A stretch of 53,539 bases of DNA, from contig JADGPU010000009.1 in assembly GCA_017882305.1 (NCBI GenBank), positions 1 to 53,539 of the forward strand, read 5' to 3'. The stretch comes from Bacteroidales bacterium (GTDB taxonomy: Bacteria; Bacteroidota; Bacteroidia; Bacteroidales; VadinHA17). Below, piece by piece: positions 1-53,539 of this stretch (position 1 is its first letter; the number at the start of each line of letters is the position of its first letter). The notes below the pieces were generated by a model. The model made no database searches. It had not been told where the DNA came from and saw only the letters and a program-made list of their open reading frames with translations. A program made the translations under genes and the position numbers.

Positions 1-857
1 AATGAATCCTGATTAAGATCACCCATTATATATTCAGCATTTTTATCAAAACAGCAGGGAACAACTTTCCCATCCCATGTAATTACCGGATTAAACCAAA
101 GTCTTGCACATCTGTCAGGTAAGGAATTTTTCAATGCATAATCCCCTTCTTTAATTTTGTACCTTCTGAATCTTCTTTCTGATGGCAGCCATGATGCTAT
201 ATCTTCTTTATCTATAATCTGCATCGATTTCAAACTCAGCGATGCATGAACCTCTTTAGCTAATCGTCTTACCTTTGGGATCTGATGCTCATTAAATCTG
301 TTCACCAGAAATTGTATCTCAATTTTCAAAGATGAATTGTGCTTTTTTTTTGCACGAGTCACATTTTTCAACCCATCAATTACACGATTCACACTCCCGT
401 TAACCCTGTAAGTTGAATAAGTTTCCTGATCCATACCATCAAGAGATATTATCAGTTTATTTAATCCCGAGCTGACAATTTTTTCAGAATTCTCCCCTGA
501 TAAAAAATGACCGTTAGTTGATACAACATTATGAGTTTCACGGCTATTTCCTACAAATGAGAAAAATAAAGGATGCAACATTGGCTCACCCTGAAAATAA
601 AGATTTACATTATAAAGGTAGGGCTTGAGCTCCTTCATGATCTTTTTAAAAAGCTCAATATCCATAAATCCACGCTCTCTTACCATCAGGCCTGATCCTG
701 ACGAACAGTCAGGACAGTGAAGATTACAATTATTCGTCAGTTCTGCACTAATTGATACAGGCATTCCATTTATATCTGTTTTACCTGTGATGGATCCTCT
801 AAGATATGAATATCCTGAAATGAAAAGATTTACAGGTTTAACAAGGCTTTTAATCAT
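1..857 (-). CDS. Radical SAM/SPASM domain protein (3' end outside window)
   Basis: The gene reads leftward from an ATG at 857 and stays open to the window edge, so about 285 residues are visible and the C-terminus is missing. The radical SAM cluster motif is CNLHCPDC (CxxxCxxC), near residues 41-48. It is followed by the segments FQGEPMLHP and LIISLDGMDQETYSTYR, typical of the SAM barrel. Near the visible end, WDGKVVPCCFDKNAEYIMGD is a SPASM-type auxiliary cluster segment. Such proteins use S-adenosylmethionine and Fe-S clusters for radical chemistry, often peptide or small-molecule maturation. The substrate cannot be inferred. No partner gene lies on the visible side; the next gene is divergent behind a repeat element. 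The family call is secure, the function open. Confidence 0.85.
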   Translation of the reverse strand, partial: MIKSLVKPVNLFISGYSYLRGSITGKTDINGMPVSISAELTNNCNLHCPDCSSGSGLMVRERGFMDIELFKKIMKELKPYLYNVNLYFQGEPMLHPLFFSFVGNSRETHNVVSTNGHFLSGENSEKIVSSGLNKLIISLDGMDQETYSTYRVNGSVNRVIDGLKNVTRAKKKHNSSLKIEIQFLVNRFNEHQIPKVRRLAKEVHASLSLKSMQIIDKEDIASWLPSERRFRRYKIKEGDYALKNSLPDRCARLWFNPVITWDGKVVPCCFDKNAEYIMGDLNQDS

Positions 858-915
858 TTATAATAAAATAGGAAAACAAACTGATCTTTTAGAAGGAAAT
901 TCAAAGTGCGCTAAT

Positions 916-1013
916 CCTTTGTGTTACTTAGTGATAAACTTCGTGTCCCTTTGTGGTAAAAGAATACATTAACCACAAAGTCGCACTAAGGATTTCACAA
1001 AGGCTCACTAAGG
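916..1013. repeat. Imperfect palindromic intergenic repeat, CACAAAGG family, copy 1
   Basis: The left half carries CCTTTGTG-like units and the right half carries ACAAAGG/CACTAAGG-like units, so the element folds on itself around a central AT-rich stretch. The middle part CCTTTGTGGTAAAA and TTAACCAC is shared almost exactly with the copy at 48730-48824. No coding potential. The rest of the 858-1161 gap holds only AT-rich sequence where promoters of the divergent neighbours would lie. Confidence 0.8.
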
Positions 1014-1161
1014 TTCTATATAATCCAGTCTAAGATATGAAAAAAATTATTTCAATAATAATAGGGTATATGAACATCTTAAGGGTCATAGTGCTGAAAT
1101 GGAAAGAATACAGTATTCAACAACTAAATGAACTCAAATTATTAATTTAATAAACAATGCC

Positions 1162-2469
1162 ATGAAAACGTTTAAACACACTTCGCTAATTGCACTAGTC
1201 ATTCTGCTGGCTTTTATGGCTCAGAATGCATCTGCCGGGAATCTTACAAGTAAAAAGAAAAGTTTCCAGCAGAATCTTGTAACAATCAAAGGTAAGGTTA
1301 TTGATGCAGAAAGCAGATCTCCTCTGGTATTTGCAACAGTTGCTGTAAAGGAATCCAATGTGGCAATTGTAACTAACATTGACGGAGAATTCACACTTAA
1401 AGTCGGTGATCTTTCAACCTCAAAAACTATTGAGGTATCTTTTTTGGGATATAAAACTAAAACTATCCCGTTAAGTGAGCTTAAAGATAATGGTTCCAAA
1501 AACGTTATCGCTCTTGAAACAGCCCCTATTCCTATCAAAGAGATTGTTGTAAAGCCTCTCGATCCTGTAGGTATAGTCGAAAAAGCTATTAGCAACATTG
1601 GTAAAAACTACGAGTCTGTTCCAAATCTGATGACAGCATTCTACAGGGAGACTATCAGAAAAAATCGTACATATGTGTCAATCGGAGAAGCTGTAGTTGA
1701 GATCTTCAAATCACCGTATGCCAATGATATGCGTTTTGATAATTCAAGGATTTATAAAGGAAGGAAAAGTTCAGATGTTCAAAAAATGGACACAGTACTA
1801 TTTAAACTCCAGGGTGGGCCCATAAGCGTTTTGGAACTTGATCTCGCGAAAAACACTGAAACTGTTCTTACTAAAGAGGCTATGCAAAATTATAATTACA
1901 GGCTTACAGGTGTTATTGAAATAGCAAACAAACCTCATTATGTAATTGAATTCATTCAAAAACCGTCAGTAGAAAATCCTTTATTCATGGGTAGCCTGTA
2001 CATTGAAATGGAATCGTACGCCATAACTGAAGCAGAATTTGGATTCAATCTTTCAAACAAAGAGGCAGCACAATCAATTTTTATCAGGAAAAAACCTCTT
2101 GGAATGAAAGTAACTCCGGAAATTGCAACCTACAGGACCAAATACCGTGAACAGGGAGGCAAATGGCACTTTGCATACTCAAGAGCTGAAGTCAAATTTA
2201 AAGTTGACTGGAATAAAAAACTCTTCAATACTTATTATACTACCATGTCAGAAATAGCCGTAACAGATCGTACTGACCAGGAAGTTATTAAATTTGCAGG
2301 GAAAGATAAGATAAAGTACACTGATGTGTTTTCGGATAAGGTAACTGATTTTACTGACAAGGAATTCTGGGGAGACTATAATGTGATTGAACCCGACCAG
2401 AGCATTGAATCAGCTATACGCAGACTTGCCAGAAAGCTTAAATTCAGTGACAGAGAACAAAATAAATAA
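1162..2469 (+). CDS. Secreted carboxypeptidase-regulatory-like domain protein
   Basis: 435 residues with an N-terminal signal peptide (hydrophobic run to about residue 25, ending ASA). Residues about 40-125 form a CarboxypepD_reg-like beta-sandwich (VTIKGKVIDAESRSPLVFAT, then NIDGEFTL and VSFLGYKTK), the domain often found at the front of SusC receptors. The remaining ~300 residues are not a TonB-dependent barrel. They align by eye with the same region of the gene at 4042-5592: both have an LMTxFYRE segment, an LELD/AK segment and an FWG motif near the end. It lies 17 nt upstream of the sigma factor gene, so it is probably co-transcribed with it. It is probably exported to the periplasm or outer membrane; the molecular role is unknown. 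The domain call is good. Confidence 0.8.
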   Translation: MKTFKHTSLIALVILLAFMAQNASAGNLTSKKKSFQQNLVTIKGKVIDAESRSPLVFATVAVKESNVAIVTNIDGEFTLKVGDLSTSKTIEVSFLGYKTKTIPLSELKDNGSKNVIALETAPIPIKEIVVKPLDPVGIVEKAISNIGKNYESVPNLMTAFYRETIRKNRTYVSIGEAVVEIFKSPYANDMRFDNSRIYKGRKSSDVQKMDTVLFKLQGGPISVLELDLAKNTETVLTKEAMQNYNYRLTGVIEIANKPHYVIEFIQKPSVENPLFMGSLYIEMESYAITEAEFGFNLSNKEAAQSIFIRKKPLGMKVTPEIATYRTKYREQGGKWHFAYSRAEVKFKVDWNKKLFNTYYTTMSEIAVTDRTDQEVIKFAGKDKIKYTDVFSDKVTDFTDKEFWGDYNVIEPDQSIESAIRRLARKLKFSDREQNK

Positions 2470-2486
2470 TAAATAAGGTTAGATCA

Positions 2487-3020
2487 ATGATCAGGGATAC
2501 TGATATAACAGGGAGGATCAGAAATGGCGATGTAGGACAGTTTGAGTCGCTTTTCAGATCCTCTTATGTTTCCCTGGTACGATATGCCAAAACTCTTATA
2601 AAAGATCATGATACTGCTGAAGAAATAGTTCAGGATCTTTTTTTCAGACTCTGGCAGGATAAAGAAAATATAAACATTGAGAGTTCTTTAAATGGTTATC
2701 TCTTCCGATCGGTTCACAACAAATGCCTTCATTATATTGAACATAACAGGGTTGTGGAACGACATGCAGAAGAGATGTCTTACCACCAATCAGAAAGTCA
2801 GGAGAGTCCTGCCGACATCCTTAATTATAAAGAGCTGCAGGATAAGATAGCCAGGATACTGGAAAGACTCCCCGAAAGATGCGGTAAGATCTTTGCAATG
2901 AGTAGATTTGAAGGACTTAAATATACCGAGATCGCTGAAAAATTATCTGTCTCGATAAAAACAGTTGAAGCAAATATGGGCAGGGCACTAAAAGAATTCA
3001 GAAAAGAATTAACACAATAA
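2487..3020 (+). CDS. ECF RNA polymerase sigma factor (RpoE/sigma-70 family)
   Basis: 177 residues, normal for an ECF sigma factor. Region 2 is at about residues 20-90 (DTAEEIVQDLFFRLWQDKE is the -10 recognition helix area). Region 4 is at about 125-175, with a helix-turn-helix (FEGLKYTEIAEKLSVSIKTV). In Bacteroidota such factors are held by a FecR-type membrane anti-sigma factor and released when an outer-membrane STN-domain protein signals. That anti-sigma gene follows directly: the stop codon TAA and its ATG share one base (TAATG). Its regulon probably includes the surrounding operon, but no promoter match was established. Confidence 0.93.
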   Translation: MIRDTDITGRIRNGDVGQFESLFRSSYVSLVRYAKTLIKDHDTAEEIVQDLFFRLWQDKENINIESSLNGYLFRSVHNKCLHYIEHNRVVERHAEEMSYHQSESQESPADILNYKELQDKIARILERLPERCGKIFAMSRFEGLKYTEIAEKLSVSIKTVEANMGRALKEFRKELTQ

Positions 3021-4027
3021 TGAAAGAGATGAAAAAGATAGAGAGATTCACTGATAAGGAGTGGGAGGAACTTGCCTCTATCCTTTCAGATGAAAAGGGT
3101 GAACAGAAAGATCTCCTCGACAGGTTTATGGCCGGGGATACAAATAATTCAGGAAAAACGTGGAAAGATTTAAAGAATATGAATAGTCAGGAGAAAATAG
3201 ATGTTGATAAAGCCTGGAATAATGTTCATTCAAGGTTGATAGAGAATGGTCTTAAAACAAGTGAAAGCCCTGTCAGGATCAGTTTTATGCGAACCACTTT
3301 CATGAGAGTTGCAGCTGTTGCTCTTATTTTGTTAAGTCTGGGAACTGCTGCAGTTTACATGAGTAACTCAGGTTTATTTAGTAAGAAGATCACTGTAATA
3401 GCAGGAAACAATCAGAAAAATATAGAGGTTTCTCTTCCTGACGGAAGCAAGGTTTATATGAATCGGAATTCGGAATTCAGCTACCGTAAAAACTTTGGCA
3501 AACGGGGAAGGGGTGTAAAACTTACCGGAGAAGCTTTCTTCGAAATATCCCCTGATGCTACTAAACCATTTATTATTGATGCAGACAAAGCTAAAGTAAG
3601 AGTTGTCGGAACGTCCTTTAATGTCATTACGAATAACAGGGAATCAGCGGTTGAGGTTTATGTCAAAACAGGGATAGTCCAGGTTTCCGACAACACAGGA
3701 ACACAATCCATACAACTCGATCCCGGCTTTGTGGGATCAGTGACATCAAAAACATCAGCCAAAACAGTAAATAGCAATCCAAATTACCTTTCATGGAAGA
3801 CAGGTCTGCTTGTATATAACGGGCAAAAACTTGATGTTGTATTCAACGACCTTAAAAGGGTTTACAACATGGATATTGTTGCTGATGCTAGCGGGATACT
3901 TGAAAACACATGGACTACTGATCCTATAGATAATCAGCCTCAGGAGACAATAATTCTAATGATTTGTACTAGCTTTAACCTGGATTATACAAAAGACGGT
4001 AACGTTTACCATCTTACAAAAAAATAA
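3020..4027 (+). CDS. FecR-type anti-sigma factor
   Basis: 335 residues. A cytoplasmic N-terminal ~90 residues would bind the sigma factor. One transmembrane helix lies at about residues 95-114 (MRVAAVALILLSLGTAAVYM). The periplasmic part holds the FecR domain (VSLPDGSKVYMNRNSEFSY, GEAFFEI, VVGTSFNV) followed by a C-terminal DUF4974-like segment (about residues 255-335). Its start overlaps the sigma stop by one base, indicating translational coupling. The STN-domain protein gene begins 14 nt downstream, the usual order sigma, anti-sigma, outer-membrane signaller. The family assignment is firm. Confidence 0.93.
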   Translation: MKEMKKIERFTDKEWEELASILSDEKGEQKDLLDRFMAGDTNNSGKTWKDLKNMNSQEKIDVDKAWNNVHSRLIENGLKTSESPVRISFMRTTFMRVAAVALILLSLGTAAVYMSNSGLFSKKITVIAGNNQKNIEVSLPDGSKVYMNRNSEFSYRKNFGKRGRGVKLTGEAFFEISPDATKPFIIDADKAKVRVVGTSFNVITNNRESAVEVYVKTGIVQVSDNTGTQSIQLDPGFVGSVTSKTSAKTVNSNPNYLSWKTGLLVYNGQKLDVVFNDLKRVYNMDIVADASGILENTWTTDPIDNQPQETIILMICTSFNLDYTKDGNVYHLTKK

Positions 4028-4041
4028 TCTGTTCCTGAAAA

Positions 4042-5592
4042 ATGTCATCTTCCAGTGGCAATATATGTATAAAGTTACTGGCCATTGCATTATTCCTTCT
4101 GCTGATTCTTCCCCGAAGAGCGGAATGCCAGCATAGCATCCTTGACTCAACATTTACCTTCAGGGCAGGTACGGTAAAAACCGTCAATGCCCTGGACATT
4201 ATTACCCGGCAAACAGGTTACCACTTTACTTACGACAGCCGTCTGATAAACCAGGAGAAGAAAACGGTGATGAATTTCAGGAATATAAAACTTAGTGTCG
4301 TTCTGGATAGTATTCTTAGAAATGATTCCCTTGTCTTTTCCGTAATTGATAAATACATCATTATTTCGCACGCAGAAAAACCTCCTTCATTAGCCGCAGA
4401 TTCAGCATCACAGGAAAAGATAAAATATATCACCGGTAAAACTGTTGATGATGTAACTTCCGAGCCACTGCCTTTTGCAACAATAGCATTAAGGAACAAG
4501 GGTAAGGGAACGGTCTCGAACAATAATGGTGATTTTGGAATGAAAATTACATCTGATTACTTTAACGATACTCTTTCCGTCTCATATCTTGGCTATTTAA
4601 GAAGAGAAATTCCGGTTAAGAAAGCCTTTGGAAATAACCTGACGATTTCGATGAAAAGAGAATTCATTTCCATTCCTGAGATTATTATCCGAAATCAGAA
4701 TCCGCAGGAGATAATTTCCAGGACGCTTAAATCAATATCTAAGAATTTCGGGAATACACCAGCATTAATGACAGGCTTTTACAGGGAAGGAGTTATGAGG
4801 AAATCTGAGCTTCAAACCTATTCCGAGGCAATATTAGAGATTTATAAGAGTGCTTATACCGGGACTTTTTTCGGTGATCAGATTAAAGTTTATAAAAGCA
4901 GAAAAATAGAAAATACAGACCGAAGTGACACACTGGCAATAAGACTTAAAGCGGGTCTGAGCACATGTCTTGAGCTTGATGGAGCAAAAAACATATTTGA
5001 CTTTCTTTCAAGCCAGAGCATGGCTGACTACACCTATCGGATGACAGATATAGTTACCTATGATGATGAATCAGCTTTTGCTATTGAGTTTGAACAGCAT
5101 GAAAATATTGAGTTGCCTCTTTTTAAAGGAACTATATATATCAATACTACGGATTATGGGATTCTTAATGCTGAATTTGAAGTCAATCCGAAGTTAATCC
5201 ACAAAATGAAAGATTCTTTTATAACAACTGCCACCCACGGTTTCAATACATGGCCTGTTTCAGTCAGGTATTCTGTGAGTTACAGGAAGATGAACAACAG
5301 ATATTTCTTAAATCACGTAAGAGGTGACCTTATATTCTCTTCGAGTCAGAAGAAGAAGCTTTTCAATACCCAGTTTAAAGTATTTTTTGAACTTGCAATT
5401 ACTGATACCGAATTAAATAATGTAACCCGGTTTGATCGGGAAGAGCTTGCCCCTATTCATTCAATTTTTTCTAAGACCATAACTAAGTATGATCCACAAT
5501 TCTGGGGAAATCAGGATTTTCTGAGGCCTGAAGACAATCTCCTTAAGGCTCTCAGGAATATGAATGTGAAGCTTCAGGAATTCTCTAAATAA
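4042..5592 (+). CDS. STN + carboxypeptidase-regulatory-like protein without TonB barrel
   Basis: 516 residues with a signal peptide (about 1-30). Residues about 35-110 form an STN (secretin/TonB short N-terminal) domain: FTFRAGTVKTVNALDIITRQ, then GYHFTYD and VVLDSILRNDSLVF. Residues about 128-210 form a CarboxypepD_reg-like domain (YITGKTVDDVTSEPLPFATI). The remaining ~300 residues are a paralogue of the C-terminal part of the protein at 1162-2469. In classical systems the STN domain fronts a TonB-dependent receptor and touches FecR; here there is no plug or beta-barrel. It is last in the sigma/anti-sigma operon, 14 nt after FecR, and so is the likely signal input. What it senses is unknown. 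Confidence 0.82.
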   Translation: MSSSSGNICIKLLAIALFLLLILPRRAECQHSILDSTFTFRAGTVKTVNALDIITRQTGYHFTYDSRLINQEKKTVMNFRNIKLSVVLDSILRNDSLVFSVIDKYIIISHAEKPPSLAADSASQEKIKYITGKTVDDVTSEPLPFATIALRNKGKGTVSNNNGDFGMKITSDYFNDTLSVSYLGYLRREIPVKKAFGNNLTISMKREFISIPEIIIRNQNPQEIISRTLKSISKNFGNTPALMTGFYREGVMRKSELQTYSEAILEIYKSAYTGTFFGDQIKVYKSRKIENTDRSDTLAIRLKAGLSTCLELDGAKNIFDFLSSQSMADYTYRMTDIVTYDDESAFAIEFEQHENIELPLFKGTIYINTTDYGILNAEFEVNPKLIHKMKDSFITTATHGFNTWPVSVRYSVSYRKMNNRYFLNHVRGDLIFSSSQKKKLFNTQFKVFFELAITDTELNNVTRFDREELAPIHSIFSKTITKYDPQFWGNQDFLRPEDNLLKALRNMNVKLQEFSK

Positions 5593-5607
5593 ATCGAGTT
5601 TCAGCAC

Positions 5608-5810
5608 GGCTCTGAAAGAGCCATATATGAATAACCCCCGGTGAAACCGGGGGTGACACTGCAACAAGCCTTACCAGCTCTGAAGGAGCTGAACATAATA
5701 GTTTCAAAAAACATCCTTATTAAGCCCTTTCAGGGCTTGGGATCAGATGGTTAGCTTGCCACCCCCGGTTTCACCGGGGGTTATTCATATATTGCCACTT
5801 TCGTGGCAAT
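5608..5810. mobile_element. REP/MITE-like palindromic element
   Basis: About 200 bp between convergent genes with no coding capacity. The segments 5623-5655 and 5760-5792 are a perfect 33-bp inverted repeat. Each arm is itself a hairpin (ACCCCCGGT/ACCGGGGGT with a 3-nt loop). Inside and outside lie further small hairpins: 5608-5622 (GGCTC/GAGCC), 5676-5690 (AGCTC/GAGCT), 5722-5738 (AAGCCCT/AGGGCTT) and 5791-5810 (ATTGCCAC/GTGGCAAT). The organisation resembles REP elements mobilised by RAYT (transposase_17) enzymes; no such gene is in the window. It may also act as a bidirectional terminator. Confidence 0.75.
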
Positions 5811-5857
5811 AATAAATTCAATGAGAACATCAAGGACGCGGCTCCCTAATTAGCTAA

Positions 5858-6871
5858 CTAGTATTTATCTATCAACTTGTACAATTCAGTCAGATCAGGA
5901 GTAAGGATGATCTCAGTCCTTCTGTTCTTCTGACGAGCATCAGCAGTATTGCGCTCATCTACAGGCGAATATTCACTTCTGCCAGAGGCAGTTAACCGTT
6001 TTGCATTAATGTTTGATCCTTCGAGCAGCACTCTTATAACTGTAGTTGCCCGCTTTACGCTCAAGTCCCAGTTGTCCTTTAACTGGCTTTTACCCGGATT
6101 ATAAGGAACATTATCGGTATGTCCTTCTATCATTACCTGAATATCCGGATTTTTTTCAAGAACACCTGCCAGTTTTTTCAATGCATTTTTTCCGTTGGCA
6201 TCAATATCCCAGCTGGCTGATCTGAACAGGAGTTTTTCATCAAGGGAAACATATACTTTGCCATTCTTCATTGTTACTGTGAGTCCATTGTTCTCAAAAC
6301 CGAGAAGAGCTTCAGATACTTTGCTCTTCAGATCCTGTACAATCTTTTTCTGTGTATCAAGTATTTTTTCAAGTTCAGCCAGTCTTGCATTCCTTTTTTC
6401 CAGTTCAAAGGTAAGCTGGTCGAGTGTTGCTTTCTTTGTATCAAGGTTTTGCCCAAGGTTTCGAAGCAGGTCCTCTTTCTTTTGAAGGTTTTCCTGGGCT
6501 GCCTGAAGCTCTGTAAGTAGTTTTTGTGTCTCTTTAACATTCCCCTTGATCAGATCTTCCTGGGCATTCTGTAATTCAGTATATTTAGTGGAGATTTTAT
6601 TATAATCATCTATAGCCTTGTCGCGTTCATTCTGTACAGATGTTATCTCCTGCTGAACTGTACCAGCTTCTTTTTCAAGAGAGGCCAGCTTAGCTTTAAG
6701 TTCTTTGTTTTGCATTTCTAGCCCGATGTTGTCGGTTTTGAAAGCATCCCTCTCTTTCATGAATTGTTTGCTGGTATCCTGCAAATCGCTGAACTTCTTT
6801 GCGGAAACACATGATATTGAAAAAATCACCAAAGCAAAAAATCCCAGGATGTAAAAAATTAATCTGTTCAT
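5858..6871 (-). CDS. OmpA-family lipoprotein with coiled coil
   Basis: 337 residues. The signal sequence ends in a lipobox-like FSISC, with Cys21 as the likely lipidation site. Residues about 30-190 are heptad-rich, Lys/Glu/Gln-rich coiled coil. Residues about 205-330 form an OmpA/MotB peptidoglycan-binding domain (VMIEGHTDNVPYN, then DLSVKRATTVI, LTASGRSEY and NRRTEIIL). Such proteins anchor the outer membrane to peptidoglycan. It stands alone, convergent with the repeat element at 5608-5810 and divergent from dxs. The family is secure; no specific role (motility or efflux) is indicated by neighbours. Confidence 0.9.
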   Translation of the reverse strand: MNRLIFYILGFFALVIFSISCVSAKKFSDLQDTSKQFMKERDAFKTDNIGLEMQNKELKAKLASLEKEAGTVQQEITSVQNERDKAIDDYNKISTKYTELQNAQEDLIKGNVKETQKLLTELQAAQENLQKKEDLLRNLGQNLDTKKATLDQLTFELEKRNARLAELEKILDTQKKIVQDLKSKVSEALLGFENNGLTVTMKNGKVYVSLDEKLLFRSASWDIDANGKNALKKLAGVLEKNPDIQVMIEGHTDNVPYNPGKSQLKDNWDLSVKRATTVIRVLLEGSNINAKRLTASGRSEYSPVDERNTADARQKNRRTEIILTPDLTELYKLIDKY

Positions 6872-6997
6872 AACTTCAATTTGATTTTATATATAACATC
6901 TGCACTACATTAAAATTGCATCTCACCCATCGAATTCCGAAACAAAAATAAGAAAATCCCGGGTATGCTTCAGCAAACACTCAGGAATAATAATTGT

Positions 6998-7005
6998 TAT
7001 ATTTG
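6998..7005 (+). promoter_or_regulatory. Candidate -7 box for dxs
   Basis: TATATTTG matches the Bacteroidota -7 consensus TAnnTTTG. It places transcription start near 7010, downstream of an earlier in-frame ATG at 6994 and upstream of the ATG at 7033. No clear -33 TTG is seen 20 nt upstream, so this is tentative. Confidence 0.45.
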
Positions 7006-7032
7006 CTGGTTATTTTTTTTAACCATCTCTTA

Positions 7033-8934
7033 ATGGACAGGGAAGAGAATTTACTCTCTAAGATAAATACTCCTGAAGATCTCCGGAAACTAGATCCAGG
7101 CGACCTTGTACAGGTGAGTTCTGAACTCCGCCAGTTTATTATAGATGTTGTATGCAACAACCCCGGACATCTAGGAGCAAGCCTGGGTGTCATTGAGTTA
7201 ACCGTAGCTCTTCACTACGTCTTTAATACTCCATATGATAAAATTATCTGGGATGTCGGACATCAGGCTTATGCACATAAAATACTTACAGGACGAAGGG
7301 ATAAATTCTCAACAAACAGAAAATATAAAGGAATAAGTGGTTTCCCTAAGATGGCTGAGAGTGATTATGACGCATTTGGTACTGGTCACTCCTCAACATC
7401 TATATCGGCAGCTCTCGGTATGGCGGTTGCTGCAAATCGTAAAGGAGAGAGCCGGCATGTAGTAGCAGTTATTGGTGATGGTGCAATGACAGCCGGTCAG
7501 GCTTTCGAAGGTCTCAATAATGCCGGAATTGGGAAATCCGATATACTGGTGATTCTTAACGATAATAATATTGCTATCGATGCCAATGTCGGTGCTCTGA
7601 AGGAATATCTGCTTGACATAACAACCAGTAAAACATATAACAGGTTTAAGGACAGGGTATGGAAAATCCTGGGAGTATTCGGGAAACTCGGGCCAAATGC
7701 AAGGACACTTGCTGCCCAGCTTGAAGCCGGAGCCAAAAGCACAATACTCGACAGGAGCAATCTTTTTGAAGGGCTCAATTTCAGATATTTCGGTCCTATT
7801 GACGGTCACGATGTCCTGCACCTGACAAGGGTCCTCGAAGACCTGAAGAGAATTCCCGGACCAAAACTGCTTCATTGCCTTACGGTTAAAGGGAAGGGAT
7901 TCAAACAGGCTGAAGAAGACCAGACTACATTCCATGCTCCTGGCATGTTCGACAAAAAAACAGGTGAGATAATCAGTACCTCTGTCGCGGATTCACCACT
8001 TTCCTACCAGGAAGTTTTCGGAAAAACAATTCTCGAACTTGCAGAGCTGAATAAAAAGATAACCGGCATAACGCCAGCTATGCCCACAGGCTGCTCCCTG
8101 AATATTATGATGAAAGAGATGCCGGAAAGAACGTTTGATGTCGGTATTGCAGAGCAGCATGCTGTTACATTTTCTGCAGGGCTTGCCACACAGGGAATGA
8201 TACCATTCTGCAATATCTATTCATCATTTATTCAGAGGGCATACGACCAGATAATACACGATGTTGCTCTTCAGAATCTTCACGTGGTATTTTGTATTGA
8301 CAGAGGCGGTCTTGTCGGTGCCGATGGTGCCACACACCACGGGTTTTTCGATATGGCATTTATGCGCAGTATTCCTAATATGGTCGTCTCTGCTCCTATG
8401 GATGAGATTGAACTCAGGAATCTGATGTACACCGCTCAGCTTGAGAAAAACATGTTTCCTTTTTCTATCCGATATCCACGCGGACGCGGAATATTTTCTG
8501 ACTGGAAAAAAACATTCCTTGAAATTGAAATAGGTAAAGCACGTCAGATAAGTGAAGGCAGCGACATGGCGGTTTTATCTATTGGTCATCCCGGAATAAT
8601 TGTTGCTTCTGTTGTGAGTAAACTGGCTAAAGAAAATATCTCAATTGCCCATTATGACATGAGGTTTGTCACTCCCATAGATACGGAAGTCCTTAATTCC
8701 GTTTTTAAAAAATTCAGGTATATAATTACAGTCGAGGACGGAGTGCTGAAAGGAGGATTTGGAAGTGCTGTTATTGAATTCATGTGCGACAAAGGGTACA
8801 ACTCTGAAGTAAGGCGGCTCGGTATACCCGACTATTTTGTAGAGCATGGCACCCAGGAAGAACTATACAGGGAGTGCGGATTCGATGCAGAGGGGATAGA
8901 ATTGGCAATCAGAGAAATTCTTGTCAGAAAATAA
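7033..8934 (+). CDS. dxs: 1-deoxy-D-xylulose-5-phosphate synthase
   Basis: 633 residues from the ATG at 7033, the usual DXS length. It condenses pyruvate and glyceraldehyde-3-phosphate with thiamine diphosphate, the first step of the MEP isoprenoid pathway, in the cytoplasm. Visible motifs are GHLGASLGVIELTVALHYVF at the N-terminus, the ThDP site GDGAMTAGQAFEGLN with NDNNIAIDANVGAL, the central IAEQHAVTFSAGLA (catalytic Glu) and the transketolase Pyr segment. The longer reading frame from 6994 adds 13 hydrophobic residues absent from the family, and a -7 box overlaps that start, so 7033 is preferred. uppP at 11840-12619 uses the downstream isoprenoid product, though the genes are not linked in an operon. 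Confidence 0.97.
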   Translation: MDREENLLSKINTPEDLRKLDPGDLVQVSSELRQFIIDVVCNNPGHLGASLGVIELTVALHYVFNTPYDKIIWDVGHQAYAHKILTGRRDKFSTNRKYKGISGFPKMAESDYDAFGTGHSSTSISAALGMAVAANRKGESRHVVAVIGDGAMTAGQAFEGLNNAGIGKSDILVILNDNNIAIDANVGALKEYLLDITTSKTYNRFKDRVWKILGVFGKLGPNARTLAAQLEAGAKSTILDRSNLFEGLNFRYFGPIDGHDVLHLTRVLEDLKRIPGPKLLHCLTVKGKGFKQAEEDQTTFHAPGMFDKKTGEIISTSVADSPLSYQEVFGKTILELAELNKKITGITPAMPTGCSLNIMMKEMPERTFDVGIAEQHAVTFSAGLATQGMIPFCNIYSSFIQRAYDQIIHDVALQNLHVVFCIDRGGLVGADGATHHGFFDMAFMRSIPNMVVSAPMDEIELRNLMYTAQLEKNMFPFSIRYPRGRGIFSDWKKTFLEIEIGKARQISEGSDMAVLSIGHPGIIVASVVSKLAKENISIAHYDMRFVTPIDTEVLNSVFKKFRYIITVEDGVLKGGFGSAVIEFMCDKGYNSEVRRLGIPDYFVEHGTQEELYRECGFDAEGIELAIREILVRK

Positions 8935-8969
8935 GATAAAGACAAAAGTTGAGGAACAAAGTGACAAAA

Positions 8970-8984
8970 TCCCGCAAAGCGGGA
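8970..8984 (+). terminator. Short hairpin after dxs
   Basis: TCCCGC and GCGGGA form a perfect stem around an AAA loop, 36 nt after the dxs stop. The following sequence is only moderately T-rich (TTTTTTAT about 17 nt later), so termination here is possible but weak. Confidence 0.4.
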
Positions 8985-9030
8985 ACAAAAGTTTAAAGTT
9001 TTTTATATTTTCGCAGTCCTGTCTTTTGAA

Positions 9031-9114
9031 GCCCGGATGGCGGAATTGGTAGACGCGCTGGTCTCAAACACCAGTGGCAGCAATGCTGTGCCGGTTCGAT
9101 CCCGGCTCCGGGTA
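9031..9114 (+). tRNA. tRNA-Leu (anticodon CAA)
   Basis: 84 nt class II tRNA with a long variable arm. The acceptor stem GCCCGGA pairs with TCCGGGT (one G-U pair) and is followed by discriminator A. The D-loop has GGTAGAC, the anticodon stem is CTGGT/ACCAG with loop CTCAAAC (anticodon CAA), and the T-arm is GCCGG-TTCGATC-CCGGC. The 3' CCA is not encoded. It reads UUG codons. Confidence 0.95.
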
Positions 9115-9130
9115 CTCTTTCAAACAAATA

Positions 9131-9164
9131 AAGCCTTGATACGCAACGATATCGAGGCTTTTTT
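9131..9164 (+). terminator. Rho-independent terminator after tRNA-Leu
   Basis: AAGCCTTGATA pairs with TATCGAGGCTT (one G-U) across an 8-nt loop and is followed by a run of six T. The same stem sequence recurs at 13965-13997. Confidence 0.85.
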
Positions 9165-9332
9165 GTTTATTGCTGCTGAAACGGGGTTGAACAATTTCTC
9201 AGTTATCAAATAATCAAACTAAACTTCTGTCAAAAACTGAACAATACATCTGGCTTTTATAAAATGCAGGAATAAATATTAAATTGCATATTATCGATAA
9301 TGGATTTATCTTAATACGTAAAAAAATCTGAA

Positions 9333-11162
9333 ATGAAACGATTCCCCTTAATGATTGGACTGCTTTTATCTGCTTGCTTTACTGTTGCTCAAACTGAGAC
9401 AGATACAATTACATATTCAAGGCAAGAGCTTCTTATACCCATGCGCGATGGAATTAAGCTTAATACTGTCATCTATTCACCTGATGGCATTTCAGAACCA
9501 ATGCCTTTCCTGTTTTTACGAACACCATATGGTGTAAGCGGGAGGCATTCACCTAATAAGGATGCTTATATCAGCGACATGGCTAAGGAAGGCTACATCT
9601 TTGTTTTTCAGGATATACGCGGCCGTTACAAATCCGAAGGGGTATTTGAAATGCAACGCATTATGAGGGACAAGAAAGATCCAAAATCAATCGATGAAAG
9701 TACCGATACTTATGATGCAATTGAGTGGTTACTTAAAAATATACCGAAGAATAATGGCAGAGTGGGAATGTATGGAGTCTCTTATGATGGGTGGACAACA
9801 ATGATGGGAACAATTGATCCTCATCCTGCTTTAAAAGCTGCATCAGAGCAGGCAACACCTTCCGATATGTATATAGGGGATGATTTTCATCACAATGGTG
9901 CTTTCAGACTTAGTTATTCATTTGAATATTCCTTTATGGAGGAGTTCTCAAGAAAAGACACTCTATTCTCATTTGACAAGTTTGATACATATGAATGGTA
10001 TCTTAAACTTGGACCGCTTTCAAATGTGAATGAGAAGTACTTCCATGGAAAAATACCTTCCTGGAACGATTTTGTAAAACATCCAAACTATGACGATTTC
10101 TGGCAGAAACAATCTATGGCATATCGTCTTGGAAGCCCCACGGTACCAATATTACATGTGGCAGGCTGGTGGGACCAGGAAGACTTTTACGGACCACAAA
10201 AAGCTTATGAGGTATTGGAAAAGCAAGATAAGTTTAATAAGAATTTTCTGGTAATTGGCCCATGGAATCATGGGGGATGGTCGTGGGGCCCGGGATCGGG
10301 TCTTGGAAATATTAAATTCGGCAGTCCAACTTCAGAAAAATTCAGAAAAGAAATTCAATCCCCCTTTTTTGCTTTTTATCTTAAGGGGAAGGGAAGCGGA
10401 AACTTCCCGGAGGCAACTACTTTTCAGACCGGATCAAATATTTGGAAAGACTATGATAACTGGCCGCCTCTGAATCTGACTAAAACTGAAAATCTGTATT
10501 TAGAAAGTGAAGGAAAGCTTTCATTTATACCACCTCAGGTAACTCAGGGTTTTGATGAATATTTATCCGACCCCTCCCATCCGGTTCCATATCGGTCGAG
10601 ACCTGTCGAAGAAACATATGGACCAGGTTCCCATTGGTATACCTGGCTGGTACAGGATCAGCGCTTTGTACAAAACCGCCCAGATGTACTGAGTTGGGAA
10701 ACTAACACATTAACTTCGGACATAGAGGTAACCGGAAATCTCATCGCGGATATTTTTGCCTCCACTTCTGGTACTGATGCCGACTGGATAGTAAAGCTCA
10801 TAGATGTCTACCCGGAAACATACCCGGAACAGTTCTATTTGGGAGGCTATCAGCTTATGGTAGCAAATGATGTATTCCGTGGTCGTTTTAGAAATGGCTT
10901 TATTAAACCTGAACCCGTTAAATCTGATCAGGTTTATGAATATAGAATTGATTTGCACGCAATAAACCATGTATTTAAAGCAGGTCATAAAATAATGGTC
11001 CAGGTACAGAGTAGCTGGTTCCCGATCATCGACCGGAATCCTCAGAAATTCGTTGCCAATATTTTCGAAGCCATAGACTCTGATTTTATTCCGACAACTC
11101 AGCGTATCTACCGATCGAAACAATTTTCATCAAATATCATACTTCCTGTCGTCAAAAAATGA
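9333..11162 (+). CDS. Secreted CocE/NonD-family alpha/beta hydrolase (alpha-amino acid ester hydrolase-like)
   Basis: 609 residues with a signal peptide (about 1-19, ending TVAQ). The alpha/beta-hydrolase core carries a nucleophile elbow GVSYDGW (Ser150), an acid in HVAGWWDQEDFYGP (Asp281) and a base in GPWNHGGWSWG (His313). The 32-residue Asp-His spacing is as in alpha-amino acid ester hydrolases. The C-terminal ~200 residues form the jelly-roll domain of the X-Pro dipeptidyl-peptidase/CocE family. It probably hydrolyses esters or amides of amino acids or dipeptides in the periplasm. It is a monocistronic gene after tRNA-Leu with its own upstream region (9165-9332, AT-rich). The exact substrate is unknown. 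Confidence 0.9.
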   Translation: MKRFPLMIGLLLSACFTVAQTETDTITYSRQELLIPMRDGIKLNTVIYSPDGISEPMPFLFLRTPYGVSGRHSPNKDAYISDMAKEGYIFVFQDIRGRYKSEGVFEMQRIMRDKKDPKSIDESTDTYDAIEWLLKNIPKNNGRVGMYGVSYDGWTTMMGTIDPHPALKAASEQATPSDMYIGDDFHHNGAFRLSYSFEYSFMEEFSRKDTLFSFDKFDTYEWYLKLGPLSNVNEKYFHGKIPSWNDFVKHPNYDDFWQKQSMAYRLGSPTVPILHVAGWWDQEDFYGPQKAYEVLEKQDKFNKNFLVIGPWNHGGWSWGPGSGLGNIKFGSPTSEKFRKEIQSPFFAFYLKGKGSGNFPEATTFQTGSNIWKDYDNWPPLNLTKTENLYLESEGKLSFIPPQVTQGFDEYLSDPSHPVPYRSRPVEETYGPGSHWYTWLVQDQRFVQNRPDVLSWETNTLTSDIEVTGNLIADIFASTSGTDADWIVKLIDVYPETYPEQFYLGGYQLMVANDVFRGRFRNGFIKPEPVKSDQVYEYRIDLHAINHVFKAGHKIMVQVQSSWFPIIDRNPQKFVANIFEAIDSDFIPTTQRIYRSKQFSSNIILPVVKK

Positions 11163-11269
11163 TAAATCCCTGTTTCTTAATAAGTTATGGTAATTAATAT
11201 ACAATCATCAGCTTAACGAACAAATAATAAAAAAGATTGTTTATTTAGTTGTAAACTAAAGGATAAATT

Positions 11270-11584
11270 ATGAAATATATTATGAAAGTCAGGTTTCCAA
11301 ATGAAACAGGTAACATTAGAATCAAGGACCCGCTATTTGGAAAGAAAATGCAGGAAATTCTCACGGAAGTGAAAGCTGAAGCAGTCTATTTCGCTACTAT
11401 TTGCGGTGGCAGGGGATGCTATGCAGTAGTTAATTTGGACGATGCGTCTCAAATGCCGGCAAAAGCTGAACCTTTTTTTCTTTGGCTTCAGGCTGAAGTT
11501 GATTTCATTCCGGTTATGACACTGGAAGACCTTGCCAAAGCTGGTCCCGCTATCGAAGCAGCCACTAAAAAATGGGGAGGATAG
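11270..11584 (+). CDS. Small conserved protein, possibly DUF3303-like dimeric alpha/beta fold
   Basis: 104 residues, no signal peptide. The sequence (KVRFPNETGNIRIKDPLF, then CGGRGCYAVVNLDDASQMPA and FLWLQAEVDFIPVMTLEDLA) resembles small proteins sometimes misannotated as pantothenate synthetase. They have the beta-alpha-beta pattern of a ferredoxin-like dimeric barrel. The coding frame is clear and the protein probably cytoplasmic. It stands alone between two unrelated genes. The family recognition is from memory and no activity can be assigned. Confidence 0.7.
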   Translation: MKYIMKVRFPNETGNIRIKDPLFGKKMQEILTEVKAEAVYFATICGGRGCYAVVNLDDASQMPAKAEPFFLWLQAEVDFIPVMTLEDLAKAGPAIEAATKKWGG

Positions 11585-11839
11585 TTTCAGCATTTTCTCT
11601 TCAGGAACAATCACAGGAGTCACCATATATGGATGACTTCTGTTTTTTTTGATATTGACGTCAGATAAAGTTTCTCAAATTCATTTTGTAATATGTAATT
11701 AATGATTTGGCTTACCACAATTGACAGAAGTTATAATTCCACTATATCACCCAACTTTTCTTTATTAAATCTGATTGGATCATTAATGGCCCGACATTTG
11801 GAATCCCCTGCGATGCGATTGATTTAAGTTGATATGCTC

Positions 11840-12619
11840 TTAGCTGACATGTAATTCTACTAATAACAGGAAGAGTATTCCAATAATAATTCTATAATAA
11901 CCAAAATACTTAAACCCATAATTCTGCACAATTCTAACAAATACTTTCACAGCAATCAATGCAGTAAAAAATGCGACTACCAGTCCAAGACTCAGTAAGA
12001 AAATTTCATGCCCGTAAAATTCAACTGGTGTTTTATACAAATCGTATCCGGTTGCAGCAAACATAGTAGGAACTGCAAGTAAAAAAGAAAATTCGATAGC
12101 TTGTTTTTTATCCAGCCCGTTAAATACTCCACCCACAATTGTTGCTGCCGCTCTCGACACACCCGGGATCATGGAAATACTTTGAAAAAGACCTATGAAA
12201 AAAGCATTCTTGTAGGAAATGCTTCCAAGTGTAGTTGTTTTACTTTCCTGGCTAACTACTTTTTTGTCAATCAGAATCAGAACGATTCCGCCCAAAATGA
12301 GAGATATAGTAACAATTATCGGATTGAACAAATAGGCTTTAATATAAGGATATGCCAAAATGCCAATAATCCCGGTTGGTATAAAAGCAATACCGAGTTT
12401 CAGGAATATAGAAATCTCTTTGAAAAAACGCTTGGTATATAGCAATACTATAGCCATGATAGCTCCAATCTGTATAGAAATCTCAAATGTTTTTACAAAA
12501 GCATCTTCCGGAATATTCATTATACTTGAAGCTAATATCATATGACCGGTAGATGATATCGGGAGGAATTCTGTTAAACCTTCAATGATTGATAAAACTA
12601 TTGATTGTATAATATTCAT
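11840..12619 (-). CDS. uppP: Undecaprenyl-diphosphatase (BacA/UppP type)
   Basis: 259 residues, an integral membrane protein with about eight hydrophobic helices. Family signatures are EGLTEFLPISSTGHMIL near residues 13-29 and PGVSRAAATIVGG near residue 150. It dephosphorylates undecaprenyl diphosphate to recycle the lipid carrier of peptidoglycan and O-antigen synthesis, and it gives bacitracin tolerance. Length is typical and key Glu, Ser and Arg residues are present. It is transcribed alone. The 255-nt gap after its stop (11585-11839) and the 302-nt gap before its start (12620-12921) show no further gene. Confidence 0.96.
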   Translation of the reverse strand: MNIIQSIVLSIIEGLTEFLPISSTGHMILASSIMNIPEDAFVKTFEISIQIGAIMAIVLLYTKRFFKEISIFLKLGIAFIPTGIIGILAYPYIKAYLFNPIIVTISLILGGIVLILIDKKVVSQESKTTTLGSISYKNAFFIGLFQSISMIPGVSRAAATIVGGVFNGLDKKQAIEFSFLLAVPTMFAATGYDLYKTPVEFYGHEIFLLSLGLVVAFFTALIAVKVFVRIVQNYGFKYFGYYRIIIGILFLLLVELHVS

Positions 12620-12921
12620 CCCATCTTATTTAATTCTGAAAATCATCTTTTAATTCGTCGGAAAGGTATCCTTTTTTAGCGTTTGATTGATGTCTGACTG
12701 ATATTTTAGCAAAGAATTAATAAAATCGCATTGAGTTCTGATTTCAAATTATATTCATTTCAAAATACTTTATTTCATCAGTATTCATTAGAAAAGAGGT
12801 AAGGAAGCAATAATAATAAACAAAAAAGTAAAATATTTGTTAGGACTGCATTAAACCTTTAAACAAAACGGATATCTAAGAGATATATTAAAATATTAAA
12901 CTTAAAACTAAATAAAAGATT

Positions 12922-13938
12922 ATGGAAATAAGAAAATTAATTTTCAGGTTATTCTTCTTTTTTATAGCAGGAAGTCTTTCATTATATTCATGCAAGAAGG
13001 AATCTTCAGGCTCCGGTGGGAACCCTCTTACAGGCAAGCAGACGATTCAGGTGCAAAATACCGATGCCCAGGATGCGATTGCGGATAAAACGGAGGAAGA
13101 TATTGACAGCAAACTTGACGAACTGCAAAACAATAATTATGCAGTTGCCGGTATGAAATCATACCTTTCTAATCTTACTGATACTGTTGTAATAACTGTT
13201 GATCACCCCGATACCACCACTTTCCCAAAAGTTGTTACACTTACATACTACAGCTATAAGGATAGTTCTGCAAATGAAACCATTATCAAAAACGGGAAAA
13301 TCACTGTCACAATTACAAGTGCTAATCCTACCCATCGAAGATTGGTTTCAAGATCGTTTGTATTTAGTAATTTCGCTGTGACCACAGATAGTACAACGAT
13401 TAAGTTTAATGGCACGCGAGTAGTCAGCAGGCAAAAAGCCTCTGTCAGATATACCGGGCTTCAATCGGTCAGAATATCTGTTACTGACAACATTACCGCT
13501 GCCATGAGCTTTGCCATAGCAACTACCGGTGAAACAGATACGCTTAGATTTACACGCAATGTTAGTAAAGTACGAACTGCCGTTTCACATTTCAGAAATA
13601 TTATATATTTACCTGGTGACCTTATTCACTTTTTCTTCAGGCATATTGCTTCGTCAGATACAATTACATATAACGGTACAGTTACAGGTATTAATGAAGA
13701 GGGTAATACCTATACTAAGACAATCACTTCCCCTATTACTGTTACAGAGTATCGAGGCAGCTTTGTAATCTCGTCCGGGACAATAACCTATGTGGTTGGT
13801 ACTGATTCATATGAAATAACTTTCAAGGTGGACCCTGCTCACAAGCATTTCACACTTGTAACAATTACAAACAATCTTACAGGCAAAACAAAGAGCTTCG
13901 ACCGCAGGTTTGGACGCATATTTAGAAGATGGTGGTAG
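12922..13938 (+). CDS. Hypothetical lipoprotein
   Basis: 338 residues. The signal peptide ends with the lipobox LYSC (Cys24), followed by a polar Ser/Gly-rich linker (KKESSGSGGNP). The rest is Thr- and Ser-rich with alternating beta-strand patterns and no recognised catalytic motif. A short basic C-terminus (FDRRFGRIFRRWW) is unusual. It is probably an outer-membrane lipoprotein with beta-rich extracytoplasmic domains. A strong terminator follows 26 nt after the stop. Function unknown. Confidence 0.8.
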   Translation: MEIRKLIFRLFFFFIAGSLSLYSCKKESSGSGGNPLTGKQTIQVQNTDAQDAIADKTEEDIDSKLDELQNNNYAVAGMKSYLSNLTDTVVITVDHPDTTTFPKVVTLTYYSYKDSSANETIIKNGKITVTITSANPTHRRLVSRSFVFSNFAVTTDSTTIKFNGTRVVSRQKASVRYTGLQSVRISVTDNITAAMSFAIATTGETDTLRFTRNVSKVRTAVSHFRNIIYLPGDLIHFFFRHIASSDTITYNGTVTGINEEGNTYTKTITSPITVTEYRGSFVISSGTITYVVGTDSYEITFKVDPAHKHFTLVTITNNLTGKTKSFDRRFGRIFRRWW

Positions 13939-13964
13939 ACTCCGGACAATCTTTCAAAAACAAA

Positions 13965-13997
13965 AAGCCTTGATATTATTTATCGAGGCTTTTTTTT
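13965..13997. terminator. Bidirectional rho-independent terminator
   Basis: AAGCCTTGATA/TATCGAGGCTT stem with a 5-nt loop, an A-run before and eight T after, so it can serve both the lipoprotein gene on the left and the minus-strand gene ending at 14023. The stem is identical to that at 9131-9160. Confidence 0.85.
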
Positions 13998-14022
13998 GAT
14001 TCTCGCCTGCCTCACATTTTAT

Positions 14023-14418
14023 CTACTTTTTGACTTTTGTAAATTTGTATTCACCTGTTTTTACTCCATCTTTACTAAATCCTGTCATGGTAAATGAATC
14101 AGGAGAATCAAGCACAAATTCATATTTTGCATAAATTATTGTAGGATCAAAATTTTTGACAAAATCCACATTCATCTTTTTTTCGGAGGTAAATGCACCA
14201 AGCCAGGTGGAAATAGTCCCGTCGAAGTAATACTGTACACCATAAAATTTCCCATCGGTTGTATTGAGAGAATTTAAATCTTTACGAATATGAGCTTTTT
14301 TATCTTTAATAAGATTGTAAACTTTTATCTCAAATGATTTCCCATAGGTTTGCATTTTCCATACTTCAATAGTGTCCTCGCCGGCATTATGATACCAGGT
14401 ACCCAGAAACTGACCCAT
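14023..14418 (-). CDS. Hypothetical protein, lipocalin-like pattern
   Basis: 131 residues, no signal peptide. It begins MGQFLGTWYHN and ends in beta-strand-like segments with SFTMTGFSKDGVKTGEYKFT. The early GTWY and the repeated strands recall small beta-barrel (lipocalin/FABP-like) proteins, but no family motif is certain. It is transcribed toward the shared terminator at 13965-13997. The 308-nt gap upstream (14419-14726) holds no other gene. The ORF is probably real; function unknown. Confidence 0.6.
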   Translation of the reverse strand: MGQFLGTWYHNAGEDTIEVWKMQTYGKSFEIKVYNLIKDKKAHIRKDLNSLNTTDGKFYGVQYYFDGTISTWLGAFTSEKKMNVDFVKNFDPTIIYAKYEFVLDSPDSFTMTGFSKDGVKTGEYKFTKVKK

Positions 14419-14687
14419 TAGTTTTTCTTGATTGTTAAGCTTTCACATAATCTGATCGGGACTGAATATGATGACGCTTTTACACAGTGGCGAAGAATTA
14501 TTCTAAAACCATAGTCTTCCATCTGGATTTTAACTTCAAATTCTCCGTCAATATTTTTATTATAACAGACTGATTAAATGCTATTTAATCAAGAAGTATC
14601 TCGTCACTTCATGTTAAACCCGGAAAGAATGATTAAATTTAGATAGTCAAATATTAAAGAACAATGAGAGGGGAAAACCCACTCTGC

Positions 14688-14705
14688 GGTTCCTGGGACG
14701 GAACC
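14688..14705 (+). other. Leader hairpin upstream of GH97 gene
   Basis: GGTTCC and GGAACC form a perfect 6-bp stem around a 6-nt loop, 21-38 nt before the GH97 start, followed by CCAAAATTTT. It lies in the untranslated leader and is GC-rich compared with its surroundings. It may affect translation or early termination; no function is demonstrated. Confidence 0.35.
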
Positions 14706-14726
14706 CCAAAATTTTAATAGCCGGAT

Positions 14727-16706
14727 ATGAAGAAACTGATCATCTGCATTATTGTATTTCTATGCTCCATTTTCCTGCAAGCCAAAGCGCAGAAATATGA
14801 AATCACTTCTCCCGACAGAAATATTGGAGTTCAGGTTGAAATTGGCAAGTCAATTTCGTACAATGTTAAATATAAGGATAAAGTTCTGATCCACCCTTCC
14901 GGAATATCTATGTTCTTTCAACCTGATATTTTTTTAGGCAAAGATCCTGTTGTTTCTGGCACGTTTACACGTTTTATAAATAGTAAAATCATCCCCGTAG
15001 TTAAGGAAAAACGGGCCATAATTCCTGATATATATAAGGAGCTCATACTCCGTTTCAATAACCATCTTGAGTTGCAATTCAGGGTTTACGATGATGGTGT
15101 TGCATACCGTTTTGCCACCAGACTGCCAGGTGAGATAACTGTAATTGATGAACTAGCCAGTTTTAATTTTCAGCCCGGAACGGTCATTTTTTATCCCCAG
15201 GTAACCAAACGAACCGATGCTGATATTTTTCACACATCATTTGAAGAACCATATAGTAAAGCTGACCTGGACACTCTTTCTGTAGATATGTTTGCATTCA
15301 CCCCGGTTTTACTTCAGTCGGAAGACCTTCCAAAAATTTTAATAACCGAATCGGATATTGATGATTATCCGGGAATGTTCCTGGTAAAAGGAAACGGATC
15401 TGGCCTGAAAGGCAGATTTGCACCCTATCCGCTTAAGGAAATTGTTTCGGGTGGAGGATTCAAACAGAAGCTGGCAGTTGAAAGAGCGTCTTATATTGCT
15501 AAAACAAAGGGTACCCGTACATATCCCTGGCGGATAATCGCCATTGCTCCGTCCGATGCTGACTTACTTATAAACGATCTGGTTTACCGGCTGGCACCCG
15601 ATCCGGGATTTTCTGATTTCTCGTGGCTAAAACCAGGTAAAAGCACCGAAGAATGGATAACCGGGTTAAACCTTTATAAAGTTGATTTTGAAGCGGGACT
15701 GAACACTCAGACCTATAAATACTATGTTGATTTTGCTGCTCGTTTTGGTTTTCAATATGTTATGCTTGATGCAGGCTGGTCGGATGTAAACGATTTATTC
15801 AATATAACACCCGGAATGGATATGGAAGAGATTACAGGATATGCAAAGAAGAAGGGAATCGGATTGATCTTATGGACTCAGGCACTGACAATTGAAAAAC
15901 AGATGGAACAGGCATTTCAACAATTTAAAAAATGGGATATTAAGATTGTCATGACAGATTTTATTGACCGTAACGACCAAATTGCTATAAATTTCCTGCA
16001 TCGGTTTGCTGGTGAATGTGCCAGTAATAAGTTTATGTGTATGATTCACGGAGCGCCGATACCTGCTGGTTTTTCCAGAACTTACCCTAATATGCTGGCC
16101 CGTGAAAGCGTACTTGGTTCGGAGTACAATGTATGGTCGTCCAAAGCAAATCCTCAGCACGACCTGATGTTACCTTTTATCAGGATGGTTGCCGGACCAA
16201 TGGACTATGAACCGGGAATTCTGCAAAATGCCACAAAAGAACAAACTGTTAAAATGGGCTTTGAAAAGGTCATTGCGCAGGGAACAAGCATGCACCAGAT
16301 TGCTATGTTTATAGTATATGAAAGCCCTCTGCAGCTTTTCTCAGGGAATTTGTCAGATGCTGTAAGGGAACCTGAGTTAATGGAATTGCTTGGCAAGATC
16401 CCTACTGTATGGGATGAGACAATTATCCTTGATGCGCAGTTGGGAAAGTATATTGTGGAAGCTCGAAGGAATGGAGATAACTGGTATCTGGCAGCAATGA
16501 ACGACTGGACTCCTCAGAAATTTTCAGTTGCACTTGGGTTCTTAAAGGATGGAGCGTATCAGGTTGAAACAGCTTCCGATGGTATTAATGCATCAAGAAA
16601 TCCACAGGATTACAGGTTGAGAAAGTCAGAAGTTACTCAAAAAGATACTCTGACTGTAAAACTCGCACCGGGAGGTGGGTTTATAGCTCGTATTTTAAAA
16701 AACTGA
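14727..16706 (+). CDS. Glycoside hydrolase family 97 (alpha-glucosidase/alpha-galactosidase)
   Basis: 659 residues with a signal peptide (about 1-21, ending QAKAQ). The N-terminal beta-sandwich (about 22-290; YEITSPDRNIGVQVEIG, VYDDGVAYRF) is followed by a TIM barrel (FQYVMLDAGWSD, GIGLILWTQ, DIKIVMTDFIDRNDQ) and a C-terminal beta domain ending in a GGGF segment. The Asp of MTDFIDRNDQ (about Asp411) sits where retaining GH97 alpha-galactosidases have their nucleophile, so a retaining enzyme is suggested but not proven. It acts in the periplasm on alpha-linked glucosides or galactosides. No susCD genes are adjacent. A GH36 remnant lies 5 kb away. Confidence 0.93.
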   Translation: MKKLIICIIVFLCSIFLQAKAQKYEITSPDRNIGVQVEIGKSISYNVKYKDKVLIHPSGISMFFQPDIFLGKDPVVSGTFTRFINSKIIPVVKEKRAIIPDIYKELILRFNNHLELQFRVYDDGVAYRFATRLPGEITVIDELASFNFQPGTVIFYPQVTKRTDADIFHTSFEEPYSKADLDTLSVDMFAFTPVLLQSEDLPKILITESDIDDYPGMFLVKGNGSGLKGRFAPYPLKEIVSGGGFKQKLAVERASYIAKTKGTRTYPWRIIAIAPSDADLLINDLVYRLAPDPGFSDFSWLKPGKSTEEWITGLNLYKVDFEAGLNTQTYKYYVDFAARFGFQYVMLDAGWSDVNDLFNITPGMDMEEITGYAKKKGIGLILWTQALTIEKQMEQAFQQFKKWDIKIVMTDFIDRNDQIAINFLHRFAGECASNKFMCMIHGAPIPAGFSRTYPNMLARESVLGSEYNVWSSKANPQHDLMLPFIRMVAGPMDYEPGILQNATKEQTVKMGFEKVIAQGTSMHQIAMFIVYESPLQLFSGNLSDAVREPELMELLGKIPTVWDETIILDAQLGKYIVEARRNGDNWYLAAMNDWTPQKFSVALGFLKDGAYQVETASDGINASRNPQDYRLRKSEVTQKDTLTVKLAPGGGFIARILKN

Positions 16707-16733
16707 TATCCGGTAAAGAGCAATGGACGTCTC

Positions 16734-18038
16734 TTATTTATGAGCCTTTATGATGGATATAAGATTTTCCCCAACCAGCCTGAAATTTTCAGGATTCCGG
16801 GGAGGAATAAGGTAAATGACAGCGCCGGGTTCCAGTCCCTTCTCAACGATTATATTTTTCTCGTTCGATTCGCCTGGTATAACAATCTCTTTAGTTTTGT
16901 TTTTTCCATATACGAATGGAATACTGTCGGATCCGGTTTGTACACACTCGGTGGGGATATAGATGGCATCATTAAAAGTTTTTATAATTATCTTGTTCCC
17001 GGTAGTCATTGTAGGTCGGAGAGCAGGATCAGAACCATCGATTTTAATCTGCACCTCAAACATTTTTGAATCGGAATTTGGCAACTGTTCACCGATATTC
17101 GCTATTGTGAACACTGTTCCGGTATATGCCTTTTCAGGAAAGGCATCTATATTTATGTTGGCCTTCTGGCCGGGTTTGATTTTACTGACATCTATTTCGT
17201 TAACATAGACTTTTGAAACCATTGATGAAAGATCAGGAAGTGTTGCTATTACTCTGTCAAAAGGATTTATTGTTGATCCGACTTTTCTTTTATTCCCATT
17301 CCTGTCTTTTTTATAGATAACCATTCCTGGAGCAGGTGCGGTAATAGTGAACTTTGATAAAAATTCCTGAAGATCGTTAACCAGTCTTATCTCTCTTGAA
17401 AGAAGCATTTTCTGGCGATTTAAATCTGCAAGATTTTGTGCAACAATCAGAGAATACCCCTTAATCTTCTGGTTAAGTGTCCGTTTAGCTTTATCCAGAG
17501 CTATTTCTGCCTGACGAATAGTCGCCGGCGGTTCATATTTCGATTGTGCGAGTGTTATTTCAGCCTCTTCCACCACATATCTTTGATTCTTGATATCATC
17601 TCTCTGATTTGTTAGCACTACAGCAGTATCAAGAATTTTCATGTCTACATTTGTCTGAAGAGTTTTAAGATTCTCAATCTCATCCTTTAATGTGTTTGCA
17701 TAAGATGATCTGTCAAGTTGTGCAATGTAATCACCCTCTTTTACAACTGTGCCCTCCGGTACAATATCCTGTATCTTAAGATCCATTGCGTGCATATTGA
17801 AGCCTCTGCCCGGTCCGCCACCATGATCTGATCCCATTACAATCTCTGGTCCTTTAATATCAATTGATCTTTCTGCAATTAACTCACCTGAATTTACCAC
17901 TGTTATTTCAAAAAGTCCTTTTTTAACCTTTGCAAAAGAATTGACGGTGTCTTTCTTAGATGTCATTTTGTTGAAAACAATTAAAGCTATAATTGCGACA
18001 ACAACTCCTCCTATAACCAGTATTCTTTTCATTATCAA
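16734..18038 (-). CDS. HlyD/RND-type periplasmic adaptor (membrane fusion protein)
   Basis: 434 residues. One N-terminal transmembrane helix (about residues 4-22) is followed by a split lipoyl-like domain (GELIAERSIDIKG, EGTVVKEGDYIAQLDRS). A coiled-coil hairpin (about 120-220) comes next, then the beta-barrel (VYVNEIDVSKIKPGQKANIN, AFPEKAYTGTV) and a membrane-proximal domain. Adaptors of this type link an inner-membrane ABC or RND pump to TolC. No pump or TolC gene is nearby, so this is an orphan adaptor whose partner must be elsewhere. A second ATG two codons on (18032) is equally possible as start. Confidence 0.88.
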   Translation of the reverse strand: MIMKRILVIGGVVVAIIALIVFNKMTSKKDTVNSFAKVKKGLFEITVVNSGELIAERSIDIKGPEIVMGSDHGGGPGRGFNMHAMDLKIQDIVPEGTVVKEGDYIAQLDRSSYANTLKDEIENLKTLQTNVDMKILDTAVVLTNQRDDIKNQRYVVEEAEITLAQSKYEPPATIRQAEIALDKAKRTLNQKIKGYSLIVAQNLADLNRQKMLLSREIRLVNDLQEFLSKFTITAPAPGMVIYKKDRNGNKRKVGSTINPFDRVIATLPDLSSMVSKVYVNEIDVSKIKPGQKANINIDAFPEKAYTGTVFTIANIGEQLPNSDSKMFEVQIKIDGSDPALRPTMTTGNKIIIKTFNDAIYIPTECVQTGSDSIPFVYGKNKTKEIVIPGESNEKNIIVEKGLEPGAVIYLIPPRNPENFRLVGENLISIIKAHK

Positions 18039-18227
18039 TTCAATATTTAAAGTCTTTTTTAATTGAAATAATTTTGCCGTGAAAGTATAAAAAATATTAT
18101 GAGTATCTGGAATTATGAATTTAAATTCCTGGATCGCTTAAAAATCAATGGACATATTTGAATGATTACCGATATGGTAACTTACAATTTCAGGATCCTT
18201 GGAAATGCATCAACCGATCTCTGATTC

Positions 18228-18710
18228 TTATAGCTCTTTAAGCATCCAGATATCGCAACCGAAATGACCTGACTTACCTAATGGCCCCTGTATAAATTTA
18301 AATCCCGCTTTTTCATATAAACTAATCGCCCTGCTTAATTCAGGAAGTGATTCCAGATATAACTGTCTGTATCCATTTCTTTTAGCTGAATCGAAGGTTT
18401 TTTCCATCAACTGCCAGCCTATCCCTTTGCCTCTTTGCAATGCTGACAGATAAAACTTAACCAGTTCAGCACAACCCTCAGGCAATCCCGGAGTCGGATA
18501 AACCCCACAACCGCCAATTATAACACTTTTTTCCTCAGCTATCCAGTACTCTGACCCGGCTGTCCTGAAAAGTTCATAAAGATTATCGGTAGTCGGGTCA
18601 AAATAAACCGTTCCGGGTCTGTGAATATTAAATTCCCTGAAGACCGTCCGGATAAGGTCTGCAATTTCTTTATTATCTTTTTCTTTTATGGGCCTGAAAG
18701 TAATTTCCAT
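18228..18710 (-). CDS. GNAT-family N-acetyltransferase
   Basis: 160 residues covering one GNAT fold. The acetyl-CoA pyrophosphate-binding loop is QRGKGIGWQLME (about residues 93-104), preceded by the beta4 strand ELVKFYLSAL and followed by YRQLYLESLPE and ISLYEKAGFKFI, all typical. It begins 4 nt after the stop of the DUF5916 gene, so the two are probably co-transcribed. The acetyl acceptor is unknown. Confidence 0.9.
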   Translation of the reverse strand: MEITFRPIKEKDNKEIADLIRTVFREFNIHRPGTVYFDPTTDNLYELFRTAGSEYWIAEEKSVIIGGCGVYPTPGLPEGCAELVKFYLSALQRGKGIGWQLMEKTFDSAKRNGYRQLYLESLPELSRAISLYEKAGFKFIQGPLGKSGHFGCDIWMLKEL

Positions 18711-18714
18711 TTTA

Positions 18715-21390
18715 TTACAATGAGAACCAGTAATTCAACTTAATAAGAAAAATATTATTGGGGAATATACTCCTCAGCTGTTTGTATGATTCTCCGATAG
18801 AAGCATGTGAGTCGACTGTATTTCCTGACCTTTCCGAGGACCAGACCAGATAAATAAAAGAACCAAGTCTGTACTCCCATTTTGCAACCAGATTAGAACG
18901 GAACTCATGAAAGTTAAAATCGGGATTGGGAATGGAGTAATCTATCCTTGGACCATTACTATAATCATACAGCTGATAGATTCCTTCAGAAAGTAAGGGA
19001 TCCTGATAAACCTCAAACCTGTCTCCATAAACTTTTGCTTTCGGGTTGGTAATATATTTTAGCTGGGAATAAGTTCCGCGCGATACAAAAGGGCTCCCGT
19101 AATACTGAATAGAAAATTCCGGAGTAAGGTTAAGGTCAATTCTGAAAGTCAGCCCCAGAGTTTTCTGATCAATTGTCCCGAGTATGTACCTGTTACCTGG
19201 CACATCATAACTTGTGGTTATATATTGAAGGTTGTCGTGGTTATTGATATAATTGCTGGTTACTCCTATTTTCAGATTATTAATCGGACGATAGGTTATT
19301 CCCGGTTCAAGCTGATAATTTACTGCCGAATTATTACCTGTATACTCATAGCTATAAACCATACTTGCTGTAAATTTCTTCGACGGATCAGTATTTACAC
19401 TCCCGAAGGCTGTGATATTATATGGCATTATCATATCATATCCCCCGCGTAATATTTTGGTATCGAGAGTTTTGGAATGATAGATGAGATTAGCTGCAAA
19501 ACTCCACTGGTTCTTGAAACTCGATGTAAAAGAAAGATGACCGCCTGATCCAAGGTATTGACCTTTAAAGTTCCAGGTGTTGAACTGCTCGAGGCTAATA
19601 TTGTACGTAAGGAAAATCGAAACAGGCTGATTAATCAGATAAGAAACCACATTCTGCTGATTGATTTCATCTGCAGTATTCATGTAACCCAGGTCATTCA
19701 ACTCAAGACCCGGAGAAAGCCAGGTAGCTCCGGTCGAATATCGCCATAAACCTTTGGAACCTTTTCCGATCAGAAACTTGCCGCCGTAACCACTTAAATG
19801 AGTAGCTGTTGTATCGTATTTCAGATAATAAGCACCCGGCCGCTGATAGTAACGTGCTGATGATTGCTGCAAAAGGGTAATTGATTCCTTACCGCCATTT
19901 ATATAGCTCCCTATCAACCTTGCATCAATATAAAACTCTTTATCTTTCCAGTGTGTCAAAAGATCAAGTCCTCCAGTATATGCATTGGTGCTGAGAGTCT
20001 CAAGATTTTTATCTTTGATATCACGGTTAGTAGCTGTCAGCATTCCTCCAATTACTGTATTACCCGCATTATAACCCTTCTGAATACGCGCAACGGTGTA
20101 ACTTGTAAGTGGTTCTACTTTTACACTGCTTTTATTACCATCTTTATCGCTGAGCCTTGCAAATTCATTTGCTGTTACACTTTGTATCAACCCTACTGAA
20201 AGTCCGTTTGAGGTGGTCCCACTTAACTTGATCGCACTCAGTATGGATGTCTTATCCGGTGAATTGACAAAAAGATTGTCATTCGGATAAACCGGACGTG
20301 AAGGGGCATGACCGATCCTTCTTGAGTAGAACAGACTCTGGTTATCAAATTTATAATCGAAAATGGTTAACCCCTCAAGGAAGAAAGGTCTTTTCTCCTC
20401 ATAAAATGTTTCAAACGCCGTTAAATTCATAACTGAGGGATCGGATTCAACCTGTCCGAAATCAGGATTTACAGTCAGATCGACTGTGAAGTTACTGGAA
20501 ATCCCAATCTTTGCATCAAGTCCCGCATTTCCACCCCATACCTTTCCCTTTTCAGTAAAAGGATTCCCCGGTTCTTTTTTCATCGTTTTTAAATCTCCCA
20601 GTGTGTAGGGCATTATTTCCAGACGACGTGATTTTTTAAGTCCCTTAATTCCACGTAATTCCCCAAAGTTATACATCATTCCCGGGCCAGTCTTACTTTG
20701 TATCTCCCAATCACTCTCTTCCTGAAGTCGTGATATCCATCTCCATACATGCAAGCCCCAAACCTGCTCATCCTGGCGGCTATACCGAAGCTGACTCAGA
20801 GGAATTTCATACTCTGCCACCCATGCAGAATCTTCCAATCCGGTTTTTACCTTCCAAACAGCATTCCAGTTAAAATCCCAGTTCATTGGGTTGAATAAAA
20901 CGAGATCAATCTTCTGACCCCAAGCAGTAATTGAAAACTCAAATCCTGTCCGGTAATCGCGATAACTGTCAAAGTTCACACCTACTATATCACCTGCCTG
21001 TTCATCCCTTACTCCAGCCTGTCTTAGAATTTTCTCAGGTTCTCCGTCATATGCACGAATTGCAACATAAAGGTTCTTATCGTCATATTGAATATTCAAT
21101 TCGGTCGGGTATGTAGGTTTTGCACCTTCCTTTGGGATCCATTGGTGGAAATCGCCTGCCCAAGTGCCTTTTTTCCAGCATTCGTCATCTAATTTTCCGT
21201 CAATAACAGGTTTGGCTGTTACAAGTCGTGAAGTAGTATAAACAGGTTGTTTTGGAGAGTTTTTAGTATGGATAGTATCCTGAAGATTTTCATAAGGCAG
21301 ATGGAAAGGTGATGAATATGATTGGAAAATAGAAAGAGTGGAAATAATAATGACAGACAGGATTTGGCTGGTAGTTCGGGTTAGTTTCAT
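18715..21390 (-). CDS. DUF5916 protein with CBM9-like N-terminal domain
   Basis: 891 residues with a signal peptide (about 1-26). Residues about 55-240 form a carbohydrate-binding family 9-like domain (KPVIDGKLDDECWKKGTW, YDDKNLYVAIRAYDGEPEKI). The remainder is the DUF5916 region (PDFGQVESDPSVMNLTAFE, YEEKRPFFLEG, LFYSRRIG), followed by beta-strands of an outer-membrane barrel ending in an aromatic residue near the C-terminus. Proteins of this kind are common in Bacteroidota and likely sit in the outer membrane. Binding specificity and role are not established. It is followed immediately by a GNAT gene. Confidence 0.88.
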   Translation of the reverse strand: MKLTRTTSQILSVIIISTLSIFQSYSSPFHLPYENLQDTIHTKNSPKQPVYTTSRLVTAKPVIDGKLDDECWKKGTWAGDFHQWIPKEGAKPTYPTELNIQYDDKNLYVAIRAYDGEPEKILRQAGVRDEQAGDIVGVNFDSYRDYRTGFEFSITAWGQKIDLVLFNPMNWDFNWNAVWKVKTGLEDSAWVAEYEIPLSQLRYSRQDEQVWGLHVWRWISRLQEESDWEIQSKTGPGMMYNFGELRGIKGLKKSRRLEIMPYTLGDLKTMKKEPGNPFTEKGKVWGGNAGLDAKIGISSNFTVDLTVNPDFGQVESDPSVMNLTAFETFYEEKRPFFLEGLTIFDYKFDNQSLFYSRRIGHAPSRPVYPNDNLFVNSPDKTSILSAIKLSGTTSNGLSVGLIQSVTANEFARLSDKDGNKSSVKVEPLTSYTVARIQKGYNAGNTVIGGMLTATNRDIKDKNLETLSTNAYTGGLDLLTHWKDKEFYIDARLIGSYINGGKESITLLQQSSARYYQRPGAYYLKYDTTATHLSGYGGKFLIGKGSKGLWRYSTGATWLSPGLELNDLGYMNTADEINQQNVVSYLINQPVSIFLTYNISLEQFNTWNFKGQYLGSGGHLSFTSSFKNQWSFAANLIYHSKTLDTKILRGGYDMIMPYNITAFGSVNTDPSKKFTASMVYSYEYTGNNSAVNYQLEPGITYRPINNLKIGVTSNYINNHDNLQYITTSYDVPGNRYILGTIDQKTLGLTFRIDLNLTPEFSIQYYGSPFVSRGTYSQLKYITNPKAKVYGDRFEVYQDPLLSEGIYQLYDYSNGPRIDYSIPNPDFNFHEFRSNLVAKWEYRLGSFIYLVWSSERSGNTVDSHASIGESYKQLRSIFPNNIFLIKLNYWFSL

Positions 21391-21538
21391 TTTAAATTAA
21401 AGAGGTAGGTTTGTAGTAAAAATTTGTTCAAATTTATAAGAATAACTCATTATTGGATGTGTTTTAAAAATATTATCTTCTTATATTCGGTTTGAATTAT
21501 AAAATATCAATTAGCAAAAAACATAAAATTAAGTACTT

Positions 21539-21884
21539 ATGAAAAAACTACTTTTTTTAAACATTCTCATTTGTACATTCAATTTTTTATCTATGGGACA
21601 ACCCCCCATGGGGACGCCTTCGGCTAACCAGCCGCCGGATGTTATTATTTCCGTCTCAACTTATGAGGAAAACCGTGCGGTGCTGGTGCAATCCCGTCAG
21701 GCTACAGGGGCTTGATCCGGCCAAAACCTACAAAATACAGGAAATTAATCTGTCTTCAGAAGGACGACGTTTTGGTCCGTCTGAAAGCGGAAAGAGCTAT
21801 ACAGGCGATTATCTGATGAAGATAGGATTAAATGTCGGAACCGGCTCACCACTTTCAAGTGCGGTATTTGAGATTACGGAATAA
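21539..21884 (+). pseudogene. Remnant of GH36 alpha-galactosidase (internal deletion and frameshift)
   Basis: An ATG at 21539 opens a signal peptide (MKKLLFLNILICTFNFLSMG) and continues to STYEENRAVLVQ before a TGA at 21713. The reading then continues in the +1 frame as NPVRLQGLDPAKTYKIQEIN and further, ending in GDYLMKIGLNVGTGSPLSSA and a stop at 21882-21884. This second piece resembles the C-terminal domain of GH36 alpha-galactosidases, where KLQGLDPAKxYxxxEINL is typical. About 600 residues of catalytic domain are missing. The remnant suggests loss of an alpha-galactoside enzyme near the GH97 gene. Family recognition is from memory. Confidence 0.65.
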
Positions 21885-21900
21885 CATATCCCGGACAATT

Positions 21901-23235
21901 CTATAGTGCTGTCCCGGCAGAAGGTTCCGATGCCGTTTGAATACCAGACGCCACTTCAGGTATGATTCCCATCTTGACGTAGACTGGACGTACTAATGCT
22001 TTCAGTTCAGCCAATTTTCTTAAAAAGAACAGGGCACCTATAATACTTGCTAGTCCCCCTATAAATATGGTCCAGGGAGTTCCGATAACCTTCGCCAGCG
22101 CTCCTGCCATCAGGCTGCCGAAAGGAGCTGTTCCCATAATTGCCATTGTATAAAAGCTCATCACCCTGCCTCGTTTATCGTCATCGGTTATTGTTTGCAG
22201 GATAGTATTGCTTGCAGCCGTTTGCATCATCATTCCCAGACCGATAAAGATCATAAGGAGCAGAGAAAAGGGAAATATTCTGGAAAATGATAATCCTAAT
22301 AACCCGGCTCCGAAAAGGATTGCAGAAGCCGGTACTATCCTGCCAAGTTTCAGAACTGATTGCCTTGAAGCCAGGAAAAGAGCTCCGAGAAGTGCCCCAA
22401 AACCTGCTGCTCCCATTAGAAAACCAAATGTATGGGATCCTCCATGCAAAATCTCTTTTGCAAAAACAGGCATCAAAACTGAATATGACATGCCCATCAG
22501 GCTAGAAATACTTAACAATATCAGGAGATGTTTAATAGGAGCAAATCCAAACACGTACCGGAATCCTTCACCAAGTTCTTTTAAAATATGCGCTTCGCTC
22601 CTCGCCGTTTCTTTGAGATGCAACTTCATCATTAATAATGAAATAATTACAAATACGTAACTTATTGCATTTAGGAGAAAACAGATGCCTTCACCTGCAG
22701 CTGCAAGAATGACGCCAGCGATTGAAGGGCCAATGAGCCTGGCTCCGTTAAACATCAGGGAATTAAGTGCTATCGCATTGCCCAGATCTTCCTTTTTCTC
22801 TACCATATCTATCACAAATGAGTGACGTGATGGCACATCGAATGCATTGACACAACCAAGAATAACACTTAAAAGAACTATTTGCCAGACCTGAATCACT
22901 CCTGCCAGACAAAGCCATGCAAGAACAGCCGCCTGAATCATTGAAATAATCTGAGTAACCAGCAGAACCCGATATCTGCTCAACCTGTCAGTAAGAACTC
23001 CTGCTACCGGTGAAAGTAAAAAACTTGGTATCTGCCCTGCAAAACCTACGACACCTAACAAAAGAGCCGAACCGGTCATATGATAAACAAGCCACGGCAT
23101 GGCTATTCGCTGCATCCATGTGCCAATAAGAGAAATGCTTTGTCCGCTGAAGAAAAGGCGGTAGTTCCTGTATTTTAACGACCGGAATACTATTTTGAAT
23201 CTGCCCCTGTTGTTCCGGGAGCCACCCTTGTGCAT
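21901..23235 (-). CDS. MFS transporter (DUF894/EntS-like)
   Basis: 444 residues from the ATG at 23235, with about 12 hydrophobic helices. The start region FKIVFRSLKYRNYRLFFSGQ, then SLIGTWMQRIAMPWLVY and the loop GVLTDRLSRYRVLLVTQ (Asp-Arg motif between TM2 and TM3), are typical of MFS_3 exporters related to EntS. A longer frame reaches 23394 but would overlap the end of the upstream membrane-protein gene by 88 nt with non-hydrophobic, Cys/Tyr-rich sequence, so the shorter start is preferred. It is the last gene of a five-gene minus-strand cluster. Substrate unknown. Confidence 0.88.
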   Translation of the reverse strand: MHKGGSRNNRGRFKIVFRSLKYRNYRLFFSGQSISLIGTWMQRIAMPWLVYHMTGSALLLGVVGFAGQIPSFLLSPVAGVLTDRLSRYRVLLVTQIISMIQAAVLAWLCLAGVIQVWQIVLLSVILGCVNAFDVPSRHSFVIDMVEKKEDLGNAIALNSLMFNGARLIGPSIAGVILAAAGEGICFLLNAISYVFVIISLLMMKLHLKETARSEAHILKELGEGFRYVFGFAPIKHLLILLSISSLMGMSYSVLMPVFAKEILHGGSHTFGFLMGAAGFGALLGALFLASRQSVLKLGRIVPASAILFGAGLLGLSFSRIFPFSLLLMIFIGLGMMMQTAASNTILQTITDDDKRGRVMSFYTMAIMGTAPFGSLMAGALAKVIGTPWTIFIGGLASIIGALFFLRKLAELKALVRPVYVKMGIIPEVASGIQTASEPSAGTAL

Positions 23236-23306
23236 CAATTTTTTTGTTAAAATTAGCTTCTTTTTTGGATTAATTAAAAATAGGGACAGATATGGCATGG
23301 CTCTAT

Positions 23307-23750
23307 TTAAATGACCCCCAAAACAGCCAGGATAGAAATAATAAGAATTGTAAGACCTGAAACACCTATAGGAAACCAGACAGGTGCAATCCATGGTTTT
23401 GGAATAAGAAATAGAACATCAATGGTTGTAAACTTTGGTGGCCACCTTATCAGAATATAAAGAGATAAATAATAGAACAGGTCCCAGAATGCAAAAGTCC
23501 AGAGGAAGAATACACCTTTTTCAATCCACGATCCGCCTGTAAGATATGCTACTATAACCAGCATTATTATTGTAGCTGCTTCACGGGTCATCTCAATATT
23601 TAAATAACGCTTAGGAAATTTTTCAATTGATTCTTTATTTGATTCTGAATCAAGCATTCCCAGCGCTTTTCTCAGATACACAACAACCACACCCTCAAGA
23701 TGCGCCATTGCAATTCCGAAGATTGCCAGCAATAACAGTTTTGAAATCAT
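23307..23750 (-). CDS. Conserved membrane protein of unknown function
   Basis: 147 residues with about four hydrophobic helices (about 3-25, 58-72, 80-100, 122-145). The second half contains FLWTFAFWDLFYYLSLYILI and WPPKFTTIDVLFLIPKPW. It lies 17 nt after the alpha/beta-hydrolase gene and upstream of the MFS gene, in a tight cluster. No named domain is recognised, and no function is implied beyond an inner-membrane location. Confidence 0.72.
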   Translation of the reverse strand: MISKLLLLAIFGIAMAHLEGVVVVYLRKALGMLDSESNKESIEKFPKRYLNIEMTREAATIIMLVIVAYLTGGSWIEKGVFFLWTFAFWDLFYYLSLYILIRWPPKFTTIDVLFLIPKPWIAPVWFPIGVSGLTILIISILAVLGVI

Positions 23751-23767
23751 AGTTTAATATTCATTAA

Positions 23768-24805
23768 TTACCTGTGTTTCATAACAAATTCATTTACCTT
23801 ATCACAGAAAAATTTTTCATCCTGCAATATCATATTATGTCCGCTTTTAAAAGAAATAAGCATGCTCTTATCAGTAGAATTAACACGGTTATAGAAATCT
23901 TCGCCTAATGCCAGTGGACAAGTGAAATCATATTTACCCCATAGGACCAGAACCGGAATTGTTACTATGTTCAGGGAGGAAGAAAACTGTGCAACTGCCA
24001 GTTCTTTATTAAAATTTGAATCTTCGGAATAGAGAAGGTTACTAAGGATTGCAGTAAGAGGATATTTATCTGTAATTGTATATTTTAATACCTGAGTGAC
24101 AATATTTATATGCTTAATGCTATCAATGTAGTTTTCTGCCTCAGTAGCGTATTTTTCGAGTTGTTGTGATTCCTCCAGGCTGAAATTGCCCTGATGGGTG
24201 TTACAATAGTTGATTATCGGTTGCCATTCATCAACATTCCTTTTTTGTGAAACCTGATAAATTCCCTCTGTAAGTAAAGCCTCTCGTGTAAGTGTATCAT
24301 TCAATGGATAATTATGGCTCCCATCAATATTTATAAGTCCTTTTATCATATTCTGATAACCTGGTGTGGTAATGAAATCTGCAGCAATAAGTCCTCCGAA
24401 ACTATGTCCCAGTAAAAATAAACTCATGTCCTGACCGTACCGGAACTTGAGGACCTCTATCACTTTTTTCAGGTCTTTTACCATCTGATCAAGATGGAGG
24501 TTTTCACCATTACTTGCCCCCTGGGAAGCCCCGGCATTTCTCTGATCCCAGTAAACCATAGCATATTTATCACCGAGATTCTGACTGATATATTTTGTGT
24601 CGTAGAAATATGAGCTCACCCCTGGGCCACCATGAATGACCAGAATGAAAGTATTGCTTGCAGTATTCCCCTGGACCTGAACACGCATAGAAGCTCCTGC
24701 ATTTTCAACATAGAATACTTCGGATGTGTTATCAGAAATAGTAATTTTCTCCTTCTGACATCCTGGAAACAATAGTAAGAGACTAAAGAGAAATACTTCT
24801 CTCAT
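23768..24805 (-). CDS. Alpha/beta-hydrolase lipoprotein (proline iminopeptidase-like)
   Basis: 345 residues. The signal peptide ends in the lipobox LFPGC (Cys16). The hydrolase fold shows the oxyanion motif HGGPG, then YWDQRNAGAS, the nucleophile elbow GHSFGG (serine), an acid in WGKYDFTCP and a base in SGHNM. HGGPG with DQRxxG is characteristic of the proline iminopeptidase/S33 group, but a membrane-anchored periplasmic form suggests another ester or peptide substrate. Its start overlaps the end of the preceding outer-membrane protein gene by 23 nt, indicating co-transcription. Confidence 0.88.
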   Translation of the reverse strand: MREVFLFSLLLLFPGCQKEKITISDNTSEVFYVENAGASMRVQVQGNTASNTFILVIHGGPGVSSYFYDTKYISQNLGDKYAMVYWDQRNAGASQGASNGENLHLDQMVKDLKKVIEVLKFRYGQDMSLFLLGHSFGGLIAADFITTPGYQNMIKGLINIDGSHNYPLNDTLTREALLTEGIYQVSQKRNVDEWQPIINYCNTHQGNFSLEESQQLEKYATEAENYIDSIKHINIVTQVLKYTITDKYPLTAILSNLLYSEDSNFNKELAVAQFSSSLNIVTIPVLVLWGKYDFTCPLALGEDFYNRVNSTDKSMLISFKSGHNMILQDEKFFCDKVNEFVMKHR

Positions 24806-25460
24806 TGTTATTTTGATATTGCAATGGATTCCTTATATACTTTATTTGAGACCTGCCTGGCGTATAACGGATGCCTAGTTCCAGTACCGGTCTGAAATAT
24901 ATCGTACTGTTATAGGGGAACATTGAGATAAGATTCATTTTTGCCAAAGCTGAAAATGGTAGTTTTTTCTTCATTGAAAAATCATACCCAAAACCTCCGC
25001 CTATAGTTATAAGAGCATAATTATAGCCTGCGAGTTTAATAACAGAAATATTTCCAATATCATCCACCTTATAAGTTGTTCCTCCAAGAAAAGTCCGGCT
25101 AAAACCAGGACCAATTGAAAACTCAGACATAAATCCTGTATATCTGGTTCTTCTCATCACCCACTCGGCAGTCAGGTATAAATTATCGTGGAAATCAGGA
25201 TGATGATACCAGTTTAGATTTCCTGAAATAAATCTCCCTTTTTTAAAACATCTGATAAGTTTTTGATTTTTAAACACATGTACATTTACATAGTTAAGCG
25301 GGAACTCTATACCTGTGCTTATTCCTGGATAGATGAGAGAACTATTGTAAGAAAACTTCAGATTAAAGTGACGGGTAGATGAATCATTAATTGAGTCACA
25401 TTGAGAATGACATAATGTACAATAGAGTAAAGCTAATATTGAAATCGCGGTTTTCAGCAT
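24783..25460 (-). CDS. Hypothetical outer-membrane beta-barrel protein
   Basis: 225 residues with a signal peptide (about 1-19, ending CHSQ). The rest alternates aromatic and hydrophobic residues with Gly and Asn turns, including GPGFSRTFLGGTTY and ALITIGGGFGYDFSMKKKLP, as in small outer-membrane barrels. It overlaps the isomerase-like gene upstream by 7 nt and the hydrolase gene downstream by 23 nt, so it is translationally linked to both. Function unknown. Confidence 0.7.
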   Translation of the reverse strand: MLKTAISILALLYCTLCHSQCDSINDSSTRHFNLKFSYNSSLIYPGISTGIEFPLNYVNVHVFKNQKLIRCFKKGRFISGNLNWYHHPDFHDNLYLTAEWVMRRTRYTGFMSEFSIGPGFSRTFLGGTTYKVDDIGNISVIKLAGYNYALITIGGGFGYDFSMKKKLPFSALAKMNLISMFPYNSTIYFRPVLELGIRYTPGRSQIKYIRNPLQYQNNNERSISL

Positions 25461-26878
25461 ATCCTTTTAAAACCAATATTCAGAAGCTCTGATAATTTGC
25501 TGATACGGGAAGATATATGTCCTATTCCGATGGCACAGTGATGTGAAGGCCCTGCTTTTGACCAGCTTTCGATGAATTCCCGTACAGATAAAGGAAATTT
25601 ATAACGGCTGTTGGTATTCCCGATCTGAAGGGTCGGTCCCTCTACAGAATAACCCTGAGCTGTAAGAAGAGTTATATTTCCTTCTCCCCCCTGACATACA
25701 GAAAGAAGAGTAACCGGGCCTTCTGCAACTTTCATTTGTATTGATAATCCCTTCCCGGGCTTACCATGAAAAACAGGAAGAGGAACCAGCCCAACTTTTC
25801 CGGCTGCAATTTTATAATGTGCCGGCCCATCATGTCCCATCAGAATAATATCATTATTAAAATCCATACCATAGAATTCTGAGAACGAGCCACCGGCATT
25901 AAATGTATCCATTATCTTCATAGCAAGGACATTTTTGACTTCGCATTCACTGGCAACGGGAATATTTCTGCCTGTCAGTAAAGTCATCCCGGGTATTAAG
26001 GTGGTAACAATTTTTTCATAATCCGTATCACCTTCTCCTTCATAATAATATGCCAAAGCTCTTAGCCTGAATTTTTCTGCCAGCCGGTCGAGGGCAACTG
26101 AGCTTATGGCTGTTTGTTCCAAATCGTTGGCTGAACATTCATCTGAAACAATAAACCAATCTCTGAACTTGCCGATCTTTGATCTGAGCTCACCTCCTGA
26201 AACATTTTCTCTTAGCTTCTTCAAAGTGCCGAATTCAATAAGCTCGAAATGACAACCGAAAGCTGCAGAGAGCATCGTAATATCTGTGTAAACATCTAAC
26301 ATTCCGTTATAGTAATGACCCATTACTCCCACCCTGCTGTTTTTAATAACCTTCATTACATAACAAGCATCAATCCACTCCTGGATTTCATCCCATACAT
26401 ATTCTTCATCAATATATCCGGTTATCAGGTGATATTTTATACCTGCCCTGTTAAATACACTTGCCAGTTCAGGAGTAACACAGCTCTGGCAATATGATAA
26501 CCATTCACCGGTCATCTTTCCACGATCTCCGATTAAATTGAATTTCTCATAATCAATTGCTCCTGTCGGTTGCAGATTCAGAACAATTACAGGACAACTG
26601 ACTCGTTGAATCAATGGTAAGACATTATGCGACAATGCATAAGTTGAAATATTAAGGATTATCAGATCAATTCCGCTTTTCTGGAATAATTCTGCTGCTC
26701 CTATAGCTTTATCAGGGTTATCAACCATTCCTGCATCAACAATTTCTGTGTTCGGATGGCCGAGGCGATCTTTTATCCTCAGCTGAAACAATTTCAATTT
26801 GTCAAGTAATCCGTCAAACTGCGACCAGTATGTGTCGAGCCCAATTCCAAAGAGTCCGATTTTAATTTTGTCTTCCAT
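25454..26878 (-). CDS. L-arabinose/L-fucose isomerase-family protein
   Basis: 474 residues from the ATG at 26878 (an alternative ATG at 26896 adds six residues). The N-terminal Rossmann-like domain begins KIKIGLFGIGLDTYW. The central part contains LTGRNIPVASECEVKNVLAM, and a Glu followed by MGHDGPAHYKI may supply metal ligands. The C-terminal part ends WSKAGPSHHCAIGIGHISSR, a His-rich segment also found in sugar isomerases. The fold matches the fucose/arabinose isomerase superfamily, which interconverts aldoses and ketoses with Mn2+. The exact sugar is not predictable. It is the first gene of the cluster running to 21901. Confidence 0.82.
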   Translation of the reverse strand: MEDKIKIGLFGIGLDTYWSQFDGLLDKLKLFQLRIKDRLGHPNTEIVDAGMVDNPDKAIGAAELFQKSGIDLIILNISTYALSHNVLPLIQRVSCPVIVLNLQPTGAIDYEKFNLIGDRGKMTGEWLSYCQSCVTPELASVFNRAGIKYHLITGYIDEEYVWDEIQEWIDACYVMKVIKNSRVGVMGHYYNGMLDVYTDITMLSAAFGCHFELIEFGTLKKLRENVSGGELRSKIGKFRDWFIVSDECSANDLEQTAISSVALDRLAEKFRLRALAYYYEGEGDTDYEKIVTTLIPGMTLLTGRNIPVASECEVKNVLAMKIMDTFNAGGSFSEFYGMDFNNDIILMGHDGPAHYKIAAGKVGLVPLPVFHGKPGKGLSIQMKVAEGPVTLLSVCQGGEGNITLLTAQGYSVEGPTLQIGNTNSRYKFPLSVREFIESWSKAGPSHHCAIGIGHISSRISKLSELLNIGFKRIC

Positions 26879-27013
26879 TGTAATTATGTCTTTCATGGGA
26901 GAAAATAATATTAACGTAAACAGGATTAATTTATGTTTATATAAGCTGACCCAAATTTAGCAGTATTTCAAACTTTAACTTCAATTATTCACAAATCTCA
27001 TTCGAGTGATTGA

Positions 27014-27187
27014 TTTCTTTATATTGCTTTGAGATTTACTTCGTGCAAAAAAAGCAATGATGAATCTCACAAAATAAAACACTTTATTGAACATATAAAC
27101 CCTTGTTTTGAAAAAGCAGGAAAAGGATATATTGTCAAACTCGGTGAGACAACACTATTAATGCATAAAAAGGGAATCAAGAAATAA
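27014..27187 (+). pseudogene. Possible gene fragment without start
   Basis: An open frame between stops on the plus strand has no early ATG and ends in an amphipathic, coding-like stretch (HINPCFEKAGKGYIVKLGET, then TLLMHKKGIKK) and a TAA at 27185. It looks like the C-terminal end of a lost gene. No homologous family is recognised. The rest of the 26897-27190 gap is AT-rich with no other feature. Confidence 0.3.
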
Positions 27188-27190
27188 TGT

Positions 27191-28039
27191 TCAAATTTTC
27201 AAATTAATGAACATTTTGATAGCCTGGTAACCAAAGTAACATCCTATAAAACAGAGAAATACGCCCAGACTTTTAATGAAGCCGGAAATTATCTTAATAT
27301 TTATACGAGTGCGGTATCGGACAATCAGGATTGCAAGCAAATAGAACCAGACAATGCTTCCAAAAGCGATGAATAAAGCATAGCAAATACTGATTGTCAG
27401 ATGAAATGATGCAGGAAATATTGTTTGATCAACCTGACGATCTTTAATTTTAAGTATCTGAAAGTTATCCAGCTTCTTAATTACTGAATCATGACGGCTT
27501 TCTATTTTTTTACCCTCAATGTTACCGATTTCTTTTGCATTCTGGTCGATTTTAATAGCTAATCCACCGGTATGAAAACCCAGGGCGGCTATAAAGGATA
27601 TCACTAATAAAGATGATGTTAACCATCCAATAAACAAGGTCGGATTCAGGAAGTTTATCATAAACCCGGTATAAAAGGCTCCTCTTTCTTTCTCTTTAAG
27701 CTTACCTGAAATATGGATCTTGTCTTCAAGATGTTCAATGTCTATTCTTGTTATGAAAATCTTATATCCCAGGAATATGAGCAATAATGAACCAAAGGAA
27801 AAAATGTAAGGTATGATTGGTTTGTAGAAAGTATAAAGTTTGGTCAGTCCGAAAACCGCGATGAATACGTAAATGAAATCAGCCAGAGAAGCACCTAAAT
27901 TGAACAGGTTACAGTAACGCTGTCTGCCTTTGAGTGCATTGGATGTGATCATGATACTGACTGGGCCTGCGATTGGCATTGAGAAGATAAATCCAGTCAA
28001 AAAACCAGCGATCGACATGGTTAAAATACTTTTTATCAT
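27191..28039 (-). CDS. LysE-family exporter-like membrane protein
   Basis: 282 residues. The N-terminal helices carry GFIFSMPIAGPVSIMITSNA and GASLADFIYVFIAV, and the central helix has GFMINFLNPTLFIGWLTS, the three conserved segments of the LysE/RhtB superfamily. About 45 polar residues (about 178-222, Lys/Asp/Glu-rich) interrupt the last helices and form an unusually long loop, making it longer than typical LysE proteins (~200 residues). It starts 9 nt after the nucleotidyltransferase gene and is the last of four genes in the head-group operon. It may export or flip a product, but the substrate is unknown. Confidence 0.82.
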   Translation of the reverse strand: MIKSILTMSIAGFLTGFIFSMPIAGPVSIMITSNALKGRQRYCNLFNLGASLADFIYVFIAVFGLTKLYTFYKPIIPYIFSFGSLLLIFLGYKIFITRIDIEHLEDKIHISGKLKEKERGAFYTGFMINFLNPTLFIGWLTSSLLVISFIAALGFHTGGLAIKIDQNAKEIGNIEGKKIESRHDSVIKKLDNFQILKIKDRQVDQTIFPASFHLTISICYALFIAFGSIVWFYLLAILIVRYRTRINIKIISGFIKSLGVFLCFIGCYFGYQAIKMFINLKI

Positions 28040-28048
28040 GAAATCTTT

Positions 28049-28780
28049 TTATTTATGATTAAAATGATTTAAGACCTGTTCTCCAGCGATTTTTAAATCT
28101 TCCATTGTATCTATTTCCATACAAAAATATTCAGTCGTATCAACAATATAAAGGTCATTTTCAGATAGTTTCTGGAATGCTGTCTCATAAAACTGATTAA
28201 CTTTCTTTTCCGTCACCACCATTTGATCAAGTATACTGTAAAGTTCGGCTACTGCTTCTCTTCCAAAGATTTCTATCCCGATTGATTCTCCGGCTGCTTC
28301 AGATGGTTTTACCTCTTTACTAATATCAACAACCCGTCCCTTTGCATCAGTTTTAACTTTTATCTCTTCATCATGTACATCATGCCGTTTCAGGGCAAGG
28401 CAGTTTTTATATCCTGAGTTGAGAAGTTTTGGAATAATCAATTTATCGAAAACAATATCACTATCCATCATCATCATATCATTACCAAGAACTGCATCCC
28501 TGGCTAACCACAATGAATAAATATTATTAGTAGACGCATAGAACTTATTATATATATATGTAACATTCAATAGAGGGAATCGTTCTCTAAGGAACTCTCT
28601 GATCTTATTCTCAAGATATCCGGTAACAATTATCAGTTCTGAATTATTTGTTGCCAGCAAGTTTTCAACAGTCATTTCCAGGATGCTTTTTCGCCCGACA
28701 TTCAATAAACATTTAGGGGTCTGATCCGTCAGAGGCTTTAACCTTGATGCAATTCCGGCAGCAAGAATAATAGTCTTCAT
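28049..28780 (-). CDS. LicC-like nucleotidyltransferase (phosphoalcohol cytidylyltransferase candidate)
   Basis: 243 residues. The nucleotide-binding signature is LAAGIASRLKPLTDQTPKCL (about residues 6-25). An Mg-binding Asp lies in MMMDSDIVFD. EIDTMEDL near the C-terminus resembles the LicC/AEP-cytidylyltransferase signature. Such enzymes join CTP to phosphocholine, aminoethylphosphonate or similar phosphoalcohols. The next upstream gene encodes a CDP-alcohol phosphatidyltransferase (4-nt overlap), which would use the CDP-alcohol made here. A plain sugar-phosphate nucleotidyltransferase is the alternative. Confidence 0.85.
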   Translation of the reverse strand: MKTIILAAGIASRLKPLTDQTPKCLLNVGRKSILEMTVENLLATNNSELIIVTGYLENKIREFLRERFPLLNVTYIYNKFYASTNNIYSLWLARDAVLGNDMMMMDSDIVFDKLIIPKLLNSGYKNCLALKRHDVHDEEIKVKTDAKGRVVDISKEVKPSEAAGESIGIEIFGREAVAELYSILDQMVVTEKKVNQFYETAFQKLSENDLYIVDTTEYFCMEIDTMEDLKIAGEQVLNHFNHK

Positions 28781-29655
28781 TTTTTCAGAGTTTCGAAAGA
28801 TTTGTCAATCTGGAATTGAATTATCCACAATAATACAGCAAGAATATTAAATCCACCTATTACGATCCAGAAAAAAATGTCAAAACGGCAAAAAAGAGAA
28901 CAAAGAATCAAAGTCGTTATCTTAGCGGAAGGTCCCATGAATACCCAAAAGCGAATAATTAACCGGTTCTTGATAAAATAATTCTCAGGAGAGGCTTCAA
29001 AAAGTTTTGTTCTCTTTTTCTTTGATGTAAGATATCTTTGTAGTTGTGAGTATTTCAAATATATTAATACAATAGCTTTACTGAACCATTTGCCTTTTTG
29101 GTTTTTAAGTATTTCATATTCATTTCTATATTCTGCTACCCCTTCATAAAAAGTATTTTCACGTTTTAATACAATATCAAGGAATCGTGTTCTGAAGTAA
29201 TCCACCAAAGATTCCTGAACTATTATGCTTATCCCTGCCAGGGCGGTAAGAATCACCATTGATGAAGGCTGTTCAGGGTTGTTTGAATAACCTATTACTA
29301 TTCCTGCGTAAATTGCAATTGCAGCAATGTAATCTGCTATCCCGTCAAGAAGCCTGCCAACCGAAGAACCATTTTTTTTAATTCGAGCCAATTGACCATC
29401 GCTGCAATCAAGGATATTAAACAGTAAGTAGAATATGGCTCCGACAATGCAAGTCAGATGGGAACCGAATGAATAGAAGCATCCTCCCAATAATCCCATT
29501 ATCATCGCTGCTAATGTCAGATGATCGGGTTTTATTTTGGTTTTATAAACTGATATTACCAGGAGGAAAGCAAGGGGTCTGTAAATAATAAGATCGACAA
29601 CCTCTTCAACCTCAACCATTTTCAGAGAGTTTTTATACTCCTCTGACCAATTCAT
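28777..29655 (-). CDS. CDP-alcohol phosphatidyltransferase family protein
   Basis: 292 residues, with several transmembrane helices. The catalytic motif D-x2-DG-x2-AR-x8-G-x3-D-x3-D is complete: DCSDGQLARI (Asp83, Asp86) through GRLLDGIAD (Asp104, Asp108). The N-terminus carries RPLAFLLVISVYKTKIKPDH, typical of the family before the motif. It transfers a phosphoalcohol head group from a CDP-alcohol, or phosphatidyl from CDP-diacylglycerol, to an acceptor alcohol. The start overlaps the aminotransferase gene by 23 nt and the end overlaps the nucleotidyltransferase gene by 4 nt, so the three are coupled. Confidence 0.92.
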   Translation of the reverse strand: MNWSEEYKNSLKMVEVEEVVDLIIYRPLAFLLVISVYKTKIKPDHLTLAAMIMGLLGGCFYSFGSHLTCIVGAIFYLLFNILDCSDGQLARIKKNGSSVGRLLDGIADYIAAIAIYAGIVIGYSNNPEQPSSMVILTALAGISIIVQESLVDYFRTRFLDIVLKRENTFYEGVAEYRNEYEILKNQKGKWFSKAIVLIYLKYSQLQRYLTSKKKRTKLFEASPENYFIKNRLIIRFWVFMGPSAKITTLILCSLFCRFDIFFWIVIGGFNILAVLLWIIQFQIDKSFETLKK

Positions 29656-30712
29656 GCTTATCTTCTTTACTCATAAAAGATCTTATCAGTTTCAATAACG
29701 TGCAATTCTGTGAATGAGTTCCAAGTGTTATCCTGATATGTTTATCCAACCCATCTTCATTCATAAACTTAATGATCATATTTCTTTCAGTCAGGTATCT
29801 CTTTAATGAATCTTTGATCTCTGGCGGAATCTTTACAAGGATGAAATTTGCAAATGATCTGTAAGGGTGAAAACCTGGCAACTGATTCAGTTCATTAAAT
29901 AACATTTCCATATCCGCAGCCATTTTCTTACCAATTGAATTATAATAATCACTCGAATCGAGAGCCGCAATAGCAATTTTTTCTGACAGACGGTTAAAAC
30001 CAAGATACCTGGCACTTAATAATGAAATTCTTTCATGATTATCACCCAGAAAAGCAAACCCTGTTCTTATACCTGCCAATGCATAATATTTAGAAAAAGT
30101 CCGGATAATTATAAGTTTAGGGTACCGGTTAACCAATCCGACCGGATCAGTTTTAAATGTCTCATCGAATAATAAATATGCTTCGTCCAGCACAACGACA
30201 GCGTCTTTCATTTTTTCAAGAACAAAATTCAACTGCTCAGTCTCCAGTCTATTTCCTGTGGGATTATTTGGTGAACTTATAAGAACCAATTTAGGTTTTT
30301 GCTCGTTATATACCTTTATCATGCCTTCAATATCATAATAGAAAGTACCCTCACCTTCAACTATAGGATATTGTATATTAATACCTTCTGCTTCATCGGC
30401 AATTTTTTTATAGTACCACCATGAAAATGATGGAATCATAATTTTGTCATTTTTATTAATATAACATTGAACCGCCTGCTTCAATATGTCTTCACTACCA
30501 TAACCAAGGAGTATTCTTGTTTCCTCAGTACCAAAGTCATGAGCCAATCTTTCGGATAATAAACTTTTAATCCCCCTTGTGAAATCCCGAGAATAGATAT
30601 TAAGAATATTATCATTCGAATTACGCAAAACTTTAAAACACGCAGGAGAAGGACCGTACTGATTCTCATTCCTGTCAAGAAAGATCATAGGTTTTTCATT
30701 AATGGTCGTCAT
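29633..30712 (-). CDS. PLP-dependent aminotransferase or decarboxylase (HisC/CobD-like fold type I)
   Basis: 359 residues. The N-terminus FLDRNENQYGPSP matches the histidinol-phosphate aminotransferase/CobD group. Then come SSPNNPTGN, VVVLDEAYLLF and the PLP lysine in TFSKYYALAG (Lys208), with GIRTGFAF and the substrate/phosphate arginine region RITLGT near the end. It is the first gene of the head-group operon. In that context it more likely makes an amino-phosphoalcohol (CobD-like decarboxylation of a phospho-amino acid, or transamination) than histidine, since no his genes are near. The fold is certain, the reaction an inference. Confidence 0.85.
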   Translation of the reverse strand: MTTINEKPMIFLDRNENQYGPSPACFKVLRNSNDNILNIYSRDFTRGIKSLLSERLAHDFGTEETRILLGYGSEDILKQAVQCYINKNDKIMIPSFSWWYYKKIADEAEGINIQYPIVEGEGTFYYDIEGMIKVYNEQKPKLVLISSPNNPTGNRLETEQLNFVLEKMKDAVVVLDEAYLLFDETFKTDPVGLVNRYPKLIIIRTFSKYYALAGIRTGFAFLGDNHERISLLSARYLGFNRLSEKIAIAALDSSDYYNSIGKKMAADMEMLFNELNQLPGFHPYRSFANFILVKIPPEIKDSLKRYLTERNMIIKFMNEDGLDKHIRITLGTHSQNCTLLKLIRSFMSKEDKHELVRGV

Positions 30713-31075
30713 AAGCTATTATTTATTAGCCCCATTTTTTACATTCCGAACAAATATGGAAAAAAGTCGATAATAATAAAACTTATTTTCACTTTAATTT
30801 TGCAATTTAGATATTTCCCTTGTCACAGATTCACATTTTAATCAACTTACAAATTCAAAACAGCAACAAAAACGTGGAACTCATTTAAGAAATAAAGTCA
30901 GCAATTTAATAAAGAAATTGTCATGAAGTCCTGATCTCTGCAATCAATTTGTTGTATCAATCCTTAAACTGTAGAAATACTTTTTTTAAACCCATTGACA
31001 GAAATATTCAGATAGTCAGGTAGTTGTAAAGGAAATTTAGTATGGATTTAATATCTTTGTAATCTCTTAAATTTT

Positions 31076-31375
31076 TTAGCAGCAGTTTGATTTTGAATCA
31101 GAACAGCCGCATGTAGGTTCTGAGTTCCTCAGTATCCCGTTAATAATACCTGCGGCACAGCCAACACCTGAATTTACCGTTATTGCCTGTACCTGACAGT
31201 TTAGTGCACATGCACCGCATTCCATACAATAATCTCGTCTTACGATATGAGCTTTTTTCCCTGAAAGTTCAAACACACCGTGAGGGCATACCTTTAAACA
31301 CATTCCACATCCGTTGCAAGTAGCTTCACACAAATTAAGTGTGACCACATCAGGAAGATACATTAAATCTTTCAT
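31076..31375 (-). CDS. hgcB: Mercury methylation ferredoxin HgcB
   Basis: 99 residues from the ATG at 31375, 10 nt after the hgcA stop; an earlier in-frame ATG at 31405 would overlap hgcA by 20 nt. Two 4Fe-4S motifs are present: Cys20, 23, 26 and 30 (CNGCGMCLKVCP) and Cys50, 53, 56 and 60 (CMECGACALNCQ). An extra Cys73 (GVGCAAG) and a terminal pair Cys98-Cys99 follow, the features that separate HgcB from ordinary bacterial ferredoxins. HgcB is thought to reduce the corrinoid of HgcA and to pass Hg(II) via its cysteines. Position directly after hgcA is canonical. Cys89 and Cys91 add a further possible thiol site. Last gene of the operon. Confidence 0.95.
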   Translation of the reverse strand: MKDLMYLPDVVTLNLCEATCNGCGMCLKVCPHGVFELSGKKAHIVRRDYCMECGACALNCQVQAITVNSGVGCAAGIINGILRNSEPTCGCSDSKSNCC

Positions 31376-31385
31376 AAGCCTATTA

Positions 31386-32417
31386 TTAAATAAATTTCCC
31401 AACAACCATTAAAATAGTACCAATGAGGGCAAATCCTATCTGAAGTGGTACCGAGATCTTCATCTCTTTTTTGACACCCGACAATGATGTAAAGGTTGAT
31501 GAACCGGTAAAATTCATAGCCAGGAAGGAGGATATAGCCGTAATAATGAGAAACCACGATATTATTTCAAAAACATTACCACCTGTAAATTTTAAAAATA
31601 TAAGAATGAGAAAGACCAGTACCCCTGCGTAAAATCCCTTTAACGAAAAATGCCGGCCGGGTATATATGGAAGAAACATTGGTGTAATGACTATCCCTGA
31701 AAAATATGCAAGAAACACTTTCAATATACCAGGCCCTCCTTCACCTGAAAAATCTTTATAAGAAAAGCCTTTACTGCTTACGCCGGATATTAAAAAGATA
31801 ACTGCCATTGCTCCCAGCAGATAAAATTTTCCATATATAAAATCATTGGGAATGAGCTTTATACGGTCTTTAAACCCGAAAGTGACTCTCCTCATTTCCT
31901 TATCAGCTCTGTATCCATCTCTGATAAATCTTTTAATATCAGATGCACGAACAGGGCCATAATGAACATTAAAACCGGTCTCCTCTTTCACCTTATGAGC
32001 GGCAACTCCTGTGGCCCCTAGTTGTGGCAGGATCAGCCGCTTGTGATTTACAAATTTTTCAAGAGAAACTAATTTTATCCTGTTGACAAGTTCTATTGTA
32101 CCAAATGTTCCTTTCCCGGCAGCACACCACACATTGACACCTTTAGTATCCAGTACCAAAATCCAACCGTCCAAGCCGGAAAGGTTTTTGCGAAGATTAT
32201 CGAATGTAAGTTTGTAGTTTGCGGTTACAAATACATCGGATTCCTGATCGGGATTACCAAATGCATAGAGGCCGGGGCTAATCCTGTAATTATCACGGTT
32301 GATTCCCCAACGGACCATAACAGCACCCATGAAATCTTTAAAATTGATTCGGGTGGAGACAAGTGGAATGACATCGTCAGAGATTGAAACATTACCTTCT
32401 AAAAATGAGTGCTTCAT
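31386..32417 (-). CDS. hgcA: Mercury methyltransferase corrinoid protein HgcA
   Basis: 343 residues. The cobamide-binding domain (about 30-190) contains the HgcA cap-helix motif NVWCAAGKGTFG, with Cys98 in the place of the cobalt-ligating cysteine. Further downstream are ILPQLGATGVAAHKVKEETG and FNVHYGPVRASDI, shared with the corrinoid domain of CFeSP. The C-terminus has five transmembrane helices (about 197-213, 231-251, 261-279, 284-303, 322-342), which CFeSP subunits lack. HgcA transfers a methyl group from methylcobamide to Hg(II), giving methylmercury, at the inner membrane. The start is one nucleotide from the arsC stop. Identification rests on the motif, topology and pairing with hgcB. 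Confidence 0.96.
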   Translation of the reverse strand: MKHSFLEGNVSISDDVIPLVSTRINFKDFMGAVMVRWGINRDNYRISPGLYAFGNPDQESDVFVTANYKLTFDNLRKNLSGLDGWILVLDTKGVNVWCAAGKGTFGTIELVNRIKLVSLEKFVNHKRLILPQLGATGVAAHKVKEETGFNVHYGPVRASDIKRFIRDGYRADKEMRRVTFGFKDRIKLIPNDFIYGKFYLLGAMAVIFLISGVSSKGFSYKDFSGEGGPGILKVFLAYFSGIVITPMFLPYIPGRHFSLKGFYAGVLVFLILIFLKFTGGNVFEIISWFLIITAISSFLAMNFTGSSTFTSLSGVKKEMKISVPLQIGFALIGTILMVVGKFI

Positions 32418-32418
32418 A

Positions 32419-32835
32419 TCAGATTAAAAAATTGTTGTAAAACTTGTAAAATGTAGATTTTATTTCATCTCTTATCCTCCTGAACTCATTCATAATCTGC
32501 ATCTCTGTCCCTTTGAAATTCGAAGGATCTTCAAAACTAAAATGCAGGCGATGTTTCACTTTTCCCAGAAAGACAGGACATGCTTCATTAGCATCATCGC
32601 ATACTGTTATAACATAATCCCACTCATCATCAAGATATTGGCTTACGTTTTTAGGGGTGTTCTGACTGATATCAATACCAGCTTCACCCATTACTTTGAC
32701 TGCATTGGAATTAACCTTGGATGCCGGAAATGTTCCCGCAGATTTGACCTCAATATTACTGTTGAATGACTTTAAAAAGCCTAGTGCCATCTGGCTGCGG
32801 CAACTATTGCCGGTACATAAAATAAGTATCTTCAT
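32419..32835 (-). CDS. arsC: Arsenate reductase, thioredoxin-coupled (low-MW PTP type)
   Basis: 138 residues. The P-loop CTGNSCRS holds nucleophile Cys7, Cys12 and Arg13. The redox pair Cys79 and Cys86 (VITVCDDANEACPVF) has the seven-residue spacing of Cys82/Cys89 in Staphylococcus-type ArsC. FEDPSNF supplies the general-acid Asp. The enzyme reduces arsenate to arsenite with thioredoxin. It lies between arsR and hgcA (one nucleotide between stop and hgcA start), so expression is shared. No arsenite exporter gene is in the window, so arsenite efflux must be elsewhere or this enzyme serves another role in the operon. Confidence 0.9.
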   Translation of the reverse strand: MKILILCTGNSCRSQMALGFLKSFNSNIEVKSAGTFPASKVNSNAVKVMGEAGIDISQNTPKNVSQYLDDEWDYVITVCDDANEACPVFLGKVKHRLHFSFEDPSNFKGTEMQIMNEFRRIRDEIKSTFYKFYNNFLI

Positions 32836-32861
32836 ATTCTTAATAATTTGAAAATTTCAAT

Positions 32862-33197
32862 CTATTTCCAATCAAAAGTTACAGATATATTAATATCGTT
32901 TATAAATTTTTCTACCACCTTTTTTAGCTCCTGTATATTCTTGAGATTTAAACAATAGCAGGTTTTCACCCCTTCCGTCGTACCTTGAATCAAGCCTGCA
33001 TCCTTTAATTCTTTTAGGTGCTGATTTACCGTGGTCCTTCCAAGAGGAAGCTCATCGGCAAGATCACCTGTAATACAGGTTTTTGTTTCAGCAAGGTATT
33101 TCAAAATTGCCAGACGGGCCGGATGGGCCAAAGCTTTAAACAGGGTCGAACAATTCTGGAGATCAGGGCTGAACAGTTCACTTTTTGTATATGCCAT
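32862..33197 (-). CDS. arsR: ArsR/SmtB-family repressor
   Basis: 111 residues, a winged helix (FKALAHPARLAILKYLAETK, then PLGRTTVNQHLKELKDAGLI for the recognition helix). It is first in the arsR-arsC-hgcA-hgcB operon, 26 nt before arsC. The classic CVC metalloid motif in the alpha3 helix is absent. Instead cysteines sit at 16, 41, 80 and 82 (CITGDL, TCYC), which could form a different thiolate site. Two palindromes directly upstream are likely its operators, so it probably represses itself and the mercury genes. The inducing metal or metalloid is not predictable. Confidence 0.9.
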   Translation of the reverse strand: MAYTKSELFSPDLQNCSTLFKALAHPARLAILKYLAETKTCITGDLADELPLGRTTVNQHLKELKDAGLIQGTTEGVKTCYCLNLKNIQELKKVVEKFINDINISVTFDWK

Positions 33198-33213
33198 GAC
33201 AATTAAATATTTG

Positions 33214-33227
33214 ACGTAAATATACGT
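33214..33227 (-). promoter_or_regulatory. Candidate ArsR operator 1, overlapping -7 box
   Basis: ACGTA-AATA-TACGT is a palindrome with 5-bp arms, 17 nt upstream of the arsR ATG. Read on the minus strand it contains TATATTTA, one mismatch from the Bacteroidota -7 consensus, so repressor binding would cover the promoter. Confidence 0.65.
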
Positions 33228-33242
33228 TATATTTTAATATGG

Positions 33243-33254
33243 CGTATATATACG
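33243..33254 (-). promoter_or_regulatory. Candidate ArsR operator 2
   Basis: CGTATATATACG is a perfect 12-bp palindrome, centred 28 bp from operator 1 and sharing the TATACGTTA flank with it. Repetition of a TACGT core at near-whole helical turns supports a cooperative repressor site. Confidence 0.65.
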
Positions 33255-33322
33255 TTAATAATTATTAAAAAATTAGCTCTGGAGTTTTTCAATCAGACTC
33301 TTACAAATAACAAAGATCTGTT

Positions 33323-33514
33323 TTACCTTTTGTTTTCTTTCTCGCATGGGCAGGGAACCGGTTTATACTTTTTATATTTATGCTGGGTTGCACAACCGGC
33401 TGTGATTATTAAGATCAAAAGTATTAAAATCAGAAAGTTGCTACCTTTTGCCCTGGGCTTTCTCAGAATACTGGTTCTTCCAAATGTCTTTTGAGAAGAA
33501 TAATTTTTCATCAT
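33323..33514 (-). CDS. Small membrane-anchored protein
   Basis: 63 residues from the ATG at 33514. A basic N-terminus (RKPRAKGS) precedes a hydrophobic helix (NFLILILLILIITAGC), then a Lys-rich tail ending PVPCPCEKENKR. TAGC could be a lipobox, but the long basic N-terminus is unusual for a lipoprotein. A longer frame starts at 33571 and overlaps the FISUMP gene end. It may be co-transcribed with that gene. Real but of unknown function; the start is uncertain. Confidence 0.45.
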   Translation of the reverse strand: MMKNYSSQKTFGRTSILRKPRAKGSNFLILILLILIITAGCATQHKYKKYKPVPCPCEKENKR

Positions 33515-33555
33515 ATTCTGACAATCTCCGGAGGGGAGAACCTCTTCAGCAAAAA

Positions 33556-34131
33556 TTAATCTTTCAGACAACGTACAGAATATTTATTTGACTTTTCTGA
33601 TCCAGGTATATCCCCCATATCTTCCTTCCTCGAGATATCAATTACAGGTTTATCATATATAAGCAGATAACTGAAATATTCTGCATTGGTTTTATCGTAT
33701 TCAGTGGAAGTCCAGTAGTAGCCACTTTCATCCATCTCGGAAAAGGTGCCCTCATAATCCTGCATTCCTCCAAGCTGGATCCCAAATGAAGAAGGATCAG
33801 AAGTTATTTTTCCCCATGTCTCTTTCTGATCAAAATGATTTATAAGAGTTTGAAATTCAATACCTGACGGAAGATGCCAGCCAGTGGGACAAGAGTTCAA
33901 AGCTGTCTTCCATTCATATAATAGTCCGTATCCCGGAATATTGTTTGAATCGTTATCAAAATAGAATGCCCCGTTTTTTGCTTTATACTTTAGGTTTTCT
34001 GCCATCCAGATAACTCCTGCGATTGTAATTGTACGATAAACATTGCCGTCACGCGTATCAGTGAATTTGGCCTGGCCTGATAAACCTGCAAAAATTATTA
34101 AGAACAGAAAAACCGCTGAAATTTTCTTCAT
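33556..34131 (-). CDS. Secreted FISUMP-domain protein
   Basis: 191 residues with a signal peptide (about 1-20). The mature part has the Fibrobacter succinogenes major paralogous domain: DGNVYRTITIAGVIWMAENL, then YGLLYEWKTALNSCPTGWHL, YYWTSTEYD and a final YSVRCLKD. This fold is common in secreted or surface proteins of Bacteroidota and Fibrobacterota; function is unknown. It is not adjacent enough to arsR to imply a link. Confidence 0.85.
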   Translation of the reverse strand: MKKISAVFLFLIIFAGLSGQAKFTDTRDGNVYRTITIAGVIWMAENLKYKAKNGAFYFDNDSNNIPGYGLLYEWKTALNSCPTGWHLPSGIEFQTLINHFDQKETWGKITSDPSSFGIQLGGMQDYEGTFSEMDESGYYWTSTEYDKTNAEYFSYLLIYDKPVIDISRKEDMGDIPGSEKSNKYSVRCLKD

Positions 34132-34360
34132 ATTTCTATCGTTTTCAAATTATAAATTTCATAATTAAATCTTCTGATTAACAAATGTCATACAGTGCCT
34201 GAAACCAGGTGTAAAATTATAATTAGGTTTTTTATAAAACAGTTGATAAGTAAAAATGTTATTAACCAACGGTCTCAAATAATCAATAATTTTTGAGAGC
34301 TGATTGAAAACCGGACCAATTTAGGATTTGGAATTATTACGGTGGCACCAGAATGATAAT

Positions 34361-34507
34361 TCACTGCCCCATCATGAAATCATAGACCATTATTCCTCCC
34401 ATAAATCCTGTAAAGGTTACGGTAACAACATCGGCAATAAATCCGACAGTTATAAGTGCGATCGGGAAATGCACAATCATCGGATGTAAATGATCTGCAT
34501 TGACCAT
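34361..34507 (-). pseudogene. Internally deleted DUF2231 membrane protein remnant
   Basis: A 48-residue frame from an ATG at 34507. It begins VNADHLHPMIVHFPIALI, the hallmark N-terminus of DUF2231 membrane proteins, and then jumps to FTGFMGGIMVYDFMMG, the hallmark C-terminus. Roughly 100 residues with the middle helices are gone and the join is in frame. It may still be translated as a tiny membrane peptide, but it looks like decay. The remainder of 34132-34746 shows no other gene. Confidence 0.65.
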
Positions 34508-34704
34508 GATTGCATTAATTTTGTTAACGGGAGTAGTTTTTCTGTTTAGCCCGGTTCAGTAATCCAAAATTAGCTTATTCATTATTAATTTAATAATACG
34601 ACTTTAAGAATAATTATAACCGAAGTAATATTTTTAAAATCCGGATTGCTTATTCATTGAAGAGTACATTATTAATCTGATTAGCAAAACAATTATAAAT
34701 TAAT

Positions 34705-34712
34705 TAACTTTG
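34705..34712 (+). promoter_or_regulatory. Candidate -7 box for dCMP deaminase gene
   Basis: TAACTTTG matches TAnnTTTG, 34 nt upstream of the start. A TAG at 34682-34684, one mismatch from TTG, sits at the -33 position with a 20-nt spacer. Confidence 0.5.
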
Positions 34713-34746
34713 AACCTTTTTAAAATTTATACCAACTCAGGATATA

Positions 34747-35217
34747 ATGTCGGATAAAACTTATCTGAAGCCTTATGGTGAAAAACAGATTGCATTCGAT
34801 AAGCGCTATCTGGAAATGGCTCTAATCTGGGCTCAGAATTCATACTGCATCAGGAGGCAGGTAGGTGCTCTGATAGTGAAGGAAAAGATGATTATTTCCG
34901 ACGGTTATAACGGCACACCTTCCGGATTTGAAAATATATGTGAAGATGAAAATAATATTACAAAACCATATGTTCTTCATGCAGAAGCAAATGCCATTAC
35001 AAAAGTTGCAAAGTCAAATAATTCAAGTGAAGATTCAACGCTTTACGTGACAACATCCCCTTGTATGGAGTGTTCAAAGCTCATTATTCAGTCGGGTATA
35101 AAAAGAGTCGTTTATTGTAACAGATATCATAAAACCGACGGCCTTGAGCTCCTGAAACGTGCAGGAATAGAATTGGTGTATATTGACCCTGAAAAAGAAA
35201 TTTATGAACTACAATAA
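34747..35217 (+). CDS. dCMP deaminase (zinc-dependent)
   Basis: 156 residues. The zinc site is the HAEANAI motif (His and catalytic Glu) and TTSPCMECSKL (PCxxC). ISDGYNGTPSGF near residue 58 is typical of deoxycytidylate deaminases of the ComEB type. It deaminates dCMP to dUMP for thymidylate synthesis in the cytoplasm. The downstream protease gene begins within its last 14 nt, so the two are co-transcribed, an arrangement with no obvious shared pathway. Confidence 0.92.
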   Translation: MSDKTYLKPYGEKQIAFDKRYLEMALIWAQNSYCIRRQVGALIVKEKMIISDGYNGTPSGFENICEDENNITKPYVLHAEANAITKVAKSNNSSEDSTLYVTTSPCMECSKLIIQSGIKRVVYCNRYHKTDGLELLKRAGIELVYIDPEKEIYELQ

Positions 35218-36802
35218 TTCAAAAAAGATAGTATTTCTTCCGGTGATATTGGGTATCTCACTGGCTTTAGGTATTATAATCGGACGATATCTTCCATCTG
35301 ATAAGGACTTTCACCAGCATTCAAATATCAGGTCAAGAAATGATAAGTTAAACAGTATCCTGAATATTATTGAGTCGAATTATGTTGATTCAGTTAACCG
35401 TAAGGATCTGGTTGAGACTGCTATCCCTGCTATACTTAAAAAGCTTGATCCCCATTCTGTGTACATTCCGGCAAAAGATCTTGCCCGCGCCAATGAACCT
35501 TTGCAGGGTAACTTTGAAGGGATTGGAATTTCGTTCAGTATGCTTACCGATACAATACTTATTATAAGCACAATTCCTGGCGGACCTTCCGAAAAATTAG
35601 GTCTTTTGCCCGGAGATAAGATCCTGTATGTCAATGATTCTCTAGTTGCCGGCAGACATATAATTGACGAAAAAATAATGGGGATGCTTAAGGGTCCCAG
35701 GGGTACGGTTGTCAAAATAAAAATACTTCGCAGTGGTCAGAAAGAGCTTCTTCCCTTTGAAATAACCCGTGACAAAATTCCCATCTATAGTGTCGACGTT
35801 GATTATATGGTGAATGATCATATCGGATACATCAAAATCAACGCCTTTGCAATGACAACCTTTGATGAGTTTATGAAGGGTCTAAGGGAACTCAAAGATC
35901 ATGGGATGACCAGTCTCATACTTGATCTACGTGGCAACTCTGGCGGTATTATGGAAGCTGCCATTCAAGTGGCAGACCAGTTCCTGAAGGAGGGCCAGTT
36001 GATTGTTTATACAAAAGGACGTGCTTCTCCACGAAGTGAAGCAAAAGCTACGGGCAAGGGAGAATTTGAGACAGGAAATCTTGTTGTTCTTATCGATGAG
36101 TGGAGCGCATCGGCGAGTGAGATACTGGCAGGAGCCCTTCAGGATAATGACCGTGGAACAATAATTGGCCGGCGATCTTTCGGGAAAGGATTGGTACAGG
36201 AACCTGTTCCGTTCTCAGATGGTTCAGGAATGCGGCTTACTATTGCACGTTATTATACACCTACTGGCAGATCAATACAAAAACCATATAAAGATGGGTT
36301 TGAAAAATATTTCGACGACCTTAACCTAAGATATACACATGGCGAGTTTGAAGTCTCAGATAGTATTCATTTTTCTGACTCTCTGAAATTTACGACACCC
36401 GGGGGACATATAGTTTATGGAGGAGGAGGTATAATGCCCGACAAATTTGTGCCCAGAGATACTTTAGGAGTATCAACATATTTCCTGAAAGTCAGATCTT
36501 ACATTTACAGATTTGCACTTAAATATACAGAGAATAACAGGGAATTACTTAAGAAATATATTGAACCGGGAGAGATGGAAAAATATCTTGATAAACAGGC
36601 TCTTCTCGACCAGTTTACGCGGTTTGCTGCTGCCAATGGGATAAAGAAAGATCCCGAAGGGTTAAAAATATCAGGAGCGATAATTCACACTCAGATAAAG
36701 GCATATATTGCCCGTAATATCCTGGATAACAAAGGGTTTTATCCTATCTGGGAGCAGATTGACAACACACTCAAATATGCGATTGACTTTCTGAAGAAGT
36801 AA
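35204..36802 (+). CDS. S41 family C-terminal processing peptidase
   Basis: 532 residues from the ATG at 35204; an ATG at 35183 adds seven residues but overlaps further into the deaminase gene. An N-terminal membrane anchor (VFLPVILGISLALGIIIG) precedes a PDZ domain (about 95-175; GIGISFSMLTDTILI, GPSEKLGLLPGDKILYVN). The tail-specific protease core follows (YIKINAFA, LILDLRGNSGGIMEAA). The catalytic Ser lies in EWSASASEILAGAL and the Lys in RRSFGKGLVQEP. It cleaves proteins from the C-terminus in the periplasm. A long C-terminal helical region is typical of Bacteroidota members. Confidence 0.94.
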   Translation: MNYNNSKKIVFLPVILGISLALGIIIGRYLPSDKDFHQHSNIRSRNDKLNSILNIIESNYVDSVNRKDLVETAIPAILKKLDPHSVYIPAKDLARANEPLQGNFEGIGISFSMLTDTILIISTIPGGPSEKLGLLPGDKILYVNDSLVAGRHIIDEKIMGMLKGPRGTVVKIKILRSGQKELLPFEITRDKIPIYSVDVDYMVNDHIGYIKINAFAMTTFDEFMKGLRELKDHGMTSLILDLRGNSGGIMEAAIQVADQFLKEGQLIVYTKGRASPRSEAKATGKGEFETGNLVVLIDEWSASASEILAGALQDNDRGTIIGRRSFGKGLVQEPVPFSDGSGMRLTIARYYTPTGRSIQKPYKDGFEKYFDDLNLRYTHGEFEVSDSIHFSDSLKFTTPGGHIVYGGGGIMPDKFVPRDTLGVSTYFLKVRSYIYRFALKYTENNRELLKKYIEPGEMEKYLDKQALLDQFTRFAAANGIKKDPEGLKISGAIIHTQIKAYIARNILDNKGFYPIWEQIDNTLKYAIDFLKK

Positions 36803-36840
36803 GTTTTACCTCAAATGGAGACCCTCAAAAAAAGATCCAT

Positions 36841-37023
36841 TTAACCGCAAAGCACGCTAAGACCTCCTCCGCTAACGATGAGGTGCATAAGAATGCAAAG
36901 TACGCTAAGCTAAAACGTCAACCATGCAGGTCGGCAACTTCACTAAACGTCCACCAGGCTATTTCTTAACAATTGGGCCTCTTTGCGATCTCTGCGGAAA
37001 AACTTTGCGCCCTTTGCGGTTAA
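36841..37023. repeat. Palindromic intergenic repeat, CGCAAAG family, copy 1
   Basis: It begins TTAACCGCAAAG and ends CTTTGCGGTTAA, a perfect 12-bp terminal inverted repeat. Between lie degenerate GCAAAGnACGCTAAG units on the left and CTTTGCG units on the right, interrupted by about 60 nt of unrelated sequence. No coding frame. Confidence 0.75.
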
Positions 37024-37099
37024 TGGATTTCGGAAATTTTATTTACGAACTTAATTATATCTATCAAAGTGATTTGTGATAATAAGCATATTTGTAATA

Positions 37100-37130
37100 T
37101 TGTAAATCTGATTTAATACTTCTAACTTTG
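37100..37130 (+). promoter_or_regulatory. Promoter of the succinate dehydrogenase operon
   Basis: TTG at 37100-37102, a 20-nt spacer and TAACTTTG at 37123-37130 match the Bacteroidota primary sigma consensus. Transcription would start about 45 nt before sdhC. Confidence 0.65.
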
Positions 37131-37180
37131 ATAAACTTCCTCCCTTGACAAAAAGATAAACTCTAAACATTTAATAACCA

Positions 37181-37825
37181 ATGAGTAAAATATTATTTTC
37201 CTCAATTACCAAGAAATTTGTAATGGCATTAGCGGGTTTGTTCTTGCTTACCTTCTTACCGCTTCACCTGATTATCAACTTTATGTTACTTAAGAGCGAA
37301 CCCGGACCGTTTAATACTGCAGCACATTTCATGGCTACTTTTCCCGTGATCAGGATTATGGAGATTATTCTGTTCGGAGCAATTTTGATTCACGTTTCAT
37401 GGGGAATCCTCCTTCAGATCCAGAACTGGCTTGCACGTCCTGTTGGTTATGTCAGAAGCAATAAATCAGAGACTTCATTTTTTTCCCGTTTCATGATCTG
37501 GACAGGGGCAATTGTTCTCACCTTTCTAATCCTTCACTGGTTCAATTTCTATTTTATAAAAATCGGATTAGTAGCCGGGAATCCTGAAGATTTTTATTCT
37601 GTGGTTCATAACCTTTTCAAGATCCCGGCATATGATTATATCTATCTTGCCTGTTTCACACTACTGGGCTTTCACCTTTTTCATGCTTTTTATTCAGCTT
37701 TCCAGACATTGGGTCTGAATCACAGATTATGGAATCCTGTCGTTAAACCTATTGCATTGTTTTATGCAATCATTATCCCTGCAGGTTTTGCTTTTATTTC
37801 AATCACTTTATGGCTTTTCAGATAG
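37181..37825 (+). CDS. sdhC: Succinate dehydrogenase/fumarate reductase cytochrome b subunit
   Basis: 214 residues with five transmembrane helices, as in the b558-type subunit with two hemes. Histidines occur in the helices (FLPLHLIINFML, AAHFMATFP, ILIHVSWGIL, LILHWFNFYF, LGFHLFHAFYSAFQTLGLNH), matching the heme ligand positions of the Wolinella/Bacillus type. It anchors the complex in the inner membrane and exchanges electrons with quinone. It is first in sdhCAB; the flavoprotein gene follows after 24 nt. Confidence 0.95.
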   Translation: MSKILFSSITKKFVMALAGLFLLTFLPLHLIINFMLLKSEPGPFNTAAHFMATFPVIRIMEIILFGAILIHVSWGILLQIQNWLARPVGYVRSNKSETSFFSRFMIWTGAIVLTFLILHWFNFYFIKIGLVAGNPEDFYSVVHNLFKIPAYDYIYLACFTLLGFHLFHAFYSAFQTLGLNHRLWNPVVKPIALFYAIIIPAGFAFISITLWLFR

Positions 37826-37849
37826 TTCCAAAAGGAAAAAATTATAATC

Positions 37850-39769
37850 ATGGGAAAATTAATTTCAAAGATACCGGATGGTCCGTTGGCAATGAAATGG
37901 ACGAATTATAAAGCTTCTGTTAAACTTGTCAGCCCTGCAAATAAGAAAAAACTTGAAATAATAGTTATAGGTACCGGCTTATCAGGAGCAGCAGCATCTT
38001 CCGCACTTGGTGAACTCGGGTATAGCGTAAAAACATTCTGTTACCAGGATTCGCCCAGGAGGGCTCACTCTGTTGCAGCTCAGGGAGGAATTAATGCAGC
38101 AAAAAACTACCAGAATGACGGGGATAGTACTTACAGGCTATTCTATGATATGATTAAGGGTGGGGACTTCAGAGCCCGCGAAGCAAATGTCTACAGGGCA
38201 GCCGAAGTGAGTAATCAGGTTATTGACCATTATACGGCACTTGGAGTTCCCTTTGCACGTGATTATGGCGGAACACTCGATACTCGATCATTCGGGGGAG
38301 TCCAGGTATCAAGAACCTTTTATTCAAAGGGACAGACCGGACAGCAATGCCTTCTCGGAGTTTATTCATCTCTGAACCGGCAGATAAAAAAAGGGAATGT
38401 GAAAATGTATTCACGACGTGAAATGCTTGATCTTGTTCTGATTGAAGGTAAAGCTCGCGGAATTATTGCCCGCAATCTCCTTACCGGTGCGATTGAAAGA
38501 CATGCTGCACATGCAGTTGTGCTCGCAACAGGGGGGTATGGAACAATTTATTTTCTTTCAACCCTGGCTGTTAATTCTAACGCATCAGCAGCATGGAAAG
38601 CTCATAAGAGAGGCGCTTTCTTTGCAAATCCCAGTTTTATACAGATACATCCTACCTGTGTTCCCCAGTTGAATGAGTTTCAGGCTAAACTGACCCTTAT
38701 GTCAGAGTCACTCCGTAATGACGGACGTGTATGGGTTCCGAAAACTAAAGGAGATACAAGGCCTGCGAATACGATACCTGAAGAAGAACGAGATTATTAT
38801 CTTGAAAGAAAATATCCCGCTTTCGGCAACCTTGTACCAAGGGACGTTGCATCCCGGGCAGCCAAGGAACGTTGTGATGCAGGTTATGGTATTGGTGAAA
38901 CGGGCCTGGCAGTTAACCTTGATTTCCGTGATTCGATAAAGAAACAGGGTAAAGAAGTTATTGAGAATAAATACGGTAACTTATTTGATATGTATAAAAC
39001 AATCACAGGAATCGATTCCTATGAAGAACCTATGCGAATATATCCTGCAGGTCATTATACTATGGGTGGTTTATGGGTTGATTATGAACTTATGACCACA
39101 ATACCCGGACTTTATGCTATTGGAGAATCCAATTTCTCAGATCATGGTGCAAACCGACTGGGAGCAGCTTCACTCATGCAAACTTCAGGCGATGGATACT
39201 TTATTCTTCCAAATACTATTAATAATTATTTGGCCGAGGAAATCCGTGTTCCAAAAATCTCAACGGATAAACCTGAATTCATAGAGACTGAAAAAGCAGT
39301 TATTGAAAGAATTAATAAACTGATTTCAATAAAAGGTAAGCATAACGCATCTTCTTTTCATAAACGATTAGGAAAGATAATGTGGGACTATTGCGGAATG
39401 GTTAGAAATGAAGAAGGACTTAAAAAGGCACTAACACTTATTAAGGAGGTTAAGGATGAGTTTTGGCGTGACCTTAATATTCCGGGAGACTCATCTGATC
39501 TCAATCAGGAACTTGAAAAAGCCGGTAGAGTTTCTGATTATTTTGAACTTGCGGAGCTTCTTGTCACTGATGCTCTTAACAGAAATGAATCGTGCGGGGC
39601 TCATTTCAGGGAAGAATATCAGACGCCTGACGGAGAAGCCCTCAGAAACGATGAAGAGTTCGCTTTCGTGGCTGCATGGGAATATGCAGGTGAAAGTAAA
39701 CCTCATATCCTACATAAGGAAGAACTTAATTTCGAGAATGTGGAAATGAAAGTAAGGAGCTATAAATAA
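37850..39769 (+). CDS. sdhA: Succinate dehydrogenase/fumarate reductase flavoprotein
   Basis: 639 residues. The FAD-binding Rossmann start [20 protein letters not shown] is followed by [14 protein letters not shown], whose His is the covalent FAD site. Catalytic-domain motifs are [20 protein letters not shown] and [20 protein letters not shown], then [11 protein letters not shown]. It oxidises succinate or reduces fumarate in the cytoplasmic domain of complex II. In anaerobic Bacteroidota the complex usually works as fumarate reductase. A repeat element separates it from sdhB. Confidence 0.96.
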
Positions 39770-39773
39770 CAGC

Positions 39774-39840
39774 CAAGGGCGCAGGGCACAGGGCAACCAA
39801 AAGCATTTTCCACTGAGCTCTGAGCCCTGAACCCTGAGCA
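39774..39840. repeat. Intergenic repeat, CAGGGC family
   Basis: GGGCGCAGGGCACAGGGC on the left mirrors GAGCCCTGAACCCTGAGC on the right, around an AT-rich loop. It sits inside the sdhA-sdhB intergenic space and could fold in the mRNA. Confidence 0.7.
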
Positions 39841-39893
39841 ATCTTCTAAAGGATCAAATACTATCGATTAAAACATAATAATTTAAGAAGGAT

Positions 39894-40628
39894 ATGAAGT
39901 TAACACTTAAAATATGGCGGCAGAAAAACGCAAAGGCCAAAGGTAACTTTGAGACTTATAAAATGGATAATGTGTCTCCCAGGATGGCATTCCTTGAAAT
40001 GCTTGATGCCCTCAATAAAATGCTTGTTGAAGAGGACAAGGATCCTGTCGCTTTTGACCACGATTGCCGTGAAGGCATTTGCGGGTCGTGCGGGATGTAT
40101 ATAAACGGACATCCTCATGGACCTGTACCGGCCATAACAACGTGTTCTCTTTCAATGAGATACTTTAAAGACGGAGATACAATCTGGGTTGAACCCTGGA
40201 GAGCAAAACCTTTCCCTGTAATAAAAGACCTTATTGTCGATAGGAGTGCTTTTGACAAGATCCAGATTGCTGGTGGATTTATTTCAGTAAATACCGGGGC
40301 TGCACCCGAAGCCAATTCAATCCTTGTTCAGAAGAAAAAATCAGATGATGCATTTGATTCAGCGATCTGTATCGGATGCGGTGCCTGTGTAGCTGCCTGT
40401 AAGAATGCCTCAGCTATGTTGTTTGTCTCGGCTAAAATATCCCAGTTCGCTCTTCTGCCACAGGGACGCATTGAGGCAAAAGACCGGGTTAGAGCAATGG
40501 TTGAAAAAATGGACGAAGTGGGATTCGGGAACTGCTCGAATACCGGCGCTTGTGAAGCAGAGTGCCCTAAGGAAATCAAACTGGTTAACATTGCCCGGCT
40601 TTTCCGGGAATACTACAAAGCATTCTGA
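39894..40628 (+). CDS. sdhB: Succinate dehydrogenase/fumarate reductase iron-sulfur subunit
   Basis: 244 residues. The N-terminal 2Fe-2S domain has [20 protein letters not shown]. The C-terminal domain has [17 protein letters not shown] (4Fe-4S) and [19 protein letters not shown] (3Fe-4S region). It carries electrons between flavin and heme in complex II. It follows sdhA after 124 nt that include the CAGGGC repeat. A pseudogene follows 29 nt after its stop. Confidence 0.96.
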
Positions 40629-40657
40629 TAGAATTTTTCAGAGGATAAATTCTTCAT

Positions 40658-40909
40658 ATGAATCGCAAGCAGTTCGTCGAACTTTCCACAGCTTTCGCCG
40701 GAGCTATTGTCTCCTTTCCATTATCGGATTTGCCTAATTTCTAACCACATTCGAAGAAGGCAATTGTTTCTCCTGTAAATAAAGAAGAACTTTCAGCTGA
40801 TGTTGTAATTTGTGGCGGCGGACTTGGAGGTTGTGCAGCAGCATTGGCCGCTTTGCCTAACAATTTAAATGTAATTTTAACTTTGAGTTCTAATCCACCA
40901 AAGCTTTAG
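40658..40909 (+). pseudogene. Truncated FAD-dependent oxidoreductase
   Basis: An ATG at 40658 opens MNRKQFVELSTAFAGA, a Tat/secretion-like leader, and is cut by an in-frame TAA at 40742. The same frame then continues to KEELSADVVICGGGLGGCAA, a dinucleotide-binding motif, and stops at 40907 after about 83 codons in total. Intact relatives are FAD-dependent oxidoreductases of several hundred residues (sometimes annotated xanthan lyase-like). It is nonfunctional by the stop and by truncation. Confidence 0.75.
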
Positions 40910-40940
40910 AGCAGGCGACCTTAGAGTACTTTGCGGTTAA
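40910..40940. repeat. Half copy of the CGCAAAG-family repeat
   Basis: The segment ends with CTTTGCGGTTAA (40929-40940), identical to the right end of the element at 36841-37023. Only one end is left, directly after the oxidoreductase remnant, so the element may have taken part in the truncation. Confidence 0.55.
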
Positions 40941-41611
40941 AAGGATTTATTTGGAACAGAAAACAGAGTCATGCTGTTAACCTCAAGAGCAGACAGATTT
41001 CCGTAACCATTCTCCTCTTCATATATACATCCGGTATCGACAGGTATCACTTTTGATTTTTCAGCGATTAGCTTTTTAATATATGAAATGGTTTTAGGAC
41101 GATGACCATGAATAATGGTTTTTCCTGATAACACAGGATTTTGATAAGAAAACCTGCATTCCCAAATCATGCTATGCTTATCCGTAAACGGATTAACTGC
41201 AAAATCATCAAAGCCGGCATGAACAAATATCATGTTACCAATAATCTTATAATAGTCAAGTGAGGCAAAAAATGTCAGATATTGCTTATCAATTTCTCTG
41301 ATATCCTGAATGCCAAAACTTTCTAAGGTCGATATACCGCTGTTCATTAACCATAAGGGTAATATCTCCCGGTCATAATAGGAGTCAACCAGCATCACTT
41401 CATGATTACCGGCCAGGGGCGAAACATTAAACCCTTCCCTTGTAAGATCAATAATGAAATCAATGACTTCTTTGCTCTGATAACCACGATCGATATAATC
41501 ACCAAGCAGAATGAGCTGATCTGATTTTCTAAACTTTATAGTATTGACAATTAGCTCATAAAATGGCTTAAAACAACCATGAATATCACTTATGGCAAAC
41601 AGACGACTCAT
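40937..41611 (-). CDS. Serine/threonine protein phosphatase-like metallophosphoesterase
   Basis: 224 residues, cytoplasmic. PPP-family motifs are in order: SDIHGC (GDxHG-type), LLGDYIDRGYQS and PLAGNHEVML, then a His in FVHAGFDDF and a late GHRPK segment. These bind the two metal ions of phosphoprotein or diadenosine-tetraphosphate phosphatases. It lies between a pseudogene and a repeat element and is transcribed alone. Substrate unknown. Confidence 0.9.
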   Translation of the reverse strand: MSRLFAISDIHGCFKPFYELIVNTIKFRKSDQLILLGDYIDRGYQSKEVIDFIIDLTREGFNVSPLAGNHEVMLVDSYYDREILPLWLMNSGISTLESFGIQDIREIDKQYLTFFASLDYYKIIGNMIFVHAGFDDFAVNPFTDKHSMIWECRFSYQNPVLSGKTIIHGHRPKTISYIKKLIAEKSKVIPVDTGCIYEEENGYGNLSALEVNSMTLFSVPNKSF

Positions 41612-41627
41612 GAATTCAGATATCTTT

Positions 41628-41726
41628 TCTCTGTGGTTCTCTGTGGACCCTCTGTGGATCTCTGTGTAACAAATAATTAAGAACTATCACAGAGTGACGC
41701 AGAGGAGACACAGAGTTACACAGAAA
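41628..41726. repeat. Palindromic intergenic repeat, CACAGAG family
   Basis: The left half has four CTCTGTG units at 9-11 nt spacing and the right half has CACAGAG/CGCAGAG units, around an AT-rich centre (ACAAATAATTAAGAACT). It folds into one long imperfect hairpin. Non-coding. Confidence 0.8.
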
Positions 41727-41727
41727 T

Positions 41728-43113
41728 TTAGGAACAAACTGATTCCACTTCTTTTACAGTTTTTGGTATTGGTTTACCCAGAACCTTATGCCCTTTTTCG
41801 TTAATCAGAACATTATCCTCGATGCGAATACCTCCGATTGACATATACCCATCAATTTTACTATAGTTGATGAATTCTTTGAATTTCCCTTCCGCTTTCC
41901 ATTTTTCAATCAACTCAGGAATAAAATAGCATCCGGGTTCAACAGTAAATACATGACCTGGTTTGTAAGGCAGAGCAAACCGTAGAAATGCTGTACCAAA
42001 CTGGTCGCTCCGTTTTACCTCTTCATTATACCCTATAAAATTTTCTCCCAGCGCTTCCATATCATGAACATCCAGACCCATCATATGGCCAAGTCCGTGG
42101 GGCATAAAAAGTGCGTGAGCTCCTGCAGCAACAGCCTCATCAATATCGCCTTTCATTAATCCCAGGTTTTTCATCTCCGTAGTTATGATCTTACACGCCA
42201 TAAAATGCAGATCACGATTGGACATACCTGGTTTGGTTGCCTTTATCGCTTCGGTATTAGCTTTCAGTACAATTTCATAAATATCTTTCTGCTTCTCGTT
42301 GAATTTCCCTCCGACAGGAGTCGTACGGGTTATATCAGATGCATAATGAAGGTTTGTTTCAGCACCGGCATCAGTCACCATCATCTTTCCTTTACTCAGG
42401 ATATTCCCATGTGAATGGTTGTGAAGAGTCTGTCCGTTAATACTTAGAATTATCGGGAATGAAGTACCTCCTCCTTTTGCCAGGGCTATACCTTCAAGTG
42501 TTCCGAAGATGTCCTGCTCCCTGACACCCTGTTTACACATCTTCATAGCAGTTACATGCATATCGTATGCAATATCTACTGCTCTTTCTATTTCATCAAT
42601 TTCAACTTTTTCTTTTATAGATCTCATTGAGATAACTGCCTTTATCAGATCAACCGATGCATGTGTTTTCATCTGCCAGGGGTTCTCTTTAAGAAGTTTA
42701 GCCAGTGTCATTTTTGTTTCACCACGATATGGAGGAAGAAAATGAATTTTCCTCTTCTTCGACAGAGCATCCTTAATTGTTTCCTCCAACTTAGCCATTG
42801 AGGCTGTATCAGAGATACCACATTTCATTGCAAGCTCTTTAGTTGTCGGTTGCGGACCCATCCATATGATGTCATCCATGTCGTAATCGTTACCGAATAT
42901 CCTATCCTTTCCCGAATCGAAATCCATAAGTCCGGTAAACCCGGGAAAATCAAGTCCGAAAAAATATAAGAAATCACTATCCTGTCTGAAATGGTAAGTG
43001 TTATCAGGATAATTCATCGGCGCTTCAATATTGCCGACAAATAGTGCAATTCCTGTTTTCATTTTTTTATGGAGTTCTACTCTCCTCCTGGTATATACTT
43101 CACTTTTAAACAT
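41728..43113 (-). CDS. Xaa-Pro aminopeptidase (M24, aminopeptidase P family)
   Basis: 461 residues. The N-terminal AMP_N domain (about 1-135) is followed by the pita-bread catalytic domain. Metal ligands are visible as Asp in VTDAGAE, Asp in YASDITRTT, His in HGLGHMMGLDVHD, Glu in TVEPGCYF and Glu in GIRIEDNVLI. It removes an N-terminal residue before proline using two metal ions. Length is typical for bacterial PepP. No signal peptide, so it is cytoplasmic. Confidence 0.94.
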   Translation of the reverse strand: MFKSEVYTRRRVELHKKMKTGIALFVGNIEAPMNYPDNTYHFRQDSDFLYFFGLDFPGFTGLMDFDSGKDRIFGNDYDMDDIIWMGPQPTTKELAMKCGISDTASMAKLEETIKDALSKKRKIHFLPPYRGETKMTLAKLLKENPWQMKTHASVDLIKAVISMRSIKEKVEIDEIERAVDIAYDMHVTAMKMCKQGVREQDIFGTLEGIALAKGGGTSFPIILSINGQTLHNHSHGNILSKGKMMVTDAGAETNLHYASDITRTTPVGGKFNEKQKDIYEIVLKANTEAIKATKPGMSNRDLHFMACKIITTEMKNLGLMKGDIDEAVAAGAHALFMPHGLGHMMGLDVHDMEALGENFIGYNEEVKRSDQFGTAFLRFALPYKPGHVFTVEPGCYFIPELIEKWKAEGKFKEFINYSKIDGYMSIGGIRIEDNVLINEKGHKVLGKPIPKTVKEVESVCS

Positions 43114-43153
43114 ATCAGAATATTTTTATGATTTGAAACTACTAAGTTAAGCA

Positions 43154-45397
43154 CTATTTCTTTTCTAAACTCCAGCCTCCTTTTAGTCCGAAAATGAACC
43201 AGGCAAGAGCAACTGTGCCGGAAGCAAAAATTGTATCCCCGATCACTCGCAGCCATTTTAATGTTTGTAGTGCCGGCTGGTGAAGAAATTCAGCTGAACG
43301 GGCATACCATAAGCCTTCTTTTACGCTTGCGACAGTCTGTGCCAGTCCTATTGGAAGTACACTTATAAGTACCATTGCTGTAAGACCTATATTAATACTC
43401 CAGAATGCGAACTTTATCCACCGCTCTTTCCATATAGCCTCTTTATTCATATCGCGGAGAACGAAAAGCATAAGTCCGATACCGAGCATGCCATAAACAC
43501 CAAATAAGGCAGTATGTCCGTGTACAGGTGTCGTATTCAGTCCCTGCATATAGTAAAGCGCAATAGGAGGATTAATCAGAAATCCAAAGATACCGGCGCC
43601 GACAAGGTTCCAGAAAGCAACTGCTATAAAGCAGTAAACGGGCCATTTATAGGCTTTTATCCATGTTATGCTCCTGCTGATCTTCACATTGTCCCATGCT
43701 TCAAAACCCATAAGAACAAGAGGTACTACTTCTAGTGCACTGAAAGTCGCACCAAGCGCCATAATGGCTGTTGGTGTACCCGTGAAATAGAGATGATGAA
43801 ATGTGCCAAGTATGCCACCTGACAAAAATACAATTGTAGAGAAAAGTACAGCTGTGGTTGCAGTAGTTGCTTTTAGTAATTGCAGCCTTACAAACAGGAA
43901 AGCGACAACAACAGCTGCAAATACTTCGAAGAATCCCTCAACCCAGAGGTGAACAACCCACCAGCGCCAGTACTCTGCTATTGCAAGATTGGTTTGTCTT
44001 CCCCACATTAGTCCTGCTCCATAAAAACCTGCAATTGCTATTGTAGATATCAGAAATAATGAAAGTAGGCTCCTGCTTTCTGATTTCTGCTTTAATGCCG
44101 GCCAGATAGCACGTCCCATAAGCAGAAGCCAGATTATAAGTCCTACAAAAAGAAATATCTGCCAGAACCTTCCAAGATCGACATATTCATATCCCTGGTG
44201 ACCGAACCAGAAATTCTGTATATAGCCAAGTTTTTGCATTACGCCTAACCATTGACCGGCCAGCGATCCAAGAACTATCACCAGTAATGCGCCAAAGAGG
44301 AAATTGACACCAAGCTTCTGAAACTTCGGTTCAGTGCCTGATATAGCCGGTGCATAGTATAAGCCCGTTGCAAGCCATGATGTAGCAATCCAGAAGATAG
44401 CTATTTGAATATGCCAGGTTCTTGAAATGGAATATGGCAATAGCTTTGCCAGAGGTATTCCATAGAACGCCTGACCTTCAACACCATAGTGTGCAGTAAT
44501 GACACCCATTATTACCTGAACAAGAAGTAGCGCGGAAACGACCCAGAAGTATTTTATCGTAGCTTTTTGCGAAGGAGTCTGAGTCTCTTTTAACAAAGGA
44601 AATGCCAATGGCATTTTGTCAGCCTCTTCATCCCGTCGACGTGCATAATACCAGACCATTAATCCAATTCCGGCTATCAGGACAATAACACTGAACCCTG
44701 TCCAGAGCAATAGGGATCCTGTTGGTCTGTTACCAACAAGTTCTTCTGATGGCCAGTTATTGGTATAAGTGATTGACTGGTTCGGACGTTCTGTAACACA
44801 AGCCCATGATATCCAGAAAAAGAAATTATTAAGCAGAGGCACCCTGTTTGGATCTTTCAGTGAGTTTTCAGGAATGCTATATGAGTTCCTCAGACCGGCC
44901 AGGGCAGGATCATTTGTAAACAACCCTCCATAGAACTTACTGTTTGAAGCTATTGCCTCTGCCCTCAGCTCTGAAACGGTAAGAATTCCCGTTGCAGGAT
45001 CATAGGTGTTTTTGCGCAGTTCTTTCTGCAGCAATATTTTCAGAAAGGCCTGTCGCTCTTCACTTAATTCTTTATATGGCTTGCCATCCAGTTGTAAAGC
45101 AAGCTTGTCGAGAATAAAAACAGCTTCCTTATGCAGCCAGTCGGCACTCCAATCAGGAGCCTGGTAAGCACCATGTCCCCATACAGTCCCAATTTCCTGA
45201 CCACCCATGGACTGCCAGACATTCTGACCATCTTTTATGTTCTGTCCGGTAAACAATACTGTCCCATCAGGCGTGATCACCTTTGCAGGAACAGGAGGAG
45301 CCTGTTTGTAGATTTCTCTCCCAAAAAAAAGCAGAACTGAGAAAGAGACTATTATTACTACGATAAAACCAATCCAGAGTTTTTTTGTTTTCATCAT
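43154..45397 (-). CDS. norZ: Quinol-dependent nitric oxide reductase (qNOR)
   Basis: 747 residues, the length of single-subunit qNOR. The N-terminal periplasmic extension (GQNIKDGQNVWQSMGGQEIG) is fused to a 12-helix heme-copper oxidase-like core. Heme and FeB ligand segments are HIQIAIFWIATSWLATGLY, HLWVEGFFEVFAA (with Glu residues), FHHLYFTGTP and HGHTALFGVYG. It reduces two NO to N2O with quinol at the inner membrane, here most likely for NO detoxification since no other denitrification genes are in view. It is downstream of the hemerythrin-like gene, separated by 40 nt, and is probably transcribed from the promoter at 46009-46039. Confidence 0.95.
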   Translation of the reverse strand: MMKTKKLWIGFIVVIIVSFSVLLFFGREIYKQAPPVPAKVITPDGTVLFTGQNIKDGQNVWQSMGGQEIGTVWGHGAYQAPDWSADWLHKEAVFILDKLALQLDGKPYKELSEERQAFLKILLQKELRKNTYDPATGILTVSELRAEAIASNSKFYGGLFTNDPALAGLRNSYSIPENSLKDPNRVPLLNNFFFWISWACVTERPNQSITYTNNWPSEELVGNRPTGSLLLWTGFSVIVLIAGIGLMVWYYARRRDEEADKMPLAFPLLKETQTPSQKATIKYFWVVSALLLVQVIMGVITAHYGVEGQAFYGIPLAKLLPYSISRTWHIQIAIFWIATSWLATGLYYAPAISGTEPKFQKLGVNFLFGALLVIVLGSLAGQWLGVMQKLGYIQNFWFGHQGYEYVDLGRFWQIFLFVGLIIWLLLMGRAIWPALKQKSESRSLLSLFLISTIAIAGFYGAGLMWGRQTNLAIAEYWRWWVVHLWVEGFFEVFAAVVVAFLFVRLQLLKATTATTAVLFSTIVFLSGGILGTFHHLYFTGTPTAIMALGATFSALEVVPLVLMGFEAWDNVKISRSITWIKAYKWPVYCFIAVAFWNLVGAGIFGFLINPPIALYYMQGLNTTPVHGHTALFGVYGMLGIGLMLFVLRDMNKEAIWKERWIKFAFWSINIGLTAMVLISVLPIGLAQTVASVKEGLWYARSAEFLHQPALQTLKWLRVIGDTIFASGTVALAWFIFGLKGGWSLEKK

Positions 45398-45437
45398 TAC
45401 ATAAATTTTGTTATACCAGATAAATTAACAGGTTATC

Positions 45438-45995
45438 TTATACTTTATATAATTCAGCCAGATTGTTAATACGATTAACATAATCCTTCACCCGGGTTCC
45501 TTCAGCGCGATTTTGTTCTATGGTTTCAAACTCTGCCAGAAGATTTTTCTGTTCATTATCAGAAAGCACATTGTCTGCCATACGGAAAAGAATGTTATTT
45601 TCCTTCATAATATGGCTGTTGAGCAGTTCTGCATAACCAGACATATTCTGATATATACCGGTAACAGCAGCTTTGTTACCTTTTTTAAATAATTCAAGGT
45701 TATCGGCAATTCCTTTCACAAAATTTCGTCCCTGAATATGTTCATTCAACATTGCGCCTATGGGTCCTTGTTGCGGAGAAAATCCCTTTTTCCCGAGAGC
45801 CGGGAATAAAAGATTCTCTTCTTTTGCATGATGGAGTCCGTCGGCAAAATTCCTTATTATATCTATGATATCTTCAATATGCTCAATATCAGGTTTTTCA
45901 GAACGGGTTATAGCATTCATCACATCAGTCAGTTTCAGGACATGGATGTGATCTTCTTCAAGATTCCTGGTTGCAGTTTTCATATTCTTGATCAT
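45438..45995 (-). CDS. Hemerythrin-like domain protein
   Basis: 185 residues, all-helical. A di-iron site is suggested by EEDHIHVLKLTD, GLHHAKEENLLFPAL, NEHIQGRNFVKGI and LNSHIMKENNILFRMA, which supply His and Glu in the H-HxxxE-H-HxxxE order. Hemerythrin-like proteins bind O2 or NO or take part in Fe-S repair. Position directly before the NO reductase gene, and divergent from an Rrf2 regulator, supports a nitrosative-stress role. An ATG at 45983 is an alternative start. Confidence 0.87.
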   Translation of the reverse strand: MIKNMKTATRNLEEDHIHVLKLTDVMNAITRSEKPDIEHIEDIIDIIRNFADGLHHAKEENLLFPALGKKGFSPQQGPIGAMLNEHIQGRNFVKGIADNLELFKKGNKAAVTGIYQNMSGYAELLNSHIMKENNILFRMADNVLSDNEQKNLLAEFETIEQNRAEGTRVKDYVNRINNLAELYKV

Positions 45996-46008
45996 TTTAG
46001 TGTGGGTA

Positions 46009-46039
46009 CAAAGCTATAAAATAATTTATTAAAAGACAA
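46009..46039 (-). promoter_or_regulatory. Promoter of hemerythrin-NO reductase operon
   Basis: On the minus strand TTG (46037-46039), a 20-nt spacer and TAGCTTTG (46009-46016) match the Bacteroidota consensus. The TTG falls inside the palindrome at 46031-46050. Confidence 0.65.
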
Positions 46040-46050
46040 AAAGGTCTTTT
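46031..46050. promoter_or_regulatory. Palindromic operator between norZ operon and Rrf2 gene
   Basis: AAAAGAC and GTCTTTT form a perfect 7-bp inverted repeat around 6 nt. It covers the -33 TTG of the leftward promoter and touches the TTG at 46049-46051 of a rightward promoter (TATTTTTG at 46074-46081). It is the best candidate binding site of the Rrf2 regulator encoded just to the right. Confidence 0.65.
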
Positions 46051-46110
46051 GGTAATTTTTAAAATATTTTTATTATTTTTGCTGAAGTTACGATTTAATT
46101 ATTGATTAAA

Positions 46111-46551
46111 ATGTTCAATAAAGAAACAGAATATGCCCTCAGAGGACTGATTTACATAAAATTACAAAATCTGAAAGAGAGAAGACCGGGAACTTCGGAG
46201 GTGGCAAAAGAAATTGAAGCCCCTCCATTCTTCATAGCAAAAATATTACAGCGACTTGTGAGATTTGGTTTTCTTAAGTCTCTTAAAGGGAAAGGAGGAG
46301 GTTTCTTCTTTGATCCTGACAAACCCGATATACCAATCATAAAACTCATTTCTGCTACGGAAGGCAACAGATCATTTTCAGGTTGTAGCTTTGGTTTAAA
46401 GCAATGTGACTCGAATAATCCTTGCCCGCTTCATGAAAAATATGTACCAATAAAAGAGGCTTTAAATAAATTGATTACTGAAGAGACTATCCAGAGCCTT
46501 GCTGAGAAGGTATACAAAGAAGGACTTAGTCTAATTGAAGTAATGAAATGA
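46111..46551 (+). CDS. Rrf2-family Fe-S transcriptional regulator (NsrR-like)
   Basis: 146 residues from the ATG at 46111; a TTG nine bases upstream is unlikely. The N-terminal winged helix (ETEYALRGLIYIKLQ, TSEVAKEIEAPPFFIAKILQ) has the Rrf2 recognition region, and KGKGGGFFF is the wing. Cys92, Cys99 and Cys105 (GCSFGLKQCDSNNPCPLH) would hold a 2Fe-2S or 4Fe-4S cluster sensitive to NO. Divergent orientation to the NO-reductase operon, with a shared palindrome, suggests that it represses both until NO damages its cluster. Its stop overlaps the next small ORF (ATGA). Confidence 0.9.
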   Translation: MFNKETEYALRGLIYIKLQNLKERRPGTSEVAKEIEAPPFFIAKILQRLVRFGFLKSLKGKGGGFFFDPDKPDIPIIKLISATEGNRSFSGCSFGLKQCDSNNPCPLHEKYVPIKEALNKLITEETIQSLAEKVYKEGLSLIEVMK

Positions 46552-46715
46552 AAAATAAACAATACAAACTCCCTCTGATAGTCTTCATCCTGACATTTAT
46601 CCTCCTGGCTTTTGTTCAGGTAAAACTTGAAAGACCAATGATTCTTGCCGAGCGTTTTCTCAAAGGAAGCGAGTGGGTAGTGACTGCCTGGCTGGATGCC
46701 ATCATAACTCTATAA
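46548..46715 (+). pseudogene. Truncated membrane 4Fe-4S protein N-terminus, coupled to Rrf2 gene
   Basis: 55 residues, ATG overlapping the regulator stop by four bases. It has one hydrophobic helix (PLIVFILTFILLAFVQVK) and then LERPMILAERFLKGSEW. This start resembles the first helix of Bacteroidota multi-helix 4Fe-4S binding membrane proteins, but the rest is missing. It could be a genuine small membrane protein. Family recognition is from memory. Confidence 0.45.
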
Positions 46716-46732
46716 AATATAAATTCTATAAA

Positions 46733-46816
46733 ATGAAACCTGAACTGGCCCGGAATCTTTACCTTATTCTGACAATCAGCCTCCATGCAACCTGTCTTGC
46801 ACTTGCGAGGATATGA
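46733..46816 (+). other. Tiny ORF, 27 residues
   Basis: ATG at 46733, 17 nt after the preceding small ORF, encoding MKPELARNLYLILTISLHAT and seven more residues. It is hydrophobic and possibly another fragment of the same lost membrane gene. The remaining gap to 47030 is AT-rich and shows no further gene. Confidence 0.25.
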
Positions 46817-47029
46817 TCTGAGCTCAGTTTATCTTTCTTTTTTCAGCTCTTTTCTGTAACCAAACTTTTTCAGCTACGTTCAAGTGGTATTAACAATCTT
46901 AAGTTTGAAAAAGGAAAGTTGACTTTTTTGGTAATCAGAATAATAATAATGCGAATAGGTAATGTAATTAACAAAAGATTACTATATTCGCAATTGTTAT
47001 CAACATCTTATTAACAACCTGGTTCGACT

Positions 47030-47761
47030 ATGCCATATAGAAGATTACCTAATACAGATACTGCCCGTATTAAGGCGATGAAAACTGCGCTTGAAAAAGG
47101 GAAGGAGCTTCCTCCTAATAAGCTGGCATTTTCATCAAAGACTATTGTTCGTCTTCAGAAGTTTCTGCCTCTCTTCGACCATAACTTCAAGTTATACCGA
47201 CAGGCTTTAGCTTCACAAAACAAGAAAAGCAAAGACTACAATGAAACTTTAAGGAAGGCCCGGATTTATCTGACTCACTTCATCAGGGTAATGAATATGG
47301 CAATATTCCGTGGTGATCTGCCTGTAGAAACAAGGGCATTTTATGGACTCGCGACAGATGAGTCGACAGTCCCTTCACTTAATACCGAGAATGAGATGAT
47401 GAGCTGGGGAAGAAGGATAATTGAAGGTGAAGAGTTCAGGATTAAAAAAGGAGGAAGTCCTATAACAAACCCTACTATCGCCGTTGTAAAAGTCAGATTT
47501 GAAAATTTTCTTGAAGCCTGGAATTATCATAATACACTTACAAAAAAGACCTTCGATTTCATAGAAAAGAATTCTCAACTACGAAAAGAAGCCGATGAAA
47601 TAATTCTCCAAATATGGAATGAGGTTGAAAATACACACATTGCTCTCTCTGAAGAAATCAGAAAAATCGTTAGTGAAGAATATGGACTGGTTTATTTCTA
47701 CAGAAAAGGGGAACTTGATAAAGCAAATGCGGCCGAAGCACAGACCCAGACTTGGCCCTAA
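47030..47761 (+). CDS. Conserved hypothetical protein
   Basis: 243 residues, Lys/Arg/Glu-rich and predicted mostly helical, without a signal peptide or membrane helix. Notable segments are LPNTDTARIKAMKTALEKGK at the N-terminus, HFIRVMNMAIFRGDLPVETR in the middle and FRIKKGGSPITNPTIAVVKV. It resembles a conserved Bacteroidota protein of unknown function. Its stop overlaps the convergent CPBP protease gene by four bases. No function can be assigned. Confidence 0.7.
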   Translation: MPYRRLPNTDTARIKAMKTALEKGKELPPNKLAFSSKTIVRLQKFLPLFDHNFKLYRQALASQNKKSKDYNETLRKARIYLTHFIRVMNMAIFRGDLPVETRAFYGLATDESTVPSLNTENEMMSWGRRIIEGEEFRIKKGGSPITNPTIAVVKVRFENFLEAWNYHNTLTKKTFDFIEKNSQLRKEADEIILQIWNEVENTHIALSEEIRKIVSEEYGLVYFYRKGELDKANAAEAQTQTWP

Positions 47762-48681
47762 TCACTATTATTGCTTTTATTCCTGAAATAAAATAATATT
47801 ACTAGACTTATTACTATTGGCAGAGGAAGTTCGATTGCCTGTTTCCATAAGGGAGTATCTGATGGTGAATTGAATTTCTCCATACCCTGTATATACGCCA
47901 GCATTACAGGAAAGGCATTATTTACAAAATGTGAAATTACAGGCAACCAGAGCGTGCCGCTCCAGAAAAAGAGATAACCAAAAACCAGTCCTAGAATGAA
48001 CCTTGGTATAAATCCGAAAAACTGGAAATGGATAGTACTGAATAAAAAAGAAGTGAACCATATTGCCATATGACCTGACTTAAAGAGATTGTAAAAGATC
48101 TTCTGAAATACACCTCTGAAAATCATCTCTTCTGCAACCGCCGGTATTAAAGCAATTGTAAGCAGATTCAGAATCATAACCCAAAAAGTGTTTGAGGCAA
48201 CTAACAGATCAATGAGATTGTCAGCCTTCTCTTCTTTTTCTATCATCCAGTGTTCAACTCCTGATAGCCAGCCCGGAAGATGCATAGCTGAGTTAATTTG
48301 TCCGGTAAAACCTGTTATGGGAAATATACAAAAGGTCAGAATAACGACCAGACCGACCTCCTTCACTTGCGGTATTTTTAGTTCAGTTAACCTGGCTGCA
48401 GATTCGGATTTCATCAGGCCCAGTATTATAATTGAAGGAATTATGAGAAGTGAAATATCCTGAATTATCAAAAGATACCTCAGAAATGCGAAATCGTTAC
48501 TACTTAATGCTGTCGCGGATTTCTCAAGTACTTTTAAATCGGTGCCGAAAATCGGCATACCTGCCAGAATAAGAATTATCGATAATGTAATACCAACACC
48601 CGCGATTATCATTATTGACATAAAAAGCTGATAAAGAGGAGATTTCCCGTATAATTTTAAACGTCTCAGCTTGTCGACCAT
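47758..48681 (-). CDS. CPBP (CAAX/Abi) intramembrane metalloprotease, copy 1
   Basis: 307 residues from the ATG at 48681; an ATG at 48714 adds 11 Cys/Lys-rich residues and overlaps the promoter-like CAAATTTA. About eight hydrophobic helices. The catalytic motifs are AEEMIFRGVFQK (EExxxR), FLFSTIHFQF (His) and ISHFVNNAF (HxxxN). These proteases act within membranes; in bacteria they are linked to peptide maturation, immunity or surface-protein regulation. Another copy lies at 49970-50899. Confidence 0.88.
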   Translation of the reverse strand: MVDKLRRLKLYGKSPLYQLFMSIMIIAGVGITLSIILILAGMPIFGTDLKVLEKSATALSSNDFAFLRYLLIIQDISLLIIPSIIILGLMKSESAARLTELKIPQVKEVGLVVILTFCIFPITGFTGQINSAMHLPGWLSGVEHWMIEKEEKADNLIDLLVASNTFWVMILNLLTIALIPAVAEEMIFRGVFQKIFYNLFKSGHMAIWFTSFLFSTIHFQFFGFIPRFILGLVFGYLFFWSGTLWLPVISHFVNNAFPVMLAYIQGMEKFNSPSDTPLWKQAIELPLPIVISLVILFYFRNKSNNSD

Positions 48682-48711
48682 TTTATTAATTTTGCAACAC
48701 TTAAATATAAA

Positions 48712-48719
48712 CAAATTTA
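48712..48719 (-). promoter_or_regulatory. Candidate -7 box for CPBP protease gene
   Basis: On the minus strand TAAATTTG matches TAnnTTTG, 31 nt upstream of the start at 48681. No TTG at -33 is seen. Confidence 0.4.
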
Positions 48720-48729
48720 AGTGTTCGTA

Positions 48730-48824
48730 CCTTTGTGCTACTTAGCGATGACCTTAGTGTTCCTTTGTGGTAAAAAAACTTAACCACTAAGGCGCACAAA
48801 GGAATTCACAAAGGTTCACTAAGG
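48730..48824. repeat. Imperfect palindromic intergenic repeat, CACAAAGG family, copy 2
   Basis: CCTTTGTG/CCTTAGTG units on the left face CACTAAGG/CACAAAGG units on the right around TAAAAAAACTTAACC. It is closely similar to 916-1013 throughout, though 48 kb away. Non-coding. Confidence 0.8.
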
Positions 48825-48876
48825 CTAATGAATTTTCAGCTTTAAGTTAATGACTAGTATCTAAAATATCAAGGTT

Positions 48877-49890
48877 TTGACAATCGCGAATATATCTTTG
48901 GGTGAATTCCCTTTATTCTTGGCTCCAATGGAAGATATTACCGATCCTTCCTTCAGGATGGTATGCAAAATGAATGGGGCTGATTTTATGTACACTGAAT
49001 TTGTCTCTTCTGACGGACTTATACGCGACGGCCGGAAGAGCGTCAGAAAGCTTGATATCTATGATTTTGAAAGGCCAATTGGTATTCAGCTCTACGGACA
49101 TTTAATCGATTCAATGATAGAGGCAGCTCTTATGGCAGAGGATGCAAAGCCTGAACTCATTGATATCAATTTCGGTTGTCCTGTGAAAAAAATTGCCAAC
49201 CGTGGAGCCGGTGCTGGGATGCTACGTAACATACCACTGATGATTGAAATGACTGAAGCTGTTGTAAAAGCAGTTAAGCTTCCTGTTACTGTCAAAACCA
49301 GGCTCGGATGGGATGATAACAGTAAAAACATAGTGGAGATATCAGAGCGTTTGCAGGACGTTGGTATTCAGGCATTGACAATACATGGAAGGACCAGGGT
49401 CCAGCTTTATAAAGGAAATGCTGACTGGACTCTGATAGGTGCCGTAAAGAATAATGCCAGAATGAAAATCCCAATTATAGGTAATGGCGATATTGATGGA
49501 CCGGTAAGAGCAAAGGAGATGTTTGACAAGTATGGAGTCGATGGTATTATGATTGGCCGCGCAACCGTCGGAAGGCCATGGATTTTTCGCGATATCAGGC
49601 ATTACCTCAGCACGGGTGAGCTATTGCCGGAACCATCTGTAAATGAGAAAACCGATCTTGCACTTTTCCATCTTGATAAGTCACTGGAATTCAAAGAAGG
49701 GAAAAGAGCCATATTTGAAATGCGAAGGCATCTTTCTAATTATTTTAAAGGATTACCTCATTTTAAGGAAACACGTCTTAAGCTTCTGACAGCTGTTGAA
49801 GTTGACGATGTCAGGAACATTATTGAAGAGATCCGTGAAATATGGGGTGACTTCAGAACAGATGATAAGACATCAATATATAATATCTAA
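48877..49890 (+). CDS. dusB: tRNA-dihydrouridine synthase
   Basis: 337 residues. TIM-barrel FMN enzyme with the family motif LFLAPMEDITDPSFR, then INFGCPVKKIANRGAGAGML (catalytic Cys), VTVKTRLGWDD, LTIHGRTRVQLYKG and GIMIGRATVGRPWIF. It reduces uridine to dihydrouridine in tRNA D-loops with NADPH. The only in-frame start ahead of the conserved segment is a TTG (48877, or 48898); no ATG fits, since the first one codes the Met inside APMED. DusB is favoured over other Dus members by overall similarity. Confidence 0.92.
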   Translation: MTIANISLGEFPLFLAPMEDITDPSFRMVCKMNGADFMYTEFVSSDGLIRDGRKSVRKLDIYDFERPIGIQLYGHLIDSMIEAALMAEDAKPELIDINFGCPVKKIANRGAGAGMLRNIPLMIEMTEAVVKAVKLPVTVKTRLGWDDNSKNIVEISERLQDVGIQALTIHGRTRVQLYKGNADWTLIGAVKNNARMKIPIIGNGDIDGPVRAKEMFDKYGVDGIMIGRATVGRPWIFRDIRHYLSTGELLPEPSVNEKTDLALFHLDKSLEFKEGKRAIFEMRRHLSNYFKGLPHFKETRLKLLTAVEVDDVRNIIEEIREIWGDFRTDDKTSIYNI

Positions 49891-49915
49891 ATAATCTGAA
49901 TATTCGATTTTTTTC

Positions 49916-49944
49916 GTAGAGACGCCCAATTTGGGCGTCTCTAC
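49916..49944. repeat. Long perfect hairpin, GTAGAGACGCCC type
   Basis: GTAGAGACGCCCAA and TTGGGCGTCTCTAC form a 14-bp perfect stem with a one-base centre. A T-run lies on its left side, so it could stop minus-strand transcripts poorly and plus-strand ones little. Sequences of this type occur as dispersed intergenic repeats in many bacteria. Confidence 0.7.
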
Positions 49945-49969
49945 TACATCAGTTTGTCAATGAAACCTG

Positions 49970-50899
49970 TCAACCCTTGATCTTGTCAAACAACAACGCC
50001 ATATTCTCCCATCTGAAAATCATTTTCAGGATTAGAATAAAAACCATCCCTGCAAAAAAAAGTGCTGCAAGTTCAGTCCAGGGATGAATATTGTATTGTT
50101 CAAAAAGCGCATGAGTCTGCAAGGCAGAGGATTGGTTGGTCACCATGATGCAAAGGAAAATATTATTCGCTGTATGTGCACCCATCGCGGCTTCAATACC
50201 ATCATCAAGTATGGTAATAATGCCAAATATCAGTCCAAAGACTATATACTGCGGCATCATTGTAAGAAATCCAAATTCCTTTACTTCAGGATTGAAAGCA
50301 TGCATGAGACCAAATAGAACTGAAGTCATTATCAAAGGAAACCATCTGTTTTTAATCAGCGCTGCAAACCCCTGCATAAGATATCCCCTGAAAAGCACCT
50401 CTTCGAAAGCCGCCTGAAATGGAATAAATAACACTGAAACAATCGAAAGAATGATAAGAGAAGCTGTCTTATTATTAAGCGTAAAGTTAGCAGGGTCAAG
50501 TTTAAGATAGAAGAGCAGATAAAGGGCGGAAAGTATCAGCCAGACGGTTCCTGATATAAAAAACCTGTTCCATCTGATTCTTCCTGTTCCGTTTATTGTC
50601 ATTCTGAGAGTTCGGTTATTTAAAGGTTTAACCAGAAGGACAAACGCTATTAATCCTGCTATAAATGGGAAAAGCATCATAATAAACCCTGCATTCGGGT
50701 TAAGCCCTATTACACTAAAATCATTCGGGTTGGCAGCAATCTGTGAGAACACAGCAGGATTTGAAACCGATTTTATTACCAGGGCAATAAGCAAGGGAAT
50801 CGCACCTATAGTATTTGACACAATAAGAATGACGACAAACATAACAATATATCTCCAGAAGCCATTTTTGCCATTAAATGTTGATTCAAGATGGTTCAT
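49970..50899 (-). CDS. CPBP (CAAX/Abi) intramembrane metalloprotease, copy 2
   Basis: 309 residues, about eight helices. The motifs are EEVLFRGYLMQGF (EExxxR), VLFGLMHAFNPE (His) and GAHTANNIFL (HxxxN). Same family as 47758-48681 but with limited overall resemblance, so not a recent duplicate. It lies 19 nt downstream of nadB on the same strand, so it may be co-transcribed. Substrate unknown. Confidence 0.88.
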   Translation of the reverse strand: MNHLESTFNGKNGFWRYIVMFVVILIVSNTIGAIPLLIALVIKSVSNPAVFSQIAANPNDFSVIGLNPNAGFIMMLFPFIAGLIAFVLLVKPLNNRTLRMTINGTGRIRWNRFFISGTVWLILSALYLLFYLKLDPANFTLNNKTASLIILSIVSVLFIPFQAAFEEVLFRGYLMQGFAALIKNRWFPLIMTSVLFGLMHAFNPEVKEFGFLTMMPQYIVFGLIFGIITILDDGIEAAMGAHTANNIFLCIMVTNQSSALQTHALFEQYNIHPWTELAALFFAGMVFILILKMIFRWENMALLFDKIKG

Positions 50900-50918
50900 A
50901 TGAATAATTTAATGTCTT

Positions 50919-52496
50919 TCAGAATTCAGAGCTTGCCCGTTTCGGATAATCAATAGAATAATGAAGTCCCACGCTCTCATGACGGTTCTTCGCCATTTTG
51001 ATTATAATATAACCAACATTTATAAGATTTCTTAATTCGCAAATCTTCTTGGAAATAAGTGATTTTTTATAAAGCCTTTCGGTCTCTTCGTACAATATAT
51101 CAAGACGTACCATGGCTCTTTCAAGGCGTATGTCGGATCGGACGATTCCTACATAATTACTCATGATCATCTGAACTTCTTTGCAACTCTGGGTAATGAG
51201 TACCATTTCCTCGAGGTGAGTTGTACCTTTATAGTCCCAGAGGGGTATCTGTTCTTCAAATGTAAGCTCTTTCAGCCTGGCTCCGGAATGAATTGCTGCC
51301 CGGTGAGCATATACAGCGGCTTCGATAAGTGAATTGGACGCTAGCCTGTTTGCTCCATGCAACCCGGTGGAAGATGCTTCTCCCAAAGCGTAGAGTCTGT
51401 CGATATTACTTTGCCCATTGATATCAACTTTTATACCACCGCATGAATAATGAGCACAGGGAACTACGGGTATCATATCCCTGGTTATGTCTATCCCTCT
51501 TTCAAGACAATGTTCGTATACATTAGGGAAGTGGTCTTTAAGTCCTTTCTGATTCAATTGGGTACAATCGAGCCATACGTGATCATCTCCCCATATTTTC
51601 ATCTCATTATCGATGGCCCTGGCAACAATATCCCTGGGTGCAAGCGATCCTCTGCTGTCGTATCTGTTCATGAACTTTTCCCCTGAAAGATTCTTTAAAA
51701 CTGCACCATAACCACGCAAAGCTTCGGTAATCAGGAAGGAAGGTTTTCTTTCCGGATCATACAGTGAAGTAGGGTGAAACTGGACAAACTCCATATTCTC
51801 AATTGTGCCTTTTGCTCTGTAAACCATAGCAACCCCATCACCTGTGGCAATTTCAGGATTTGTGGTAGTAAGGTATACGTTTCCTATTCCCCCTGTGGCG
51901 ACAACTGTCACTTTTGAAAGTAGTGTAATCACTTTCTGGTTAACAAGATCTGCAACATATGCACCAAAACACTTTATATCAGGATAATTTCTTTTAACTA
52001 CATCTCCAAGGTGATGTTGTGTAAGCAGCTCAATTGCAAAATGATGTTCAAGGATTTCGATATTGGCTTCATTTCTGACCCGTTCCATTAAAGTCTTCTG
52101 TATGCTTTCCCCCGTTTTGTCTTTATGATGCAGGATTCTGTACTCAGTGTGTCCTCCTTCCTTCGCAAGATCGTAAGTACCGTCTTCCTTTTTATCAAAT
52201 GAGACACCCATATTAATAAGATCTTTAATCCGTTCAGGAGCCTCCAGAACTACCATTCTTACCACCTCCTCATTACATATTCCACCTCCGGCTATCAGAG
52301 TATCACTTATATGTTTCTCAAAATTATCAGGTTCACTGAAGACAGCAGCGATACCCCCCTGGGCATATCGGGTATTTGTATCTTCAAGGTTTGCTTTGGT
52401 AACAACAGTTACTCTCCCATACTTTGCAGCCTTAAGTGCAAAAGTAAGCCCTGCTATACCTGAACCAATAACCAGGAAATCAGTTTTCTTTTTCAT
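50919..52496 (-). CDS. nadB: L-aspartate oxidase
   Basis: 525 residues. FAD-binding GSGIAGLTFALKAAKYG at the N-terminus, then NTRYAQGGIAAVFS. Substrate-site segments are VQFHPTSLYDP, ITEALRGYGAVL, PCAHYSCGGIKVD and GLHGANRLASNSL, and a C-terminal helical domain has the family's normal length. It oxidises aspartate to iminoaspartate, which NadA turns into quinolinate for NAD synthesis; under anaerobic conditions fumarate is the acceptor. nadA and nadC are not in the window. Confidence 0.96.
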   Translation of the reverse strand: MKKKTDFLVIGSGIAGLTFALKAAKYGRVTVVTKANLEDTNTRYAQGGIAAVFSEPDNFEKHISDTLIAGGGICNEEVVRMVVLEAPERIKDLINMGVSFDKKEDGTYDLAKEGGHTEYRILHHKDKTGESIQKTLMERVRNEANIEILEHHFAIELLTQHHLGDVVKRNYPDIKCFGAYVADLVNQKVITLLSKVTVVATGGIGNVYLTTTNPEIATGDGVAMVYRAKGTIENMEFVQFHPTSLYDPERKPSFLITEALRGYGAVLKNLSGEKFMNRYDSRGSLAPRDIVARAIDNEMKIWGDDHVWLDCTQLNQKGLKDHFPNVYEHCLERGIDITRDMIPVVPCAHYSCGGIKVDINGQSNIDRLYALGEASSTGLHGANRLASNSLIEAAVYAHRAAIHSGARLKELTFEEQIPLWDYKGTTHLEEMVLITQSCKEVQMIMSNYVGIVRSDIRLERAMVRLDILYEETERLYKKSLISKKICELRNLINVGYIIIKMAKNRHESVGLHYSIDYPKRASSEF

Positions 52497-52519
52497 ACTA
52501 CTAAATACAAAACAGTGGG

Positions 52520-52527
52520 CAAAGATA
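52520..52527 (-). promoter_or_regulatory. Candidate -7 box for nadB
   Basis: On the minus strand TATCTTTG matches TAnnTTTG, 24 nt upstream of the nadB ATG. No properly spaced TTG was found. Confidence 0.45.
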
Positions 52528-52619
52528 CAAATAGATATTATTGAATCCCCATCAACCGCTTTGTATAACCCAAGATTTTGAATTACTTTTGTCTCCCGCT
52601 AAAGTAAAATAAAACATGT

Positions 52620-53539
52620 ATGGCTCAGGAAGATAATTTTAAAAAACTGGTTTCACATTGCAAGGAATATGGTTATGTTTTTCCATCAAGTGAGATCTAT
52701 GACGGATTAAGTGCAGTATATGACTATGGCCAGTATGGAGTTGAACTGAAAAACAATATAAAGAAATACTGGTGGGACAGTATGGTCCTGCTCAACGATA
52801 ATATTGTAGGCCTCGATTCAGCAATATTTATGCATCCGACAATATGGAAAGCTTCAGGCCATGTTGATGCATTTAATGATCCGCTCATTGACAATAAAGA
52901 TTCAAAAAAAAGGTACAGGGCAGATATTCTTATTGAAGAGCACCTTGCAAAGATCGATGACAAGATAACCAAAGAAGTGGAAAAGGCCAGGGAGAGGTTT
53001 GGTAAAGCTTTCGATGAAAAGAAATTCAGGGAAACAAATCCACGGGTTCTCGCCAACCAGGTAAAAATAGATGAGTTAAATGAACGGTTTTCAAAAGCTC
53101 TTAATGAAACCAACCTGGCTGAACTAAAACAGATTATTATTGATAATGAAATAGTCTGCCCTATATCAGGTACCCGAAACTGGACTGATGTAAGACAGTT
53201 TAACCTGATGTTTGCCACAGAGATTGGTTCAAATTCGGAGGGAGCAAATAAAATTTATCTGCGTCCTGAAACAGCTCAGGGGATTTTCGTCAATTTTCTT
53301 AATGTTCAAAAGACCGGGAGGATGAAGATCCCGTTTGGGATTGCACAGATAGGAAAAGCATTCCGCAATGAAATTGTTGCCCGGCAGTTTATCTTCCGGA
53401 TGAGGGAATTTGAACAGATGGAGATGCAATTCTTTGTACCACCCGGCAGTGAGCTTGAGTGGTTTAAGAAATGGAAAGATACAAGGATGAGATGGCATCA
53501 GGCTCTCGGTTTCGGAAGTGAGAATTACCGCTTCCACGA
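52620..53539 (+). CDS. glyS: Glycyl-tRNA synthetase, dimeric type (5' part, gene continues past window)
   Basis: The frame opens at the ATG at 52620 (an ATG at 52616 is in another frame and ends quickly) and runs off the right edge, about 306 codons visible. Class II signatures are SSEIYDGLSAVYDYGQYGVE, the motif 2 region FRNEIVARQFIFRMREFEQM and RPETAQGIFVNF. This is the eukaryote/archaea-like alpha2 glycyl-tRNA synthetase, as usual in Bacteroidota, rather than the alpha2beta2 type. It charges tRNA-Gly in the cytoplasm. Confidence 0.95.
   Translation, partial: MAQEDNFKKLVSHCKEYGYVFPSSEIYDGLSAVYDYGQYGVELKNNIKKYWWDSMVLLNDNIVGLDSAIFMHPTIWKASGHVDAFNDPLIDNKDSKKRYRADILIEEHLAKIDDKITKEVEKARERFGKAFDEKKFRETNPRVLANQVKIDELNERFSKALNETNLAELKQIIIDNEIVCPISGTRNWTDVRQFNLMFATEIGSNSEGANKIYLRPETAQGIFVNFLNVQKTGRMKIPFGIAQIGKAFRNEIVARQFIFRMREFEQMEMQFFVPPGSELEWFKKWKDTRMRWHQALGFGSENYRFH

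What the first reader, a model, noticed from the sequence alone, without database searches (positions are those of the whole stretch)
31076..33254. Complete hgcAB mercury-methylation pair embedded in an arsR-arsC operon
hgcA has the NVWCAAGK cap-helix motif (Cys98) and five membrane helices; hgcB has both 4Fe-4S motifs, Cys73 and the terminal Cys-Cys. They follow arsR and a full thioredoxin-type arsC with gaps of 26, 1 and 10 nt, so all four are probably one transcript. hgcAB is rare in bacteria. Direct coupling to arsenate reduction suggests that methylmercury formation is induced by metalloids, or that the ArsC-like enzyme serves the mercury pathway. ArsR-type regulators near hgcAB have been noted elsewhere, but this complete four-gene arrangement in a Bacteroidota-like genome deserves attention.
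Basis: partly seen in the sequence, partly recalled or inferred. Interest (0 to 1): 0.95.

Follow-up and report, generated by a model that had tools for sequence, protein, structure and literature searches.

The report
Mercury-methylation genes in an arsenic operon
A bacterium, likely of the order Bacteroidales, carries the mercury-methylation gene pair hgcAB in what was probably a complete arsenic-resistance operon, in the same slot where related species carry the arsenic-methylation gene arsM, so the pair is likely switched on by arsenic and may do a related detoxification job.

Summary
arsR, arsC, hgcA and hgcB lie head to tail with gaps of 26, 1 and 10 nt; HgcA and HgcB pass their curated cut-offs. 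The wider picture changes the reading. (1) The cluster is the remainder of arsR-arsC-hgcA-hgcB-acr3: in 12 other genomes of the genus acr3 follows hgcB; here it is deleted but for a 60-nt stub. (2) In sister species the slot between arsC and acr3 holds arsM, the arsenite methyltransferase: hgcAB in 11 genomes, arsM in 18, both in none of 62, in places at the same chromosomal address and with the same operator. (3) Two conserved palindromes precede arsR. hgcAB beside arsC/acr3 and ArsR control of hgcAB are in print (PMC7438021, PMC10349881); my searches of the held library showed no report of the arsM swap. Against: one locus outside the genus has both genes, and a kinship-corrected test is underpowered. 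Most likely this is an arsenic-induced methylation cassette. That HgcAB acts on arsenic itself is untested and is the bold reading.

The parts
32862..33197 (-). arsR: ArsR/SmtB-family repressor, 111 aa, Cys16, Cys41, Cys80, Cys82
   Evidence: NF033788 68.7 bits over cut-off 55; Cys41 and Cys82 invariant in 13 aligned ArsRs from 13 hgc or hgc-remnant loci
32419..32835 (-). arsC: thioredoxin-type arsenate reductase relative, 138 aa, Cys7, Cys12, Cys79, Cys86
   Evidence: TIGR02691 127.6 bits, below cut-off 174.3; aligns with arsenate reductase 1jl3 at E 1.2e-25 with the cysteines in register; the only TIGR02691 match in the own genome
31386..32417 (-). hgcA: membrane corrinoid methyltransferase, 343 aa
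   Evidence: NF040863 427.6 bits, cut-off 275; NVWCAAGK
31076..31375 (-). hgcB: two-cluster ferredoxin, 99 aa, Cys73 and terminal Cys-Cys
   Evidence: NF040864 115.7 bits, cut-off 99; cysteine positions
33243..33254 (.). distal palindrome CGTATATATACG, predicted operator
   Evidence: conserved upstream of arsR in relatives; genome search
33215..33226 (.). proximal palindrome CGTATATTTACG, predicted operator, 28 bp from the distal one
30993..31052 (-). acr3 stub: collinear without gaps with the first 20 codons of acr3, 68-75% identical, start codon lost and an in-frame stop
   Evidence: six relatives compared; weak translated match at the same place with three of five Acr3 queries
30768..30991 (-). 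DNA that in relative G035 begins in the last 28 nt of acr3 and runs on behind it; 80% identical over 225 aligned positions; deletion junction at 30992/30993

Best explanation
This is an hgcA-hgcB gene pair of the mercury-methylation family inside a predicted arsenic-resistance operon whose pump gene acr3 has been deleted, and it is likely switched on when its ArsR repressor senses arsenite or a similar thiol-loving metal. Shown: the four genes, the conserved palindrome pair, the acr3 stub, and the operon's five-gene form in relatives. Inferred: one transcript; ArsR binds the twin palindromes and lets go when As(III) binds its cysteines; ArsC reduces As(V) to As(III); HgcA passes a methyl group from its corrinoid to a metal held on the cysteines of HgcB, as is known for Hg(II) in this family (recalled). 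In the genus, hgcAB and arsM are alternative methylation cassettes in the same slot between arsC and acr3, in part with the same predicted operators, so the pair most likely works as a metal(loid)-methylation step of an arsenic-induced detoxification response. Whether its real substrate here is Hg(II), As(III) or both is not known.
For: Family assignment. In the 62 genomes of the genus, hgcAB lies between arsC and acr3 in 11 genomes and arsM in 18, both in none (coordinates). Among the 42 with arsC or acr3: hgcAB (remnants included) 16, arsM 19, both 0, neither 7; Fisher p = 2e-6, not corrected for kinship. The slot ORF is ArsM in 3 of 3 tested (NF008823 326-330 bits, cut-off 263). One chromosomal address holds hgcAB (the window and others), arsM (G086), or arsR-arsC-acr3 alone (G030); G059 keeps arsC and only a stub of hgcA there and has its arsM operon on another contig. 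The Acr3 tree interleaves hgcAB and arsM operons, 7 switches. The element GTCGTATGTTTGCGAC, or a one-base variant, precedes arsR in 5 of 5 hgcAB operons with the second ArsR type and in the arsM operons of G033 and G061; G030, without hgcAB, shares the window's palindrome pair up to one letter. Outside the genus ArsM over cut-off is in 1 of 23 genomes with ars-linked hgcA and 8 of 27 others (p = 0.028). All four genes look constrained against four acr3-bearing relatives, omega 0.04-0.17. Arsenic-induced change of hgcAB transcription in ND132 as told in PMC10349881.
Against: No expression, binding or activity data. L048, a Bacteroidales genome outside the genus, has arsM and hgcAB in one gene cluster, so the two are not strictly exclusive. 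The kinship-corrected test has only about 2-3 informative pairs, all in the expected direction, and cannot reach significance (median p 0.25-0.5). 40 of the 80 nearest named HgcA loci show no ars gene nearby (some contigs are short). G068 keeps hgcAB with no arsC or acr3 match in the genome. Five hgcAB loci (G031, G040, G066, G084, G096) show none of the window's flanking genes. Most arsM operons of the genus have a further, divergent ArsR and neither predicted operator. The own genome has no acr3 or arsB match and no ArsM over cut-off, so an arsenic route would lack a known exit; the genome is 92% complete. ArsC scores below its equivalog cut-off. In print, one survey found ars genes near hgcAB on only 4 of 35 contigs and no arsR there (PMC10349881), and another found arsR not close to hgcAB in its genomes (PMC12953829).
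Confidence: 0.6

Rival explanations
1. Passenger module. hgcAB does ordinary Hg(II) methylation with no tie to arsenic chemistry; arsC and acr3 are conserved flanks through which homologous recombination swaps whatever lies between, so hgcAB and arsM exclude each other simply as alternative alleles of one locus.
For: Module and flanks exchange repeatedly (ArsC tree 5 switches; Acr3 tree 7). hgcAB also lives without ars genes (G068; 40 of 80 named loci). The kinship-corrected test does not establish exclusion.
Against: ArsM of 59% identity or more is absent from the whole genome, not only from the slot, in 17 of 17 hgcAB genomes of the genus, four of which have a 32-36% match elsewhere; this includes G045 and G068, where hgcAB is outside an arsC-acr3 operon. 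ars linkage recurs in several phyla with different gene orders. Some predicted operators are shared.
Confidence: 0.4
2. Decaying operon. After acr3 was lost the remaining arsR-arsC-hgcAB are on the way out and have no present function.
For: acr3 is deleted here; hgcA is truncated in G069 and nearly gone in G067.
Against: The four window genes are intact with omega 0.04-0.17 (an average that also covers time before the loss); the end branches of ArsC (0.12) and HgcA (0.10) lie within the range of acr3-bearing relatives; the acr3 stub has drifted to 68-75% identity, so the loss is not very recent.
Confidence: 0.12
3. The ArsC-like enzyme has been recruited to the mercury pathway, for example as a thiol or redox partner of HgcA or HgcB.
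For: arsC and hgcA are 1 nt apart; acr3 is missing while arsC stays.
Against: The same ArsC family occurs in arsM operons and in arsC-acr3 operons without hgcAB, and its cysteines are kept in 9 of 9 aligned rows from hgc or hgc-remnant loci; G031, G045 and G096 have arsR-hgcAB without arsC next to it.
Confidence: 0.05

Closest known systems
hgcAB regions flanked by arsC, acr3, arsM or arsR in diverse putative methylators (McDaniel et al. 2020, PMC7438021; passages read)
   Same: hgcAB next to arsC and acr3, with ArsR-like genes and arsM nearby in some genomes
   Different: The passages do not describe arsM and hgcAB as alternatives in one slot, shared operators, in-place exchange at one address, or an acr3 deletion.
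ArsR-like control of hgcAB in Pseudodesulfovibrio mercurii ND132 (Gionfriddo et al. 2023; paper not held, known here only through passages of PMC10349881, PMC12953829 and PMC13362967)
   Same: arsR upstream of hgcAB, response to arsenic reported
   Different: Here arsC lies between arsR and hgcA and acr3 originally followed; two 12-bp palindromes precede arsR.
arsR-arsC-arsM-acr3 arsenic-resistance operons of the same genus (e.g. G048, G061)
   Same: same backbone genes, arsC 53-73% identical to the window's, same position of a methylation gene
   Different: ArsM is a SAM-dependent enzyme of another family; HgcAB is a corrinoid-type membrane protein with a ferredoxin.
Corrinoid iron-sulfur protein, gamma subunit (2h9a)
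   Same: HgcA residues 19-168 match at E 3.6e-12
   Different: HgcA has the WCAAGK Cys and five hydrophobic stretches; NF040863 scores it 427.6 bits against 74.6 for the acetyl-CoA decarbonylase/synthase gamma model.

Membership tests
HgcA/HgcB mercury-methylation pair | HgcA over the curated equivalog cut-off | tested here: met
   427.6 bits, cut-off 275
HgcA/HgcB mercury-methylation pair | cap-helix Cys in N(V/I)WCA(A/S)GK (motif recalled) | tested here: met
   NVWCAAGK, Cys98
HgcA/HgcB mercury-methylation pair | C-terminal membrane helices in HgcA | tested here: met
   five hydrophobic stretches between 193 and 339 by hydropathy; the structure model as a whole is of low confidence, pLDDT 52.8
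HgcA/HgcB mercury-methylation pair | adjacent HgcB with two 4Fe-4S motifs, Cys73 and terminal Cys-Cys, over cut-off | tested here: met
   115.7 bits, cut-off 99; cysteines
HgcA/HgcB mercury-methylation pair | methylates Hg(II) | not testable with these tools
   needs an assay
HgcA/HgcB mercury-methylation pair | HgcA outside CFeSP in a tree | not tested
   no CFeSP rows were put in a tree; profile scores only
Thioredoxin-type ArsC (TIGR02691) | score over the equivalog cut-off | tested here: not met
   127.6 bits, cut-off 174.3; so 'relative of', not certified member
Thioredoxin-type ArsC (TIGR02691) | catalytic P-loop Cys and the redox Cys pair | tested here: met
   Cys7, Cys79, Cys86 in register with 1jl3; invariant in 9 aligned rows
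ArsR/SmtB metalloregulator | winged-helix domain over the subfamily cut-off | tested here: met
   NF033788 68.7, cut-off 55
ArsR/SmtB metalloregulator | E. coli-type CxC metal box in the recognition helix (recalled) | tested here: not met
   window reads CITGD, one Cys only
ars operon | arsenite pump (acr3 or arsB) in the operon or genome | tested here: not met
   no acr3 or arsB match in the own genome, 92% complete; acr3 stub in place

The most novel reading that the evidence does not exclude
HgcAB is nature's corrinoid-based counterpart of ArsM: in these operons its native job is to methylate arsenite (or arsenic together with other thiol-bound metals), and methylmercury is the by-product by which the enzyme became known. 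The two methylation cassettes replace each other in the same slot of the same arsenic-induced operon.
Probability: 0.2. Interest if true: 0.93.

Novelty: new variant of a known kind. Interest (0 to 1): 0.68.

Why it matters
The native function of HgcAB, the source of methylmercury in food webs, is an open question. A gene pair that trades places with the arsenite methyltransferase at one locus, in part with the same regulators and predicted operators, makes that question directly testable, and it predicts that arsenic exposure sets methylmercury output in these Bacteroidales.

Tried and rejected
HgcA as a CFeSP subunit: rejected on profile scores, 427.6 bits for NF040863 against 74.6 for the acetyl-CoA decarbonylase/synthase gamma model; I built no tree with CFeSP rows. 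The HgcA structure model came out poor (pLDDT 52.8, 10 sequences) and was not used for a fold search. rpoB was tried as species marker, but 10 of 62 genomes including the own one had no match; DXS, matched in 62 of 62, was used instead. A third CGTATATATACG in the own genome (C153:36350) lies inside a reading frame and was dropped as a regulatory site. Sigma-70 promoter-like and terminator-like sites in the region were near chance: 15 against 11.2 and 4 against 1.9 expected. The kinship-corrected test of exclusion was run and is underpowered.

Rows dropped before counts: eight genomes whose best ArsM match was only 32-36% identical (G030, G031, G035, G043, G045, G051, G069, G073) were counted as without ArsM, four of them hgcAB genomes; two weak acr3 matches (G054, G073) were not counted. 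Of 74 named hgcA loci outside the genus I gave 50 to the ArsM search: all 23 ars-linked, 10 of 11 arsR-only, 17 of 40 without ars genes, chosen by hand. Five of the 50 had matches of 170-197 bits below the cut-off only; counting them would give 3 of 23 against 11 of 27. L027-L032 are the same contigs as genus genomes and were left out of the HgcA tree. Upstream regions were compared in 15 of the 18 hgc loci; G068, G069 and G084 were left out. Operators were scanned in loci L107-L156 only, many of them cut short. G042 has a truncated arsR/arsC and G046 a short hgcB match; both are counted among the 11.
Full report
What is there. On the minus strand of the window, arsR (32862-33197), arsC (32419-32835), hgcA (31386-32417) and hgcB (31076-31375) follow each other with gaps of 26, 1 and 10 nt. 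HgcA and HgcB pass NCBI's equivalog cut-offs (427.6 against 275 bits, 115.7 against 99) and ArsR passes its subfamily cut-off; ArsC is a thioredoxin-type relative below its equivalog cut-off, 127.6 against 174.3, with the catalytic cysteines in register with arsenate reductase 1jl3. HgcA has NVWCAAGK; the Cys is in 10 of 10 aligned rows. HgcB has eight cluster cysteines, Cys73 and Cys98-Cys99. The nearest named relatives are titled Bacteroidales or Bacteroidia metagenome-assembled genomes.

A lost fifth gene. Of 117 genomes of the family, 17 have HgcA over the cut-off, 16 of them in the window's genus, the window's own genome included; a further one (G067) has remnants. In 12 other genomes of the genus acr3 lies directly behind hgcB, and in 11 of these arsC lies directly before hgcA. 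The window's genome has no acr3 match, no arsB match, no ArsM over cut-off (best 39 bits against 263; no match to the genus ArsM) and only this one arsC; it is 92.4% complete. Behind hgcB, 60 nt (30993-31052) are collinear without gaps with the first 20 codons of acr3 of six relatives at 68-75% identity; the start codon is lost and there is an in-frame stop. The next 224 nt match, at 80%, DNA that in relative G035 starts in the last 28 nt of acr3 and runs on behind it. The simplest reading is one internal deletion of acr3. The four remaining genes look constrained against four acr3-bearing relatives (omega 0.04-0.17), although dS is often near or above 1 and the average also covers time before the loss.

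Predicted operators. Two palindromes, CGTATATATACG (33243-33254) and CGTATATTTACG (33215-33226), stand before arsR. Both are kept, 26-28 bp apart and up to one or two letters, in 9 of 10 genomes with this ArsR type, the window included (G067 has one site), while the DNA around them varies. In the own genome CGTATWTWTACG occurs only at these two sites and once inside a reading frame; in the window four matches with up to one mismatch stand against 0.35 expected. Relatives with a second ArsR type carry another element, GTCGTATGTTTGCGAC or a one-base variant, in 5 of 5 cases. This element also stands before arsR in the arsM operons of G033 and G061, and the first pair, up to one letter, stands before an arsR-arsC-acr3 operon without hgcAB in G030. 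Most arsM operons scanned there have a further, divergent ArsR and neither element. Regulation is thus shared in part. That ArsR binds there is inferred.

The arsM swap. In hgcAB-free members of the genus the ORF between arsC and acr3 is ArsM (3 of 3 tested, 326-330 bits, cut-off 263). Over 62 genomes of the genus, ArsM of 59% identity or more (broken in G062) is in 19 and hgcAB, whole or remnant, in 17, and no genome has both. Of the 42 genomes with arsC or acr3, 16 have hgcAB, 19 arsM, 7 neither, 0 both (Fisher p = 2e-6; over all 62, p = 6e-4). Counting only slots between arsC and acr3: hgcAB 11, arsM 18 (coordinates). On the DXS tree hgcAB needs 11 changes, at least 6 on starred branches (shuffled mean 15.2), and hgcAB against arsM needs 7 switches. 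The Acr3 tree interleaves the two operon kinds with 7 switches, the ArsC tree with 5. At one chromosomal address, between a ctpA/deaminase block and a permease/hydrolase block, one finds hgcAB (the window, G035-G039, G042, G045, G046, G068, remnants in G067 and G069; in some only one flank is on the contig), arsM (G086), arsR-arsC-acr3 (G030), or arsC followed by a stub of hgcA (G059, whose arsM operon lies on another contig). G031, G040, G066, G084 and G096 have hgcAB without these flanks.

Limits of that pattern. The kinship-aware pair test gave only about 2-3 informative pairs, all in the expected direction (median p 0.25-0.5), so the exclusion is not established beyond shared descent. Outside the genus L048 holds arsM and hgcAB in one cluster. 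Among 50 hand-chosen hgcA genomes outside the genus, ArsM over cut-off is in 1 of 23 with ars-linked hgcAB and 8 of 27 others (p = 0.028). Among the 80 nearest named HgcA loci, 28 have arsC, acr3 or arsM close by on the same strand, 12 only arsR, 40 none; some contigs are too short to tell. The linked ones outside the genus (23 of 74) include Bacteroidota, Ignavibacteriota, Bacillota, Spirochaetota, Chloroflexota, Planctomycetota, Verrucomicrobiota, Kiritimatiellota and Margulisiibacteriota, with different gene orders. In the HgcA tree the genus and G096 form one group of 16 rows (support 98).

How it most likely works. ArsR represses the promoter through the twin palindromes and is released by arsenite or a similar metal; ArsC turns arsenate into arsenite; HgcAB adds a methyl group to a thiol-bound metal. 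All of this is inferred here. Methyl transfer to Hg(II) is known for the family (recalled); arsenic-linked transcription has a published precedent in ND132 as told in PMC10349881. The new point is where the pair sits: in the slot of the arsenite methyltransferase. That fits a shared task, metal or metalloid methylation, but it also fits a recombination slot that merely holds alternative cargo.

What is known. hgcAB flanked by arsC and acr3, with arsR and arsM nearby, was reported in 2020 (PMC7438021, passages read). PMC10349881 (passages) tells of arsR within three ORFs upstream of hgcA in 14 of 31 confirmed methylators and of arsenic-linked transcription in ND132, but also of only 4 of 35 hgcAB contigs with an ars gene and none with arsR in its own data; PMC12953829 (passages) found arsR not close to hgcAB. 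Searches for hgcA with arsR, with arsenate reductase and with arsM, for hgcAB with arsenic, and for HgcA and HgcB with arsenic methylation listed no paper whose title or start of abstract reports the hgcAB/arsM exchange. Most subscription papers are not held, and of the listed papers I opened passages of five only.

Noticed in passing
L174:5245-6393 (G013, same family): An HgcAB-like fusion protein of 382 aa with two ferredoxin motifs, beside a small methyltransferase-like ORF (6398-7069); NF040863 score 159.9, below cut-off.
   Followed up: partly
L047:3965-4965, L048:1897-2896: Other Bacteroidales hgcAB-ars clusters carry a small cysteine-bearing protein and a CcdA/DsbD-like membrane protein just before hgcA: a possible thiol partner (by eye, no family search).
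   Followed up: no
L048:471-1865 and L117:676-1905: Single reading frames that join ArsC and ArsM, so reductase and methyltransferase are fused (L117 by family search; L048 by HMM).
   Followed up: partly
L173:4490-5918 (G067), L172:7106-8217 (G069), L330 (G059): Decay series of the same operon: remnants of hgcA, hgcB or acr3 while arsC stays open.
   Followed up: partly
L036:3363-4424: Ignavibacteria operon with a nitroreductase-like ORF between arsR and arsC (by eye).
   Followed up: no
window 43157-45397: NorB-like nitric oxide reductase with a cytochrome c-like domain in a presumed anaerobe.
   Followed up: no
window 25457-26896: 480-aa protein without a Pfam match at 1e-6.
   Followed up: no
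L162, L166, L168, L170, L171 upstream of arsR: The second predicted operator overlaps TATGTTTG, which fits the Bacteroidota promoter box TAnnTTTG (consensus recalled; sequences).
   Followed up: no
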